64,000 nt of DNA from Bacillota bacterium. GTDB lineage: Bacteria; Bacillota; Limnochordia; Limnochordales; DUMU01. Every line of letters starts with the position of its first letter. The stretch's first letter is position 1. The stretch spans positions 32,945-96,944 of the forward strand of contig DUMU01000020.1 of assembly GCA_012839805.1 (NCBI GenBank), in the 5' to 3' direction. The position numbers and the translations under genes are program-made. Positions 1 through 64,000 of the stretch are shown here, one piece after another. The notes beneath the pieces were generated by a model. That model was not told where the DNA came from. It made no database searches and was given only the letters and a program-made list of their open reading frames with translations.

Positions 1-1
1 T

Positions 2-1012
2 CAGGCGCTGTTTGGCCCGGAACACGGGGTGCGGGGGGCCTCCCAGGCCGGTGAAGAGGTGGCAAGCGAAACGGACCCCCGGACCGGTTTGCCCGTCTAC
101 AGCCTCTACGGGAAAACGAGGCGGCCTACGCCCGAGATGTTGGAAGGGCTCGACGTGATCCTTTTCGACCTGCAGGATGCCGGCTGCCGTTACTACACCT
201 ATCTTTATACTCTCTCCTACCTGCTGGAGGCGGCCGCCCGGTACGGGCTGCCGGTGGTGGTCCTCGACCGGCCCAACCCTTTGGGTGGATTGGTGACCGA
301 GGGCAACATCCTGGATCTCCGCTTCCGGTCTTTCGTGGGTGACCGGGCGATCCCCATACGGACGGGGCTAACCGTAGGGGAGCTGGCGCGGCTTTTTGCG
401 GCCGAGATAAGCGGAGCCGCCGTCGATCTAACCGTGGTGCCGATGGCGGGATGGCGGCGGGAGATGTGGTACGACGACACGGGGCTACCCTTCGTGATGC
501 CTTCGCCCAATTTGCCGACGCTGGAGAGCCTGACCCTCTACCCGGGAACGTGCCTCTTTGAGGGGACTTCCTTCTCCGAAGGTCGAGGCACCACCCGGCC
601 CTTCGAGATCGTGGGGGCGCCGGGCATCGATCCTTACGAGTGGGCCGACCGGTTGAACGAACTGGAGCTGCCCGGAGTGCGCTTCCGGCCGGTCTGGTTC
701 GTCCCCACGTTCAGCAAGCACCAGGGGCAGCTTTGTGGCGGAGTTCAGGTACATATCGTCGAACGGCGCGCGGTGCGGGCAGTTGACGTGGGAGTGCACA
801 TGCTCGCCACCGCCCGCCGCCTTTTTCCGCAGTTCGAGTGGCGAAAGCCGGGGCAGGAAGGGCGGCCCCCGTTCATAGACTTGCTCGCCGGCGGTGACGG
901 GTTGAGGCGCCGGCTGGACGCGGGAGAGCCGGCGGAAGCGCTCCTGGGCGAGTGGGAGAAGGAAGCGGAGACCTTCGCGGAGAGAGCGCGAGAGTTCCAG
1001 CTCTATCATTAA
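2..1012 (+). CDS. namZ: Exo-beta-N-acetylmuramidase NamZ / DUF1343 family, 5'-truncated by window edge
   Basis: Frame reads QALFGPEHGVRGASQAGE..GLPVYSLYGKTRRPTPEMLEGLDVILFDLQDAGCRYYTYLYTL..VVLDRPNPLGG, typical of DUF1343; open at the left edge. Confidence 0.85.
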   Translation, partial: QALFGPEHGVRGASQAGEEVASETDPRTGLPVYSLYGKTRRPTPEMLEGLDVILFDLQDAGCRYYTYLYTLSYLLEAAARYGLPVVVLDRPNPLGGLVTEGNILDLRFRSFVGDRAIPIRTGLTVGELARLFAAEISGAAVDLTVVPMAGWRREMWYDDTGLPFVMPSPNLPTLESLTLYPGTCLFEGTSFSEGRGTTRPFEIVGAPGIDPYEWADRLNELELPGVRFRPVWFVPTFSKHQGQLCGGVQVHIVERRAVRAVDVGVHMLATARRLFPQFEWRKPGQEGRPPFIDLLAGGDGLRRRLDAGEPAEALLGEWEKEAETFAERAREFQLYH

Positions 1013-1156
1013 GGCGCTCTCTTACGGCTGTGACTGCTCGTCTGTGGTCGTTTTACGGCGGTGGCCGGTCATCTCTGGCCATCGGGCGGCGGTCGATGGT
1101 CGTCTTCCGGTGGCGGCCGGCGGACCGGCCGCGGATCGAGGGGGGTTCACCCAGCA

Positions 1157-2326
1157 GTGGCAAGGAAGCAAACGCTCGAAGCGAAGGCGGAACCGAGAGC
1201 GAAAAGCGCACCGGGGTGGGTTGCCGGCATCGACGGGGGCGGCACGAAGACGAGAGCCTGGGTGGCGACGGCGGACGGGGAGCTCCTCGGACGGGGTGAA
1301 AGCGGCCCTTCCAACTGCATGGCGGTGGGCGTGCCGGCCGCGGCCCGGGCGCTGGACGAAGCTCTGCGACAGGCGCTGGACGAGGCTGGGCGGGCAATCT
1401 CCGACCAAGACGAGGCTCCTCCGGCGGCATTGGATGTAGCACAGCCCCGGACGGAGCACCGAGCGGCACACCGCGGGCAGGGAGAAAGGCTGGAAGCGAT
1501 CTGCTTGGGCATGGCCGGAGCGGACCGGCCCGAGGAACGCCGGGAACTCGGCGAGGCCCTGGCCCGGCTCGGCTGGCCGGAGGTCCGGCTGATCTGGGTG
1601 AACGACGCTGCCATCGTCCTTGCCGCCGGCCGGACCGAGGGCGCGGTCGCGGCGCTGGTCGCCGGAACGGGTTCGATCGTCTATGCCGAGACCCCGGAAG
1701 GACAGGTGGTCCGGGTCGGCGGCTGGGGCCCCATCATCGGCGATGAAGGAAGCGGCTATGACCTGGGCCGGCGCGCTCTGATAGCGGTAATGCGGGAGGC
1801 CGATGGCCGGGGACCGCGGACGGCACTCACGCCCCGCATCCTCGAAGCCATGGGCGTTTCCGATCCTTTTGCCATCCCCTCCCTGGTCTATCGGGGCGGG
1901 TTTGACCGCCCGCGGATCGCCGCGTTGAGCCGGGTCGTCGTCGAGGTTGCAGTCCAGGGAGACCCGGTAGCACTGGCCATCGCCCGGGCGGGCGCGGCCG
2001 ACCTTGCCGAACTGGTCATCACCGCGCTCTCGCAACTGTCTTCGGGCCACGAGCCGGGGCGAGTCGATAAAGTGGTGGCGTCGGGAGGGCTTTTTGCGAA
2101 CGGTTCACCAATGTGGAAGTGGGTGCAGGAGGAACTCGACCGGCGGTGGAACGGGCCGCGTTGCCGGCTGATCTCCCTTCCGGTGGAACCGGCAGTGGGA
2201 GCGGTGTTAATCGCCATCGAAGCGGTGTCGGGGAAGCAGCCGGGGGTATTCTCTCGTCTTACCGGCAGCTACCGGCGCCGGCGGTCCGATGCCCCCGCCG
2301 GTGGGTTGGAGAGTGCCGAACAGTAG
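1157..2326 (+). CDS. BadF/BadG/BcrA/BcrD ATPase-family sugar kinase (N-acetylglucosamine kinase-like)
   Basis: GIDGGGTKTRAWVA, LGMAGADRPEERREL, VAGTGSIVYA, GDEGSGYDLGRRAL; GTG start at 1157 chosen within ORF 1061..2326. Confidence 0.82.
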   Translation: MARKQTLEAKAEPRAKSAPGWVAGIDGGGTKTRAWVATADGELLGRGESGPSNCMAVGVPAAARALDEALRQALDEAGRAISDQDEAPPAALDVAQPRTEHRAAHRGQGERLEAICLGMAGADRPEERRELGEALARLGWPEVRLIWVNDAAIVLAAGRTEGAVAALVAGTGSIVYAETPEGQVVRVGGWGPIIGDEGSGYDLGRRALIAVMREADGRGPRTALTPRILEAMGVSDPFAIPSLVYRGGFDRPRIAALSRVVVEVAVQGDPVALAIARAGAADLAELVITALSQLSSGHEPGRVDKVVASGGLFANGSPMWKWVQEELDRRWNGPRCRLISLPVEPAVGAVLIAIEAVSGKQPGVFSRLTGSYRRRRSDAPAGGLESAEQ

Positions 2327-2349
2327 TCCGAGAAAGGAGCGGTTGTCCG

Positions 2350-3438
2350 GTGGGAGGTAGCATAAGTGCTCGTTTCGGGCGGGCAGCGGCGGTAGTGAAG
2401 CGCTTCGTGGACGAGGGGAAGATCCCCGGGGCGGTGCTGCTCATCGGGTACGAAGGTGAGGAGTACGGGCCGGTGGCCTACGGATGGGCCGTGCTCGAAC
2501 CGGAAACGGAGAAACGGCCGGTTCGAGAGGATACGCTTTTTGACATGGCCTCCTGCAGCAAAGTCATCGGAACGACTACCGCGGCGCTCATTCTCCTGGA
2601 CCGGGGTGAAGTACGTCTCGACGACCCGGTCTCCCTCTTCATACCCGAATGGCAAGGAGAGGGCAAGGATAGGGTCCGGCTGCGTCATCTCCTCACGCAT
2701 ACCTCCGGCCTTCCTGCGTGGAAAGACCTGTACTCACAAGGGCAGGGGCCGGAAGAGGTGGTCAGCCAGATATGTGCCATGCCCCTGGAGTACGAGACCG
2801 GGAAGCGGGTGGTCTACAGCTGCCTCGGGTTCATCTTGCTGGGTGAGATCACCCGGCGGGTGACCGGGCTCCGCCTCGACCAGTTCTTGAGCGAGGAGGT
2901 CTTCGGCCCCCTGGGTATGACGGATACAATGTACTGTCCGCCGGAGAGCCTGCGTGAACGTATTGCCGCCACCGAACGCAAACCGGGTACGGATGAGGTT
3001 TTGATCGGGGTGGTTCATGACGAAAACGCCCGGGCCATGGGAGGAGTGAGCGGCAACGCCGGGCTATTCTCCACGGCCCGGGACGTAGGGCGGTTTTGCC
3101 GCATGTATCTGCAGGGCGGGACGCTGGAGGGCGTGCGAGTCTTGAGCCCGGCCGTGATCGAGGCGGCCACCCGTTCCTACACGCCGGGCTTAGAAGAGGA
3201 GCGCGGGCTCGGGTGGCTGATACGAGGCGACGGAGTCTTCTCGTCGGCCGGAGATCTCATGTCTCCCCGGGCGTATGGCCACACCGGGTTCACCGGGACA
3301 TCCCTTTGGATCGATCCGGAACGCGATCTTTACGTGGTGCTGCTCACCAACCGGGTGCACCCCAGCCGGGAAAATAACCATCACCTCCGCCTGCGGCCCC
3401 TGGTGGCCAACGCGGCCGTGGCGGCGGTGGATTGGTAG
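2350..3438 (+). CDS. Beta-lactamase-fold serine hydrolase (class C/AmiE-like)
   Basis: DTLFDMASCSKVIGTTTAAL (SxxK), YSCLGFILLGEI, HTGFTGTSLWIDP; GTG start at 2350. Confidence 0.82.
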   Translation: MGGSISARFGRAAAVVKRFVDEGKIPGAVLLIGYEGEEYGPVAYGWAVLEPETEKRPVREDTLFDMASCSKVIGTTTAALILLDRGEVRLDDPVSLFIPEWQGEGKDRVRLRHLLTHTSGLPAWKDLYSQGQGPEEVVSQICAMPLEYETGKRVVYSCLGFILLGEITRRVTGLRLDQFLSEEVFGPLGMTDTMYCPPESLRERIAATERKPGTDEVLIGVVHDENARAMGGVSGNAGLFSTARDVGRFCRMYLQGGTLEGVRVLSPAVIEAATRSYTPGLEEERGLGWLIRGDGVFSSAGDLMSPRAYGHTGFTGTSLWIDPERDLYVVLLTNRVHPSRENNHHLRLRPLVANAAVAAVDW

Positions 3439-3523
3439 CCGGAAGGAGTTTCCGGTTCGATGGCGAAATCTGAACCGGCTTTCAATGCCTGAATCGTCAG
3501 ACCTATCAAAGGGGGGTTGTCCG

Positions 3524-4057
3524 ATGGTCAAATCCGGGAAACCGTTACGTGCCTGGCTCAGGAGCAAGAGAAGCCATTATCTGGCCATAGGTGTGCTGTT
3601 GCTCTTTACGACGGTCTTCGCCACTGGATGTTTGGACCGGATCTTCTCGCTGGACGAAGAACTGAAGGTCCGGGCCGTTCTGGACATGGTGGAGCACGCT
3701 TATTTGGGAGAGAACCGTGAGGTCCTCAGCAGAGTGATTGCCGACAGCATCGTGGTGATCGAGGGAGGCCAGCAACATACCTACACTCAGCAGGAGTTTC
3801 TCGACGCGGTGGAGCAAGAATGGGCCGGCAAGGATTACGATATATGGGAGGTCCGGATTCTCAAGATCACGTTCGCAAGCGGCAATCGCGATGCCGCTGT
3901 AAGTGCTAGCTTGGTCACACGGAACAGAGGAGAGACGTTGGAGGATTCTCCAGTTCAGATCAGCCTGAAGAAAGTGGTTGACGCCTGGAAGATCGTGCGG
4001 ATCGAGTTTACCCAGGTCGGGGCTGCCCGGACACACGGTCTCCCAACCGTGCCCTAG
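3524..4057 (+). CDS. Putative lipoprotein/secreted protein with NTF2/SnoaL-like body
   Basis: N-terminal hydrophobic segment followed by FATGC lipobox-like motif; rest uncharacterised. Confidence 0.55.
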   Translation: MVKSGKPLRAWLRSKRSHYLAIGVLLLFTTVFATGCLDRIFSLDEELKVRAVLDMVEHAYLGENREVLSRVIADSIVVIEGGQQHTYTQQEFLDAVEQEWAGKDYDIWEVRILKITFASGNRDAAVSASLVTRNRGETLEDSPVQISLKKVVDAWKIVRIEFTQVGAARTHGLPTVP

Positions 4058-4092
4058 CGGAAAAACGAGAGGAGAACAGTCCAACCCGAGCC

Positions 4093-4141
4093 GCCGAGCC
4101 TGGATATGCCGGCACTACCGGCTGGTATTCCGGGCTCGGCG
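4093..4141. terminator. Hairpin between convergent genes
   Basis: GCCGAGCCTGGATATGCCGG..CCGGCTGGTATTCCGGGCTCGGC inverted repeat between genes ending at 4057(+) and 4170(-). Confidence 0.55.
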
Positions 4142-4169
4142 CTAATTGCTATCTGTGGCGACCGGCTAC

Positions 4170-4892
4170 TTAGAAACCGCTGAAGCCGCCGAAGAGGCGC
4201 ACCAGCCAGACGGTAACGGTTCCCATGCGCCCGGTGAGCAAGAGAAGCCCCATGAAGGCCATGATGGTGCCGGCAACCCGCATGAGGAGGGGTGAGTACC
4301 GCTGAACCGAGCGGAGCCGGGTGATGGCGAAGCTGAGGGCGATGAAGGGGATCGCGAACCCCGCGATGTAGGCCAGGATCATGGGGATGCCCCGGGCGGG
4401 CGCGGTGGCGCTCAAAAGCAGCACCGAGGCCAGGATCGGGCCGACGCAGGGGGTCCAGCCGGCCGCGAAGACCAGGCCGACCGCGAAGGAGCCGAGGTAG
4501 CCGGCGGGGCGGCGGCGGAGTTCCCAGCGGAAGTCACGCAGCAAGACCGGCGGTTGGAGCCAACCGGCGACGACGAGGCCGAAGATCAGGATCGCGGCGC
4601 CGCCAATGCGCTGGATGTAGACTTGATAAGCGATGAAGAGCCGGCCGAGCAGGGTTGCGGACAGGCCGAGAACGAAAAAGACCATGGAGAAGCCGGTAAC
4701 GAACGCAAGGGCGTGCAGGAGGGCCGCACGGCGGTAAAGGAGAGGTGTTCCGCCCCCTTGCATCTCCCGCACGGAGACCCCTGTGATGTAGGAGAGGTAG
4801 GAGGGGTAGATCGGGAGCATGCACGGGGAAAGGAACGAGAGCAAGCCCCCTGCGAACGAAAGCCATACGGTCGCGTCGGTTCCCAGGGTCAC
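4170..4892 (-). CDS. ccdA: CcdA-type cytochrome c biogenesis / thiol-disulfide transmembrane protein
   Basis: FAGGLLSFLSPCMLPIYPSYLSYITG, VFAAGWTPCVGPILASVL, multi-TM. Confidence 0.88.
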   Translation of the reverse strand: MTLGTDATVWLSFAGGLLSFLSPCMLPIYPSYLSYITGVSVREMQGGGTPLLYRRAALLHALAFVTGFSMVFFVLGLSATLLGRLFIAYQVYIQRIGGAAILIFGLVVAGWLQPPVLLRDFRWELRRRPAGYLGSFAVGLVFAAGWTPCVGPILASVLLLSATAPARGIPMILAYIAGFAIPFIALSFAITRLRSVQRYSPLLMRVAGTIMAFMGLLLLTGRMGTVTVWLVRLFGGFSGF

Positions 4893-4972
4893 TCATCTCC
4901 CCCCCGGGTTCGGGCGTCGATGATATCGCGGGTCGGCCAATGCCCCGGCCGGCCAGGACTCGGCGGCGGCTT

Positions 4973-5608
4973 TCACGAGTCTTGGCCGGCTCCGGCGAGA
5001 TTGGCAAAAAGTTTTTCCAGGTTCTCTGGCTTTGTGATTCCGACCAGCTTGGTGACGAGGTTGCCGGACTCATCGATGAAGAAAGACGTCGGAATACCGT
5101 AGACTCCGTACTGGCGGCTCACGGTGCCCTTCTTGTCCAGTAATACCGGGAACTTGTACCCGAAGAACTCTACGAACTCCTGTACGTTGTCGATGTCGTC
5201 AGCGAAGAGCTGATCAATGGCGTAGATCTCGACCTTGTCTCCGTACTTCTCGTAGAGCCGCACCAGCTCGGGAGCTTCGATCTGGCACGGCGGGCACCAG
5301 GAAGCCCAGAAGTTGAGCACTACCGCCTTCTTTCCTTTGAGCTCGCCCAGGGTATACACCTTGCCATCGAGGCCTTCCAGGGCGAAGTCCGGGGGCTTGG
5401 GGGCAGCGGCATAAACGTGGACGTAGACCGCGGCCGCGATACCCGCTCCCACCAGCATGGCCAAGGCGAGCAAGAGCAGGCGATCGCGACGGCCGGCCCT
5501 AACGGGGCAGACCGTTTCGAGGTTACCGGCGGTTTCCCGGCGGAACCGGCGCAAGCAGGGCAGGCGGTTCAGCATCGTGTTGATGCGCACGTGAGCCACC
5601 CTCTCCAT
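4973..5608 (-). CDS. TlpA/ResA-family membrane-anchored thioredoxin
   Basis: VLNFWASWCPPCQIEAPELVRLYEKYGDKVE, YGVYGIPTSFFID, N-terminal TM. Confidence 0.9.
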   Translation of the reverse strand: MERVAHVRINTMLNRLPCLRRFRRETAGNLETVCPVRAGRRDRLLLLALAMLVGAGIAAAVYVHVYAAAPKPPDFALEGLDGKVYTLGELKGKKAVVLNFWASWCPPCQIEAPELVRLYEKYGDKVEIYAIDQLFADDIDNVQEFVEFFGYKFPVLLDKKGTVSRQYGVYGIPTSFFIDESGNLVTKLVGITKPENLEKLFANLAGAGQDS

Positions 5609-5709
5609 GATACTCCCTAGGGTATATATATTAGAGCTCGGGGACGGGTTACCTGCAAGAGTGTCGTAGCAGCCGCGCTAGTCTGGAGTGCGTACGCAGG
5701 TCTGATAGA

Positions 5710-7908
5710 ATGGAAAGCGGCAAGGTTCTGCACGAGCAAGCCGGGATGGGATTGAGAAACGGTACTCTCTGTGGCCGCCGGCGGCGAGGAAACGGCCGGC
5801 CGGGTGAACGATGGTGGCCCCCCCTTTCCGCCGACGCCCTGGCAGTACTCCTGGCGGTGACCGTCGGCGCGGGCACGGGCGCCGGGATCATCCTTTTTCG
5901 AAAGCTCATCGCCTTGGCGCAGAGCTTCTTTTTCGGGGCCGTGGCCCGGGGGATGGCCGCCCACCTGCCCTGGTCGTGGGCGGATCGGGCGGCACTGGTG
6001 CTGCCTCCAGTTCTGGGTGGACTCGTGGTCGGGACTATCGTCCTGCTGTCCGGGCGCCGGCGACGCCCGTCGCCGGGCAGTACGGTTGGCTCGCCGGCGG
6101 CGCGCCCGGTGGAGATACCGCCCGGGGTAGCAGGTATCATCGAAGCGACGGCCCTGGCGGGAGGCCGGTTACCGTACACCCGGGCGCCGGGACGGGCTCT
6201 GGCCGCGGCCCTATCTATCGGTAGCGGAGCGTCGGTAGGCCCCGAAGACCCGAGCGTCCAGATCGGTGCCAACCTCGGCTCGGCCCTCGGCCAAAAGCTC
6301 GGTCTGGGCGACGAGTACGTCCGCTTGCTGGTCGCGGCCGGAGCGGCCTCGGGGATCGCGGCGGCGTTCAACGCGCCCATTGCCGGGGTCTTTTTCGCCC
6401 TCGAGGTAATCCTTGGTGAGTTCACTACCAGCGCTTTCAGCGTGGTAGTGCTGGCGGCGGTTCTCTCTTCAGTGGTGGCACAGTCGGTCCTGGGGGCCCA
6501 GCCGGCTTTTCTCGTGCCTCCTTATGAACTCCGTTCACCATGGGAACTACCGCTCTATGTGGGGCTCGGAATGCTGGCGGCGGTGGTAGCCACCATCTAC
6601 GCCCGCAGTATCGACGCGGCCGAACGCTGGGGCAGCGCCCGGCCCGGGGGCCGGCTAGGGGCGGTGGGTCTGGCCATGCCGCTTCGCACCGCGGCCGGGG
6701 GGCTCGTGATCGGACTGGTAGCGGGCCTTGGCTTTCCCGAACTCTTCGGGGTGGGCTACGAGACCATAGGCCGGTTGTTGGCGGGGGAGGCCCATTCGGT
6801 AGGCCTCCTCGCGGCCCTGCTCATCTTGAAGATCGGTCTTACCGCCTGGAGCCTTGGGGTCGGATTCGTGGGTGGTGTCTTCGCGCCCTCTCTCTTCGTG
6901 GGCGCAATGCTGGGCGGGCTTTACGGCCATCTCCTCAACCTGCTCTTGCCCGGAACGGTCGCCATCCCGGCCGCGTATGCGATGGTAGGCATGGCGGCGG
7001 TCCTGGCCGCGACTATCCGCGCTCCCTTTACCGCCACCTTGATCCTGTTCGAAATGACCAGGGATTACCGCATCATACTGCCGCTCCTGGGGGCAGTGGG
7101 CGCGGCAGTGCTCCTTGGCGACCGGTTGCTCGCAGCCAGTGTTTATCATTTGGCTTTGCGGCGGCATGGAGTGCACCTGGTACGCGGTCAGGACATCGAT
7201 GTGATGCAGGGAATCATGGTGGGCGAGGTAATGAGCCAGGATTATGTCTCTTTCGGCCGCCACACGCCCCTAGCGGAAGCGCTGCACACCCTGGAGACCA
7301 CCCATCATCATGCCGGCCTGGTGTTCGATGAGGAGGGGAAACTCTACGGTATCCTTTCCCTGGGCGATATCGAGCGGGCCCTGGCAAGTGATCGGAACGA
7401 GGGTGAGGGGGTGGGTGACGCCCGGCCCGCGACCGTCGGGAGCGTCTGCTCCCGCGACGTGGTGACCGTATTCCCGGATGAAACGATGTGGGTTGCCCTG
7501 CAGCGTATGGGCTGGCGTGACATCGGGCGTCTCCCCGTGGTGGCACGGGACGATCCCGGGCGGGTGCTGGGAATCATCCGGCGCAGCGACATCATCCACG
7601 CCTATAACCTGGCGATCATCCGCAGGACGTCGTACCAGCAGCGCGCCGAAGCGGTGCGTCTAGGACTCGCCACGGGCACGGACGTGCTCGAGATCCGTCT
7701 GCCCCGCCATTCGCCGGCGGCGGGCAAGCGACTGGCCGAGCTTCACCTACCCCCGGAGTGTGTCATCGCTTCGGTGCGGCGGGGGCGGCAGGTGATCGTT
7801 CCCTCAGGTTCCACCGTTTTGGCCGGTGACGATGTGCTGGTGGCGGTGTGTGACCCGCAGGTCAGCGGGCGCCTGCGCTCCTGTTTGTTGGGGAACGAGG
7901 AGCACTAA
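5710..7908 (+). CDS. ClC-family chloride channel with C-terminal CBS pair and TrkA-C-like domain
   Basis: GSGASVGPEDPSVQIGANLGS, GVGFVGGVFAPSLFVGAMLGGLYG, CBS segments (VMSQDYVSF..; VCSRDVVTVFPDE..), C-terminal AGKRLAELHLPPECVIASVRRGRQVIVPSGSTVLAGDDVLVAV. Confidence 0.9.
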   Translation: MESGKVLHEQAGMGLRNGTLCGRRRRGNGRPGERWWPPLSADALAVLLAVTVGAGTGAGIILFRKLIALAQSFFFGAVARGMAAHLPWSWADRAALVLPPVLGGLVVGTIVLLSGRRRRPSPGSTVGSPAARPVEIPPGVAGIIEATALAGGRLPYTRAPGRALAAALSIGSGASVGPEDPSVQIGANLGSALGQKLGLGDEYVRLLVAAGAASGIAAAFNAPIAGVFFALEVILGEFTTSAFSVVVLAAVLSSVVAQSVLGAQPAFLVPPYELRSPWELPLYVGLGMLAAVVATIYARSIDAAERWGSARPGGRLGAVGLAMPLRTAAGGLVIGLVAGLGFPELFGVGYETIGRLLAGEAHSVGLLAALLILKIGLTAWSLGVGFVGGVFAPSLFVGAMLGGLYGHLLNLLLPGTVAIPAAYAMVGMAAVLAATIRAPFTATLILFEMTRDYRIILPLLGAVGAAVLLGDRLLAASVYHLALRRHGVHLVRGQDIDVMQGIMVGEVMSQDYVSFGRHTPLAEALHTLETTHHHAGLVFDEEGKLYGILSLGDIERALASDRNEGEGVGDARPATVGSVCSRDVVTVFPDETMWVALQRMGWRDIGRLPVVARDDPGRVLGIIRRSDIIHAYNLAIIRRTSYQQRAEAVRLGLATGTDVLEIRLPRHSPAAGKRLAELHLPPECVIASVRRGRQVIVPSGSTVLAGDDVLVAVCDPQVSGRLRSCLLGNEEH

Positions 7909-7910
7909 CT

Positions 7911-9215
7911 CTAACCGCCACTCCGGACGGCAGATCCGGCCGGCGGGTGCGGAGGAGTGAGGCCGGCGATGGCCACGGCGTTGACGGCCATGAAGAAGCC
8001 GAGGATCTCCAGGGAGAAGAGCGTGTGATCCACCATCTGGTGCAGGAGGACACCCAGGTTGACGCCAAGGAGAGCCCGTGGGAGGGGGTTTGGGGGATCG
8101 TGGCGGACCAGCCTGGCACTGAACCAGACGATGCTGCCCAAATACACGATCAGCAGGATCAAGACGAAGATACCGTACTCGGCCCAGGTGTTGAGTAACA
8201 GGTTGTGGGCGGTGGCGGCGGCCAGTCCGGGACCGCCGTAGTGGGAGAGCGCGATCCCGAAGTTGCCCGGGCCCACCCCCAGCCAGGGATGAGCACGGAT
8301 CATGTCGACGGCCGCCTGCCAGATCTGCACCCGGTCGTCGTTGGCTTCCAGAGAGAGAATCGAATCAAACCTCGCCTGCAGCGGCGGAACGTTGAGCAGG
8401 AGGAGGAAGCCGAGCAAGGCGAGGGAGGTGGCAAGGCGCTGCTTGTGAGGTTGCCCGGCGGCAAAGACGAGGAGGAACAGGGTGAACCCCAGCCAGGCGC
8501 CCCGAGAACGGGTGGCGGCAAGAACCACCATAGTGAGAGTCAGGTATAGCCAGGGTATGAGGCTCAAACCCAGCCGACCCCGGGTGGTACGCACCCCCGG
8601 GCCGGCTTGAGGACCGCCAGTCCGGGAAAGCTCAACCTGTACCCACCGGGTCAGGTAACCGAATCCGAGCCCTCCAGAAAGGATGAGCAGCGTTCCGTAC
8701 CCATTCTCTCCCAGGAAGGGGGAGAACACCCGTTGCGGATGTCGCACCAGCATGAGCCCGATCCCCCAGGCGACCGAGAGCAGACCTCCCAGCGTCACCC
8801 AAGCCAGGAGGGAGTCGAGGGGGCTCGGGCCATCCGTGTCCGCAGTTTCGCCCGGTCTCTCGGGGAGCGTCTTTCGGTGCAGGGAGTAAGCGAAAGCAGC
8901 ACCTTCTTTGATCATAAGGAAGTTCACCAGAGCGAAACCGGCTACCGTGGTCCAATTGACCCATCGGTGGGGTGAGGCCGCGGCTGCACTGATAAGGGTG
9001 CCCGTGACGAGCAGCCCCAGGCTGATCAGCAGCCATCGGAGAGCAGGAGGCCCCGCGAGGTTCGCCCCATGGCGTGTCCTGAACGCGCGCGGGTTTCGCA
9101 AGCTTCTTAAAAGGAACAAGACCATGATCAGGCTGGTATGACCGAGGGGGCCCAGAAGAGCGAGAAGGCGCCACAAAACTCCATCGAATGGTGTTTGGCG
9201 CTCGTTACTTGTCAT
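7911..9215 (-). CDS. O-antigen ligase/polymerase (Wzy_C) family membrane protein
   Basis: Multi-TM; RSRGAWLGFTLFL, HPWLGVGPGNFGIALSHYG, TAHNLLLNTWAEYG. Confidence 0.8.
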   Translation of the reverse strand: MTSNERQTPFDGVLWRLLALLGPLGHTSLIMVLFLLRSLRNPRAFRTRHGANLAGPPALRWLLISLGLLVTGTLISAAAASPHRWVNWTTVAGFALVNFLMIKEGAAFAYSLHRKTLPERPGETADTDGPSPLDSLLAWVTLGGLLSVAWGIGLMLVRHPQRVFSPFLGENGYGTLLILSGGLGFGYLTRWVQVELSRTGGPQAGPGVRTTRGRLGLSLIPWLYLTLTMVVLAATRSRGAWLGFTLFLLVFAAGQPHKQRLATSLALLGFLLLLNVPPLQARFDSILSLEANDDRVQIWQAAVDMIRAHPWLGVGPGNFGIALSHYGGPGLAAATAHNLLLNTWAEYGIFVLILLIVYLGSIVWFSARLVRHDPPNPLPRALLGVNLGVLLHQMVDHTLFSLEILGFFMAVNAVAIAGLTPPHPPAGSAVRSGG

Positions 9216-9430
9216 TTGCTACATCCACCTGCAGGAAGAGAGTGAGAAGGGAGGCATGTCCATCGCCAGCAGTTTAATTCTCCCGCAGTTCGCAGTCAAG
9301 GAAACGACCCGCCGGCCCGGCAGCTTAAGCCGGCCGAACCTTGTTCGAGCGGCAGGGGCATGATAAGATGATGCAGATTCTTCGGCGAGCGAAACATTCG
9401 GGACTAGAAGGATAGGGCGGGGTTTCGAAC

Positions 9431-9883
9431 ATGGCCGACGATCTTCTCGACCGGCTGGAAGCGGCGCTACGTGAGGCATCCCGCCAGTTGAACCGCATCA
9501 CCCGCGCGCGGCTTGCCGAATTCGAGTTGACGCTGCCGCGCTTTTACGCCCTGAAAATGGTAGGACATTGCGGTGTCCTCACCATGAGCGCGCTCCAGGA
9601 ACGGCTGGGACTTGCACCATCCACCGTGACCGAGCTGGTGGACGACCTGGTGGAAGCCGGCCTGGTGATCCGGGAGCGCTCCCACGAAGACCGCCGGGTG
9701 GTAACGGTTGCGCTGACACCGGCCGGGAAACGGGTCATGGCCCGGCTCGGTAGATACCGCCGGGAGGCGCTGGCGCAAGCGGCCGCGGGGATGACCGAGG
9801 AGAAGCTGCAGGCTCTGGTTCGCGACCTCACCCTGCTGGCCGAGGCGCTGGATCGGTTGGCCGGCAGCGCCGACGGAGGTTGA
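9431..9883 (+). CDS. MarR-family transcriptional regulator
   Basis: MSALQERLGLAPSTVTELVDDLVEAGLVIRERSHEDRRVVTVALTPAG winged HTH. Confidence 0.9.
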   Translation: MADDLLDRLEAALREASRQLNRITRARLAEFELTLPRFYALKMVGHCGVLTMSALQERLGLAPSTVTELVDDLVEAGLVIRERSHEDRRVVTVALTPAGKRVMARLGRYRREALAQAAAGMTEEKLQALVRDLTLLAEALDRLAGSADGG

Positions 9884-9892
9884 AACGTTCGG

Positions 9893-11398
9893 GTGGAAAA
9901 ATACCGGCGTCGTGCCGTTCCCAGGAGTTTCTTCAAAGAAAACCTGACCGCGGCCGAGATGCGTCGCAACATCCTCATCCTGGCCTGGCCTTCGGTGGCG
10001 AACCTCGCCTTGCAGACCCTGGTCGGGATGTTCACCATGATGATCATCGGCTCGCTCGGCCCGGCCGCCATTGCCGCGGTTGGACTCGGGAATCTCGTGA
10101 TCTTCATCATGATCGGGGTACTGGCCGCGCTTTCGGTGGGGACGACGGCCCTGGTGGCCCGCCGCATCGGTTCGGGGCGGGTGGGCCAGGCGGAGGAGGT
10201 GCTCCGCCAATCGCTCCTGGCGGGCGTGCTCGTAGCCGGCGTGCTGAGTGCCGTGGTGTTCATGCTGGCCGAGCGGCTCATCGACGCGTTGATGCTGAGC
10301 AACCACGACCGGGCGGTCATCGGGATGGCCACCCTTTACCTCAGGTATGTCTCGCTTTCGATGATCGTGGGCGTGCTGCTCTTCATGATCAACGGGGCGC
10401 TGGAGGGAGCGGGCGATACTCGTACACCCCTTTACATCATGATAGTGGTCAACCTCGTTAACCTGGCCGGAGCACTGCTCCTGGTCCGGGGGCTGGGGCC
10501 CTTCCCGGCCCTCGGGTTCAAGGGGGCCGCCCTGGCCGCGGTGGTGGCACGTGTCCTGGGCTCGGCCCTTGCCGTGGGATGGGTCGCCGGTCCGTACTCG
10601 GTCCTGCGCCTGCGGTGGCAAGGCGGCTTCCGTCCGGATTGGTCCACGATCCGCCAGGTTCTCGACATCGGTCTGCCTGCTTCCGGTGAACAACTGGCCC
10701 GCCTGGCTGCCCAGACCATATATACCGTTTTCATCGTCAACATGGGTACCTGGGTGCTGGCGGCCCACCAGATCACGGCCAACGTCAACTCTCTCGCCAT
10801 GTTGCCGGGCACGGGGTTTGCCGTTGCCGCCACTACCCTCGTGGGGCAGAGCCTGGGCGCCGGAAGCCCGGAAGTGGCCGCTCGCTACGCCCGGGAGACG
10901 AACAAGCTCGGGACGTTGCTCATGGCCTCCATTGCCGCGCTCTTCGGAGTGTTCACCCGGCCCTTCGTTTCCCTTTATACGACGGATCCTCAGGTGATCG
11001 CGCTGGCGGTGAGTACGGTACGGATCGTAGCGGTGGCGAGCATACCGTTCAGCATTGTCCTCATTACCAGCGGGTCGCTGCGCGGGGCCGGCGATACCAG
11101 GTTCGTGCTTTACACCACCGTGGCCGGTCAGTGGGGGATTCGCCTGGCCCTGACCTTCGCCCTGGCTCTGGGATTGGGTTGGGGGTTAGAGGGGGTTTGG
11201 GTCGCCATGCTCCTCGATCTCGTGATCCGGGCCGGGATCGTCCGCTGGCGGTTTGCGAGCGGGGCCTGGCGAACGGTCTTCGCCCGGCAGGAGGCCCGCT
11301 ACGATAGGCGCGGCGGGGTCCGAGAAGTGGATCTGAGCGGAGACGGGGAGCTGAGAGGTGGCGGCGACCCGGCCGGCCTCGGCCCTTCCGGCACCTGA
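9893..11398 (+). CDS. MATE-family efflux transporter
   Basis: ILAWPSVANLALQTLVGMFTMMIIGSLGPAAIAAVGLGN, GALEGAGDTRTPLY, SGSLRGAGDTRFVLY. Confidence 0.92.
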   Translation: MEKYRRRAVPRSFFKENLTAAEMRRNILILAWPSVANLALQTLVGMFTMMIIGSLGPAAIAAVGLGNLVIFIMIGVLAALSVGTTALVARRIGSGRVGQAEEVLRQSLLAGVLVAGVLSAVVFMLAERLIDALMLSNHDRAVIGMATLYLRYVSLSMIVGVLLFMINGALEGAGDTRTPLYIMIVVNLVNLAGALLLVRGLGPFPALGFKGAALAAVVARVLGSALAVGWVAGPYSVLRLRWQGGFRPDWSTIRQVLDIGLPASGEQLARLAAQTIYTVFIVNMGTWVLAAHQITANVNSLAMLPGTGFAVAATTLVGQSLGAGSPEVAARYARETNKLGTLLMASIAALFGVFTRPFVSLYTTDPQVIALAVSTVRIVAVASIPFSIVLITSGSLRGAGDTRFVLYTTVAGQWGIRLALTFALALGLGWGLEGVWVAMLLDLVIRAGIVRWRFASGAWRTVFARQEARYDRRGGVREVDLSGDGELRGGGDPAGLGPSGT

Positions 11399-11513
11399 GC
11401 GCGCCAGGACGGGCCGGCGGCCAGGCAGCGGGAAAAAAGCTAAGTATGGCCGCTTGGGCGTGATCGCGGTAACATAGGGACAAGAAGGCAGGCAGTTCAA
11501 CCGGAGGTAAACG

Positions 11514-12905
11514 TTGTTGAACATCTGGGAAGGGAAGCTAATCGTCGTCGGCATCACCGGCAGCATTGCGGCCTATAAAGCGGTGGACCTGGTTCGCCGC
11601 CTGGTGGAGCGGGGGGCGCGGGTGCGGGTGTTGATGACCGCCGCCGCCGAACGGTTCATCAGCCCGGTGACTTTGCGGGAGCTTTCCCGGGCGCCGGTGG
11701 TCACCGACCTTTTTGCGCCGGAGACGGCGGGAGACGTGATAACCCACGTGCAGCTGGGGCTGGAGGCGGCGGCGTTCGTGGTTGCCCCCGCCAGTGCCGA
11801 CATGATCGGCAAGATGGCCAATGGGCTTGCCGATGACCCCGTCTCCACTACTTACCTCGTAACCAGAGCTCCGGTGATCATCGCTCCGGCCATGAACTCC
11901 AACATGTATACGCATCCGGCAGTTCAGGCCAACATCGCCCGGCTGAGGAGCCTGGGGTGCATCTTCGTCGGGCCGGAAGAGGGGCGGCTGGCGAGCGGGC
12001 ACCGGGGGCCGGGGAGGTTCAGCGAGACGGAAAAGATCCTGGCGGCGGTGGAGCAGGCCCTGCGGGAGCGGGAGGAACGGCGGGGAGGGCCGGCCGGGGG
12101 GGCGCCCGTCGGGGGGACGGCGGCCGTGGCACCATGGGCCGGGAGGAAGGTTCTCGTAACCGCGGGAGGGACCAGGGAGCCGCTTGATCCGGTCCGGTTC
12201 ATAGGCAACCGGTCGTCGGGGAAGATGGGCCTGGCCGTAGCGGCCGAAGCCCTGCGGCGGGGGGCACAGGTGACCGTGGTCATGGGCACGGTCGATGAGG
12301 CCGTCAAGGAGCGCTTTCTGGCCGCGGCGCGGGCGGCTTCGCCGGCGGTGGTCGAGGTGGAACGGGCGCAGGAGATGCTCCGCGTGGTAATGGATTCAGG
12401 GTTGGATCAGGACGTGGTGGTGATGGCCGCGGCCGTGGCCGACTTCCGGCCCAAAACCTATTCGGTTGAGAAGATTAAAAGAGTAAGGAGCGGTAGCGGC
12501 ACGGGTGGCGGCGTGAGTGGCGGCGACGGTGCCGGCAGCGGCCACGGAGTCGACGGCGGCGATCCCGGCCGGCAGGAGACGCTGGTGGTTGAACTTGTCC
12601 CTAACCCCGACATCCTGGCCACCCTGGGCCGCGCCAAAGTGGAACGGGGGATGCCCAAGCCCATCCTGGTGGGTTTCGCCGCCGAATCCGGAGATCTTGT
12701 CTCGCGAGCCCGTGAGAAGTTAGCGCGCAAACCCGGCCTCGATCTTTTGGTAGCCAACGACGTTCGCCAGCCGGGCTCGGGCTTCGGTAGCGATACCAAT
12801 GCCGTGACCGTGCTGTACCCGGACGGCCGGGTAGAGCCCTGGCCGCTCATGACCAAAGACGAGGTGGCCCGCAAGCTTTGTGATCTCATTCAAGACCGTT
12901 TCTGA
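11514..12905 (+). CDS. coaBC: Bifunctional phosphopantothenoylcysteine decarboxylase/phosphopantothenate-cysteine ligase
   Basis: GITGSIAAYKAVDLVRRL, APAMNSNMYTHPAVQANI, VTAGGTREPLDPVRFIGNRSSGKMG, FAAESGD, VANDV. Confidence 0.95.
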   Translation: MLNIWEGKLIVVGITGSIAAYKAVDLVRRLVERGARVRVLMTAAAERFISPVTLRELSRAPVVTDLFAPETAGDVITHVQLGLEAAAFVVAPASADMIGKMANGLADDPVSTTYLVTRAPVIIAPAMNSNMYTHPAVQANIARLRSLGCIFVGPEEGRLASGHRGPGRFSETEKILAAVEQALREREERRGGPAGGAPVGGTAAVAPWAGRKVLVTAGGTREPLDPVRFIGNRSSGKMGLAVAAEALRRGAQVTVVMGTVDEAVKERFLAAARAASPAVVEVERAQEMLRVVMDSGLDQDVVVMAAAVADFRPKTYSVEKIKRVRSGSGTGGGVSGGDGAGSGHGVDGGDPGRQETLVVELVPNPDILATLGRAKVERGMPKPILVGFAAESGDLVSRAREKLARKPGLDLLVANDVRQPGSGFGSDTNAVTVLYPDGRVEPWPLMTKDEVARKLCDLIQDRF

Positions 12906-13863
12906 GGGGCGGCCGGCAAGGTCGCTCGGGGGCGGTGGGCGAGGCGGCCGGTGAGGCGGAATCGGCCTGTGCTACGCACCCCGGGCATGGGTACTCTTCT
13001 CGTTCCAGCTGTACGGTGACGTGGTCGATACCAAAGGACTCCCGGCTGCGATGGAGGATGTCGGTCAAAATCTCGCCGGCCGGCCGGCTGCCGTCCACGA
13101 CCACGTGGGCCATGAGCGAAAGAATCCCCGAGGTAATGGTCCACACGTGCAGGTCGTGCACTCCCTTTACTCCCTCCGTGGCCAGGATCGCCCCCCGGAC
13201 GTCGGAGAGGTCGACCTCGTCCGGGGTCGCCTCGAGCAGCACGTTACCCACTTCCCGCAACAGGCGTATCGTACCCAGCAGGATGATGAGGCCGATTACG
13301 ACCGAGACGACGGCATCCACGGCATACCAGCCGGTAAGGGCGATCACCACTCCGGCCGTCACCGCTCCTACCGACCCGAGCAGATCCCCCAGGACGTGCA
13401 GATAGGCGCTCTTGACGTTGAGGTTGGCACGGGGGTCGTCGCGCCGCAGGAGCAGGATGCCGGCGAGGTTCGCCAGCAGACCCACCAGGGCAACTACCAG
13501 CATGAATCCGCTGCGAACCGGCGGCGGGTTCAGGAAGCGCTCCCACGCCTCGCGGAAGACGAACCCCGTGACTAAAAGAAGCATGAACCCGTTGAGCAGG
13601 GCGGCCAGGATCTCGACCCGCCGGTATCCGAAGGTCTTTTGGGGGGGAGCCGGGCGCCGGGAAAGCCACATGGCCAGCCACGAAAGCCCGAGGGAGCTAA
13701 CATCACTCACCATGTGAACGGCATCCGACACCAGCGCCAGGCTGTTGGCCCAAAGGCCGCCCACGAGTTCAACCAGGAAAAAGAGGAAGGTCAGGGCGAG
13801 CACCTGACCCAGCGCGTGACGGCCTGGGGAACTGGAGCGGGAATGGGAGTGCGAATGAGACAC
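12886..13863 (-). CDS. Cation diffusion facilitator (CzcD-like)
   Basis: Histidine-rich N-terminus MSHSHSHSRS, SLALVSDAVHMVSDVSSLGLSWLAM, HDLHVWTITSG. Confidence 0.92.
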   Translation of the reverse strand: MSHSHSHSRSSSPGRHALGQVLALTFLFFLVELVGGLWANSLALVSDAVHMVSDVSSLGLSWLAMWLSRRPAPPQKTFGYRRVEILAALLNGFMLLLVTGFVFREAWERFLNPPPVRSGFMLVVALVGLLANLAGILLLRRDDPRANLNVKSAYLHVLGDLLGSVGAVTAGVVIALTGWYAVDAVVSVVIGLIILLGTIRLLREVGNVLLEATPDEVDLSDVRGAILATEGVKGVHDLHVWTITSGILSLMAHVVVDGSRPAGEILTDILHRSRESFGIDHVTVQLEREEYPCPGCVAQADSASPAASPTAPERPCRPPLRNGLE

Positions 13864-13985
13864 GCCTTTACCTGCCTTTCGGCTGTAGTGTATGCCAGGC
13901 CCCGCCAGGGGTCAACGAGAATACCCGCCCTACCGGGGAAGGATGCGGTATACTGGGAGGGAAAGATGGGACGGGAGGCGAGGCC

Positions 13986-16900
13986 GTGGAGCGTCTGGAA
14001 CCCGCCCCTTCCTATTTGCGTGCCTGGCTCGAGCAGCATGGAATCGCTCCGGACTCCGTGGAGCTACTGGCATCGGCCGACCTCGATGAGGAAGGCCGTT
14101 TTCGTCGTAGCTGGGTGCTGGCGACCCGGGAAACCCTTTGGGTGATTCCCGAAGAGAGAACGGCCGGGAGCGACGCTCCTCGGAGAGTCCGCCGCCGGCG
14201 CGTGCCTCTCCTGGCCCGCCGGACCGGTCCGCCCCCGCTCCGGATTGGCCGGGCGCTGCTCTCGGCCGGCGGCACGGATAACGTTCAGCTCGGTGAACCC
14301 CGTTACGTCCTACCCCTCTCGGAACTCGAAAACATCCGGGTGGAGAGCCTGACCGGTAACGCCCTGCTGGTTGCCAGTCGCCGGCGGTCGCCGGAGCCCG
14401 GCTCGCAGCCGGCGTCACCGTCATCGCTGCCGCCGCCAGCCCCCCTGTCCCCACCGGGGTCAGCGCCGCCGGTCGCGGCCGAGGCCCCGGTACAAACCCA
14501 GGCGGTCGCCGGCGGTGCTGCGAAACCGGTGGCGGAACCGCTGATCCTTTGTCGCTTCACCAACTCCGAGGCGCGCAAGTTCGGCCTCTTCGCCCGGCTC
14601 CTCGAAAAACTGCGCCAGGGCGAGGCCATTCAAGAGAGCGATCTTCGTGAGGACCAGGTCCCCTCGTACTGCCCCCGCTGCGGGCTGATGTACCCCGAGC
14701 CCAGCCGTCCGGTCTGCCCCCGCTGCATCGACCGGCGTCGCCTCTTTTTGCGGGTGCTCTCCTTTGCTCCCCGCTACCAGCGGCCCATAGCTCTTATCCT
14801 CCTTTGCATGCTCGCGAGCTCCGCCCTGCGCCTTGCCAGTCCCTTCCTGGGCGGCCGCATCCTCTACGACGAGGTGCTCACCCCGGGCGGCCGCTACGAG
14901 GGGCAGGTCGGGCCGATCGTACTGGCAATCTTTGGCACCCAACTTCTAGCCCTGCTCATCAGCATTGCCCATGGTCGGATCAACTCGGTCATGACCGCTC
15001 AGGTCATCTTCGACCTGAAAACCCAGGTGTTCGCGGCCATGCAGCGGCTTTCGCTGCGCTTTTTCAGCTCTCGCCAGACCGGGAGTCTGATGACCCGGGT
15101 GAACCACGATGCCATGCAGCTGCAGTATTTCTTCCACGATGGGCTCCCCTTCTTCATCGTCAACGTGCTGATGTTCCTGGGTGTTTTCACCATTATGCTC
15201 CTGATGAACTGGCAGCTGGCCCTGCTCGTGCTGCTGCCGGCTCCCGCCATCATATGGGTGGTTCGCCGGGTGTTTCCGCGGCTTTGGGAGCTTTTCTCCC
15301 GCCGGTATCGAAAGACGAGCGCCCTCAACGCCCTGATGAACGATGCGCTCACCGGCGTCCGGGTCGTGAAGGCCTTCGGTAAGGAAGAGGCGGAGATTCG
15401 CCGCTTCGGGGTGCGCAATGCCGAGCTCTACCAGGTAGGGCTCGAAAGTGGCAATCTCGGCGCGACCATCTTCCCGGCCTTTTCGTTCATCATGAGCCTC
15501 GGTGGGCTGGTCGTGTGGGGCTTAGGGGGAGCGCAGGTGCTGCGAGGCGAGATCACGTTCGGCACCATGATGACCTTCGCCGGCTACCTGGGCATGCTGT
15601 ATGGTCCGCTCGAGTTCATGGCCCACGTGGTCGACTGGTGGTCTTTCTCGATGAACTCCGCCCAGCGTATCTTCGAAATCTTGGACGCCGTACCGGAGGT
15701 CACCGACCAGCCGCAGGCAGTTCACCTGCCGCACCTCAGGGGAGATATCCGGCTCGAACACGTGACTTTCGGATACGAGCCTCACAAACCGGTTCTGCAC
15801 AATATCGACCTGGACGTGCGCGCCGGCGAGATGCTGGGACTGGTGGGCCATTCCGGCGCCGGCAAGTCCACCATGACGAACCTAATCACCCGGCTTTACG
15901 ACGTAGACGAGGGCACGGTCGCGATCGATGGCACGAACGTCCGGCAAATCGCCATTGCCGACCTTCGTTCCCAGATCGGCATGGTTCTGCAGGATCCCTT
16001 CCTCTTTTCGGGGTCGATTGCCGAGAACATCGCCTATGCCCGGGCGGAGGCCACGCCCCGGGAGATCCTGCGGGCGGCGCAGGCGGCCAACGCCCACGAC
16101 TTCATCGTGATGCTGCCGGATGGCTACGACACCGTGATCGGGCACCGCGGGCGAGATCTGTCGGGCGGGGAAAAGCAGCGGATCGAGATCGCCCGGGCCA
16201 TCCTGCGGGACCCCCGGATTTTGATCCTGGACGAAGCTACCTCGTCGATGGACACGGAGACCGAACAGAAGATCCAGCAGGCCCTGAAGCGGCTGGTCAA
16301 GGACCGGACGACCATCGCCATCGCCCACCGGCTTTCCACGCTGCGGGACGCCGACCGTCTCTTCGTCCTGGAGCAGGGTAAGAACGTGGAATCCGGCACC
16401 CATGAGGAACTGGTGGCGAAGAAAGGCACCTATTTCAAGCTGCTCAATATGCAGCGGGAGGCGTTGAAGATCCGGGGGGTGGATGAGGCCATGTTGGAGG
16501 AAGTCGAGAAAGGGGTGGCAGAGGAAGGGAAAAACGGGCTGGCCCAGTATATGGAGATCCACTACCTCGACCCGGCGCGAATTCGCTTCTTCCGAACTCC
16601 CGGCGGTTTCCTGGGACTTACCATCAACCCCGAGGCCGGCACCGCCGGCAAGGCTGGTACGGCCGGCGAGGCGGCTCGGGCCGGCATGACCGCGGATGCT
16701 GCTACGGGTGGTGATGCCGGTGGGGCCCGCGGTGCGGGTGACAGGGCGGGAGAAGAGTACTCGCCGGTGGCGGTCTACCGGGCCTTTCCCTTGACCCGGC
16801 CCGAGCAGTACATCTCAGTGCGGGATTCCGAGGGCAAAGAGATCGGCATGATCGAAAACCTCGGGGATCTGCCGGCCGAGATGCGCCGCCTGGTCGAGGA

Positions 16901-17156
16901 GGAGCTCGAGCGACGCTATTTTACCCCGCTCATAACCCGGGTGGTCTCGGTCAAAGAAGAGTTTGGTTACAGCTACTGGGAGGTGGAGACCGACCGGGGA
17001 GCACGGCGGTTCACCGTCCGTAACAGCCATGAGAATGTGCTGCCCGTGGGTGAACGCAGCGTGATGCTGGTGGATGTGGACGGCAACCGCTTCGCCATCC
17101 CCGATTACCGGCGCCTGGCGCCGGCGGCGTACCGCCAGATCGAGTCCATGCTGTAA
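13986..17156 (+). CDS. ABC exporter (TMD-NBD) with N-terminal extension, zinc ribbon and C-terminal DUF1854-like domain
   Basis: Walker A GHSGAGKST, signature LSGGEKQR, CPRCGLMYPEPSRPVCPRC, C-term LTRPEQYISVRDSEGKEIGMIENLGDLP..RRFTVRNSHENVLPVGERSVMLVDVDGNRFAIPD. Confidence 0.9.
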   Translation: MERLEPAPSYLRAWLEQHGIAPDSVELLASADLDEEGRFRRSWVLATRETLWVIPEERTAGSDAPRRVRRRRVPLLARRTGPPPLRIGRALLSAGGTDNVQLGEPRYVLPLSELENIRVESLTGNALLVASRRRSPEPGSQPASPSSLPPPAPLSPPGSAPPVAAEAPVQTQAVAGGAAKPVAEPLILCRFTNSEARKFGLFARLLEKLRQGEAIQESDLREDQVPSYCPRCGLMYPEPSRPVCPRCIDRRRLFLRVLSFAPRYQRPIALILLCMLASSALRLASPFLGGRILYDEVLTPGGRYEGQVGPIVLAIFGTQLLALLISIAHGRINSVMTAQVIFDLKTQVFAAMQRLSLRFFSSRQTGSLMTRVNHDAMQLQYFFHDGLPFFIVNVLMFLGVFTIMLLMNWQLALLVLLPAPAIIWVVRRVFPRLWELFSRRYRKTSALNALMNDALTGVRVVKAFGKEEAEIRRFGVRNAELYQVGLESGNLGATIFPAFSFIMSLGGLVVWGLGGAQVLRGEITFGTMMTFAGYLGMLYGPLEFMAHVVDWWSFSMNSAQRIFEILDAVPEVTDQPQAVHLPHLRGDIRLEHVTFGYEPHKPVLHNIDLDVRAGEMLGLVGHSGAGKSTMTNLITRLYDVDEGTVAIDGTNVRQIAIADLRSQIGMVLQDPFLFSGSIAENIAYARAEATPREILRAAQAANAHDFIVMLPDGYDTVIGHRGRDLSGGEKQRIEIARAILRDPRILILDEATSSMDTETEQKIQQALKRLVKDRTTIAIAHRLSTLRDADRLFVLEQGKNVESGTHEELVAKKGTYFKLLNMQREALKIRGVDEAMLEEVEKGVAEEGKNGLAQYMEIHYLDPARIRFFRTPGGFLGLTINPEAGTAGKAGTAGEAARAGMTADAATGGDAGGARGAGDRAGEEYSPVAVYRAFPLTRPEQYISVRDSEGKEIGMIENLGDLPAEMRRLVEEELERRYFTPLITRVVSVKEEFGYSYWEVETDRGARRFTVRNSHENVLPVGERSVMLVDVDGNRFAIPDYRRLAPAAYRQIESML

Positions 17157-17229
17157 GCGAAGACCGGGCCGGTGCGCCAACGAGCAGGTGCGGAAACGAG
17201 CCAGGGCAAAGAAAGGGGGGAGCAGGGGC

Positions 17230-19713
17230 GTGAGTTTACCAAGGCCCGTGATCCCGCTGCGGGGGCGACGTAAGCCGGCCCGGCGGGGCGGTCCCGTGGG
17301 GACGGGTCCCGGCCGGTACGAGGGCCGGGCGGAAACCGCCCGGACGACCACGACGGGTTTCCCGTTGCCCCCAACCTTTCCACCGGTGTTGGAGCAGCGC
17401 CTCGAGCAGCTCGCGGCCGAAGGTGAGGGCGAAATCCTCCTGAGTGCCCCCTTTGACCTCACGCCGGACGGGCGGTTTTGCTCGGGGTGGGTCTTGGCCA
17501 CCGGCCGCTTCCTCTGGGTGGTTCGGGAGGGGGAAGTGGTTCGTGAAGTCGATCTTGGCCGCGCCGCCAACTTCAAGGCGGCAACCCTCGTCGGAGCCGG
17601 GGAGTTCACCGCCGAGATCGACGGTGAACCGGTGCGGCTGGCCGCCTACACCGCCCGCCACCTGGCCTACTTCAGCCGGCTGGAGCAGTACCTGAATCAA
17701 TTAGCCGGGGGGAGGCGTCCGGCCCGGATCGAGCCGCCCCCGGCCAGGGTCTGTTCCCGTTGCGGCCGGGTGTTGCCGGAGGGCGTTAGCCTCTGCCCGT
17801 TCTGCGTGGACAAATGGTCGGTCTTCCGGCGACTCCTCGGCGTGGCCCGGCCGCACGCCCGGCTCTTTGCTTTCGGCCTTCTCACCTTCTGGCTGGTAAC
17901 GGGCCTGCGCCTGCTTTTGCCGCAGCTTTACCGGATCCTCATCGACGATGTACTGCGCGCCGGATCGGCCTCTTTCGGGCCGGGGGGAGCGGGGGCAGTC
18001 AGCACGGTTCCGGCCGCGGGCCCGGCGGTGACCGGCGCGACAACCGGAGCTGTGACCGGCGCGGCGATCTCGGCGGCAACCGGAGTAGCGGGTGCAGCAG
18101 GTGCGACCGTGACCGGTGCCGGTGGGCTCATCGGGCAACTCGTGCTCTACGTCGCCCTGATCGGCCTGCTCAATCTCTTGACTCAGCTCGCCAGCATCCT
18201 CTGGGGCCGGATTATGAACACCATGGGGGTTCGCCTCGCCCGGGACTTGCGGGAGTTGGTATACGCCAAGATACAGGCGCTCTCCCTCAACTATCTGAGC
18301 CAGCAGAAGACCGGCGACCTGATGAACCGCGTTACAGGCGACACCGGGACCATCCAGCAGTTCATCCAGAACCATGCCGGGATGATCGTCAGCAATACAC
18401 TGCTTTTCCTGGGGGTCGTGGTCATTCTTTTCGCGGTCCACTGGCGGCTGGCCCTGCTTGTACTCTTGCCCACCCCCGTCGTCGTTTTCTGGTCGGCCCG
18501 GGTGCGACACACCATCCATCGTATGTACCACCGGCAGTGGCGGGCCTGGGACCGGACGAACTCGCTGCTTCAAAACATCCTGAGCGGGATCCGGGTGGTC
18601 AAAGCGTTCGGCCAGGAGGCGAAGGAAGTCCGGCGGTTCACCGAACGCAGCGCTGAAATGAGGGATATCACGGCGAACAACGAGAAGACGTGGAATACGC
18701 TTTTCCCCACCTTGGGCTTCATCATAGGCCTGGGCCAATTTATCATCCTGTACTATGGCGGCCATCTCGTGCTGCAGCGGGAGCTTCACCTGGGGGAGCT
18801 GGTGCAGTTCAGCTCGTATGCGGCCATGATCTACGGGCCGCTTCAGTTCGTGAGCTTCATCCCCCGCTGGTTTACCGAGGCCATGACGGCGGCGGAGCGG
18901 ATTTTCCAGGTGATCGATCAGGAGCCGCAGGTGAAGGAGGCGGCGAAACCGGTTCACCGGAGGATCGAAGGACGGGTGGAGCTCCTCGGCGTCACTTTCG
19001 GCTATGAGGCACATCACCCCGTCCTGCGTGACATCACCTTCACGGTCGAACCGGGAGAGATGATCGGGATCGTCGGGCACTCGGGTGCCGGCAAGTCCAC
19101 CCTGATCAACCTGATATGCCGGTTCTACGATCCGGATGAGGGCGAGATCCGCATCGACGGGGTGAACTTGAAGGATTTCGCGCAAGCATCCCTCCGGTCA
19201 CAAATCGGTGTGGTACTGCAGGAGACATTCCTGTTTTCAGGTACGATTTTGGAAAACATCGCTTATGCGAAGCCGGACGCGACCCTCGAAGAGGTTATCC
19301 GGGCGGCCAAGATCGCCAACGCCCATGATTTCATCATCCGTTTTCCCAACGGTTATGACACCCGGGTGGGTGAACGGGGTCAGCTGCTCTCGGTTGGCGA
19401 GCGCCAGCGTATCGCCATTGCCCGGGCCGTGCTGCGCGATCCTCGCCTGCTCATCCTGGACGAGGCGACGGCGTCCGTGGACTCGGAGACGGAGATGCAG
19501 ATCCAGCAGGCCCTGGCTCGCCTGGTCAAGAACCGGACCACTTTCGTCATAGCCCACCGCCTGTCGACCCTGCGGAACGCGAATCGGGTAGTAGTGCTGG
19601 AGAAAGGACGTCTCGCCGAGATGGGGACGCACGAAGAGCTCATCCAGAAGCGTGGCATCTACTACAATCTGGTCATGGCCCAGTTGCGTCTCTCCCGGAT
19701 CAAGGGGTACTAG
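17230..19713 (+). CDS. ABC exporter (TMD-NBD) with N-terminal extension and zinc ribbon; likely partner of preceding gene
   Basis: Walker A GHSGAGKST, signature LSVGERQR, CSRCGRVLPEGVSLCPFC; N-terminal PDGRFCSGWVLATGRFLWVV matches preceding gene; GTG start at 17230 chosen. Confidence 0.9.
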   Translation: MSLPRPVIPLRGRRKPARRGGPVGTGPGRYEGRAETARTTTTGFPLPPTFPPVLEQRLEQLAAEGEGEILLSAPFDLTPDGRFCSGWVLATGRFLWVVREGEVVREVDLGRAANFKAATLVGAGEFTAEIDGEPVRLAAYTARHLAYFSRLEQYLNQLAGGRRPARIEPPPARVCSRCGRVLPEGVSLCPFCVDKWSVFRRLLGVARPHARLFAFGLLTFWLVTGLRLLLPQLYRILIDDVLRAGSASFGPGGAGAVSTVPAAGPAVTGATTGAVTGAAISAATGVAGAAGATVTGAGGLIGQLVLYVALIGLLNLLTQLASILWGRIMNTMGVRLARDLRELVYAKIQALSLNYLSQQKTGDLMNRVTGDTGTIQQFIQNHAGMIVSNTLLFLGVVVILFAVHWRLALLVLLPTPVVVFWSARVRHTIHRMYHRQWRAWDRTNSLLQNILSGIRVVKAFGQEAKEVRRFTERSAEMRDITANNEKTWNTLFPTLGFIIGLGQFIILYYGGHLVLQRELHLGELVQFSSYAAMIYGPLQFVSFIPRWFTEAMTAAERIFQVIDQEPQVKEAAKPVHRRIEGRVELLGVTFGYEAHHPVLRDITFTVEPGEMIGIVGHSGAGKSTLINLICRFYDPDEGEIRIDGVNLKDFAQASLRSQIGVVLQETFLFSGTILENIAYAKPDATLEEVIRAAKIANAHDFIIRFPNGYDTRVGERGQLLSVGERQRIAIARAVLRDPRLLILDEATASVDSETEMQIQQALARLVKNRTTFVIAHRLSTLRNANRVVVLEKGRLAEMGTHEELIQKRGIYYNLVMAQLRLSRIKGY

Positions 19714-19743
19714 AGAGGAAGACCGGGACAAACGGCGTAGTTA

Positions 19744-21306
19744 ATGGCAAAAAGCGGGACAACCCGGGAGCGGGCGTGGGGGGAAAGACGGTTGGGAACG
19801 AAAGAGCGCGGGGGAGGCCGGAGAGAACAGCCCGAATGGGCGGGAGCGGCCCGGTTGGGCGCGCTACTGCGGAGTTTGGAGCGGGGTGAGAGGCAGCCGG
19901 CCGCAGTTCGCAGCGAGATCAGGGCGCTTCACCGTGAGATGGGGGAAGCGCTGGCGGAGCACCTGGCCGCGTACTTGCGGGACGAGATATCCGTAAAGGA
20001 ACTGGGAGTGGTGGCCTGGGTTGCCCAGCAGTTGCCGGCGGAAGAGGTCCGGCCGGCTTTTGCCCGCCTTGCCCGCGACCAGAAGTGTAGCCATATCGTG
20101 CGGGTGAAGGCCGCGCAGGTGGTGATGACGCTGGCCGGCCGGGGCGGGGAACGCCCCAGTTTCGAGGAGCAACTGGCCGAGTTCGGGCTGCTGTCGGAGG
20201 AGGTCGGCACGATTCTTTACTCGCTGGCCCAGGAGAGCGTCCTGGGGCTGGTCGAGGAGATCGGTCACCCGGTCCTGGTCGAACAGGCCATCGAGGCCGC
20301 TCTGACCATCCAAGAGGCGGTGGGCGACGACCTTTTCAACATCATCCCGCGGATAGCGGCCGCCCGGGCGCCGGCGGCAGCCAACGTGCTGGCGGCGCTG
20401 GCGGTGGGAGGCGAAACGGTCGAAGTCCGGGCGCAGGCCCGGCGGGCTTTGATCCGGCTGGCTCGGGAGGGGATCGAGCCGGACAGTCCTGCGCTCCAGG
20501 AACTTGCTACGCCCCGGTATGCCGGAACGTTTCGGGTGTCCGGGCCGCCGGGTAGCCAGGCGGAGAGCTGGCATGTGGTCTGGCAGTTCAGCAGCGGGCT
20601 GATGCAGAGTGCGGGTTTTTTGCTGCGCCGGCGAACACCGCGCCGCTCGGCCCGGCCGCAGCCTCCCCAATTGGTGGACGGTTACGTATCACGCCTCTTC
20701 CCACCCCCGGTGATGGCCCAACTCATCTTTCTGCCGTACTTCCCGGACGAAGTGGTGCGAGTGGAAAAGCTGGAGTTTACCGAGGTACAAACCACGCTGG
20801 CCAAAGCCTGGCAAGAAAGAAAGGCTCGGCCCGGGGGGCTTCCCGAGTCTCTTCACATGTTCCGGGGCTTCCTCGATAACTGGCTCTTTGGCGGCGAGCT
20901 CGTGGGTGCTACCCGCAACGAAACCGCCATCGATCTCTTGGCCCATCGCGATCCCCGTCCGCTGCTCGAAGGTATGGCCGCCGAGGTGGGCCGGCTGGTG
21001 GAGGACTCCTTGCAGCGGATCGGTTGGAAATCGGAAGAGATTTGCGGCGCTCTTGCTCTTTGGGCTGCTTACGTGTACATGGCCAAACCCCGCCTGCGCC
21101 AGGCCCCGCCTTGGGCGGCCACGGTGGTGTATGCTTCGCGAACGCTGCGGGGTGAATCGCTCAAACAAAGTGAGGTGGCCGCCGCCTTCCGCGTGACGCC
21201 GGCCACCATCACCCGTAACTTCGAGGACCTCGTGCGCCGGCTCAATCTCCGGGGGGAGCGGGGGCTTGTTCCGATCCGCCTTCCCGGCTGGCGAGATTCT
21301 TCGTGA
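19744..21306 (+). CDS. Uncharacterised protein: helical repeat-like N-terminus plus TFIIB/cyclin-like C-terminal HTH
   Basis: C-term PPWAATVVYASRTLRGESLKQSEVAAAFRVTPATITRNFEDLVRRL. Confidence 0.7.
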   Translation: MAKSGTTRERAWGERRLGTKERGGGRREQPEWAGAARLGALLRSLERGERQPAAVRSEIRALHREMGEALAEHLAAYLRDEISVKELGVVAWVAQQLPAEEVRPAFARLARDQKCSHIVRVKAAQVVMTLAGRGGERPSFEEQLAEFGLLSEEVGTILYSLAQESVLGLVEEIGHPVLVEQAIEAALTIQEAVGDDLFNIIPRIAAARAPAAANVLAALAVGGETVEVRAQARRALIRLAREGIEPDSPALQELATPRYAGTFRVSGPPGSQAESWHVVWQFSSGLMQSAGFLLRRRTPRRSARPQPPQLVDGYVSRLFPPPVMAQLIFLPYFPDEVVRVEKLEFTEVQTTLAKAWQERKARPGGLPESLHMFRGFLDNWLFGGELVGATRNETAIDLLAHRDPRPLLEGMAAEVGRLVEDSLQRIGWKSEEICGALALWAAYVYMAKPRLRQAPPWAATVVYASRTLRGESLKQSEVAAAFRVTPATITRNFEDLVRRLNLRGERGLVPIRLPGWRDSS

Positions 21307-22216
21307 AAAGACTGAGGATCTCCATAGGCAAGGGGAAGAGGATGGTGGAGTTTCGCTCGGCGGCGATCTCGGTCAGGGTTTGCAGATAGCGCAGCTGGAT
21401 GGCGGCCGGCTCGGTGGCGATTACCCGGGCGGCGGCAGCCAGTTTCTCCGAAGCCTGGAACTCGCCTTCGGCAGTTATTACCTTCGCCCTTCGCTCGCGC
21501 TCTGCCTCGGCCTGCTTGGCCATGGCCCGCTTCATAGTCTCGGGCAGTTCGACCGCTTTGATCTCGACCGCGGTGACCTTGATACCCCACGGGTCGGTAG
21601 CCTCATCCAGGAGTTGCCGGAGCGTGGCATTGAGTTCAGCCCGTTTGGCCAGCATGTCGTCGAGGTCATGCTGGCCCAGGACCGATCGCAGGACGGTTTG
21701 CCCGAGGAGTGTCGTGCTGTTGACGTAGTCGGCGACCTTGACGACGGCGAGCACGGGGTCAGAGACATGGAAGTAGACGACGGCATCCACCAGCACGGGG
21801 ACGTTGTCGCGGGTGATCACTTCCTGCTGGGGGACGTCGATGGTAAAGGTACGCAGGTCGATCTTGCGGACCTGGTCAATCCCGAAAGGGAAGATGACGT
21901 TGAGCCCGGGCCCCAGCACGCCCGCCTGCCGCCCGAACCGGAAGAGCACTCCTCGCTGGTATTCGGTGATGATCCTCACCATGCTGGGAAGGAAGGCGAT
22001 GGGCAGAACCAGGAACGGGATGAACCAAAAGGTGCGGGTCAGGGGCCAGCCCAGAACCCCCCAGATCACGCCGGTGGCGAGGAGGAAAACCAGCACGGCC
22101 CGGGCGCGGGTGATGATCGCGAGGGTGGCCCAGATCGCCCACCAGGCGATCACGATCCAGAAGAGGATGCGCATGAGGATTACGAAGGGTGCGACGGGGA
22201 CGAACGTATCCGGCAT
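21242..22216 (-). CDS. SPFH/stomatin-like protein (slipin) with N-terminal TM segments
   Basis: FGRQAGVLGPGLNVIFPFGIDQVRKIDLRTFTIDVPQQEVITRDNVPVLVDAVVYFHV..LLGQTVLRSVLGQHDLDDML. Confidence 0.92.
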   Translation of the reverse strand: MPDTFVPVAPFVILMRILFWIVIAWWAIWATLAIITRARAVLVFLLATGVIWGVLGWPLTRTFWFIPFLVLPIAFLPSMVRIITEYQRGVLFRFGRQAGVLGPGLNVIFPFGIDQVRKIDLRTFTIDVPQQEVITRDNVPVLVDAVVYFHVSDPVLAVVKVADYVNSTTLLGQTVLRSVLGQHDLDDMLAKRAELNATLRQLLDEATDPWGIKVTAVEIKAVELPETMKRAMAKQAEAERERRAKVITAEGEFQASEKLAAAARVIATEPAAIQLRYLQTLTEIAAERNSTILFPLPMEILSLFTKNLASREGGSEQAPAPPGD

Positions 22217-22427
22217 GCTCCTAAAAGCCCCCTTCGGAAAGCTTTCCCGCTTTCCTCAAGTATTCTCCTTGATGTTATTTCAGCATGCTGGCAAGGGCAA
22301 CCGGCAGACCGTTCAGCCAGCCGGCATCCTGCTGCCCAGGATCGCCCCGTCCTCTCGGCAAAGCTGATATCGTCGTGGTAGAATCGTCGGGACGAGATCC
22401 CCCTGGGACAGAGCATGGAAACCGGGT

Positions 22428-23279
22428 ATGGAAATGGAGTATGGATTAGGGGGTTTGCCGTTGGCCGTGGGAGCCAGTCCGGGAGCTGACAAGATCAAGC
22501 AGGTAATGGGAGACCTGCGGCACGTCGCATCTGTCCTGGCCTGCAGTTTCCCCGGGGAGACACCGGCTGCTCGTAACGCCAGGGTGGCGTTGGCCGAACT
22601 GCTCACTACGGACCTGGACCTGCTGGCCAGGGCGTTAGAGGACCTGATGGCAGGAGCAGGTGGAGACGACGAGCACTCTCCTCGGGCCGCCACCGGTGAC
22701 GGCCGTTCACCCGTGGGGGCGCCGGCCGCCGCGGCCACCGGTTGCGGCTCCCGCCCGGCCGAGACCCGGGCGCTATTCGGGTATCGGGTCGAGATCACGA
22801 CCTCCCGCAGTTCGCGCCGCACCTCGACCGGGCGTTTCACCGGCCCGGGGACCATCACCCTCGAGCTAGCCTCCGGCCTGTCGGCCGCGGAGCGGGAGCG
22901 CCACATCGACCGCCTGGTCCGGCGCCTGGTTGCCTCCCGCCGCCTTCCTGCCTTGCGCGAGCGTATCTACCGGATCGCTCGTGAACGCTTTGCCGAGTTC
23001 GGTCTTCGCATCGGGCAGATTCGTTTCCGCGAGCAGAACCGGCGCTGGGGCTCTTGTTCGAGCCGGGGCAACATCAACCTCTCCTACCGCCTGCTGGATG
23101 CTCCCGACGAACTGGTCGAGTACGTCTGCATCCACGAACTGGCCCATCTCATCGAGTTCAATCATTCACCCCGCTTCTGGGCGCTGGTGGAACGGGCCGA
23201 CCCCGATTACCGCATCCATCGCGAGCAGCTGCGCCAGCTGGAGCAGGGCCGGCAGCTTCCGGCGGCCGGTAACCGGTGA
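22428..23279 (+). CDS. YgjP/DUF45-type metallopeptidase
   Basis: RFREQNRRWGSCSSRGNINLSYRLLDAPDELVEYVCIHELAHLIEFNHSPRFWALVE (HELAH). Confidence 0.88.
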   Translation: MEMEYGLGGLPLAVGASPGADKIKQVMGDLRHVASVLACSFPGETPAARNARVALAELLTTDLDLLARALEDLMAGAGGDDEHSPRAATGDGRSPVGAPAAAATGCGSRPAETRALFGYRVEITTSRSSRRTSTGRFTGPGTITLELASGLSAAERERHIDRLVRRLVASRRLPALRERIYRIARERFAEFGLRIGQIRFREQNRRWGSCSSRGNINLSYRLLDAPDELVEYVCIHELAHLIEFNHSPRFWALVERADPDYRIHREQLRQLEQGRQLPAAGNR

Positions 23280-23321
23280 CCGCACGAGCCGGTGCGCAGT
23301 CCGGCGGGCGTGGCGGAGGCG

Positions 23322-25013
23322 TCAGGTAGGGAAACACCCGCCGCCGATGAACTCCCGCAGGATCGAGGTGGCCGGCACGTCCCGATCCCCGCAGGGAAGG
23401 AAGTAGCCAAGGAAACGGAGCAGGCGGCGGGCTTCCGAGTGTTCGGGGACGTCGCTGGGTACCTGGGCGAGCAGTGGTTCGGCCAGGGGTTTCAGTATCG
23501 CCGGTTCGTATACCAGGGCGCTGTTGAACATGATGTCGGCCGCCTCCTGGAACGGGAAGATGTTGCGCCTCTCGCCCCGCCGCACGATCGGCCAGGCGCG
23601 CAGCGTATCCACCGCCGAACGGCCACGAAACTGATTATCCCGCACTATACGCCGGAGGATCCGCACGTCGGTAGTAGAAACACGGTTAAGGTCGTCGAGA
23701 TTGAGTTGAGTGAGTGCGCTCACGTATATTTTGAACTTTCGTCCTGCCGGAATGGAGGCCGTCAGCGCGTCGTTGAGCCCGTGTATACCCTCTACCACCA
23801 CGAGATGCCGCGGGGAAAGCTTTACTCGCTCACCCTTGAAAACCCGCTTGCCGGTGAGGAAATCGAAGGTGGGAAGTTCCACCTCTTCACCCTGGATGAG
23901 TTTGGTCAAGTGGTCGTTGAAGAGTTCACGGTCGACCGCGTCGGGGGAGTCGAAGTCGAGCCGTCCTTCCTCGTCCCGGGGGGTTTTCTCCCGCTCGACG
24001 AAGTAGTTGTCCATAGAGATGGGGACGGGGAGAATGCCGTTCACCCGCAGTTGGATGCCGAGCCGGTGGGCGAAGGTGGTCTTACCGGAGGCGGAAGGCC
24101 CCGCGATCAACACGATCCGGATGCGGTCGATGTTGGCGGCGATGAGGTCGGCGATCTGAGCGATCTTTTTCTCGTGAAAAGCTTCGGCGACCCGGATGAG
24201 ATCGCCGATCCGGCCCGACTGGATAGTGTCGTTCAAGTCGGCTACGGTGCGCACGCCGAGAATTCGTCCCCAGCGTTCCGCCTCGTAGAAGATGTTGGCG
24301 AGCTTTCCCTGTTCAACGTAGGGCGGAATGGTCGTCGGATCGTCGGGGCGGGGCAGCTCCAGGATAAATCCAGGCAGGTAAAAACGAAGCTTGAAAAGGT
24401 TGAGGAGACCCGTGCGGGGAGCCAGTACTCCGTAAGCGTAATCGATGAACGGGCCGCAAGTGTGTATCTGAACGGTAGCCGTGGGGACGTAACGCTCCAG
24501 GAGATAAGCGGTATCCGCCCGGCCGCTATCACGAAGCCGGGCGGCCGCCTCCGTTTTGCGATAGCGGTGGCGCACGATGGGCAGGTCGGCGGCGACGATC
24601 TCGCGCATGCGGGCCTCGATCCGGGCTACGTCCTCCGCCTTAAGCGGACGGTGGAAGTGGATTTCGCCGTAGAGGGCGTTGCCCAGAGAATGTTCGACCC
24701 GTACGACGCAGCCGGGCATCACCTCCCGGGCGGCCCGGGCCAGGACCAGGATCAAGGTGCGCGTGTAGACCCGCAGGCCGTCTTCGCTGGTGAGGTCGAC
24801 CAGTTCGACCCGGTCACCATCGGCCAGGCGCGTGTGCAGGCTCTTCATGGCGTTATTTACCTTGGCCGCCAGAACGGGAGAGCGCCGGGGAACGGGATCG
24901 TGAGCAAGGAGCCGGTCGAGTTGTTCCAGAATGGTAGCACCGGCGGGGAGCTCCACCGGGACCGTCTCCTCTCCGAGCGGGTGTACCAGCAGCACACGGA
25001 TGACATCAGGCAT
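23322..25013 (-). CDS. Nucleoside (uridine-type) kinase with N-terminal TGS/ThrRS-like region
   Basis: VRVEHSLGNALYGEIHFHRPLKAEDVARIEARM, P-loop LIAGPSASGKTTFAHRL, SMDNYFVEREKTPRDEEG; ATG at 25013 chosen within ORF ..25121. Confidence 0.85.
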   Translation of the reverse strand: MPDVIRVLLVHPLGEETVPVELPAGATILEQLDRLLAHDPVPRRSPVLAAKVNNAMKSLHTRLADGDRVELVDLTSEDGLRVYTRTLILVLARAAREVMPGCVVRVEHSLGNALYGEIHFHRPLKAEDVARIEARMREIVAADLPIVRHRYRKTEAAARLRDSGRADTAYLLERYVPTATVQIHTCGPFIDYAYGVLAPRTGLLNLFKLRFYLPGFILELPRPDDPTTIPPYVEQGKLANIFYEAERWGRILGVRTVADLNDTIQSGRIGDLIRVAEAFHEKKIAQIADLIAANIDRIRIVLIAGPSASGKTTFAHRLGIQLRVNGILPVPISMDNYFVEREKTPRDEEGRLDFDSPDAVDRELFNDHLTKLIQGEEVELPTFDFLTGKRVFKGERVKLSPRHLVVVEGIHGLNDALTASIPAGRKFKIYVSALTQLNLDDLNRVSTTDVRILRRIVRDNQFRGRSAVDTLRAWPIVRRGERRNIFPFQEAADIMFNSALVYEPAILKPLAEPLLAQVPSDVPEHSEARRLLRFLGYFLPCGDRDVPATSILREFIGGGCFPT

Positions 25014-26784
25014 TGGGCTGTCCTGCCTCCTTCCATGCGGCCGCGGCCGAGAGTAGCGTATGCCAGGCGTAAGCCACCACCGTCGCCCTCCCGGGCTCGA
25101 GCGGGTGGGGCTTCGCCTCATCGATCTCCAGCGGCACGATGCGAAAACCCCGGACTCCGGTCCGATCCAGATCCACCTCGAGGATCATGCTCTGGCGGGT
25201 AGCCCACCAGGGTTGGTCCATGATGAAATTGCCCAGGCTGTAAGCGACGAGACCCCGCCTTTCGGGCGTTGTAACGATCTCCACTCCTTGCACGGTATGC
25301 GGGTGTGCTCCCAACACCAGGTCGGCCCCGGCAGCGATGGTACGGCGGGCGAGCTCCTTCTGAACGCGGGTTGGACGATCCTCATACTCCCGGCCCCAGT
25401 GGTAGTATACGATCACCACCTCGGCCTGCCGGCGGGCCGCCCGGATGTCTTCTTCGATGGACGCGAAATCGTGGGGTCGCAAAGGTGCTACTCCCGGCCG
25501 GTAGGGCGTGGCGGCGAAGCTCCAGCGGGTTTCACGGGACCAATAGACGTCGGCCAGTTCACTATAGCCCAGGAAAGCTACCCGGAGATAAGGCCGGGGA
25601 TTAAGCATGAGCGACGCGATCCAGCGCGGGCACACGGTGAGCACCAGTGGCCGGCGGGCTTCGGCCAGGTCGCGGCCGCCGCCGAAGTGGCCGACGGCGG
25701 CCTGATCGAGTACGGATAGGTTTTCCAGAAAGGCCTCCTCGCCGTAGTCGAGGGTATGGTTGTTGGCAAGGCTTACCGCGTCAAATCCAGCCTTCAGGAG
25801 CAGTTTCACGGCCCCGGGGTCGGCCTGGAACCAGATGCCCTTGCCGGGGACTCGCTCTCCGCTTGTTCCAAAAGGCGATTCCAGGTTACCTACCGTCAGG
25901 TCGTAGCCGGCAAGACGTTCGGCCAGGTCGGAGAGGGGGTAAAAAACTCCGTGAAACTTCATGGCCCGGGCCACCCCCCGGTCGAGCATGATGTCGCCCA
26001 CGGCGGCCAGGCGAATCTCCGGTTGGTCCGGGTCAAGTCCGAGCCAGCTGGCCCGGCCCGCGGGGGTCGTGAGCCATCGGGCAAAGCTTTGGAGAGAAGG
26101 CGGCAGGCCGCGGGCGCGATCAAAGATCAAGCGAACCGGGTGACCGAGACGGTAAGAGCCATCGAGACAGGTGGCGGCACCGGGGAAGACGCCCGCCACG
26201 GTCCAGGCTTGCCGGTCGGGACGCCGGTCGGCCAGTGTACCCAGGGATAGCCCCGGCAAAGGAGAACGTCCCGTCTCCTGAATCGCCTTGACCACTTGCC
26301 GGGCCAGATCCAGGTTGATCTCGGCCATGGGAGTCGGGAAGTCCGAAAAGAGCAAGATGGGTTCGACCAGGAGCTCCTTACTGGCCAGACCAACGGGCAA
26401 ACGGGGCGCCTGGCCGGGGGCAGCGGGAACTAGGTCGGAACCAACCGCAAGGTAAGCTGCGGCCGTGCCTTGACCGAGCCGGCGCAGGGCTTCTTCTTCA
26501 CCCGCCACCACCAGGCGGACGGCTGTACCAGCTTCTACGGCCGTGCTGGCTTTGCCCGCCTGGCTTTGCCATGTGCGTAATGCCCTGGTCGCGGCTGCCC
26601 GGCCAGCCGGACACACGAGGAGGAAAGGAGTGCGGCCCGGGCCGGGTTCGTGTACCCGAGCGCAGAACGCGGCCAAAGCGGTACCGGCGACTATGACCAG
26701 ACTGAGCAAGACGACGGTACCCGGCGACCGATGGCCACCGTTCCTTTGTCCTTTTGTCAACCTCGCCCCTCCTCGCTTTCCCAT
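25006..26784 (-). CDS. CapA-family (poly-gamma-glutamate biosynthesis-type) metallophosphatase, membrane anchored
   Basis: AAVGDIMLDRGVARAM, GNLESPFGTSG, SLANNHTLDYGEEAF, GAHPHTVQGVEI, YSLGNFIMDQ; ATG at 26784 gives signal anchor. Confidence 0.87.
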   Translation of the reverse strand: MGKRGGARLTKGQRNGGHRSPGTVVLLSLVIVAGTALAAFCARVHEPGPGRTPFLLVCPAGRAAATRALRTWQSQAGKASTAVEAGTAVRLVVAGEEEALRRLGQGTAAAYLAVGSDLVPAAPGQAPRLPVGLASKELLVEPILLFSDFPTPMAEINLDLARQVVKAIQETGRSPLPGLSLGTLADRRPDRQAWTVAGVFPGAATCLDGSYRLGHPVRLIFDRARGLPPSLQSFARWLTTPAGRASWLGLDPDQPEIRLAAVGDIMLDRGVARAMKFHGVFYPLSDLAERLAGYDLTVGNLESPFGTSGERVPGKGIWFQADPGAVKLLLKAGFDAVSLANNHTLDYGEEAFLENLSVLDQAAVGHFGGGRDLAEARRPLVLTVCPRWIASLMLNPRPYLRVAFLGYSELADVYWSRETRWSFAATPYRPGVAPLRPHDFASIEEDIRAARRQAEVVIVYYHWGREYEDRPTRVQKELARRTIAAGADLVLGAHPHTVQGVEIVTTPERRGLVAYSLGNFIMDQPWWATRQSMILEVDLDRTGVRGFRIVPLEIDEAKPHPLEPGRATVVAYAWHTLLSAAAAWKEAGQPNA

Positions 26785-26846
26785 TGTACCATTTGATCGT
26801 CCGCCCGCCGGAAACCACCGGACCTGCCGCGGCAGGGGGATGCCCG

Positions 26847-27650
26847 CTACCGGGCGACCAGCGCCCACGGGTCGCGGCGGAGCAGCCGGACGGTGTAGTC
26901 CAGCATGGGCCCGTCTTCCACCACCAGTACGCGGGCCGCACCGATTTGGCCTCGCCGGAGCCATCCCTCTTGCTCCAGGATGTGCTCCATAGCGGTGAAG
27001 CGCCGGGGCGTGCCCCATTGGTGCAGCAGATACTCACGTTCGAAGGTGTGCCCGTGCCAGTCGGTGATGCGGCAGCGGGTGGGACGGGGTTGCAGGTGGT
27101 AAGGCACCTCCGCCAGTTCCTCCGCGGCATGGAAAGTGGTGTTGCAGTCCAGTGTGACCCCCAGGAAGACCAGCTTGCCCCCGAGGCGGGCCAGCTTGAC
27201 CCAGGGTGAACCTTCTCCGCAGGGCGTCCAGCATTCCTCGTGCCCGGCCGTGAGCGACCGTGCCTGCGCCCCCAGAGCGACCACCGAGTGGGTGGGGTGA
27301 ACACTGCGCACGGCTCCGGGCCAGTTTCGCATGGTCTCGGGGATCCGGCCGGTCCAGGCCGGGGAAGAGCGGACGTCGAAGCAGGGCGGGCAGTCGGGAC
27401 CGTCGCTCGGTTTCCCGGTCAGGGTCGGCGCCAGGACGGTTCCGCCTGTACCAACCGCCTCCAGCAGGGCTTCGATGACCGAGGCCGCGCCCCCCTCGAC
27501 ATACCCGAAACTGCTGAGCGACGAGTGAACCAGCACCTGATCCCCTTTTTCGATTCCCAGCTCGCGCAACCCCTTCACGATCTCCGACCGGGTAACCACC
27601 GGCCGGTTGCCGGTTTCCCGGCCCAAAGTTTCGGCCTGGTTTGCGGGCAT
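26847..27650 (-). CDS. AAC(3)/YokD-family aminoglycoside N3-acetyltransferase-like protein
   Basis: GIEKGDQVLVHSSLSSFGYVEGGAASVIEALLEAVGTGGTVLAPTLTG..VHPTHSVVALG..CGEGSPWVKLARLGGKLVFLGVTLDCNTTFHAAEE. Confidence 0.88.
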   Translation of the reverse strand: MPANQAETLGRETGNRPVVTRSEIVKGLRELGIEKGDQVLVHSSLSSFGYVEGGAASVIEALLEAVGTGGTVLAPTLTGKPSDGPDCPPCFDVRSSPAWTGRIPETMRNWPGAVRSVHPTHSVVALGAQARSLTAGHEECWTPCGEGSPWVKLARLGGKLVFLGVTLDCNTTFHAAEELAEVPYHLQPRPTRCRITDWHGHTFEREYLLHQWGTPRRFTAMEHILEQEGWLRRGQIGAARVLVVEDGPMLDYTVRLLRRDPWALVAR

Positions 27651-27893
27651 AATCCTCCCTACGCTCCTTCCGGCGATCGCAAGTCACCGCGTCCCACCAT
27701 ACCATGCCGGTGCCCCGGGGGACATACCCTTTTTCGACACCGTCCCGTCCTGACCCGGCCCGGGCCGTGCCCGGTCGCAGTTCCTTCCCGGGACTCGAAC
27801 CCCGGGGAGATATAGCGAGATATTCCACCACGTACCGAGTCCGGGCAGGACGCTACCCCGGCGCGCCGAAAGAGAAGCGAGAGCCGGCCCCGG

Positions 27894-29345
27894 GTGAAAG
27901 GCGAAGCCGGACCGGGGGAGGCAGTTCGCGACCGGGGTACACCCGGTACATTGGCGGGGCAGACGGGCCCGGGGGACGAAGAAGTGCTTCAGCCGTTTAC
28001 GACCAAAGACAAGGAAGCTAACGAAAGGAACGGCTGCCCGGAACAAAGCTCGGCCGGAGGTCCGCCGGTAGCCCCGGCGGCGGGCTCGACCGGAAACCGG
28101 GTCGAACGGCGACGCCGCGCTCGCTGGCGACCGCGGCACCGGCGCTTCGAGCCGCGCCGGGCGTGGTGGCGGCGAGAGCCCGGCCGGCACGAGTGGCGGG
28201 ATAGGGAACCCGGCGAGGCCGGGCCTCCGCCTCGATCGACCGCGGCCGACCGTTCGAGGGGCGGCTTGAGAGGATGGAGGCGACGCATTCGGCTCCTGAC
28301 CACCATTCTTCTACTCCTTACCACCGGCACGGCTCTGGGTCTGGCTTATGGGTCGTATCGACAGTATCCATTGCGAGCGGTGGTGCCGCCTCCCGCCTCC
28401 CTTCAACAAAACGCCGTGTGGCTGGGGCACCGGTGGTTTAGCGGGATGTTCACCGAGGCTGAACTGGCCGAGCTGGTCGAGCGGGCAGAGCGTAATCATT
28501 TCGCCTACCTGTTCGTTCACTCCGGTCCCCTTGACCAATCCGGCCGGGTGGTGGACATCCAGGGGCCGGGGACGGTACGGCTGCGGGCGGCCTTCACGGT
28601 GGCCGGCCTGCCCGTCAGGATCTTGGCCTGGCTGGGGGGGAAGAACGCCGAATTCGGTCCGGGGTTAGACCTCAATAACCCTTCTACCCGGCACGCGATC
28701 GTTGAGACCATTGCAGCTATACTGGCTCAAAACCCGATGGATGGAGTTCACCTGGACATCGAGCCCATCCGGAGCGGTGACCGGGAATTCCTGCTGCTGC
28801 TCGAGGAAGTCCGGAAAGGTGCCCTGTCGTCCGGGCAGATGCTCTCCGTCGCCACTTACCAATTGCGGCCCGCCTGGATTCCGGCTTTTGTCCTGCCGGC
28901 CATGTACACGCCGGAGTATATGGGCGAAGTGGCCCGGCGGGTGGACCAAATTGCGGTGATGACCTACGACACGGCGATGCCTTTGCCCGGGCTCTACCAA
29001 CGGTGGGTGGAGGGGCAGGTGCGCCGGATCGTTCCGGTCGTCAAGCAGGCCGTCGCCGGTAAGAGCCGGCCAGGCGAATCACCGGATTCGATCCCGGCTC
29101 TGCCGGAAACCTTTAGTCTTCTTTTCGGGGTACCGAGCTACGAAGAGCGACGGTTCGGCCACTGGCCGTCGGCGGAGAACGTAGCGGCAGGGAGCCAGGC
29201 GCTGGTGGCGGCCTTCGCCGATCTCGGGCGCGAGGGTCCCGGCAATCATGACGACCGGACCACAGTTGACTTGGGTTACGCGCTGTATGCAGAGTGGACC
29301 ACGGATGCGACGGAGTGGGCCGCCCTGGAGCATCTTTGGCGGTGA
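27894..29345 (+). CDS. Membrane-anchored glycoside hydrolase family 18-like protein (start uncertain)
   Basis: TM LLTTILLLLTTGTALGLAYG; MDGVHLDIEPIRSGDREFLLLLEEVR; DQIAVMTYDTAMP. Confidence 0.72.
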   Translation: MKGEAGPGEAVRDRGTPGTLAGQTGPGDEEVLQPFTTKDKEANERNGCPEQSSAGGPPVAPAAGSTGNRVERRRRARWRPRHRRFEPRRAWWRREPGRHEWRDREPGEAGPPPRSTAADRSRGGLRGWRRRIRLLTTILLLLTTGTALGLAYGSYRQYPLRAVVPPPASLQQNAVWLGHRWFSGMFTEAELAELVERAERNHFAYLFVHSGPLDQSGRVVDIQGPGTVRLRAAFTVAGLPVRILAWLGGKNAEFGPGLDLNNPSTRHAIVETIAAILAQNPMDGVHLDIEPIRSGDREFLLLLEEVRKGALSSGQMLSVATYQLRPAWIPAFVLPAMYTPEYMGEVARRVDQIAVMTYDTAMPLPGLYQRWVEGQVRRIVPVVKQAVAGKSRPGESPDSIPALPETFSLLFGVPSYEERRFGHWPSAENVAAGSQALVAAFADLGREGPGNHDDRTTVDLGYALYAEWTTDATEWAALEHLWR

Positions 29346-29448
29346 CCCTGGCCCGGGCAGGCGATATCGGTGGCCGGGGATCGGCGGCCGGGCGGGAAGG
29401 AATCGGGTCGGATAAAAGCGAAGGAGACCGCAATTCCAGGAAATCCGG

Positions 29449-30558
29449 GTGAGCAAGATGGCGTTGAGAGGTATGGTTACCAAGAGAAAAACGCGGGTAG
29501 GAATCATCGGCGTGGGCGGCATTGCCCGGGGGGCGCACATCCCCGGGTACCAGAAACTTCCCGATGTTGAACTGGTTGCGTTCTGTGACATCATTCCGGA
29601 ACGGGCGAAGCAGGGAGTCGAGGAGTTCGGCGCCCCGGGAGCCAAAGCGTACGAGGATTACCGGGAACTTTTGGCCCGGGATGACATCGATGCGGTTAGC
29701 GTCTGTACCCCCAATGCGCTTCATGCCGAGATCACCATTGCGGCGCTGGACGCCGGTAAACACGTCATCTGTGAAAAGCCGATGGCAATCCGACCGGAGG
29801 AAGCCTGGGCGATGGTGGAGGCGGCCAAACGCAACGACCGTATCCTTACCATCGGCTATCAGAGCCGGTTCGGGGACGACGCGCAGTTGCTCAAGAGCAT
29901 GATCGAGGACGGAGTACTGGGAGAGGTGTATTACGCGCGGGCGCTGGCTCTGCGCCGCCGGGGCGTGCCTACCTGGGGCGTGTTCCTCGACAAGGATAAG
30001 CAGGGCGGGGGTCCGCTCATCGACATCGGTACCCACGCTCTCGACCTCACGCTCTGGCTGATGGGCCCGGGCATCGGTCGACCCGTATGGGCTCTGGGCG
30101 CGACCTTCCGAAAGCTCGCGGATCGTCCGGGGTACAACCTGTGGGGGCCCTGGGATCCGGCCAAATTCCAGGTCGAAGACTCGGGTTTCGGTTTGATTAC
30201 GTTCGAAAGCGGGGCGGTCGTCTCGGTCGAGACCAGCTGGGCGCTGAATATTCGCGAGAGCCCATTTGGAACCATCATCGCCGGGACGCGTGCGGGGGCC
30301 GAACTGGTCGACGGTCAACTACGGGTGAATACCGACGAGCGGGGACGGCTGGTGGATCAGACGTTCAACCCGGGCCGTAGCGACTCCCTGCACCATCGTG
30401 AGATCGCCCACTTCATCGAGTGCGTTCGTGAGGGCAAGGAGCCGCTGGTAAAGCCTGAGGAGGCGGCGGTAGTCGTTCAGATCCTGGACGCGATCTATCG
30501 TTCGGCGGAAGCTCGCCGTCCGGTCGAAGTGTGGGGCAAGACCCCGGCCCAAGCGTAG
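29449..30558 (+). CDS. Gfo/Idh/MocA-family oxidoreductase
   Basis: VGIIGVGGIARGAHIPGYQKLPDVELVAFCDI..VSVCTPNALHAEITIAALDAGKHVICEKPMA. Confidence 0.95.
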   Translation: MSKMALRGMVTKRKTRVGIIGVGGIARGAHIPGYQKLPDVELVAFCDIIPERAKQGVEEFGAPGAKAYEDYRELLARDDIDAVSVCTPNALHAEITIAALDAGKHVICEKPMAIRPEEAWAMVEAAKRNDRILTIGYQSRFGDDAQLLKSMIEDGVLGEVYYARALALRRRGVPTWGVFLDKDKQGGGPLIDIGTHALDLTLWLMGPGIGRPVWALGATFRKLADRPGYNLWGPWDPAKFQVEDSGFGLITFESGAVVSVETSWALNIRESPFGTIIAGTRAGAELVDGQLRVNTDERGRLVDQTFNPGRSDSLHHREIAHFIECVREGKEPLVKPEEAAVVVQILDAIYRSAEARRPVEVWGKTPAQA

Positions 30559-30559
30559 T

Positions 30560-31198
30560 TCAAAGCAGCAGCCCGAGCAGTTCTCCGGGGGTGCGCAGCC
30601 AGGCATCGGGATCTAAGCCGTTGACCGAACGAGCTCCCCAGCCGGCCAGGGCGAAGCGCACCCCGGCCGCCCGGGCGGCCTCTTGATCGAAGAGGGTATC
30701 TCCGACATACCAGGCGGCGCTCGCCGGTACGCCGAGGCGGGCCAGCGCGAGCAGGAGTGCCTCGGGCGCCGGCTTGGGTCGTTTTACGTCCTCGGAGGAA
30801 ATGTGGACGTCCAGTCGAGCGATCTCCGGGTGCGAGGCCAGCTCGAACTCGAGTTCTGCCCGGTTCTTGGAGGTTACCACACCCAGGAGCAGTCCCCGGC
30901 GTCTCAACTCTTCTAGCAGTTCCCGGACCCCGGGGAAGAACTGCGCCTTCCTCGCCTCCTCCCGGTAGTACTCCTCCCATCGGAGCAAAAGCCGCGTGAA
31001 CTCGTCCTCCGGCAAGCGGGCAAATCCGAGTTCTCGCAGCGTGTCGGCACTCGTATAACCGAAGAACGGCACGAGCTCCTCGTACGAGTACTCCCGCCCG
31101 TGCTCTTCACGGAGCAAGCGCTGTAGTGAACGCATAGCGGTCTCTTCCGAGTCGAGCAACGTCCCATCGATGTCAAAGAGGATCGCCCGTGTCTGCAA
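30560..31198 (-). CDS. HAD-superfamily hydrolase (phosphoglycolate/pyrophosphatase-like)
   Basis: RAILFDIDGTLLDSEETA, GVVTSKNRAELEF, KRPKPAPEALLLAL, YVGDTLFDQEAARAAG. Confidence 0.92.
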   Translation of the reverse strand: MQTRAILFDIDGTLLDSEETAMRSLQRLLREEHGREYSYEELVPFFGYTSADTLRELGFARLPEDEFTRLLLRWEEYYREEARKAQFFPGVRELLEELRRRGLLLGVVTSKNRAELEFELASHPEIARLDVHISSEDVKRPKPAPEALLLALARLGVPASAAWYVGDTLFDQEAARAAGVRFALAGWGARSVNGLDPDAWLRTPGELLGLLL

Positions 31199-31366
31199 CC
31201 GCTTTCCTCCTAGCGAGCTGGATGGATGCCGGGATGGCGGTAAACGCTAAAATGATAATGAAAACGCAAAGGTGGCGTGGTGAACCGCCGCCTGCCGGCG
31301 GCATCGTACCCCGGAGAGGCGCGGTCTGGCAAGCGGAATAAGCGGGTAGACATGGGGTGAAGGGCA

Positions 31367-32659
31367 ATGTTCGTTCTCTATGACAGAGAAAGACAGCGCC
31401 TGCCCATCCGGGTCTGGCTCGAACGGCCGGACGAGATCGAGCCGGAATGCTTGGAGCAGGCGATCCACCTCGCCAACCTTCCCTTTGCGGTAGAAAGCAT
31501 AGCACTTATGCCGGACGTTCACACGGGGTTTGGCATGCCCATAGGCGGGATTCTGGCTGCCGACGACGTGCTCGTTCCTTCCGCCGTGGGTATGGACATT
31601 GGTTGCGGCATGGAGTTCGTCGGGAGTAACCTCCCGGTGGAGGCTCTGCGCCGTGCTCACGCCGGAAGCGACGGTGGCGACCGGCGGGGTGGCGGTGGCC
31701 ATTCGGCCATCCAGGAGATAGTCCACCGCATCATGCGCGCCGTGCCGCTCGGTTTCGAACACCACAAGCAGAAGCAGCCCTGCCGCGTTCTGGATGAACT
31801 CCCGCTTTCCCCGGAAGCTCTCCGCTTTGCCAGCGTAGACCGCCACGGGCTCGCGAGCCTCGCTCCCGAGCTCGAGGAGGCCTACCGGCAGGTGGGGACG
31901 CTTGGAGGCGGCAACCACTTTATTGAACTGCAAGAAGACGAGCAGGGACGGCTGGCGATCATGGTTCACAGCGGCTCACGCAACCTGGGCTACAAGATCT
32001 GCAACTACTTCGACCGCGTCGCCCAGGCCCTAAACCAGCAGTGGAAGAGCCCCGTTCCAAAAGAGTGGAAGCTCGCGTATCTGCCGCTCTCCGAAGAGGC
32101 GGGTCAGGCCTACCGAGAATGGATGGAACTTGCTTTGCGTTTTGCTCGCGAAAACCGGGAACGGATCGTGGCCGCGGTCAAGACCTGCGTCGAGGAGGTG
32201 GTCGCGAGCTCGCCCGAGCTGCAGGGATTCCCCCTCGTCTGGACGGAGGAAGCGAGCGCCCACCACAACTACGCGGCGCTGGAAGAGCACGGGGGGCGGC
32301 GGGTGTGGGTTCACCGCAAGGGAGCGATCCTGGCGGATCCGGGGAGAGTGGGTATCATCCCCGGTTCCATGGGGACTGCGAGTTACCTCGTCGAGGGCTT
32401 GGGCTCACCCCTATCTTTCCGGTCCGCCTCCCACGGAGCGGGGCGCCGGATGTCCCGGAACCAGGCCAAGGAGCGGTTGACGAGGGATGCCCTCGACCGG
32501 GCCCTCGGCGACGTCGTCCTGGGAACAACGGCGAAGGGGAAGGACATCCTCGAAGAAGCACCGCAAGCCTACAAGGATATCGATTATGTCATCAGCCAGG
32601 AAGAGGACCTGGTCCGCCCGGTCAAAAAGCTGCGCACGGTAGCCGTGGTCAAGGGGTGA
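31367..32659 (+). CDS. rtcB: RtcB-family RNA 3'-P ligase
   Basis: IALMPDVHTGFGMPIGGILAADDVLVPSAVGMDIGCGMEF, GGGNHFIELQEDEQG, VHSGSRNLGYKI, SASHGAGRRMSR. Confidence 0.93.
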   Translation: MFVLYDRERQRLPIRVWLERPDEIEPECLEQAIHLANLPFAVESIALMPDVHTGFGMPIGGILAADDVLVPSAVGMDIGCGMEFVGSNLPVEALRRAHAGSDGGDRRGGGGHSAIQEIVHRIMRAVPLGFEHHKQKQPCRVLDELPLSPEALRFASVDRHGLASLAPELEEAYRQVGTLGGGNHFIELQEDEQGRLAIMVHSGSRNLGYKICNYFDRVAQALNQQWKSPVPKEWKLAYLPLSEEAGQAYREWMELALRFARENRERIVAAVKTCVEEVVASSPELQGFPLVWTEEASAHHNYAALEEHGGRRVWVHRKGAILADPGRVGIIPGSMGTASYLVEGLGSPLSFRSASHGAGRRMSRNQAKERLTRDALDRALGDVVLGTTAKGKDILEEAPQAYKDIDYVISQEEDLVRPVKKLRTVAVVKG

Positions 32660-32674
32660 GGGAGGCCACGGCCG

Positions 32675-34264
32675 TTAGGGAAGGCGCGGCCAGTCGAGCT
32701 CGACGCCCATATTGCGCAGTAAGTCCTGGAAGGTTTGGAGCTGGCGGGCATCGTTTCGTACCTGGCGGGGCGTAAGGCCGTGCTCCAGGCAGTGGGCCGC
32801 CAGATACCCCGCCGCTTCACCGATGTTCCACTCCACCGGGTGCAGGCGGAAACACCCGTTGGTGATGTGAGTCACCCCCAGGTTCTTGGCGGCCGGCAGC
32901 AGGTTTTCAACTCGCACCGGGATTAACGCCCCCAGGGGGATCTGGAAGGGGAGCGCCCCGATGTCTATGTAGTTGAAACCACCGGTCGAAGGGTGCAGGT
33001 CGATGCGGTAATAACCGATACCCACCGAGTCGGCGAACTTCTCGGCCCCTTTGTCACCCCGCACATCGGAAGCAACATGCTGTTCAAGAACGGTGAACTC
33101 TGCCTTGATGCGCCGCGATTCCCGAATGTACGGGTACTTGGCGAGGCCGTCTTCGGTTCCAACCACATCTTTGCGCAGGCGCAGTCCCGGGTAGCCGGTG
33201 CCGCCATCCGGGCGGGGGGCTTCGGTCTGCAGCCAGTAGATCAGGGAAAGGCTGAGTTGCCTGGCCGCCTCCAGGTGCTGTTCGGCCTCGGCGGCCGGTA
33301 CTTCGATTATCGGCCCCAGCCAATAGTCGTTTTGTGGCCAGTTAACCAGAGTGATGTCGCTTTTCACAAAACCGGGGGCAAAGTTGTTCTTGTCGAGGAT
33401 ACGGCGATAGTACCAGAGGCTCATCACGTTCAGCTTCTGCGCTTCTTCGATGAAGAGGGCGCTGCGCCGGGGCTCGAGGGTAATGGGGTGGGGCGTCACC
33501 CAGGACAGCTGTTTATCCGGCCAGAAGGGCGCCTGGTAGTTCCGCCAGAAGTCGTAGTCGCGCGGGCGCTCGATGCTATGGTCTTCGCCGGGAACGTAGT
33601 CCAGGGCGAAGCAGAAAGTGATCGCCTGCATGTTGAGGGGCTGCGGCGGGCCGGATACGGCATGGGGTTCACCGGTCTCTCGCTGTGATTCTGCTCCGGT
33701 TACGTACTCCACTCCGGCGAGAGGCAAGAGGTCGCCCAGCTCAGTGGCATCCAGGAAGTACGGCGCCTCCAGCGTCAGTTCGTTCCCGGTTTCGAGACTG
33801 CGCACCCCAAGCGACTTGATCCGGTCGCCGGCCGTTTCCGCGGCCACTACCTTGTGCCGCAGTAAAATGGTCACCTGCCCGCTGACCACGTAGGGGGCCA
33901 GCATCTCCTGGAGAACGGCCAGCGCCACCCGGGGATCGTGGCACAGGCGGCTCACCCCGCCGTTGCCCGGGTTGAGGTGGACTTTGGCCCGGGCTTGCGG
34001 CGTCAGGGGGAAGTGCCGCCGGTAATAGTCCCGCACGCCGTTGCGGAACGACCGGTAAAGCTGGGTGCAGCCGAAAGACTCGATCCATGGGTTTTCGTCG
34101 GGCGGAACGGCCTGGGCGGTGAGCTGCCCGCCGATCCAATCGGTCTCCTCGGTCATGACCACGGTCCTGCCCAGGCGGGCGGCGGCCAGAGCCGCGGCGC
34201 AGCCGCCCACACCGCCGCCGGCAACCACGACATCGACGCGATAACCCGGCATTTCGGGGTTCAC
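32675..34264 (-). CDS. FAD-dependent oxidoreductase (PF12831-type)
   Basis: VDVVVAGGGVGGCAAALAAARLGRTVVMTEETDWIGGQLTAQAVP; PYFLDATELGDLLPLAGVEY. Confidence 0.88.
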   Translation of the reverse strand: MNPEMPGYRVDVVVAGGGVGGCAAALAAARLGRTVVMTEETDWIGGQLTAQAVPPDENPWIESFGCTQLYRSFRNGVRDYYRRHFPLTPQARAKVHLNPGNGGVSRLCHDPRVALAVLQEMLAPYVVSGQVTILLRHKVVAAETAGDRIKSLGVRSLETGNELTLEAPYFLDATELGDLLPLAGVEYVTGAESQRETGEPHAVSGPPQPLNMQAITFCFALDYVPGEDHSIERPRDYDFWRNYQAPFWPDKQLSWVTPHPITLEPRRSALFIEEAQKLNVMSLWYYRRILDKNNFAPGFVKSDITLVNWPQNDYWLGPIIEVPAAEAEQHLEAARQLSLSLIYWLQTEAPRPDGGTGYPGLRLRKDVVGTEDGLAKYPYIRESRRIKAEFTVLEQHVASDVRGDKGAEKFADSVGIGYYRIDLHPSTGGFNYIDIGALPFQIPLGALIPVRVENLLPAAKNLGVTHITNGCFRLHPVEWNIGEAAGYLAAHCLEHGLTPRQVRNDARQLQTFQDLLRNMGVELDWPRLP

Positions 34265-34514
34265 TCCTACCTTGGACGGGGTATGGCTTCTCTAGGCGTC
34301 AGTACGACGGCCAAAGAATCTTCTCCTGCTCAAGGCTCCTTGACGCCGCCGCGCGCCGTAGGGCCCTGCCAGGCCGGTCCTCTGCAGGGAAGCTGCCGGC
34401 GAGCGCCGGGAGGCAGGAGTTAGGACGCAAGGTGCGGAAGGTTAGGTGGGCCGGGCCGGTGATGACGCCCGGCCATGGCACACACGAGCTTTTCGCCGGA
34501 GGGACGCTGCCTGG

Positions 34515-36104
34515 ATGTTCTGGTTTTCCGATGACCTGGAGCGGGAGGAGCTGGAATCGCTGGCACGCGCAGCCGGTTATGCGGGTCTGGACATCCTCAC
34601 GCTTGCCCTCACCCCGGGTGAACTGCAAGTTAAGGTGCTTTCTCCGTTGACTCTTCCGCTCGGGGAAGGGAGCGAGCCTTACCATACCATCCTGCTGGTC
34701 TACGGTTTTCCGGGCCGGGCCGGATCGGAGGGCGGGTGGTCTGCTCCTGCCCTACCGGGTCTACCACCCTCAGCGGCCCACCTCTTCGACCTGCTGGCCG
34801 GCAACCTTTCCTCCCAAGGAAGCCTCTTCGTCGCCGGCCCACCTTCGCATCTGCCCCACTTCGGCCTGGAGCTCGAGAAGCGAGGATTTACTTTCAAGTA
34901 CTGGTATGCCGTGGAATGGCAGATGGAGACCTCCCCGGCGGTCGGGGGGCTTCCCACCGTTCACCTGGGAGTCCTGCATTATGTGCGCCGCCTTGCTCGC
35001 GTCACCATTGCCAAGGTGAGGATACCGCACCAGTATTGCCGCTTCTGTGGTGAACCGCTTGCCGACTGGGGCGGCAAGAAAGCAAGCCGCAATCCTGCCG
35101 GCCGGGTGATTTCCGATGTCTGGCTGCAGCTCGACGCCTGGCAGGATCGCCATGATTGGCGGCGGGAGGTCCTGCGGCGTCTCCTCTCCCTCGCCGCTCC
35201 TGCTTCGTCGTCCTGCCCGCCCCGGGCGCTGCTCGCCCGGCTGATCATGCCGGTTTCGGCCGCCGCGGCGCCTGCCTCTCGGAACGGCGGCTTGCCAGAG
35301 CGACCCGGCACGGGTGAGGTACCTCGGGATACGATCCTGCTCGGCGACATTCTGGAGGTGATCCGGCAGCTACCGGCAGAGAGCGTGGACCTGGCTTTTG
35401 CCGACCCGCCCTACAACCTGGACAAACGGTACAACCAGTACGAGGACGACCGGCACGACGAGGAGTACCTGGCCTGGTGCAATCAGTGGCTGCAAGAGTA
35501 CGTGCGCCTCCTCAAGCCGGGGGGTTCGCTTTTCGTGTTGAACCTCCCGAAGTGGGCAGTTCACCACGCGGTCTTTCTTGACGGTCTGCCCGAAATGCGA
35601 CGGCTGAACTGGATTGCCTGGGATGCTCTCTCGGAACCGCGGGGGCGGGTGATGCCGGCCCATTATGCGCTGCTCTTTTATAGCAAAGGGCCGCTGCCAC
35701 GGCATTTTCATCCCGGGCGGGCCCAGGTGCTGCCGCGTGGATACTGTTTTCGCGGCAAATGCGTCAAGGAACGGGCGGGGAAAGTGCCGGCAGCAGAATT
35801 GAACGACATCTGGTCCGATGTGCACCGGATCAAACACCGGCGGGACCGGGACGAGCATCCCTGCCAGCTGCCCCTGCGATTGATGGAAAGAATCATAAGT
35901 ATCGCGTCGGACGAAGGTGATCTGGTCTTTGACGGTTTCATGGGCACGGGGTCGACCGCCCTGGCCGCCCGGCGCCTCGGTCGCCACTACCTGGGGATCG
36001 AGATCGATCCGGCTTACATCGCGATCGCGCGGGCAAAGCTGGAGCAGGAAGCCCTTCAGCTGGGGTTGTTTCGAGGCGATACCTTATGCCAGGCTTGCCA
36101 GTAG
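34515..36104 (+). CDS. Beta-class (DPPY) DNA methyltransferase with N-terminal degenerate methyltransferase-like half
   Basis: DLAFADPPYNLDKRYNQY, FDGFMGTGSTALAARRLGRHYLGIEIDPAYIAIARAKL; N half GSLFVAGPPSHLPHFGLELEKRGFTFKYWYAVEW and CRFCGEPLADWGGKK; ATG at 34515 chosen. Confidence 0.85.
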   Translation: MFWFSDDLEREELESLARAAGYAGLDILTLALTPGELQVKVLSPLTLPLGEGSEPYHTILLVYGFPGRAGSEGGWSAPALPGLPPSAAHLFDLLAGNLSSQGSLFVAGPPSHLPHFGLELEKRGFTFKYWYAVEWQMETSPAVGGLPTVHLGVLHYVRRLARVTIAKVRIPHQYCRFCGEPLADWGGKKASRNPAGRVISDVWLQLDAWQDRHDWRREVLRRLLSLAAPASSSCPPRALLARLIMPVSAAAAPASRNGGLPERPGTGEVPRDTILLGDILEVIRQLPAESVDLAFADPPYNLDKRYNQYEDDRHDEEYLAWCNQWLQEYVRLLKPGGSLFVLNLPKWAVHHAVFLDGLPEMRRLNWIAWDALSEPRGRVMPAHYALLFYSKGPLPRHFHPGRAQVLPRGYCFRGKCVKERAGKVPAAELNDIWSDVHRIKHRRDRDEHPCQLPLRLMERIISIASDEGDLVFDGFMGTGSTALAARRLGRHYLGIEIDPAYIAIARAKLEQEALQLGLFRGDTLCQACQ

Positions 36105-37321
36105 AGCTTTTCGGTTTCGGTGGCCATCCGTTCCGCCGAAAAGAGAGAACGGGCTCTCCGGGCGCCTTCGGCCCCCAGGCGGCGGGCGAAGGTAGGGTCC
36201 TGAGCCAGCCGGAGCAGGGCCCGGGCCAGGGCGTCCACATCGCCCGGCGGCACGAGCAGCCCTGTCTCGCCGTCAACCACTACTTCGTCGAGCCCGGGGA
36301 TCCGGCTGGCCACCACGGGCAGGCCACGGGCCATCGCTTCTATGACTACAAGCGGCAAGGCTTCGGAGAGGGAGGGTAGCGCCAGGACGTCCAGACGATC
36401 CCACAGCGCGGCCATATCCGGGACCGAACCCAGGAATTCGACCCTCCAGGCCGGGTCCGGGCTCTCCGCTTGCAGTTCACGGGCCAGTGCCTCCAGTTTC
36501 GGACGCTCCTCCCCCTCTCCCGCTACCAGCAGGTGAACTCTCCGGACCGCTCCGTTACCGGTGGCAAGCTGCTTGGCCATCAACGCCACCGCTTTCAGGA
36601 GATACTCCGGGCCTTTCTGGCGAACCAGCCGTCCGGCGAAGCCGACGGTCCATGTCTCGGGACCGGGACGGGCGGTAGCCCGCTCCTGATTAGGGCCGGC
36701 ATACCTCTCGGGGAGACCGGTGGGCATCGTGGTACCGTTGTGAACGACGTGCCCCCGCCGGGTGGCCAAAGGTCCACCGGTCAACTCGTGCCAGTAACGT
36801 GCAAGCCGTGCCGCCTCCACGTGCGAAACACAGATGACCAGGTCCGCCCAGTGCCGGCAGACCCGGGCGGCAAACCAGTAATCCCAGGCCGGCAGGTGGC
36901 TGCAGAAGCCATGGACGGTGAAGACGAAGACAGGCCGCGAGCTGGCGCGGCTACTATCTGCCGCACGGCGGAAGACTCGCAAGAAAAAGAGCGACTCCGG
37001 GGAACCGTGGACGTGAATCACGGTGGGACCAGGCGTGTCCACGTCGTTTGCCAGCCAATGCTCCGTTTGCCGGCGCAGGGAACCGATCATACGACGAATC
37101 CCGGCCGCCTGTGGGTCGTAGTTCAGTACGTAAAGACCCGCCTCCTGCCACCACTCCGTAGCCGGCCCCGGAGGGCTAAGCACGGCCACCTGCCATCCCC
37201 GGCCGGCGAGTTCTCCACCGAGAGTGGCGATATGGCGCTCGGTGCCGGCCCGGTTGGCATACGAGACCACCATGAGGACCCGTCCCGGGGGCTGGGGCAG
37301 CCCCGCTGAGCTTGAGCTCAA
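36056..37321 (-). CDS. GT4-type glycosyltransferase
   Basis: RVLMVVSYANRAGTERHIATLGGELAGRGW, VGFAGRLVRQKGPEYLLKAVALM, LPSLSEALPLVVIEAMARGLPVVASRIPGLDEVVVDGETGLLVPPGD; TTG at 37321 proposed start. Confidence 0.9.
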   Translation of the reverse strand: MSSSSAGLPQPPGRVLMVVSYANRAGTERHIATLGGELAGRGWQVAVLSPPGPATEWWQEAGLYVLNYDPQAAGIRRMIGSLRRQTEHWLANDVDTPGPTVIHVHGSPESLFFLRVFRRAADSSRASSRPVFVFTVHGFCSHLPAWDYWFAARVCRHWADLVICVSHVEAARLARYWHELTGGPLATRRGHVVHNGTTMPTGLPERYAGPNQERATARPGPETWTVGFAGRLVRQKGPEYLLKAVALMAKQLATGNGAVRRVHLLVAGEGEERPKLEALARELQAESPDPAWRVEFLGSVPDMAALWDRLDVLALPSLSEALPLVVIEAMARGLPVVASRIPGLDEVVVDGETGLLVPPGDVDALARALLRLAQDPTFARRLGAEGARRARSLFSAERMATETEKLYWQAWHKVSPRNNPS

Positions 37322-37361
37322 TCCCCATCGCCTACCTGCCTGGCCCGGCTCGGCTTTGGGC

Positions 37362-38000
37362 CTACTCCTGCACCGATATGCGCAGGTAGGAGAAGCCGGC
37401 CTTAGTGTTGTTGGTCCGGAAAGCCACAAAGCTCCCCGACGGGATCGGATTGGGATCCACCCATTCCTTTACGAGCTCGTCGTTGAGGTAAACCTGCATC
37501 TTGCCGGTGGTGGTGTCGAAGATCACCTTGAACCGGTAGGTCTCACCTACCACCGCTGCATACTCGCGCATATCCCACTGGGCGACCAGCTTGTTGTTCT
37601 CGGACTTATAGAGCTTCAAAACCGTGCTGGCCTGGAAGAGGAAGTAGGAGTTACCGTGGTTACCGTCCTCGCCGGAATCGGCCAGGAAATGGACTCCCGC
37701 CAGGGGCGCCCACGACGACACAGCGTCATACATCGAGACTTCCCATTCGTAGATCAAGACCTTCCCTTTTTGCTCAATGGGGAAGTAAATGTTGGTTAGA
37801 GTGGAGTAGGTGTCATAGTTCACCAGTTGGCCATTCTCAATACCCCAGTCGCCCTCGACCGGCACCCAGCCTGCCGGCATCGTGTCGAATTCTTCAGAGT
37901 AGAGCACGGTCGGTTCGGCGGCCCTGGCCATCGAGGCAGCCGGGAGAGCGGCAACCAACGCGACGGCCAAGAAGGCAAGTCCCTTCCCTATAACCTTCAT
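37362..38000 (-). CDS. Secreted concanavalin A/LamG-like carbohydrate-binding protein
   Basis: Signal peptide MKVIGKGLAFLAVALVAALPAASMARA; EEFDTMPAGWVPVEGDWGIENGQLVNY, VIFDTTTGKMQVYLNDELV. Confidence 0.7.
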   Translation of the reverse strand: MKVIGKGLAFLAVALVAALPAASMARAAEPTVLYSEEFDTMPAGWVPVEGDWGIENGQLVNYDTYSTLTNIYFPIEQKGKVLIYEWEVSMYDAVSSWAPLAGVHFLADSGEDGNHGNSYFLFQASTVLKLYKSENNKLVAQWDMREYAAVVGETYRFKVIFDTTTGKMQVYLNDELVKEWVDPNPIPSGSFVAFRTNNTKAGFSYLRISVQE

Positions 38001-38323
38001 CCTGAATGCCTCCTTACCGAACTGCAGTTTGCCTTAGCGTGGTTCTTCTCGCATGCTTCCCGTACTAACACGATCACAGACACGAACAAAACAGTAGGCC
38101 GGCCATCTGTACGGCCACGGAAAGCGCCGGGCGTGTGGACACTTCGGTCAGCGGCTGCCCCAGCCAATATCATCCTTCGTTGTTGGTAATGGGATTCCTC
38201 CTGCTCACCCGGTGGCAGGAGACCGTCCTCTCGCGCCGAAGAGTGGCGGGCAGCCGGCAGGGTGCCGCTTTACGGGTGCGCCGATGGCGTAAGCCTGCCG
38301 GCGAGAGGAGAGCGAAGTCAACC

Positions 38324-40075
38324 ATGTCGATAACGGTGAAGTACGACGTCCGGGTGCCCATGCGGGACGGCGTCGAGCTTTCCACGGATCTCTATCTGCC
38401 GCAAGATGCGGGCCGGCCGGCGGCTCCCGGTTCACCGGTCCAGCGCTATCCGGCGATCTTGTTGCGAACCCCATACCTCAAGACGAGCCGGGAGGCTTTT
38501 GAACTGGGTGCGTACTTCGCCTCCCACGGTTACGTGGTGGTCTGGATGGATGTGCGGGGGCGGGGTGACTCCGACGGCCGCTTCGTTCCTTACCGCCACG
38601 ATGGCCAGGACGGCTACGATGCCATCGAGTGGTGCGCCCGCCAGCCCTGGTGCGACGGTAACGTTGGCACAATGGGCGGGTCGTACCTGGCCCGCATCCA
38701 ATGGTTGACCGCGGTCCTCCGGCCACCGCATTTGCGGGCCATGATCACCCTGGTCAGCCCCTCCGATCCGTTCGTGGAAGTTCCCACGGGGACGGAAGGC
38801 CCCATGCACATCTGCTGGAGGCATCTCGTGAGCGGCCGGGTGGTTCAAAACCTCGAGGTCGTCGACTGGATGAAGGTCTACGAGCATCTACCCCTCCTTA
38901 CCATGGACGAAGCTCTGGGCCGTTCACTCCCCGATTGGCGGGAGGCACTCTCCCATCCCACCCTCGATGAGTACTGGAAGCCCATCTGCTACCAGGATAA
39001 GTTCCACGAGGTGGACGTCCCGGTTTTACACATCTCCGGCTGGTACGACGATGAGCAGATCGGTACACTGCGGAACTTCATCGGCATGACACGAAACGGG
39101 CGGACGGCGGCCGCCAGGGCCGCGCAGAAGCTGCTGATGGGCCCCTGGACGCACCAGGTGAACAAGGAGCGCAAGATAGGTGAGATCGATTTCGGGCCTC
39201 AGGCCATAATCGACCTGCGCCAGTATGAACTGCGGTGGTTCGACTACTGGCTCAAGGGGATCGACACCGGGATCATGCGGGAACCGCCGGTGCGCATCTT
39301 CGTGATGGGGGTGAACCGCTGGCGAGACGAAAACGAGTGGCCCCTGGCCCGCACGCAGTGGACCCGCTACTACCTGCACAGCCGTGGCCGGGCCAACAGC
39401 CGCTTCGGGGACGGGTGGCTGTCGACCGACCCGCCGGCAGGCGCCGCTCGCCGGCATGGGCCACCGCCCCTTGAGCCCGAACCCGTGGCGGCACCCGAGC
39501 CTCCTGACTGCTACCTCTATGACCCGTCCCGCCCCGTCCCCTTCATCACCGATCCCACTTCGAGCCAGATCGGGGGACCGGACGACTATTCCGCCGTGGA
39601 GCGGCGAGACGATGTCCTGGTCTACACCTCTGCGCCCCTGGAGGAGGACCTTGAGGTGACCGGTCCGATCCAGGTCGAGCTGTACGCATCGTCGTCCGCG
39701 GTCGACACCGATTTTACCGCCAAGTTGCTCGACGTCTGGCCCAACGGGTTTGCCCAGCGCCTGGTGGACGGTATCGTCCGCGCCCGCTACCGCGAAGGTT
39801 TCGAGCGGGAGGTCTTTCTCGAGCCCGGGCGAATCTACCGCTTCAACATCGATCTCTGGAATACTTCGCATGTCTTCCGCCGGGGCCACGCCATCCGGCT
39901 CGAGATCTCATCGAGCGCCTTTCCGAAGTACGACCGGAATCTGAATACCGGCGGGCCCATTGCCACGGAAACCCGGATGGTCGTGGCCGAGCAGCGGATC
40001 TACCACGACCCGGAACACCCCTCCTGTGTGATACTTCCGGTGATCCCCCCGGGCCGGGAGGGACAGGGTGGCTAG
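38324..40075 (+). CDS. CocE/NonD-family hydrolase (X-Pro dipeptidyl-peptidase S15-like)
   Basis: VRVPMRDGVELSTDLYLP, VVWMDVRGRGDSDGRF, GNVGTMGGSYLARIQWLTA, HVFRRGHAIRLEISSSAFPKYDRNLNTGG; ATG at 38324. Confidence 0.92.
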   Translation: MSITVKYDVRVPMRDGVELSTDLYLPQDAGRPAAPGSPVQRYPAILLRTPYLKTSREAFELGAYFASHGYVVVWMDVRGRGDSDGRFVPYRHDGQDGYDAIEWCARQPWCDGNVGTMGGSYLARIQWLTAVLRPPHLRAMITLVSPSDPFVEVPTGTEGPMHICWRHLVSGRVVQNLEVVDWMKVYEHLPLLTMDEALGRSLPDWREALSHPTLDEYWKPICYQDKFHEVDVPVLHISGWYDDEQIGTLRNFIGMTRNGRTAAARAAQKLLMGPWTHQVNKERKIGEIDFGPQAIIDLRQYELRWFDYWLKGIDTGIMREPPVRIFVMGVNRWRDENEWPLARTQWTRYYLHSRGRANSRFGDGWLSTDPPAGAARRHGPPPLEPEPVAAPEPPDCYLYDPSRPVPFITDPTSSQIGGPDDYSAVERRDDVLVYTSAPLEEDLEVTGPIQVELYASSSAVDTDFTAKLLDVWPNGFAQRLVDGIVRARYREGFEREVFLEPGRIYRFNIDLWNTSHVFRRGHAIRLEISSSAFPKYDRNLNTGGPIATETRMVVAEQRIYHDPEHPSCVILPVIPPGREGQGG

Positions 40076-40157
40076 ACCCTACCGGTCCCGGCCGGCCGGT
40101 GGCCCGATGGTGGCGCGGGCGGGAGGAGCACCGGGGGGAACGGCGAATACCGGTGGC

Positions 40158-40973
40158 ATGACGCAAACCAAGGGGCAAGGCCGAACCCGGCGGCGGGCCA
40201 ACGAACTGGACGGCCGTACCTGGACCCGGTACTCGATCAGCGTATGGAGTGACATCCGCAAAAACGAAGCGGAGATCAAGCTGGGTCACCCGGCTATCTT
40301 CCCGGTTCAGCTGGTCGGTCGTCTTATCCAATGCTTCGCTCCGCCGGGGGAAGTGGTCGTCCTCGACCCGTTCGCGGGCAGCGGTTCAACCCTGGTGGGC
40401 GCAGTGGGGCTCGGTAAGGAAGCAATAGGCCTCGAGCTAATTCCCGAGTATGTGGAACTCGCCCGCCGTCGTCTCGTGAGCGAAGCCGGAGCGCTTACCG
40501 GACGCGCCCGGATCTACCAGGCCGATGCCAGGGAACTGTTGCGGTTCGTAGAGCCGAACAGTGTGGATCTGGTGATCACGTCGCCGCCTTATTGGAATGT
40601 CCTCTCCCGCAAGCGAACCTCCGATGGCAAAGCAATCCGGGATTACGTAGAGAATCCGGCAGACTTGAGCCGGATTCCCGGCTACGAAGAGTTCATCCAG
40701 ACCCTGGCGTTGGTTTTCCGCGACGTTTACACCGTGCTCCGGCCCGGTCGCTACTGCCTGGTGGTAGTAATGGACCTGCGGCAGAGGAGCCGCTTCTTTC
40801 CTTTTCACGCCGACCTGGCTTCGGCGCTGCAGGGGATCGGGTATGTTTTCGACGACCTCATCATCTGGGACCGGCGTCAGGAGTACAACCACCTGCGGCC
40901 TCTCGGATACCCCTCTGTCTTCCGGATCAACAAGGTTCACGAGTATATCCTGATCTTCCGTAAACCCGGCTAG
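40158..40973 (+). CDS. DNA methyltransferase (N4/N6-MTase, SPPY type, motif I before IV)
   Basis: VLDPFAGSGSTLVGAVGLGKEAIGLELIPEYVELARRRL then VDLVITSPPYWNVLSRK; ATG at 40158. Confidence 0.9.
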   Translation: MTQTKGQGRTRRRANELDGRTWTRYSISVWSDIRKNEAEIKLGHPAIFPVQLVGRLIQCFAPPGEVVVLDPFAGSGSTLVGAVGLGKEAIGLELIPEYVELARRRLVSEAGALTGRARIYQADARELLRFVEPNSVDLVITSPPYWNVLSRKRTSDGKAIRDYVENPADLSRIPGYEEFIQTLALVFRDVYTVLRPGRYCLVVVMDLRQRSRFFPFHADLASALQGIGYVFDDLIIWDRRQEYNHLRPLGYPSVFRINKVHEYILIFRKPG

Positions 40974-41067
40974 GATGCTGTCGCGCTATCGCGTTGGCTG
41001 CCCGGGCCACCCCGGCCCCGGCAACGACTGGGGGGATCACCGGTGATACGTCGCTCGTACTGGAATG

Positions 41068-41106
41068 GAAAGGCGATGGTAGCCAAGAAAGCTACCATCG
41101 CCTTTC
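41068..41106. terminator. Perfect 16-bp hairpin between convergent genes
   Basis: GAAAGGCGATGGTAGC-caagaaa-GCTACCATCGCCTTTC. Confidence 0.8.
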
Positions 41107-41198
41107 AATCTTGATTGCTGCAACTCGGGGACTGCGGCTCAAGTCAAGGACCGTCAAGGGCCACCGCCCCGGGCCAGGGGCCGGCGCGCGGAAGCGGC

Positions 41199-41897
41199 TC
41201 AGAAGCTGATGCTGGCGCCGGCGAAGAATCCGGTCGTCGAGCGATCCCACTTCTCGGTGTTATCCTTTTTCGCGGCCTGTGAGAGACCCCGGTAGCCGAC
41301 CTCGAGGGCCACGTTGCGGTACACGTTGATGGAGAGCGACGCTGCTACGCTGGTTAGAGTGGAGGTGTACGTCGAGTTATCAAATCCGTCGGTAATCCCG
41401 ACCTTCGGCCCGTAGAGCAATATCACTTTGCCCTGTAGCCCCGAAGCGAGATCGATCTTTATCACGCCGCCCACCAGCACGCCGGAGTACGATACGGCGT
41501 ACTTCGTAGTACTGGGCGACCAGTCATAGTTGTTGGAGGCGGCAACGAAGCCAACCGCAGGAGCAACCGACAGGCCGCTTTGCTCAAGGAGCTGGTACGA
41601 ACCGTAGACGAGCGTCTGCGAGCCCTGCACCTTGAACTTATCGCTGCCCTGTTTGCCCTCCACCTCCCTAGCCAGGGCGAACTCACCGTTGATGGCAACC
41701 TTCGGCATAAGGACGAAAGAGCCCGATCCTACGATGGCCGGGCTGCTTACCTCCTGCGCCGGCAAGTTACCCGGGAAAGTCACTTTGGTATCGTTGACCC
41801 AATAGCCGAGCGAGAGCTGGCCCTGCTCGGCGCTGGCCGCAGCGGCGACTCCCAACACGACGAGGGCAGCGACCAAGACGGGAACCACTTTACGCAC
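41199..41897 (-). CDS. Secreted putative outer-membrane beta-barrel protein
   Basis: Signal peptide MRKVVPVLVAALVVLGVAAAASA; amphipathic strand pattern; C-term TTGFFAGASISF. Confidence 0.6.
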   Translation of the reverse strand: MRKVVPVLVAALVVLGVAAAASAEQGQLSLGYWVNDTKVTFPGNLPAQEVSSPAIVGSGSFVLMPKVAINGEFALAREVEGKQGSDKFKVQGSQTLVYGSYQLLEQSGLSVAPAVGFVAASNNYDWSPSTTKYAVSYSGVLVGGVIKIDLASGLQGKVILLYGPKVGITDGFDNSTYTSTLTSVAASLSINVYRNVALEVGYRGLSQAAKKDNTEKWDRSTTGFFAGASISF

Positions 41898-42030
41898 GGG
41901 ATACCACCTCCGAGATCAAATGAAGATTGGGCTCGGCCTGTCTTGGCGGCGGAAGCGAACCCATTGTCCATTCGCCTCCGGCGCGTGCATTCCTGCCTGA
42001 CAAGACGATATTTGTCTGTGGGTTCTCGCC

Positions 42031-42267
42031 TCAACGAAGCAAAAAGGCAACGCCAAGGCCGATGCCGATCCCGCCCACGACAAAGAGCGTGAGCTCCACC
42101 AGGCGACGGTAGCGCTGCTGAAGCCGGAAAGGTACGATGGATTCCCGGGAACGTAGCTTGCGGATCCGCAGGGCCAGGCTCAGGGTCGAAAGTACCAGGG
42201 CGACTACCAAGATCCCAAGCAAGCCCACCAACAGCCATAGCAGAGAAACCTCATCATGCGGCCCCAA
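42031..42267 (-). CDS. Small two-TM hypothetical protein
   Basis: VSLLWLLVGLLGILVVALVLSTLSLAL and LTLFVVGGIGIGLGVAFLL. Confidence 0.5.
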   Translation of the reverse strand: MGPHDEVSLLWLLVGLLGILVVALVLSTLSLALRIRKLRSRESIVPFRLQQRYRRLVELTLFVVGGIGIGLGVAFLLR

Positions 42268-42447
42268 CCTTGATCGCTCCTCTAAGTCCTCAGACGCAGC
42301 CGCCGATCAGCTGGTTCGGATTATAACCCAGCTCGCGGCCGGGTGGCCGGCCTGTTTCCGTCCGGTGACGGTATCGGCGGTCACTTTCCGGCTCCTTAGC
42401 CTGAGGGGGTGGGCCCGAGTTCACCTGCTGGTTCGTCGCCCCTAACT

Positions 42448-43617
42448 TCACCGGTCGGTCGCCCGGGCGGGCATGCCGAACCCTCTTCCTTCAGCCAGCG
42501 CCGGTACATGGCGCAATAGCGCACACAAGGCCGCGAGAAGCCGGGTGGACCGGCCGGTACGGGATAGCAGTACTTTCCGTTCCTTCTCGTAATGCTGGAG
42601 AGGGACTTTCGGGTCGGTGAGGTAGACGGCCGGCAGGCCGTTCACGATGAACCCGTGAATGCGGGCTGACACCAGCCCCGCCGCTTGCCGGGATGCTTCC
42701 TGGTAGAAGAAGGAAAGGCGGGCCAGCCGTTCAGACGGGTCGGAGTAAAAGGAGACCAGGTTGAGGTCGCCGTTCTCTTGGTCTTCGCTTTGGTCGATGT
42801 AGTAGTCGAGCAGGATGTGGAAGCCCGAGATCCAGGGAAAGTACGCGTGGTCTATCTGGTCGGCGATCTCCTTTAGCCGGTAGCACGGTTCAGCAGCGCC
42901 GTCGCTCGCTGCCCGGGCGGCAGCTGCCCACAGGGCGAAGATCCCCAGCGTAGAACCGCAGGCCGCGGCAAATTCCCACCAGTAGAGCGAGTTCAGCCCG
43001 GGAGAACGGGAGCACCAGCGGCCGAACCACTTCTCGAGGGAAGGAATGCGCTGGGCGGGCGCGATATGCTTGAACTCCTGCAAGTCGTTATACCGCCGGA
43101 CGTACTGCGCCACCCTGGCTCTCACCAACCTATACCCAGGGAACTCGCTAAGGGCCTCCTGGCAGGTATGTACCAGCGCTTCCAGGTAACCGCCGTCATT
43201 CTTTTGAGGATGAAAACGGTAATAGGGTCGCCGCCGGGCCCCCGGGTGAACGGCATCCAGCATCGCGCAGTGTAGCTGCCGGAAGTCCACTCCGGAACGC
43301 CGGGCATCCAGTTGCGAGGCAGGGATGCTCCGGTCACAAAGGTTATCGAGGTAGTCGCTGATGGTCTGGAAGGCCACGATGGGTCGAATCAGCTTTATCT
43401 CGTCGCCCGGGGGCAGGAAAAGGCTGTAGGCGCTGCCACCGACGGCATGGAAGCGTTTCTGGGTCAAACTGGCCAGGGCCTGGTAGCGAAGCTCGGGGTC
43501 GGGGATGGCCGTGGCCGCCGCGCGCCAGCGTGAAAGCTCACTGTCGGCCAGGGGGACGATCCGGGTCACCATCCGCCTCGCCAGCGTGAACCAGGAACAG
43601 GAGACTTGCTGCACCAA
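42448..43617 (-). CDS. DUF2600 / tetraprenyl-beta-curcumene synthase (YtpB)-family protein
   Basis: GGSAYSLFLP, FQTISDYLDNLCDRS, HYCAMLDAV-like region, DHAYFPWISGFHILLDYYIDQSEDQENGDLNLVSFY. Confidence 0.8.
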   Translation of the reverse strand: MVQQVSCSWFTLARRMVTRIVPLADSELSRWRAAATAIPDPELRYQALASLTQKRFHAVGGSAYSLFLPPGDEIKLIRPIVAFQTISDYLDNLCDRSIPASQLDARRSGVDFRQLHCAMLDAVHPGARRRPYYRFHPQKNDGGYLEALVHTCQEALSEFPGYRLVRARVAQYVRRYNDLQEFKHIAPAQRIPSLEKWFGRWCSRSPGLNSLYWWEFAAACGSTLGIFALWAAAARAASDGAAEPCYRLKEIADQIDHAYFPWISGFHILLDYYIDQSEDQENGDLNLVSFYSDPSERLARLSFFYQEASRQAAGLVSARIHGFIVNGLPAVYLTDPKVPLQHYEKERKVLLSRTGRSTRLLAALCALLRHVPALAEGRGFGMPARATDR

Positions 43618-43736
43618 TTATTCCCACCTCTCCGGTAGTATTCCCCCCCTAGCATACCCTCTGGCCAGGTAGGAAAAGCTTCTTCCCGGACGCGCCGGGG
43701 GATTCCCGGTGAAAAACTGTCGAGAGGAGGGGGAGC

Positions 43737-43928
43737 ATGCCCCACGTTCCGGTAACCCAGTTCGAGTTGCAGCACTTGCGGGAACTGATCGGAGCCGAGC
43801 AGCTGGCCGCCAAGAAGGCCCAGCAGTACGCCCAGCAGGCGACCAATCCGCAGCTGAAGGACATGCTACAGCAGATCGCGGCCCGTTCCACGCAGGCGGC
43901 CCAGCAACTTGTGGGCTTCCTGCAGTAG
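43737..43928 (+). CDS. Small helical CotF/ferritin-like protein
   Basis: FELQHLRELIGAEQLAAKKAQQYAQQATNPQLKDMLQQIAARSTQAAQQLVGFL. Confidence 0.6.
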   Translation: MPHVPVTQFELQHLRELIGAEQLAAKKAQQYAQQATNPQLKDMLQQIAARSTQAAQQLVGFLQ

Positions 43929-43982
43929 CCCCGGCCGCCGGTCCGTTAGCGGCTACGACCACAAGGAGGAGGTTCTTGCGTC

Positions 43983-44303
43983 GTGAACGACAAGGATATT
44001 GCTTCCGACATGCTCAATTCGGTGAAACAGGGTGTACAGATGTTCACCCTGGCTTCCATAGAAGCTGCCAACCCGCAGCTGCGGCAGACACTACTGAATC
44101 TTCGCAACCAGTGCGAACAGACCCAGTGGCAGCTGTTCGAGCTATCCCGGGCCAACAACTGGTACCAACCGGCCCCGCAGGCCGATCCCCAATACATGCA
44201 ACAACTCGCCCGTACCTACCAGCAAGGCATGCAGGCACAGGCTACGATGGGAGTGGGAACGGGCGCCGGGGCGATGGCCGGCGACATGGCAAGGCGTGTG
44301 TAA
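43983..44303 (+). CDS. Spore coat protein CotF-family
   Basis: NDKDIASDMLNSVKQGVQMFTLASIEAANPQLRQTLLNLRNQCEQTQWQLFELSRANNWYQPAPQAD. Confidence 0.75.
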   Translation: MNDKDIASDMLNSVKQGVQMFTLASIEAANPQLRQTLLNLRNQCEQTQWQLFELSRANNWYQPAPQADPQYMQQLARTYQQGMQAQATMGVGTGAGAMAGDMARRV

Positions 44304-44334
44304 TGAAGGCTTCCTCCTGTAGGGGAGGGTGAAA

Positions 44335-44375
44335 GCAGAAGGCGGGAATCCGGCGGGGATGCTCCCGCCTTTTGC
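44335..44375 (+). terminator. Rho-independent terminator after cotF-like gene
   Basis: GCAGAAGGCGGGA..TCCCGCCTTTTGC hairpin. Confidence 0.75.
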
Positions 44376-44489
44376 TTTGGTGGCCGTAGATAGGGGGAAT
44401 CTCATGATCTTGGTCTATTTTGCTTGACTGGGGAGCTAAGGGGAGTTAAGATATCTCGGGACCAACCTTAGCTGAAGGGTGGTAAAGAA

Positions 44490-44666
44490 ATGCGCGCCAA
44501 TATCAAGGATCCAGAGGCCATAGTACGCACCGCCATCTCGAATGTGATCGAAGCTGCCAAGCGGAACAACCAGGACTCGTATGAGGCTGCGGGAGAGGTA
44601 ATCAAGCTTTTGGAGCAATTGCAGGTCAGCTTCCGTCCGATCGTCCGCCGGGCCCGCCGGGCTTGA
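44490..44666 (+). CDS. 58-aa hypothetical protein, below the ORF-track cutoff
   Basis: MRANIKDPEAIVRTAISNVIEAAKRNNQDSYEAAGEVIKLLEQLQVSFRPIVRRARRA; preceded by AAGGGTGG at plausible Shine-Dalgarno spacing. Confidence 0.6.
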   Translation: MRANIKDPEAIVRTAISNVIEAAKRNNQDSYEAAGEVIKLLEQLQVSFRPIVRRARRA

Positions 44667-44790
44667 TCCGGCGCCGGACGGTCCCGCGAGGGCTGGTCGC
44701 CGGTGCGAGCCGGCCCACCAGGACCGGACGGAGCTACCGGCAAGCTTGGCGGGACCGGACGCTCGCAAGCATGCTGGCTGGTTTGGGGAG

Positions 44791-44830
44791 GGGAGGCAGG
44801 AGAGACCGCCTCCCTTTCGATTTGGTTTCA
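44791..44830 (+). terminator. Terminator hairpin upstream of leuC
   Basis: GGGAGGC-aggagagacc-GCCTCCC followed by TTTCGATTTGGTTT. Confidence 0.6.
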
Positions 44831-44930
44831 CGTGTCGACCGCCCCCGGTGACGCGAGGATGCGAATTGCTATGGAAGTGCTATGATGGATAGAAAACTCG
44901 CCGTTGGGCAAAGGGGCGGGATCGGGGCCG

Positions 44931-46421
44931 ATGGAAGAAGAGACGAGACGATCGGGAGGGCGTCCCGGGGCGGGGGTAAATCGCCCGCGGACGCTCTTCG
45001 AGAAAATATGGGAAGAACACGTGGTGGTGGAGCCGCCGGGGCAACCGGCGCTCATATATATAGACTTGCATCTGGTTCACGAGGTCACGTCACCGCAGGC
45101 CTTCGAGGGTTTGCGGCTGGCGGGCCGTCGGGTGCGGCGGCCTGAACTCACCTTTGCTACCATGGACCACAATGTTCCCACTACCGATCGTTCCCGGCCG
45201 GTAGCCGACCCCATCTCTCGTGAACAGATGGAGACCCTATCGCGCAACTGCCGGGAGTTCGGTATCACTTTGTGGGACCTGCATTCTCCGGATCAGGGCA
45301 TAGTGCACGTCGTGGGGCCGGAAAAGGGGCTGACCCAACCCGGGATGACCATCGTGTGCGGAGATTCTCATACCGCCACCCACGGGGCCTTCGGGGCGCT
45401 GGCCTTCGGGATCGGGACCTCCGAAGTGGAACACGTGCTGGCCACCCAGACGCTCTGGCAGGCCAAACCGAAAACGATGGAGATCCGGGTCGAGGGAAAG
45501 CTCCCGGCCGGAACGACGGCCAAGGATCTGATTCTCTACATCATCGGCAGGATCGGCACGGACGGGGCGACGGGGTATGTCATCGAGTACACGGGGGAGG
45601 CCATTCGCACCCTGTCGATGGAGGGGCGGATGACGGTTTGCAACATGTCCATCGAGGCAGGAGCCCGGGCCGGGATGATCGCCCCGGACGAGACCACTTT
45701 CGCGTACTTGAAGGGACGCCCGTACGCGCCAAAGGGCGAGGAATGGGAGCGGGCGCGGGCGCGGTGGCAAACGCTGGTATCCGATCCGGGGGCACGTTAC
45801 GACCGCCGGGTGGAGTTTGACGCGGGCGAAGTCGAACCCCAGGTAACGTGGGGTACCAGCCCGGGGCAGGTGGTGCCGGTGACGGGCCGGGTGCCCGATC
45901 CTGACGATCGTGACCTCTTCCCGGGTGAACCGGCCCGGCGGGCGGCGGCGGCCGCCCTGGCCTACATGGGGCTCGAGCCGGGGACTCGCATCGTTGACAT
46001 TCCCATCGATCGCGTTTTTATCGGGTCCTGCACCAACGGCCGCATCGAGGACTTGCGGGCGGCCGCCGCCGTGCTGCGGGGGCGCAGGGTTCATCCGCGG
46101 GTACGGGTGCTGGTCGTACCCGGTTCACAAGCGGTGAAACGGCAGGCAGAGGCGGAAGGGCTTGACCGCATCTTCAAGGATGCGGGATGCGAGTGGAGGG
46201 AGTCGGGCTGCAGCATGTGCCTGGGCATGAACGAGGACATCCTCCAACCCGGCGAACGGGCGGCTTCGACTTCCAACCGTAACTTCGAGGGCCGTCAGGG
46301 GCGCGGCGGGCGCACGCACCTGGTAAGCCCGGCCATGGCCGCGGCGGCCGCGGTGGCCGGGCACTTCGTCGATGTGCGGGAGTGGCCGATCGTGAGCCGG
46401 TCTGAGGAACGTCCGGCGTGA
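44931..46421 (+). CDS. leuC: 3-isopropylmalate dehydratase large subunit
   Basis: [21 protein letters not shown]-like start, [56 protein letters not shown] at 44931. Confidence 0.95.
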
Positions 46422-46451
46422 GGTAATGGGAGAAAGGGGCATGAGGGTGAG

Positions 46452-47078
46452 ATGGAGCCTCTGAGGGTGGTCGAGGGTATCGTGGCCCCGCTCGACCGGG
46501 TGAACGTGGATACCGACCAGATCATTCCCAAGCAGTTTTTGAAGCGAATCGAGCGGACGGGCTTCGGCCGGTTCCTTTTCTACGATTGGCGCTACCTGCC
46601 GGATGGAAGTCCCAATCCCGATTTCGTGCTCAACCAGGACCCATGGAAGAACGCGACCATCCTGCTTACGAGGAGCAATTTCGGGTGCGGTTCGTCCCGG
46701 GAACATGCTCCGTGGGCGCTCGTCGACTTCGGATTCCGTGCCATCCTGGCGCCTTCGTTTGCCGACATTTTCTACAACAACTGTTTTAAGAACGGGTTGC
46801 TCCCCGTGGTGCTGCCGGGAGAAGTGATCGACGAACTGTTCAAGAAAGTTCGGGCGCACCAAGAGGGATACCGGCTGGTGGTGGATCTCGAGAAGCAGGA
46901 GGTGAGGGAGGCTACGGGGAAAGAAAGCCTGGTGGCCCGCTTCGACGTCGATCCGTTCCGGCGCGAGTGTCTACTCAAGGGCTGGGATGATATCGCGCTG
47001 ACGCTGCAGCACGAAGCGGCCATCGCGGAGTACGAGCGACGCCGGGCTTGGTCTTACCCTGCCGGCGCCGGCCGTTGA
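46452..47078 (+). CDS. leuD: 3-isopropylmalate dehydratase small subunit
   Basis: [81 protein letters not shown]. Confidence 0.96.
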
Positions 47079-47206
47079 GGTGCGGCCGGCGGCCCGAGGC
47101 TCGAGCGCCGCCGCCGTAAGCCGCCGGTGTGGCCACCGCCGAGGTGGTATGGGCGGCATCACCGGTCCGATGGTGGCTTCGAGAACCGCCCCGAGGGGCA
47201 AAAGGA

Positions 47207-47653
47207 GTGTCGGCAAGCATGGGCCTTTGGGTACTCGCTCCCCTGGCGCTCTTCATCGCCATCCTGCTGTGGGACCGCGAACACCTGTTCACCCTGGAAA
47301 AGGGGCTCGCCGTGCTCAATCTGGTGCTGGCGACCCCCTGGCTTCTCGGGATGGGGCTCCGAGCCGAGATTTTCCCCGAATGGGCCTTCCGCGCCGGCTG
47401 GTACCTGGCGATCCCCGAGGCCGTGCTGGGCGCGGTGGGAACGGGACTGCTCTTCAGCCGGATGGGGATAGGGGTTGGTCGCCGGCCGGCCGGGTCCGGG
47501 GGCGGCAGCAGCCAGGCCGCCGGTGCCGGCGGCAGGGCGAGTGAGGTCTATAAGCTTTCCGCCAGCGATCGCCTGTTGGCAGCTGCACCGTGGGTGTTGG
47601 GCTACGGAATCGCGCTGATGCTCGTGATGTTCTGGACCAGGAACCGGATCTAG
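47207..47653 (+). CDS. Multi-TM hypothetical protein
   Basis: GTG start after AAAGGAG; TM segments LWVLAPLALFIAILLW, LAVLNLVLATPWLLGMGL, AAPWVLGYGIALMLVMF. Confidence 0.55.
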   Translation: MSASMGLWVLAPLALFIAILLWDREHLFTLEKGLAVLNLVLATPWLLGMGLRAEIFPEWAFRAGWYLAIPEAVLGAVGTGLLFSRMGIGVGRRPAGSGGGSSQAAGAGGRASEVYKLSASDRLLAAAPWVLGYGIALMLVMFWTRNRI

Positions 47654-47756
47654 GGTATCTAGGATACTCGCACACCCTCGGTAGTCCTACACCCTTCGCA
47701 CTCCGGCCGTCGCCGCGGCCGGGCGGAAGCCTGCGGCCCCATGAGGGCGATGAAAA

Positions 47757-47816
47757 GAGCCGGCTCATGCCTTCTTTCCCGTTTTCTGGAGGGGAAGGCG
47801 GAGCCGGCCCTTTTTC
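47757..47816. terminator. Terminator hairpin between convergent genes
   Basis: GCCGGCTCATGCCTTC..AAGGCGGAGCCGGC followed by CCTTTTTCTT. Confidence 0.8.
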
Positions 47817-47841
47817 TTCTGTGAGCCGGTAGGGTTGCCGT

Positions 47842-48369
47842 TCAGAAGGTGTAACCTACATAGGCGGAGACTCCGGGCGTCCCGTCCTCCATCACCCGGT
47901 AGCCGCCCTCGGCCCCGAGAAAGACCCGCGGCGAGACGACGAGCTTGAAGCCGGCTTCCACGCCTGCGTTTGCTTTCTTGCTCTCAAGGACGTACTGGTG
48001 CAGCACCCCGGCGTAGACGGTGAGCCCGGCCACGCGGTCGGTATAGCGGGCGCCGATCAACACCACATGGCTATTCTGCCACCGGGCCAGTCCTCCGACG
48101 ACGCTTATGGCAGGGATCACTTCGTAAATCCCTTTAACACCGAACCCGGTGATTTCGAACTGCCGCGCCCGATCGATACCGAGGTTCGCCTGCACGGCGA
48201 GCCCGGGCGCCGCATCCAGCTCGGCAAATACACCGAGGATGTTGGTCTGCGTCAAGCTCATACCGGCCCCGATGCTGTTTTCAGCGGCCGCGGGGGTAGC
48301 CACGAGCACGATCGCCGCGACTGCCAGCAAAGCCAGGGCAACCGTGGACGACAAAACTCCGTTCTTCAT
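47842..48369 (-). CDS. Secreted putative outer-membrane beta-barrel protein
   Basis: Signal peptide ..VLVATPAAA|EN; strand-like repeats; C-term GTPGVSAYVGYTF. Confidence 0.65.
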   Translation of the reverse strand: MKNGVLSSTVALALLAVAAIVLVATPAAAENSIGAGMSLTQTNILGVFAELDAAPGLAVQANLGIDRARQFEITGFGVKGIYEVIPAISVVGGLARWQNSHVVLIGARYTDRVAGLTVYAGVLHQYVLESKKANAGVEAGFKLVVSPRVFLGAEGGYRVMEDGTPGVSAYVGYTF

Positions 48370-48603
48370 GTTTCCAGCCCCTTCCCTGGAACAGTGGTAT
48401 CACTAGCAGGGATTTTTCGCCGGAGAGGCCCCTGCCTCCTTCTGCTTGGAGGTAGGACTCTCGTGGGTCCGTTCTCGGGTCCAAGTTGCCGGCCGCCCGG
48501 CTCGAGGGACGTGAGCGTAGGTTGGGGCCGGCGAACCGGCGGAGGTGAAGCTGGCGATCCCGGCGAAGTCATTCGCAAGTACGGGCGGGGGAAAGGGGGA
48601 GGT

Positions 48604-49665
48604 ATGGTCGTGGAAGTAGAGCTGAAAATCAGGCCCCAGCCCGATTTCGAGGGCAGGCTCCGGCGGGTGCTGGTTCGCGACGGCCTGCCCGATCGGGTGC
48701 CGTTCTTCGAGCTCTTCGCCGATAACGAAATCATGGCTGCGATTCTGGGGCGACCGGTCAATTCCATCGCTGATGTGATCGAGTATCAGTACCGTCTCGG
48801 TTATGATTTCGTCAAAGTCGATGTAGCCGGGTTCGATCTTCCCACGGAGGGATATGGGTTCGCTCAGGATACGGCGCCGCTTCCTCACACGGTGCGTGCC
48901 TTTCACACCGCCTCGATGGGCGTGATCCGGACCTGGGAGGACTTCGAGCGTTACCCCTGGCCCAAGCCGGAGAACATCGACTTCTCCCCGCTCGAGGAAG
49001 CCGCGCGGCTCCTGCCTGAAGGGATGAAACTGATCGTACTGCGCGGGCACCAGCTTGAAAGCCCCATGGCCCTGATGGGGTTCGAAGGCCTCTCCTTCGC
49101 TTTGGCCGATCAACCGGACCTGGTAGAGGCGGTGTTCCAGCGAGTGGGCGAATTGGAACTGTACTGTTATCAAAACTGCGCTCAGATGGACGCGGTCGGG
49201 GCGATGGAGATCAGTGACGACCTGGGGTTCAAGAGCGGGACGCTGATCTCACCTGCCGCCCTCAGACGATATGTATTTCCCTGGTACAAACGGTTCGTGG
49301 AGGCTACGCACGCAGCTGGTAAGCCGGTAATACTGCACTCCTGCGGCAACCTGGAAGCCGTAATGGAGGACATCATTGCCTGCGGCATAGATGCCAAGCA
49401 TTCGTTCGAGGACCAGATCATGCCGGTGACGGAGTTCAAGCAGAGATACGGTGACCGCATGGCAGCCCTGGGCGGACTGGACATGGATTTCCTTTGCCGC
49501 CGGACTCCCGATGAGATTCGCGCCCGGGTACGGGAGATCATGGAGGTCTGTATGCCCGGCGGGGGTTATGCATTTGGTACCGGCAACACTGTCGCCAACT
49601 ACGTCCCGGTAGAGAACTTCCTCGCCGCTCTGGACGAAGCCTGGAAGGTCGGTTCGTACCGTTGA
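48604..49665 (+). CDS. Uroporphyrinogen decarboxylase (URO-D)-superfamily protein
   Basis: DRVPFFELFADNEIMAAILG, GKPVILHSCGNLEAVMEDIIACGIDAKHSFEDQIMPVTEFKQRYGDRMAALGGLD. Confidence 0.85.
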   Translation: MVVEVELKIRPQPDFEGRLRRVLVRDGLPDRVPFFELFADNEIMAAILGRPVNSIADVIEYQYRLGYDFVKVDVAGFDLPTEGYGFAQDTAPLPHTVRAFHTASMGVIRTWEDFERYPWPKPENIDFSPLEEAARLLPEGMKLIVLRGHQLESPMALMGFEGLSFALADQPDLVEAVFQRVGELELYCYQNCAQMDAVGAMEISDDLGFKSGTLISPAALRRYVFPWYKRFVEATHAAGKPVILHSCGNLEAVMEDIIACGIDAKHSFEDQIMPVTEFKQRYGDRMAALGGLDMDFLCRRTPDEIRARVREIMEVCMPGGGYAFGTGNTVANYVPVENFLAALDEAWKVGSYR

Positions 49666-49757
49666 ACTTGAAGCCGCGAGGCGGGGTCCCGAATCTTCGC
49701 AAGCAAAGTGGGGGAAGCGGGCAGGTTATATTCCGTGCCAACCAGGGAGGGATAGGT

Positions 49758-51512
49758 GTGGGTGAACTCGGCGCGGCTCGCGGGGCAAACGTGGCCGGCG
49801 CACCGGAGGCGAGGCAGGCGGGTCAAGCCGCCGCCGGCCGGCGACGGCCCCTCGTGGCCTACTTCTGTATGGAGTACGGGCTCGACGCCCGGCTCCCCAT
49901 CTATGCGGGCGGCCTGGGAATCCTGGCCGGAGACATAGTCAAAGCTGCCCGGGACGGGGGTTATCCGCTGGTCGCAGTGGGTATCCTCTGGCGCCAGGGA
50001 TACACCTGGCAGCGCCTGCGAGAGAACGGGCAGCCGTATGACTCCTACCCAAACTACGACGAAGCTCAGGGTTTCCTGGAGGACACCGGAGTGAAGGTGC
50101 GTGTCGAAATACGGGGGCGGGCGGTACGCTGCCGGGTTTGGAAAACCGAGGCTTTTGGCAACGTGCCTTTGATCCTCCTCGACACCAACCTTCCCGAGAA
50201 CGAGGACCGCTGGATAACCGGGCAACTTTACGGATGGTTCGAGGAGGAGCGTTTGGCACAGGAGATCGTTCTGGGGGTGGGCGGAGTAAGGGCCCTGCAG
50301 GCCCTGGACATCCATCCCGACATTTACCATTTCAACGAAGGGCATGCCATCCTTGCCGGGCTGGAACTGATCAAGGAGGAGATGCGGTCGGGACAGGCCA
50401 CGTTCAGCCGGGCCTGGCAGCGAGTGCGCCCCCGGATTGTCTTTACCACTCATACGCCGGTGCCGGAGGGGAACGAAGTTCACCGGTACGGAGCGATCTC
50501 TTACATGGGGGCCGATCTTGGGTTTACCCACTGGCAGCTAGAGCGGATAGGGGAGGCGCCGTTCAACATGACCATTGCCGGTTTGCGCCTGGCCTCCCGG
50601 GCCAACGCCGTATCGCAGCTACATGCCGAGACCGCCCAGAAGATGTGGCAGGGGGTTCAAGGGGCAGCTCCCATCGTTGGCATCACCAATGGCATTCATC
50701 TGCCCACCTGGCAGGACCGGCGTATCGCCGCTCTGGCGCGGCCCGTCGACCCGCGGCGGCTGTGGGAGGTGCACCAGGAGCTCAAGCAAGAGCTCATCGA
50801 CTTCGTGGAACGGCGCACCGGGATCCGCCTCGCGCTCGACCGCCTGCTCGTCGGCTTCGGCCGGCGAGCCGCCCCTTACAAGCGCAGCGACCTGGTCTTC
50901 CGCCGGCCGGATATCATCGAACCGTTGCTCGAGAGCCAGCGGGTGCAGTTCGTTTTCTCCGGCAAAGCCCACCCCCTCGACGATACCGGGAAGGCCATCG
51001 TGGCGCGCCTGGCCGAGATGGCCCGCCGGTATCCCCGTTCCGTCGTCTTCCTCGAAAACTATGACATGGAGATTGCGAGGTTCATGACCCGGGGCTGCGA
51101 CGTCTGGCTCAACAACCCCCGCCGTCCTCTCGAGGCGTCAGGCACCTCCGGCATGAAGGCAGCTGCCAACGGGGTGCTCAACCTGAGCACCCTCGACGGC
51201 TGGTGGCCGGAGGCCTGCCGGCACGGGGAGAACGGGTGGCAATTCGGTGATGGTTACGAGGGGAGCGATCAGGACGAACGAGACCTCGCCGCCCTCTACC
51301 GGGTTTTGCGGGAGGAAGTCATCCCGGTCTACTACGATCATCCCGACCGCTGGGTCCGCATGATGGTAAACAGCCTCGATCTGGCCGAACCCTTCTCCGC
51401 CCAGCGCATGCTCGATGAGTACTACGAGAAACTCTATGTCCCGGCGTGGGAGGACCGGCAGCGGGATTCGGAGAATCCGCGGGAAGAACCCGCTCTACCG
51501 CCCCTCGCGTAA
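49758..51512 (+). CDS. glgP: Alpha-glucan phosphorylase (GT35, short form)
   Basis: VAYFCMEYGLDARLPIYAGGLGILAGDIVKAA, GYEGSDQDERD, LNNPRRPLEASGTSGMKAAANGVLNLSTLDGWWPE; GTG at 49758. Confidence 0.92.
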   Translation: MGELGAARGANVAGAPEARQAGQAAAGRRRPLVAYFCMEYGLDARLPIYAGGLGILAGDIVKAARDGGYPLVAVGILWRQGYTWQRLRENGQPYDSYPNYDEAQGFLEDTGVKVRVEIRGRAVRCRVWKTEAFGNVPLILLDTNLPENEDRWITGQLYGWFEEERLAQEIVLGVGGVRALQALDIHPDIYHFNEGHAILAGLELIKEEMRSGQATFSRAWQRVRPRIVFTTHTPVPEGNEVHRYGAISYMGADLGFTHWQLERIGEAPFNMTIAGLRLASRANAVSQLHAETAQKMWQGVQGAAPIVGITNGIHLPTWQDRRIAALARPVDPRRLWEVHQELKQELIDFVERRTGIRLALDRLLVGFGRRAAPYKRSDLVFRRPDIIEPLLESQRVQFVFSGKAHPLDDTGKAIVARLAEMARRYPRSVVFLENYDMEIARFMTRGCDVWLNNPRRPLEASGTSGMKAAANGVLNLSTLDGWWPEACRHGENGWQFGDGYEGSDQDERDLAALYRVLREEVIPVYYDHPDRWVRMMVNSLDLAEPFSAQRMLDEYYEKLYVPAWEDRQRDSENPREEPALPPLA

Positions 51513-51526
51513 CGCCCGGGCCGGAC

Positions 51527-51562
51527 GACACCCCCGGCGGCTCCCATCCGGCCGGGGGTGTC
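51527..51562. terminator. Perfect 12-bp hairpin between convergent genes
   Basis: GACACCCCCGGC-n12-GCCGGGGGTGTC. Confidence 0.75.
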
Positions 51563-51572
51563 TCCTGCGCCG

Positions 51573-51812
51573 TTAATCGATGATCGGTGTTTCCTTGGTA
51601 GTATGCAGTGGCCGCATGGACCGTATTACCGAGCCGCACTTGGGACACCGGTAGATGAGCGCCCGGTGGGGTACCTGAGCGTTGGGACGGGTACGATACT
51701 TATCGAGGTATGAGTCGCACCGCATGCATTTCAGCGTGTAGCTCGTGCCGCGAAACTCGAGTGCGAACTGCTTCTCGAGTTGCTCGAACGTGGCCATACC
51801 GGTCACCCCCAA
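51573..51812 (-). CDS. Small zinc-ribbon hypothetical protein
   Basis: TLKCMRCDSYLDKYRT..ALIYRCPKCGSVIRS. Confidence 0.6.
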   Translation of the reverse strand: MGVTGMATFEQLEKQFALEFRGTSYTLKCMRCDSYLDKYRTRPNAQVPHRALIYRCPKCGSVIRSMRPLHTTKETPIID

Positions 51813-51836
51813 GGTGCTGAAACTCCGTTTCCAGCT

Positions 51837-52022
51837 CTAGGTTCGCTTCCGGCGCTCCACCTCCTGCCCGTTTTTGTCGTCTTTCCTGATGTTTGCCGTT
51901 GCGGCGGCCTTGCTCGCCCAGTAGCGGGACTCCAGCCGGTAGCCGCTCAGCGTCAGGAATGCGAACGCACCCAAGAATAGCAATACGACGACCAGTTCGA
52001 GCCAAGGTATGCCCATGACCAT
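51837..52022 (-). CDS. Small single-TM hypothetical protein
   Basis: WLELVVVLLFLGAFAFLTLSGYRLESRYWASKAA; directly upstream of zinc-ribbon ORF on same strand. Confidence 0.4.
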   Translation of the reverse strand: MVMGIPWLELVVVLLFLGAFAFLTLSGYRLESRYWASKAAATANIRKDDKNGQEVERRKRT

Positions 52023-52498
52023 GCAGATATTCCTCCCCCTTCTTCAGGATGCCCGCTTGCCCACCAGCAGGCCGGGCAGTTGGTCCGGGTGAACGGGATG
52101 CTGGAAGAGAGAGGAATACTACCGGTATTTCGAGTGATTTTGAACTGCCGGCAAGTACACCTGCACTGCCGCCACGGGCGGGCCGGTCCTGTGCCAGGGC
52201 GGCTGAGCAGGTCTGGGTAGGGGCGACACTTCAAGGAGCGGTACGACGATGATCGGGAGGTTCCGTGAACCCGGCGGGCGGGCGACGGGAAAGGAGGCCG
52301 CTTCTCCGTCCCGCACCGTCTCGCCCTCCGGTTGGTGCGCCGGCGGCGCCGTCCCTGTCTGGTCCTGATCCGGGGTCACCGGGGCCGAAAGAGAACCCAG
52401 GCCGCTGGTCAGACGTTGCAGGTCGTGGGCCTCCGAAAAAGTCCCGGAAAAAGGAAACGCGATGAGCGCCGCAAAGAGGAGCGACCCGAGTAGTGAGT

Positions 52499-53629
52499 TC
52501 AGACCACGCTGCCTCCTTTGGCGAGCGTTTTCGCCGTCCCGAACGGCTCGGACGCCCCGGATGGCCCGGATGCCCCCGACAATGTCACCTCGCGTATTCT
52601 GTGCAGAGTCCGGCGGGGTGTATCAGGCGGAACGGTGCAGCCGGGCCCCACCAGGAATCCGCCGGTGCTGTTTCCCCGGCCGCCTTCCCACTCGGTATGC
52701 GCCGCCCGGATCGACGCCTCCACTTCCGGGAGGGATTGGTAGGAGATGACGAGTTCGTCGATGCCGCCGATTACCGCTTTGCCGGTCCGCTCGCGCACCT
52801 CGGCCAGGGTGGGGGCGGTGTGATGGTGCGACCAGTTGAAAGCTTCTACCGGATAGCCGGCGACCCGGTCAAAGTCCAGGTCTACCCCATGCACGTGGCC
52901 TATGCGGACCAGGCCGGCCTGGCCGGCGGCGCGCAGTATCTCCCGGTCAAAAGGAGCTATAAACCTTTCGAATTGCTCTGCCGTGGTCCGGGACGGGCTC
53001 GGGGCTTCGGATCGCCCGGCCTTGCGCGCGCCGGCCGAAGCCGTGCCGGAACCGGCGGAGTCAGTGCCCGGGGCCGGGACCCGGCTTGCCCCGTTGATGG
53101 AGTAAAAGATGCCGGTAGCGCCGGCCTCCCGGCATGCTGCGACGTAGGCGACCAGCGTACGGGTTACCGCGGCCAGCATGGCCAGCCCCGCCTGCGGGTG
53201 GGCGAGGATCACCGGCCAGACCGCCGCACCGGCAGCCCGAACCACGGTCTGGAGAGGACTGAAGATCGTCTCCACAATAGGGACGTCGGGGCCGAGCTCC
53301 TGCCGTAGGTACCGTATACAGGTAAGTTGCCGGGCAAAGGGTTCCTCGGCAAGCGAGAGCGGTTCGAACCTTCTGAGGTCAGCCTCGGTGGCTACCGTCT
53401 CCAGACCGGCGGGGAGGGGGTAACGATAGTCGTTCATTACCTTCAGGAAGTCCCAATCGTACTCGGTGAAATACCGCAGGTGCAGCCGGGCGGTCTCCTC
53501 GCCGGAAAGGTGTTCGCTCGCAAAATGGAGCCAGACACTGGCCGGAGGATGGTCGACTTCCTCGCCGGCGATAGCGGCCCGGAATCTTTCCAGTTTGTTC
53601 ATCGTATGGTTGGCCAGGCTTTTCACCAT
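52499..53629 (-). CDS. URO-D-superfamily protein
   Basis: HTMNKLERFRAAIAGEEVDHPPASVWLHF, DFLKVMNDYRYPLP, IGHVHGVDLDFDRVAGYPVEAFNWSHHHTAPTLAEVRERTGKAVIGGIDE. Confidence 0.85.
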   Translation of the reverse strand: MVKSLANHTMNKLERFRAAIAGEEVDHPPASVWLHFASEHLSGEETARLHLRYFTEYDWDFLKVMNDYRYPLPAGLETVATEADLRRFEPLSLAEEPFARQLTCIRYLRQELGPDVPIVETIFSPLQTVVRAAGAAVWPVILAHPQAGLAMLAAVTRTLVAYVAACREAGATGIFYSINGASRVPAPGTDSAGSGTASAGARKAGRSEAPSPSRTTAEQFERFIAPFDREILRAAGQAGLVRIGHVHGVDLDFDRVAGYPVEAFNWSHHHTAPTLAEVRERTGKAVIGGIDELVISYQSLPEVEASIRAAHTEWEGGRGNSTGGFLVGPGCTVPPDTPRRTLHRIREVTLSGASGPSGASEPFGTAKTLAKGGSVV

Positions 53630-53639
53630 TGAAGTCCCC

Positions 53640-54170
53640 TCACAGTCGCAGTTCGAGCCGGAACACCGCCCCGTCTTGCGGATCGTCCATCCGGGCGACC
53701 AGCCGGAAACCCGCCTTCCGGTACAGGGCGAGCGCCGCCCGGTTACCAGTGCGAGTGGCGGCCACCAGCCGGCGAAAGCCGCGACGGCGAGCCACCCCTA
53801 TGCTCGCGGCAAGCAAGGAATAACCCAAGCCCTGGCTACGGTAGGGGGAGTCGAGGTAGATCACGAGAGCACCGGTACCGGGCCAGTCCGTCTCCCCGGC
53901 CTCCACGGGGTCGATTCCGGCGTGGCCGATGAGCGCTCCCCCGTCGAAGAGCCCCAAGAGCACGGCGCCGCGGTGGTGGGCCTGCTGCAAGAAGCGAACC
54001 ACCCCGTCAACCGTTTCGGCCAGAACCGGGATGCCGAGCCAACCTTCGGCGGCGACCCGGTTGGTCAGCTCGAGGAGCTCACCGGCATCAGGAAGCGAAG
54101 GCTCAAGCTCCCGCAAAATCAACGGGCGGCCCTGGTAAGCAATCTCCAACTCAAAGATCGGCCGGGGCAT
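53640..54170 (-). CDS. GNAT-family N-acetyltransferase
   Basis: VIYLDSPYRSQGLGYSLLAASIGVARRRGFRRLVAATRTGNRAALALYRKAGFRLVAR. Confidence 0.9.
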   Translation of the reverse strand: MPRPIFELEIAYQGRPLILRELEPSLPDAGELLELTNRVAAEGWLGIPVLAETVDGVVRFLQQAHHRGAVLLGLFDGGALIGHAGIDPVEAGETDWPGTGALVIYLDSPYRSQGLGYSLLAASIGVARRRGFRRLVAATRTGNRAALALYRKAGFRLVARMDDPQDGAVFRLELRL

Positions 54171-54642
54171 TGTTTTCGTTTCCCCAGTAGACGTACCGTT
54201 TGTCTTTGGTCCGATAGACGTATACCTTGCCCCTTTCGAAACTCCCGGTATACCACGGATGCCCCAGGTAGAGGTCGATGAAGTAGAGATAGCGCGAAGT
54301 GAGCCGGCTGAACGGGATGTAAGTGATGAAGCGAAGCGGCCGCCCGTGGCTGATCACCACGTTGACCCGGCGGAAGTCGACTTGAGCGGGAACGGGAATT
54401 CCGTAATCGTCGAACGCTTCTTCCCCGGCATCGTATGCCATCTTCCACGAGGGGCGGTCCTGCCTTGCAGCGACCTCGGAATAGCGGGTTTCGAGCAGCT
54501 CCAGGCGGATCACGCGGGGAAAGAAGAGGTAAACGAGAAAAACCACGGTGGCGGCCAGGAAAACGCGTCCTACCCACTTCCACCCGCGCCAGCGCCGCAT
54601 GCGTACCTCTCCTTTGCCTGGTTGGCCCCGCCTCTTATTCAT
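54151..54642 (-). CDS. Membrane-anchored hypothetical protein
   Basis: Single N-terminal TM VGRVFLAATVVFLVYLFF; start probably at internal MRRW; overlaps GNAT gene by ~20 bp. Confidence 0.55.
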   Translation of the reverse strand: MNKRRGQPGKGEVRMRRWRGWKWVGRVFLAATVVFLVYLFFPRVIRLELLETRYSEVAARQDRPSWKMAYDAGEEAFDDYGIPVPAQVDFRRVNVVISHGRPLRFITYIPFSRLTSRYLYFIDLYLGHPWYTGSFERGKVYVYRTKDKRYVYWGNENNAPADL

Positions 54643-54819
54643 GGTACGTCAAGGAAGGCCGTAAAGGAAGGGGCGCCCTTCTCCTCGGCGAGCGCCGGCG
54701 GTAGCGGCCGCGCGCCGCCCGCTCGCCGGGCAGGGGCAGTTCAAGACTCGATCGTACCGGCCCGGCTTGGGTAGAATGGAGGCGGGAAAGCCAGAACGGT
54801 TTCCAGGGAGGGATCGCAG

Positions 54820-55857
54820 GTGGAGGAAAGACCTGCTCCAGTTGCCGCCGTACCTGCGGGCACGAGCGATGAAGATGCAATGCTATCGGCCGCCCGGGCG
54901 GCCCGCTTGCGGCTGGGACTCATCGGCAGTGGCCTCGTCGGGGCAACCTTCGCCTACACGGTGGTCCTGCGGGGGCTCGCGAGCGAAATCGTGATCCTGG
55001 ATATCAACCGGGACAAGGCAGAAGGGGACGTGATGGACCTTAACCATGCTTTGCCCTTTGCCCAGCCGGCCGTCGTCCGCACCGGGGATTACCCGGACCT
55101 GGCGGGCGTCGACGTGGTGGTCATAGCGGCGGGGGCGGCGCAAAAGCCGGGAGAGACCCGGCTGGATCTGGTCCGCAAGAACACGCAGATTTTCCGGGAC
55201 ATCATAGCCCGGCTCGCGGCGGTAAACCCCCACGCCGTCCTGGTCATTGCCACCAACCCCGTGGACGTGCTGACCTACGTATCCTGGAAGTTATCGGGTT
55301 TTCCGGCCCACCGGGTGATTGGCTCCGGAACCCTGCTTGACTCGGCCCGTTTGCGCTTTCTCCTCGGCCGTCATTGCGGCGTCGATCCTCGTAGCGTTCA
55401 CGCCTACATCGTCGGGGAGCACGGCGATTCCGAATTGGCAGTATGGAGCTTGACTACAGTGGGCGGCGTGCCGCTGCGACAGATGTGCCCGCGCTGCGGG
55501 CGGGCCTGTGAACCCCGGGTTTGGGAAAACATCTTCCGGCAGGTTCGGGACGCGGCGTACGAGATCATCAAGCGGAAGGGCGCCACCTACTATGCCATCG
55601 CGGCCTCCCTCGCCCGTATCGTGGAAAGCATCGGAGGCGATCAGCATTCGGTGTTGACCGTCTCGGCCCAGGCAGGCCCCGAGCTTTTGCCGGAAGCGCC
55701 CCACGTGTTCCTGGGAGTGCCGGCCGTGGTGGGGCGCTCGGGAGTGGAGCGAGTCTTGCCGTTGCCCCTCAGCGGCGAGGAGAAAGCGGCCTTTGAACGT
55801 TCCGGCCGCTTGCTCGCAGAGGTGATAGCCTCGCTGGAGAGGGAGGGGCTGGTTTAA
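54820..55857 (+). CDS. ldh: L-lactate dehydrogenase
   Basis: GLIGSGLVGATFAYTVVLRGLASEIVILDINRDKAEGDVMDLNHA, VATNPVDVLTYVSWKLSGFPAHRVIGSGTLLDSARLR, VGEHGDSELAVWS. Confidence 0.95.
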   Translation: MEERPAPVAAVPAGTSDEDAMLSAARAARLRLGLIGSGLVGATFAYTVVLRGLASEIVILDINRDKAEGDVMDLNHALPFAQPAVVRTGDYPDLAGVDVVVIAAGAAQKPGETRLDLVRKNTQIFRDIIARLAAVNPHAVLVIATNPVDVLTYVSWKLSGFPAHRVIGSGTLLDSARLRFLLGRHCGVDPRSVHAYIVGEHGDSELAVWSLTTVGGVPLRQMCPRCGRACEPRVWENIFRQVRDAAYEIIKRKGATYYAIAASLARIVESIGGDQHSVLTVSAQAGPELLPEAPHVFLGVPAVVGRSGVERVLPLPLSGEEKAAFERSGRLLAEVIASLEREGLV

Positions 55858-57322
55858 CCGGGAGTGACGGCGGCAGCGCTCGCAGAACCAGGGCGAGGGC
55901 CAGGGCTGCCAGCGCTACCGAGATAGCGTCGTCGGCCAGGATGGCGATGATGATCCCATCCAGGCCCCAGGCCGGGTCGGCCACCAGGTGGTAGGCAACG
56001 CCCAGGCGTAGCAGGGACGAGACTATCAGTATCACGAAACCGGGTGCCGTACGGCCCAGGCCGTTAAGAACGGCCATCAAAATGTGGTAGACGAAGGCCA
56101 GGGGGGCGGCCCAGGCGAGCAGGGAGAGGAGGCGGGCGGCTCCCGCCTGCTCCATTCCGTAGAGGAGCGTGACGATGGGCGTAGCGAAGGTAGTGGCCCC
56201 GGTGAGGACGATCAGTCCGAGGGCCAGGGCCGTCGACAGCGACAGGCTGAGGAGACGACGCAAGCGCCGGTGATCGCCCCGCTCCCAGGCGGCCGCGGTA
56301 GCCGGTAGCAGCACGCGGACCAACGGGTTTATGAGCACCATGGGGAAGTAAAGAAGGGGGAAGACCATACCGTTCATCTGTCCGTAAAAGCGGGTGAACT
56401 CGTGGCCGGGAACTCCTGCCGCGACCAGCCGGCGCGGAATGACGGCAAGATAGGCGATCTGAAAAAGACTCGCGTACACGTGGGCCGCTACCAGGGGCAG
56501 GGCCAGGCGAAAAAGACCGCGCCCCACCGGGGATGGTTCCGGGACAGGTGGCAACCGGGAAGCCCGTCGGGACGGTCGCCGGCTCCGGCCCGGTATAAAG
56601 CCCGCGCCCGAGGTCGGGTCGATGCCGGAGGGCAGGCCCGCCCGGCGGCGGCGTACCAGGAAGAGCAGGGTGAAAAGATCGGCGGCTTCCCCGATGGCGG
56701 AGCCGATCATGATCCCTTGGGCGACGCGAGCGGCGCCCTCGGGTAGCAGCAGGGAGACGAGGAAGAGAACGGCGGGAACCCGGGCCAGCTGTTCCACGAG
56801 TTGGGCCAGGGCGGTGGGAATCATGGACTGGTAACCCTGCAAGAAGGCCCTGATCCAGGAGGCAAGCACCGCGGGCAGCAAGACCAGGGGGTACATATCG
56901 AGCGCTCCCTGCGCCCGGCGATCGGCCAGGAGGCGGCCGCCGCCCAGGCTGAGGAGCGTCCAGAGAAGGAGGCTGGTAAGGAGCGTCGTCCCGAGAAGAA
57001 TTCGCAGGGTGTAGCGGGCGGCGTCAAGAGCACGATGGTGGTCACGGCGGGCGCCGGCTGCGGCCACCAGCTGGGAGAGAGCGATGGGCAACTCGAGGGT
57101 GGCGGTGAGCCAGGCGATCCGGCGCCAGGGGGCGGTGAGTTCGAAGAGACCCAGGGGCTCGGCCCCCGCCAGGCGGGCCAGTAAGGCCCGGTAGGCCATG
57201 CCCGCCATCCGGTTGACCAGGGCCACGGCCGAGAGGGCGGCGGTGCTGCGCCAAAGCGGCCGCTGCCATAGACGAAGGTGCCGTGGTTGCCGGCGCGGTT
57301 CCAGTTCTCCAGGGGGTTTCAC
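55769..57322 (-). CDS. SpoVB/MurJ-like polysaccharide biosynthesis (MOP) family protein
   Basis: Multi-TM; ALSAVALVNRMAGMAYRALLARLAGAEPLGLFELT, LVLLPAVLASWIRAFLQGYQSMIPTALAQLVEQLARVPAVLFL. Confidence 0.85.
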   Translation of the reverse strand: MKPPGELEPRRQPRHLRLWQRPLWRSTAALSAVALVNRMAGMAYRALLARLAGAEPLGLFELTAPWRRIAWLTATLELPIALSQLVAAAGARRDHHRALDAARYTLRILLGTTLLTSLLLWTLLSLGGGRLLADRRAQGALDMYPLVLLPAVLASWIRAFLQGYQSMIPTALAQLVEQLARVPAVLFLVSLLLPEGAARVAQGIMIGSAIGEAADLFTLLFLVRRRRAGLPSGIDPTSGAGFIPGRSRRPSRRASRLPPVPEPSPVGRGLFRLALPLVAAHVYASLFQIAYLAVIPRRLVAAGVPGHEFTRFYGQMNGMVFPLLYFPMVLINPLVRVLLPATAAAWERGDHRRLRRLLSLSLSTALALGLIVLTGATTFATPIVTLLYGMEQAGAARLLSLLAWAAPLAFVYHILMAVLNGLGRTAPGFVILIVSSLLRLGVAYHLVADPAWGLDGIIIAILADDAISVALAALALALVLRALPPSLPVKPAPPSPARLSPLRASGRNVQRPLSPRR

Positions 57323-57486
57323 TTGCCGGGTAATCCCGTCGATGGTTCGAACCCTCCTCAGGAAACGCTATGCCGGGAGCTGCCTGCGCAGTCCGCAAGA
57401 CGGCCGGGGCTGGCGGCAGGAGGCCAAATCGTCGTAAAATGAATTGCATCCCGTGGAGCGATGCCAGTGTGAACTGAGTTCACCTG

Positions 57487-58413
57487 ATGGAGGGGATAGC
57501 GGTGGCGGTACCGCGCAGGCAATTGCGAACCGACTGGGGTCTGACGACCCGCATGTTCATCACGCTCTTCCTGTTGGCCGCGGTTTACCTTGCCTTCGTG
57601 GCGGTGTTGTGGCAGTCGGGAATGAGCTCGAGCGGCATTTTCCTGATCGTGGCGATCACCATGGGCATCCAGTACTACTTCTCCGATCGCCTGGTGCTGC
57701 TGTCGGCAGGCGCGAGGGAGGTATCACCCCAAGAAGCACCAGAGCTTCACGCTATCGTAGAACGGCTCGCGCAGCTGGCCGATGTTCCGAAGCCGCGGGT
57801 GGCCATTGTCCAGAGCCCCATTCCCAATGCGTTTGCCACCGGGCGCAGCCCGAGCCATGCGGCGGTGGCGGTGACGACGGGGCTGTTGTCCAGAGTCAAC
57901 GAGCAGGAGCTGGAGGGAGTCTTGGCCCACGAGATCAGCCACATCCGCCACCGGGACATGGCGATCATGACCTTGGCGAGCTTCTTTGCTACGGTGGCGG
58001 CCCTGATCGTCCGCTGGGCGTTCTGGTTCGGCGTTCCCGCCGGCGGGCGTGACCGGGATCGGGAAGGGAATGCCGCGGCTTTGGTGTACCTCGTTTCTCT
58101 TCTCGTCTGGATCATCAGCTTTTTCTTGACCAACGCGCTCTCCCGCTACCGGGAGTTCGCGGCCGATCGCGGGGCGGCGATACTGACGGGAGCCCCGTCC
58201 TACCTGGCATCGGCCCTGATCAAGATCAGCGGGGCGATGGAGCGGATCCCGACCCGAGACCTGCGGGCCGCGGAGGGGCTCAACGCCTTCTTCATCATCC
58301 CGGCGGTGAGCGGCGAGTCGATCTTCGAGTGGTTTTCTACTCACCCGTCTTTGGAGCGGCGCCTGGCCCAGCTGCGGCGCCTGGAGCAAGAGCTGGGACG
58401 GGGGTGGGCCTGA
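57487..58413 (+). CDS. htpX: HtpX-like M48 zinc metalloprotease
   Basis: IPNAFATGRSPSHAAVAVTTGLLSRVNEQELEGVLAHEISHIRHRDMAIMTLASF. Confidence 0.94.
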   Translation: MEGIAVAVPRRQLRTDWGLTTRMFITLFLLAAVYLAFVAVLWQSGMSSSGIFLIVAITMGIQYYFSDRLVLLSAGAREVSPQEAPELHAIVERLAQLADVPKPRVAIVQSPIPNAFATGRSPSHAAVAVTTGLLSRVNEQELEGVLAHEISHIRHRDMAIMTLASFFATVAALIVRWAFWFGVPAGGRDRDREGNAAALVYLVSLLVWIISFFLTNALSRYREFAADRGAAILTGAPSYLASALIKISGAMERIPTRDLRAAEGLNAFFIIPAVSGESIFEWFSTHPSLERRLAQLRRLEQELGRGWA

Positions 58414-58494
58414 GGTAGGCCGGCCGTCGCCGGCCGCCCGGCCTGATCCCGGACGAGGCGGGGCGGTAACTCGAGCCGGTCAACCTGAAGCAGC

Positions 58495-59196
58495 TTGACT
58501 GAGCGAAGCAGGGGGTACGGAAAAATGGGCTTTCTCGACGCGTTGCTGGGCCGCAGTCGCCTGCCCCCGCCGAGACCCGACAGGATCTTTGCCCTGGTAA
58601 CCGCGGGGCTCACTATCAGGCAAGAACTGGGATGGAGGACGGCGGGCCGGGCCGGTATATGCTTGAAGGCCGTTCCTGGATCAGATTTCGAGCGAGCCCG
58701 GCAGGAGCTCGAGGATCTGGTCAAGCTGGGAGTCAAGGAGACCGGCGGGGCGATGAGCACTGCCGCCGATGAGTTCGGGTTTCTATGGGTGATCATCGCC
58801 GACCCGGACCTGGATGACCAGGTGAACTTGGTTCACCTGGCGACGCAAACGCTCCTCGAGAACGGCTTCGGTCCGCAGCTCCTGGCGGCCGTCTTCCGGT
58901 TTGAACGTGGCGAGCCCTCAGCCCCGGCCTCAGCCTCCGCCTCCGCCGTGGCTTCGGCCTCGGCGCCGGTAGCCTCCGGCAAGCCGGCCCCGGGGACGGC
59001 GCCTGGTGACCCCAACCGTGCCTATCTGATCTACAACTACAAACGGGGTAACTTTTATCCCTTCGTGCCCCGGTCCGAGACGGCGAAGACCCGGGAATAC
59101 GAGTCTGAGCTTCGGGCGGCCGCCACCCTCGAACCCGAACTGCCTACCGAAAAAGACCAGACCCGCTGGTTCGCCCTCTGGAATTGCCCGATCTGA
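58495..59196 (+). CDS. PspA-associated protein PspAB-like
   Basis: MGFLDALLGRSRLPPPRPDRIFALVTAGLTI..DEFGFLWVIIADPDLDDQVNLVHLATQTLLENGFGPQLLAAVFRF; directly downstream of htpX. Confidence 0.72.
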   Translation: MTERSRGYGKMGFLDALLGRSRLPPPRPDRIFALVTAGLTIRQELGWRTAGRAGICLKAVPGSDFERARQELEDLVKLGVKETGGAMSTAADEFGFLWVIIADPDLDDQVNLVHLATQTLLENGFGPQLLAAVFRFERGEPSAPASASASAVASASAPVASGKPAPGTAPGDPNRAYLIYNYKRGNFYPFVPRSETAKTREYESELRAAATLEPELPTEKDQTRWFALWNCPI

Positions 59197-59233
59197 GGCG
59201 GTGGCGGGCCGGCTCTCAGTGACCCGATTGCTT

Positions 59234-59455
59234 CTAGTGCCGTCCCCAATTGCAAAGTCCGAAGTAGGATGAAGGAGGAATTCTGAACTGCCGCGTGAAT
59301 TGTCACTGCAATACCCAACGGTTGCTGCCAAGGGTGAGCGCGGTGCTTTGGTTGGAAGAGGCGCCTCGACAGACCGGGAAGACGTTGGAGAAGATGGCTC
59401 GGCGCGCTCGGGACGGGGTCGCGACATCGCGATGTCAATCCAGGAGCGGCACTAG
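59234..59455. mobile_element. MITE-like element (59238-59451) flanked by CTAG repeats
   Basis: Ends TGCCG-TCCCCAATTG / TGCCGCTCCTGGATTG (inverted); CTAG at 59234-59237 and 59452-59455; no ORF inside. Confidence 0.55.
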
Positions 59456-59886
59456 CATGCAAAAGGATTGATTACCTTCACTTCGCCATAATCCTGTCCG
59501 GGGTTCAGGTCTTCGGACCAGATCGCTCTGCAACCCAGTGCCTGGGCGCTGCGAATAATCATTGCGTCCCAAAAAGACACGGCGTACCTTTGTTGAATCC
59601 GAATGGCCTCCAGCACGTCGCAGGCATCCGGCGCGTGTACGCGCCAGTTCGACAGGTACTCAATGATCCGTGATGCCGTTTCCGGCGCGAGCGGCCTATG
59701 GACCTTTTGCGTCACCGTCACATAGAACTCCTGCAATACCTGTACGCTCAGGCAACCGTTGCCCGATTGCCAAAGTTCTGCGACCAGGGATTTAGCGCGG
59801 TCGTGCTTTTTCCCCGCCGAGGTATCGTGGGCATAAACCAGCACGTTGGTATCGACAAACTGACGGTTACCGTTTTTATCGATCAT
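59452..59886 (-). CDS. vapC: PIN-domain toxin (VapC-like)
   Basis: QFVDTNVLVYAHD, LSVQVLQEFYVTVT, VSFWDAMIIRSAQALGCRAIWSEDLNPGQDY; ATG at 59886. Confidence 0.87.
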   Translation of the reverse strand: MIDKNGNRQFVDTNVLVYAHDTSAGKKHDRAKSLVAELWQSGNGCLSVQVLQEFYVTVTQKVHRPLAPETASRIIEYLSNWRVHAPDACDVLEAIRIQQRYAVSFWDAMIIRSAQALGCRAIWSEDLNPGQDYGEVKVINPFAC

Positions 59887-60130
59887 GGAGATCGCCCCTG
59901 GTCCACGAGACCGTCCCCTTTGTCGCCAGGTCAAACTCGTCCAACATGGCCAGGTGGTACTTCTTTGCCCGGCGGTACTCGTCTTCCCTGCGCGTGAGAT
60001 CCTCGAGCAGGTGGGTAAGAAGACCGGAGAGCGAGGTACCCCGCTCAATGGCGATATGTTTTACCCGGCGCAGCACTTCCTTGGGCAGCGAAAGGGTCAC
60101 ATTCTGGTACTCCACATGCCTCACCTCCAC
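59876..60130 (-). CDS. Ribbon-helix-helix antitoxin (VapB-like)
   Basis: NVTLSLPKEVLRRVKHIAIERGTSLSGLLTHLLEDLT; overlaps vapC start. Confidence 0.82.
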   Translation of the reverse strand: MEVRHVEYQNVTLSLPKEVLRRVKHIAIERGTSLSGLLTHLLEDLTRREDEYRRAKKYHLAMLDEFDLATKGTVSWTRGDLHDR

Positions 60131-60275
60131 GCAAGCAAGTGTATCACCTATTTGCGTGATAAATCAAGTCGTCCAAGCGCGACCGACGGCCCGGTGTACC
60201 TGCACCTTTGGCCCGAGATAGCCTCCCCGTTTACCAGCAAGCGCTGCGCGCGAGCGGGCAGACCCAGCTGGCCTC

Positions 60276-61961
60276 TCAATCACGCCTTTCCGCCCGTACG
60301 AGCGTCCATCCGCTGCGGTGAACCCTGATGGTTTGGAGCTCTACTTCCGGGTGGCACGCCTTGAGTTCAAAGAGGGTTCGATCCCTCGCTACCACGAGCA
60401 CCGGCCCGCGAACCAGCATCCGGCCAAGTTCGTCCGGTCGCCCGATGGAGAGGACGGGACGACCGGCATAATACTCGTAGATGGCCTTCTCTTCCTCACC
60501 GGGAATCCCGTACGGGAGCTTCTCTTCGGCTCGATACCATGCGAGCTGTATCCCGGCCCCGAGTCTCGCCCGAGCCTCCAGACCAAGAGATCGCCATGGT
60601 GAAATCTGGTCCCATCGGTAGTTCACACTGGCAAAGAGTGCCACGTAACTTGTCACGGTGAACAGAATAAAGAGAAAGATCGCAAAGCGTTCTCGCCGGC
60701 ATGATATGGCTATGGTATAAGAGGTGAAGATGAGGGTGGATGCCAGGGAAAACGGCAAAATAAGGTCTTTGTACGGTTCGAGACCGGCATCAAGTCTTTG
60801 GGCAAGAATATAGACGTCAATCAAAAGAAAAAGGAGCGACATTACTCCACTCATTGCGGCCGAAAGAGCAAAACCGCGGCGGGCCTGCAACTTCCGCGTT
60901 ATACTGACCCCCATCAATATGGCAAGAGGGGGGAGTGTTGGCAGGAGGTATCGGATGACCCGCCAGGCGCTGCCGTGCGGCACGAGAAAGGCGACGAGGA
61001 ACCACACGGCGAGAAAGAGGAAACCGTCGGACTCTCGATTCCGCAGCTCTGCCCAACGCCGGGCTTCCTTGGTTACGGTAGCGACGGCGTCGGGAAGGAA
61101 GATCACCCAGGGGATGCTGGCAAGAACGAGCTGCGGGAGGTAAGTGGCATTCAGCCAGGAAAACGGCCTGCCTCCGGGATTTTGGAGGAATGAGAGGTTC
61201 CGCCGCCCGAAGAAAAGCTCGAGAAAAGGCCGGCCAAGACGCAGATACTCGTAGAGATACCACGTCCCGCCGGCAACGGCAAAGATCAGCAGGCCGAGCA
61301 GGGTTCGCCGCAGCGCTACCTCCCGCGAACCAAAGAGCTTCCTGACCTGAAAGTCGTCGCGACCGAGGATTCTCGCGACGGCGACCCATGCCACCAGTAC
61401 CCCGAGGGGGGTGATCAGGGCGATCTGCCAGCGGTTCAGAAAGGAGAGGGAGAGGGCCAGCCAGCCGAGGTAGAAGGCCGCCGGAGCGTGAGTTTGCCAA
61501 AACCGGACCAGAGCATAGAAGAAGAGGGCATACGTGAAAAGGTTGAGAATATCTTGTTGAACCACCATCGTGCAATAGAAAAAGAGGAGGGTCGTGGCCA
61601 GGATCAAAGTGCCGAACAGCGCTTCCTTGCGGCCAAAAAAGCGGCGCGCTGTAAGATAAGTGAGGACCAGCGTTCCCAGAGACAAGATGATCTGCCAAAG
61701 GCGCGTCGACCAATCGTGCCGGCCCCAGAGCCGGTAGGAGATCGCCATGAGCCATATGGAGAGGGGAGGTTTGTCGAGGAGGTTACCTTCTGAGCTCCGC
61801 AAGGTCATCCAGTCTCCTGAGTCTACCACCCTTTGCGCTGCCGAACTGTAATAGGCTGTATCTGCGTCGGTTGTTGGGAGGTTCACCCAGGGTAAATAGA
61901 GAAGTCCTCCCAGGAGGAAAATCAAGAGAACGTCGTAAGTCATAGCCTTAGTCCCGATCAT
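60276..61961 (-). CDS. GT39/ArnT-like dolichyl/undecaprenyl-phosphate glycosyltransferase
   Basis: LPTTDADTAYYSSAAQRVVDSGDWMTLRSSEGNLLDKPPLSIWLMAISYRLWG, multi-TM. Confidence 0.88.
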   Translation of the reverse strand: MIGTKAMTYDVLLIFLLGGLLYLPWVNLPTTDADTAYYSSAAQRVVDSGDWMTLRSSEGNLLDKPPLSIWLMAISYRLWGRHDWSTRLWQIILSLGTLVLTYLTARRFFGRKEALFGTLILATTLLFFYCTMVVQQDILNLFTYALFFYALVRFWQTHAPAAFYLGWLALSLSFLNRWQIALITPLGVLVAWVAVARILGRDDFQVRKLFGSREVALRRTLLGLLIFAVAGGTWYLYEYLRLGRPFLELFFGRRNLSFLQNPGGRPFSWLNATYLPQLVLASIPWVIFLPDAVATVTKEARRWAELRNRESDGFLFLAVWFLVAFLVPHGSAWRVIRYLLPTLPPLAILMGVSITRKLQARRGFALSAAMSGVMSLLFLLIDVYILAQRLDAGLEPYKDLILPFSLASTLIFTSYTIAISCRRERFAIFLFILFTVTSYVALFASVNYRWDQISPWRSLGLEARARLGAGIQLAWYRAEEKLPYGIPGEEEKAIYEYYAGRPVLSIGRPDELGRMLVRGPVLVVARDRTLFELKACHPEVELQTIRVHRSGWTLVRAERRD

Positions 61962-62959
61962 ATTCCCTCAGCGTGGATCTCGCATTCCATCTTGTGCCGC
62001 AAGGCGCGCTGATACCAGAAAAGAACGATCGCCCCAACCAGGACCACCAGGTAATAAGATAGAATCCGGTCGAGGAGTACTGCTCCTCTTTCTACTCCAG
62101 GTGTTCCTTCCCCTATGATGAAAAGCGGCAGAAGTGCTCCCTGGAAAGACTCGGTAACACCGAGGCCTCCCGGCAGTAAGGAAAGGGTACCAACGAGTAT
62201 TGAGGCCGTGTATCCCAGGGCCAGACCTAGCGGAATCACGACAAGACCCATGCTCCGGAATACGCAGTAAAACCTTACTACCTCGGCTGTGAGCGCCACC
62301 ATTGAAAGAACCAAAAGCAGCCCAAAATGCTTGGGTTCGCCCCATATTAGAAAGCTCCTGCCGGACTCTAACAACATTTCGCCTATCTGCTTTCGGAAAG
62401 GTTCCGGCCAGGGTAACCGAGCGGAAGCTTGCTGCAGGCCGTGCCAGAAGATCCGGGGGAACGTCATGGTGGCCGCAAGTAAAATGACAAGCACGAGGGC
62501 AATTTTGGCCGGGAGGTGCATGGAACCTGCGGCGCCGGGAAGAAACAGAAGGGAGAGAAGGAAGATGGCCACGACACTGAAAAGGTCTAAGGCCCGTTCC
62601 ACCAGCATGGCGAGGGTGGACGGGGTGAGCGGGACGCGGTACAAACCTTTTAAGATTAATGGCTTGGCTATCTCGATGGCCCTGCCGGGTACGAGACTGG
62701 AGGAGGCGACCCCCGCGTAGATCGAAGCAAATGCCGACGTAAATGATATCCTTACCGCCGTCGCCGACTGGATAAGGAGGCGCCAGCGTATCGCCTTGAG
62801 GGCGATGTTGAAAAGAGAAGCGAGCGCTGCTCCCAGCAGGAAGAGAGGGTCAAGTCGCCTCATGCTTTCTTGCAGTGTTTGCCAGTCCAGGGTCAGCAAG
62901 AAATAGGCGAGGGCGAAGAGGCCAAGGAGGAACAGTACATGACGCAGGACGTTTCTCAT
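61958..62959 (-). CDS. Lysylphosphatidylglycerol synthase TM region/UPF0104 flippase-like protein
   Basis: RWRLLIQSATAVRISFTSAFASIYAGVASSSLVPGRAIEIAKPLIL; SLLPGGLGVTESF. Confidence 0.87.
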   Translation of the reverse strand: MRNVLRHVLFLLGLFALAYFLLTLDWQTLQESMRRLDPLFLLGAALASLFNIALKAIRWRLLIQSATAVRISFTSAFASIYAGVASSSLVPGRAIEIAKPLILKGLYRVPLTPSTLAMLVERALDLFSVVAIFLLSLLFLPGAAGSMHLPAKIALVLVILLAATMTFPRIFWHGLQQASARLPWPEPFRKQIGEMLLESGRSFLIWGEPKHFGLLLVLSMVALTAEVVRFYCVFRSMGLVVIPLGLALGYTASILVGTLSLLPGGLGVTESFQGALLPLFIIGEGTPGVERGAVLLDRILSYYLVVLVGAIVLFWYQRALRHKMECEIHAEGI

Positions 62960-63732
62960 ACTTGGCCGGTATCCTCCGGCTCCGGCCGTGATCGGACGGA
63001 GGTTGTCATTCGCAAGATCATGCGGCAGTAATCGAAGATGGTCCGGAGAACCTTCATCTTGCTACGGCCCTTCTTTTGATCGTAGCGAAGAACGAGGGGC
63101 ACCTCCCGCACCCTGACGCCAATGCCACGCATCTTGAGCAGTAACTCGGCGGTGACACTGAAAGTAGTGGCTTCGATCAGTCGATCGCCGTATTGCCTTG
63201 CCAGGCGCCGTAACGCCCCGGCCCGATACGCCCGGAAGCCCGAGGTATAATCGGTAACGCCGGGTATGTCAAATAAGGTCTTCAGCGTCAGGTTCACCGC
63301 CCGGCTCATCAGCCGCCTCGCGAAAGACAGCCCGATTTCACGCCCGCCTTTCTGGTAGCGGGAGGCAATGACCAGGTCAACACTGCTCGGGAACTCCAGT
63401 GAACGAAGCATTTCGGGGACGAGGTACGGTTCATGGGTGTCGTCGGCATCCATGGTTACCAATACATCCGTGTCGGCAGCGGCAGATTCAAGGAAAGCTG
63501 CGATTCCATCCCGGAGCGATGCCGGCAGCCCCTGGTTTGCGTTATGTTTAATGAGCTTGACCGGCATCTGCTTTTGTTTTTCTTGCACCCGGGCTGCGGT
63601 GTCATCCGTACTGCCGTCATCCACGACCAGTACCTGATACGGGGGGATATCCCGGTCAAGCGCCCGGATCTTATCAAGGAGAGTTCCTATACCCGCCTCT
63701 TCGTTGTAGGCGGGTAGCAAAAAGTACAGCAA
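62956..63732 (-). CDS. GT2 glycosyltransferase (dolichyl-phosphate mannosyltransferase-like)
   Basis: FLLPAYNEEAGIGTLLDKIRAL..VLVVDDGSTDDTAARV..VTMDADDTHEPYLVPEML. Confidence 0.93.
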   Translation of the reverse strand: MLYFLLPAYNEEAGIGTLLDKIRALDRDIPPYQVLVVDDGSTDDTAARVQEKQKQMPVKLIKHNANQGLPASLRDGIAAFLESAAADTDVLVTMDADDTHEPYLVPEMLRSLEFPSSVDLVIASRYQKGGREIGLSFARRLMSRAVNLTLKTLFDIPGVTDYTSGFRAYRAGALRRLARQYGDRLIEATTFSVTAELLLKMRGIGVRVREVPLVLRYDQKKGRSKMKVLRTIFDYCRMILRMTTSVRSRPEPEDTGQV

Positions 63733-63806
63733 TTAGCAACCCCTTTACTGCGATTTTCCCAATGCATCAAACATACCATGTAGGGTGTTTTATTCGGTTC
63801 TTCTCG

Positions 63807-63835
63807 ATCGTACGGTCGCTCCTGGTCCATGTCAA
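63807..63835 (-). promoter_or_regulatory. Sigma-A-type promoter for the GT2 operon
   Basis: Minus strand TTGACA-17 bp-TACGAT, about 75 bp upstream of the GT2 start. Confidence 0.6.
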
Positions 63836-63870
63836 GGTCATTTTATGTTATGATCTTACGCCGGTCTGCA

Positions 63871-64000
63871 GTTTGACCTGACTTTCGCCACTCGTAGGTG
63901 AAAGTCCTGCCGTTGCTGGGCTTAGGGAGACGCGGGAAGTGTATCTAACCAGGTACCTGGTATTTGCCCAGTTCGAACAGCTCCCAGAGGCGGGTCTGTA
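63871..64000 (+). other. Possible 5' end of a group II intron, truncated by window edge
   Basis: GTTTGACCTGACTTTCGCCACTCGTAGGTGAAAGTCCTG..; GACTTTCGCC/GGTGAAAGTC hairpin; later TTTGCCCAGTTCGAACAGCTCCCAGAGGCGGG. Confidence 0.4.

Follow-up and report, generated by a model that had tools for sequence, protein, structure and literature searches.

In the stretch of DNA analysed here (64,000 nucleotides, referred to as the window), a single gene (34515..36104, +) encodes a pseudo-methyltransferase half fused to an active-type beta-class methyltransferase (MTase) half, in one chain of 529 aa. The two halves are homologous, the features of a complete MTase are split between them by loss and retention, purifying selection acts on the N half, and the endonuclease that accompanies the gene in most of its relatives is absent here. 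From these observations we infer an intramolecular dimer, in which DNA would be recognized by the N half and modified by the C half. In our judgement it is rather probable that the dead N half supplies recognition in trans to the live C half, and that the protein represents a beta-class dimer, fused into one chain, that stems from a restriction-modification (R-M) lineage.

The gene starts with ATG at 34515 (+; all features described below lie on this strand, unless stated otherwise) and its stop codon ends at 36104; the same layout was found in 11 homologues. A congeneric protein begins at the same MFWF, which makes a longer GTG ORF from 34446 unnecessary, and GGAGGG is present upstream of the ATG; the start given in an earlier note on this DNA is therefore correct, and all of the strings quoted there are present in the translation. 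The C half (aa 269-529, 35319..36101) matches PF01555 (E 6e-46) and, among PDB structures, M.BceJIV, M.MboIIA and CcrM. It displays the motif order of the beta class (IV...VIII-TRD-X-I with DPPY or SPPY, as defined in PMC2890505): (i) motif IV, DPPY (35403..35414), invariant in C halves, (ii) the motif X region, HPCQLPLRLMERII (35856..35897), recognized by comparison of C halves, and (iii) motif I, DGFMGTGST (35931..35957), the SAM-binding loop, conserved in C halves. Judging from these motifs, the C half is presumably the enzyme proper, able to bind SAM and methylate DNA. The best match of the full AF2 model was M.MboIIA (TM 0.75 by target length), a superposition that is taken to be aligned to the C half; the pTM was 0.75 for the full chain and 0.75 for the N half alone.

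The N half (aa 1-268, 34515..35318) ends in a low-confidence linker (aa 245-268, 35247..35318; pLDDT <50 at 249-266). When compared by BLASTP within the window protein, the two halves gave an E value of only 0.04, and with a signal this weak the by-eye alignment of the earlier note could not be trusted alone. Alignment of N- and C-half profiles by hhalign (12 homologues, including the window protein) nevertheless aligned 164 columns at 98.9% probability (E 3.1e-17) and placed YGFPG of the N half over DPPY of the C half, just as had been proposed by eye. An N-half HMM picked up the C half in each relative's genome (11/11, E 4e-11 to 5e-14) as well as M.MboIIA among PDB structures (E 8e-8), and the N half alone matched the PADLOC type II MTase profile PDLC03238 (E 2e-10). 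The homology of the two halves is thereby shown. The order of helices and strands in the AF2 models is the same in both. The model of the N half has a pLDDT of 68.8; its best Foldseek match was M.MboIIA (E 4.5e-6), it superposed only poorly on known MTases (TM 0.3-0.4), and all the Foldseek matches listed were MTases of the M.MboIIA, HpyAVI, CcrM, METTL3-METTL14 and MTA1 kind. For the predicted MTase fold of the N half, the sequence profiles are thus better evidence than the AF2 model. A Pfam match of the N half to DUF1122 (E 0.02) was under the cut-off and was treated as a chance hit. PHROGs contained no credible match to the N half (E 0.34), no relative was detected in viral contigs searched with the N-half alignment or in phages, and in plasmids the N half was matched by single-domain relatives only.

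Comparison of 18 tandem proteins with the 18 single-domain relatives that could be placed in the alignment revealed a strict division of features. The catalytic DPPY and the motif I GxG of the SAM-binding loop are missing from all N halves (18/18), and the N half was classed as a pseudo-MTase on account of these losses; the earlier note had wished it to be checked for SAM-binding residues. The site of the lost motif IV in the window protein is HTILLVYGFPGR (34680..34715), which hhalign sets opposite ..AFADPPYNL of the C half and which coincides with a predicted strand (56-64). What every N half has kept is D[WY]GGK followed by SD[VI] (18/18, with W next in 16/18), whereas all 18 C halves carry DPPY and GxG and lack the GG block. 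The DPPF/GxG motifs and the DYGG block occur together in 18/18 of the single-domain relatives. In the window protein, conservation within the N half peaks at the DWGGKKASRNPAGRVISDVW block (35064..35123), for which the C half has no counterpart. This block lies within a retained, putative target-recognition segment (aa 158-211, 34986..35147) placed between the motif VIII strand and the motif X helix, which is where the TRD of beta-class enzymes is situated (PMC2890505, PMC4490356).

Since the N half alone keeps the segment at the TRD position, lost from the C half, a role in recognition is well motivated. The fused pseudo-MTase plus active MTase of the earlier note is supported by the hhalign result, the N-half HMM matches, the split of motifs and the placement of the halves in the tree (see below). 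Its further suggestion, a built-in heterodimer with the dead half used for recognition, agrees with the retention of the segment, while the reading of DNA itself is deduced from sequence. Against this reading, the segment called TRD is short and putative, and the N-half model, with its pLDDT <70, superposes poorly on known MTases (TM 0.3-0.4). Alternatively, the dead half could be purely structural, a built-in dimer mate that stabilizes the active half while the latter reads DNA alone. There are precedents for such a partner, as MTA9 stabilizes substrate binding without a conserved catalytic site (PMC9174199) and METTL14 maintains the integrity of its complex and aids RNA binding (PMC5023411). 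However, the highest conservation in the N half falls on the TRD-position block and not on the core, and it is this very block that the C half has lost; we therefore regard a purely structural role as rather unlikely.

According to the proposed trans-recognition mechanism, two homologous beta-class amino-MTase domains would have been fused head to tail. The C half would bind SAM and carry out methylation, and the N half, presumably no longer capable of either SAM binding or catalysis, would pack against it in the manner of a beta-class dimer partner and offer its target-recognition segment (the CxxC-DWGGK-SDVW block) in trans. What EcoP15I Mod2 and similar homodimers share out between two subunits would thereby be shared out within one chain. 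This arrangement would have originated within a type II R-M family with a DpnII-like endonuclease, and in the Limnochordales lineage of the window the endonuclease would have gone and the MTase would have been kept as an orphan. The occurrence of the same endonuclease family beside both tandem and single-domain MTases was counted in favour of trans recognition. A more far-reaching version is put forward only tentatively: recognition and catalysis would be covalently joined yet separable, the recognition sequence would be determined in trans by nothing but the pseudo half, an exchange of N halves between family members would swap specificity, and the Limnochordales copy, having outlived its restriction enzyme, would set a stable orphan epigenetic mark.

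CcrM divides the work between its subunits, and so does EcoP15I, a type III R-M enzyme in which one Mod recognizes DNA and the other methylates it; the authors of that study argue that the TRD of a Mod is geometrically unable to serve its own active site (PMC4490356). EcoP15I Mod2, a beta-class homodimer, thus resembles the window MTase in the proposed split of labour and in the location of the TRD between motifs VIII and X (PMC4490356), but it consists of two identical active subunits, whereas in the window MTase a permanently dead half and an active-type half make up one chain, and a Res subunit is lacking. With the TRD-position segment in the N half and the chemistry assigned to the C half, the protein is what the EcoP15I model predicts for a fused, specialized dimer. 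It appears to combine naturally, in a single protein, the tasks that related enzymes distribute over two subunits. The claim that beta-class enzymes use one subunit for reading DNA and the other for methylation goes back to EcoP15I, but in a homodimer these roles cannot be mutated apart without engineering; the tandem family has in effect performed that experiment naturally, with the putative reading part in one half and the chemistry in the other, so that one gene suffices for a direct test of trans recognition.

An active MTase joined by a homologous partner with a degenerate active site is also known from METTL3-METTL14 (PMC5023411) and MTA1-MTA9 (PMC9174199), of which the tandem protein would be the bacterial counterpart from an R-M lineage. 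Those proteins, however, are eukaryotic, have DPPW, act on RNA or ciliate DNA, and occur as separate, unfused polypeptides with no link to R-M. The window MTase, with its DPPY and single chain, does not belong to the METTL3-METTL14 (MT-A70) group, and the likeness is one of analogy only. In the open-access literature (a scope outside which REBASE lies), no earlier description of a dead-plus-live single-chain MTase was found. Both MTase domains of M.FokI are active. M.FokI and MhoVII share with the tandem family two MTase domains in one chain and a place in type II R-M, but both domains of MhoVII are reported to be active (PMC12898733), whereas one domain is without motifs in 18/18 members of the tandem family.

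The ratio dN/dS was determined for four pairs of close relatives and amounted to 0.10-0.19 for the N half and 0.05-0.08 for the C half (the comparison of the window with L008 was unusable, because dS was saturated). The N half is therefore held under purifying selection, although it changes at two to four times the rate of the C half. Its faster evolution, the loss of motifs, and the half-decayed motif IV of L017, which still reads EFPY, are what one would expect if the N half were a functionless remnant, decaying within a tandem of two formerly active MTases. Such decay is rejected by the dN/dS values and by conservation, as the frame is open in all full-length members, distributed over three phyla, and the block is invariant; we consider it extremely improbable. 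A possible exception to the open N half is the tandem gene L148 (G951), where this half seems to be broken over two frames (448 aa + 85 aa) beside an intact C half, owing to a frameshift or an assembly error.

In the phylogenetic tree, the N halves form one clade (100/99) and the C halves another (100/95). The former group with single-domain MTases including those adjoining BamHI-type endonucleases (96/87), and the latter with L025-like single-domain MTases (96/88). A topology uniting N and C halves in one clade was mildly rejected (p-AU 0.024 and 0.018); one uniting N halves, C halves and L025 was not (p 0.124). Fusion of two diverged paralogues is thus somewhat favoured over self-duplication and at least as likely; in view of the long N branch it is graded as favoured rather than shown. 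The duplication assumed in the earlier note holds as far as the homology of the halves is concerned, but it need not have been a self-duplication, since the tree sets the N and C halves nearer different single-domain clades. Among the single-domain MTases with BamHI-type endonucleases, L059 and L061 (Geobacillus and Desulfocapsa plasmids) share the CxxC-DYGG-NPxG-SDVW block with the N half and have the beta-class motif order, but they consist of one domain with DPPF and the SAM motif intact, and their endonuclease is of another family. The closest neighbours of the C half in the tree are the L025-like MTases (Bacteroidota and Chloroflexota samples). Their accompanying DpnII-like endonuclease is a homologue of the one in the tandem systems; the MTases differ in that a single domain bears both the DPPF/SAM motifs and the DYGGKK block.

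Most relatives in Chloroflexota and Bacteroidota adjoin a DpnII-like restriction enzyme (PF04556), which was found beside the tandem gene in L009, L011, L012, L013, L015, L016, L018, L021 and L022 (L013 and L018 scored 31.6 and 25.0 bits, respectively, against a Pfam gathering cut-off of 23). The PF04556 match spans the C-terminal part only, and GATC is therefore not implied as the site. Homologous endonucleases adjoin the single-domain MTases L025, L145-L147, L149, L150 and L152; the one next to a second tandem subgroup (L032/L056, L151, L153) is divergent (E about 1e-5). The window MTase is flanked by a divergently oriented FAD oxidoreductase gene and a convergent glycosyltransferase gene. 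There is thus neither the adjacent Res helicase-nuclease of a type III Mod nor the cognate endonuclease that marks a type II R-M system and is present in most relatives. The neighbouring genes bear out the earlier remark that no restriction enzyme is adjacent, and searches of the window genome (G000) and of G002 gave no homologue of the endonuclease present in relatives. The window MTase is consequently a genuine orphan, although a derived one, as most of its relatives belong to R-M systems, and the orphan status in Limnochordales probably arose by loss of the endonuclease, which is the simplest explanation of its presence in relatives and absence here. In the congeneric L008, an ORF oriented against the MTase (10107-10547, -; G001 C2:2669-3109) contains, about 0.3 kb downstream of the latter, a 20-residue match (..ETTSSGQTTK.., with E about 1e-4 in the locus) to a motif of the DpnII-like endonuclease and is perhaps an endonuclease remnant.

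The proximity of a DpnII-like endonuclease in most relatives could also mean that the N half is an adaptor to another protein, such as this cognate endonuclease or a regulator. Yet Limnochordales have retained the N half although the window genome yielded no such endonuclease, and single-domain MTases paired with a homologous endonuclease manage without an extra half, so that we give this explanation little credence compared with recognition in trans.

Within the class, the tandem MTase was present in 3/3 sampled genomes of the family to which the window belongs and in 0/70 other genomes. The window and L008 have no common neighbour and L017 has two genes in common with the window at a distance; synteny therefore neither proves nor excludes vertical descent.

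As regards the methylated base, DPPY, usual for m6A, suggests this modification, yet M.BamHI makes m4C (PMC2890505) and MTases of the clade nearest the N half adjoin BamHI-type endonucleases. Palindrome avoidance was analysed in four endonuclease-bearing genomes (G156, G158, G265 and G423; 320-400 kb each). Many palindromes are avoided in them, but none consistently and specifically, and hence no recognition site can be inferred; the observed/expected ratios of GATC were 0.61, 0.97, 0.74 and 1.00, respectively.

The zinc knuckle reported in the earlier note was not upheld. The motif in question, CRFC (C175 and C178, 35037..35048), provides a single CxxC pair, whereas four ligands (CCHC or CCCC) are needed in one short motif, and the pair, invariant in tandem N halves, is missing in some relatives: both cysteines are replaced in the single-domain L149, L150 and L152, which have retained DYGGKK and still adjoin the endonuclease (motif IV is DQPF in L149). 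The C half holds a CxxxxC pair (CFRGKC, 35745..35762), which hhalign aligns with the CxxC of the N half. One may speculate that the four cysteines make one site shared between the halves, in loops modelled with pLDDT <50.

The second tandem subgroup (L032, L151, L153; about 600 aa) is more divergent, and its N half is further degenerate with CxxC and DYGGKK kept. Chloroflexota tandem MTases, including L013:7848-9548, have a homing-endonuclease-associated repeat (PF18780, E 6e-11) added at the C-terminus, which is missing in the window protein. Two further MTases were noted in the window genome. One, a PF01555 protein (window positions 40068-40973, +) encoded 4 kb downstream, has circularly permuted motifs (DPFAGSGST before TSPPY) and adjoins an S15 peptidase, with no endonuclease seen next to it. 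The other, L002 (G000 C2:20736-21407), is a single-domain protein with SPPY and FCGSGTT, encoded beside a prenyltransferase-repeat-like or glycoside-type protein.
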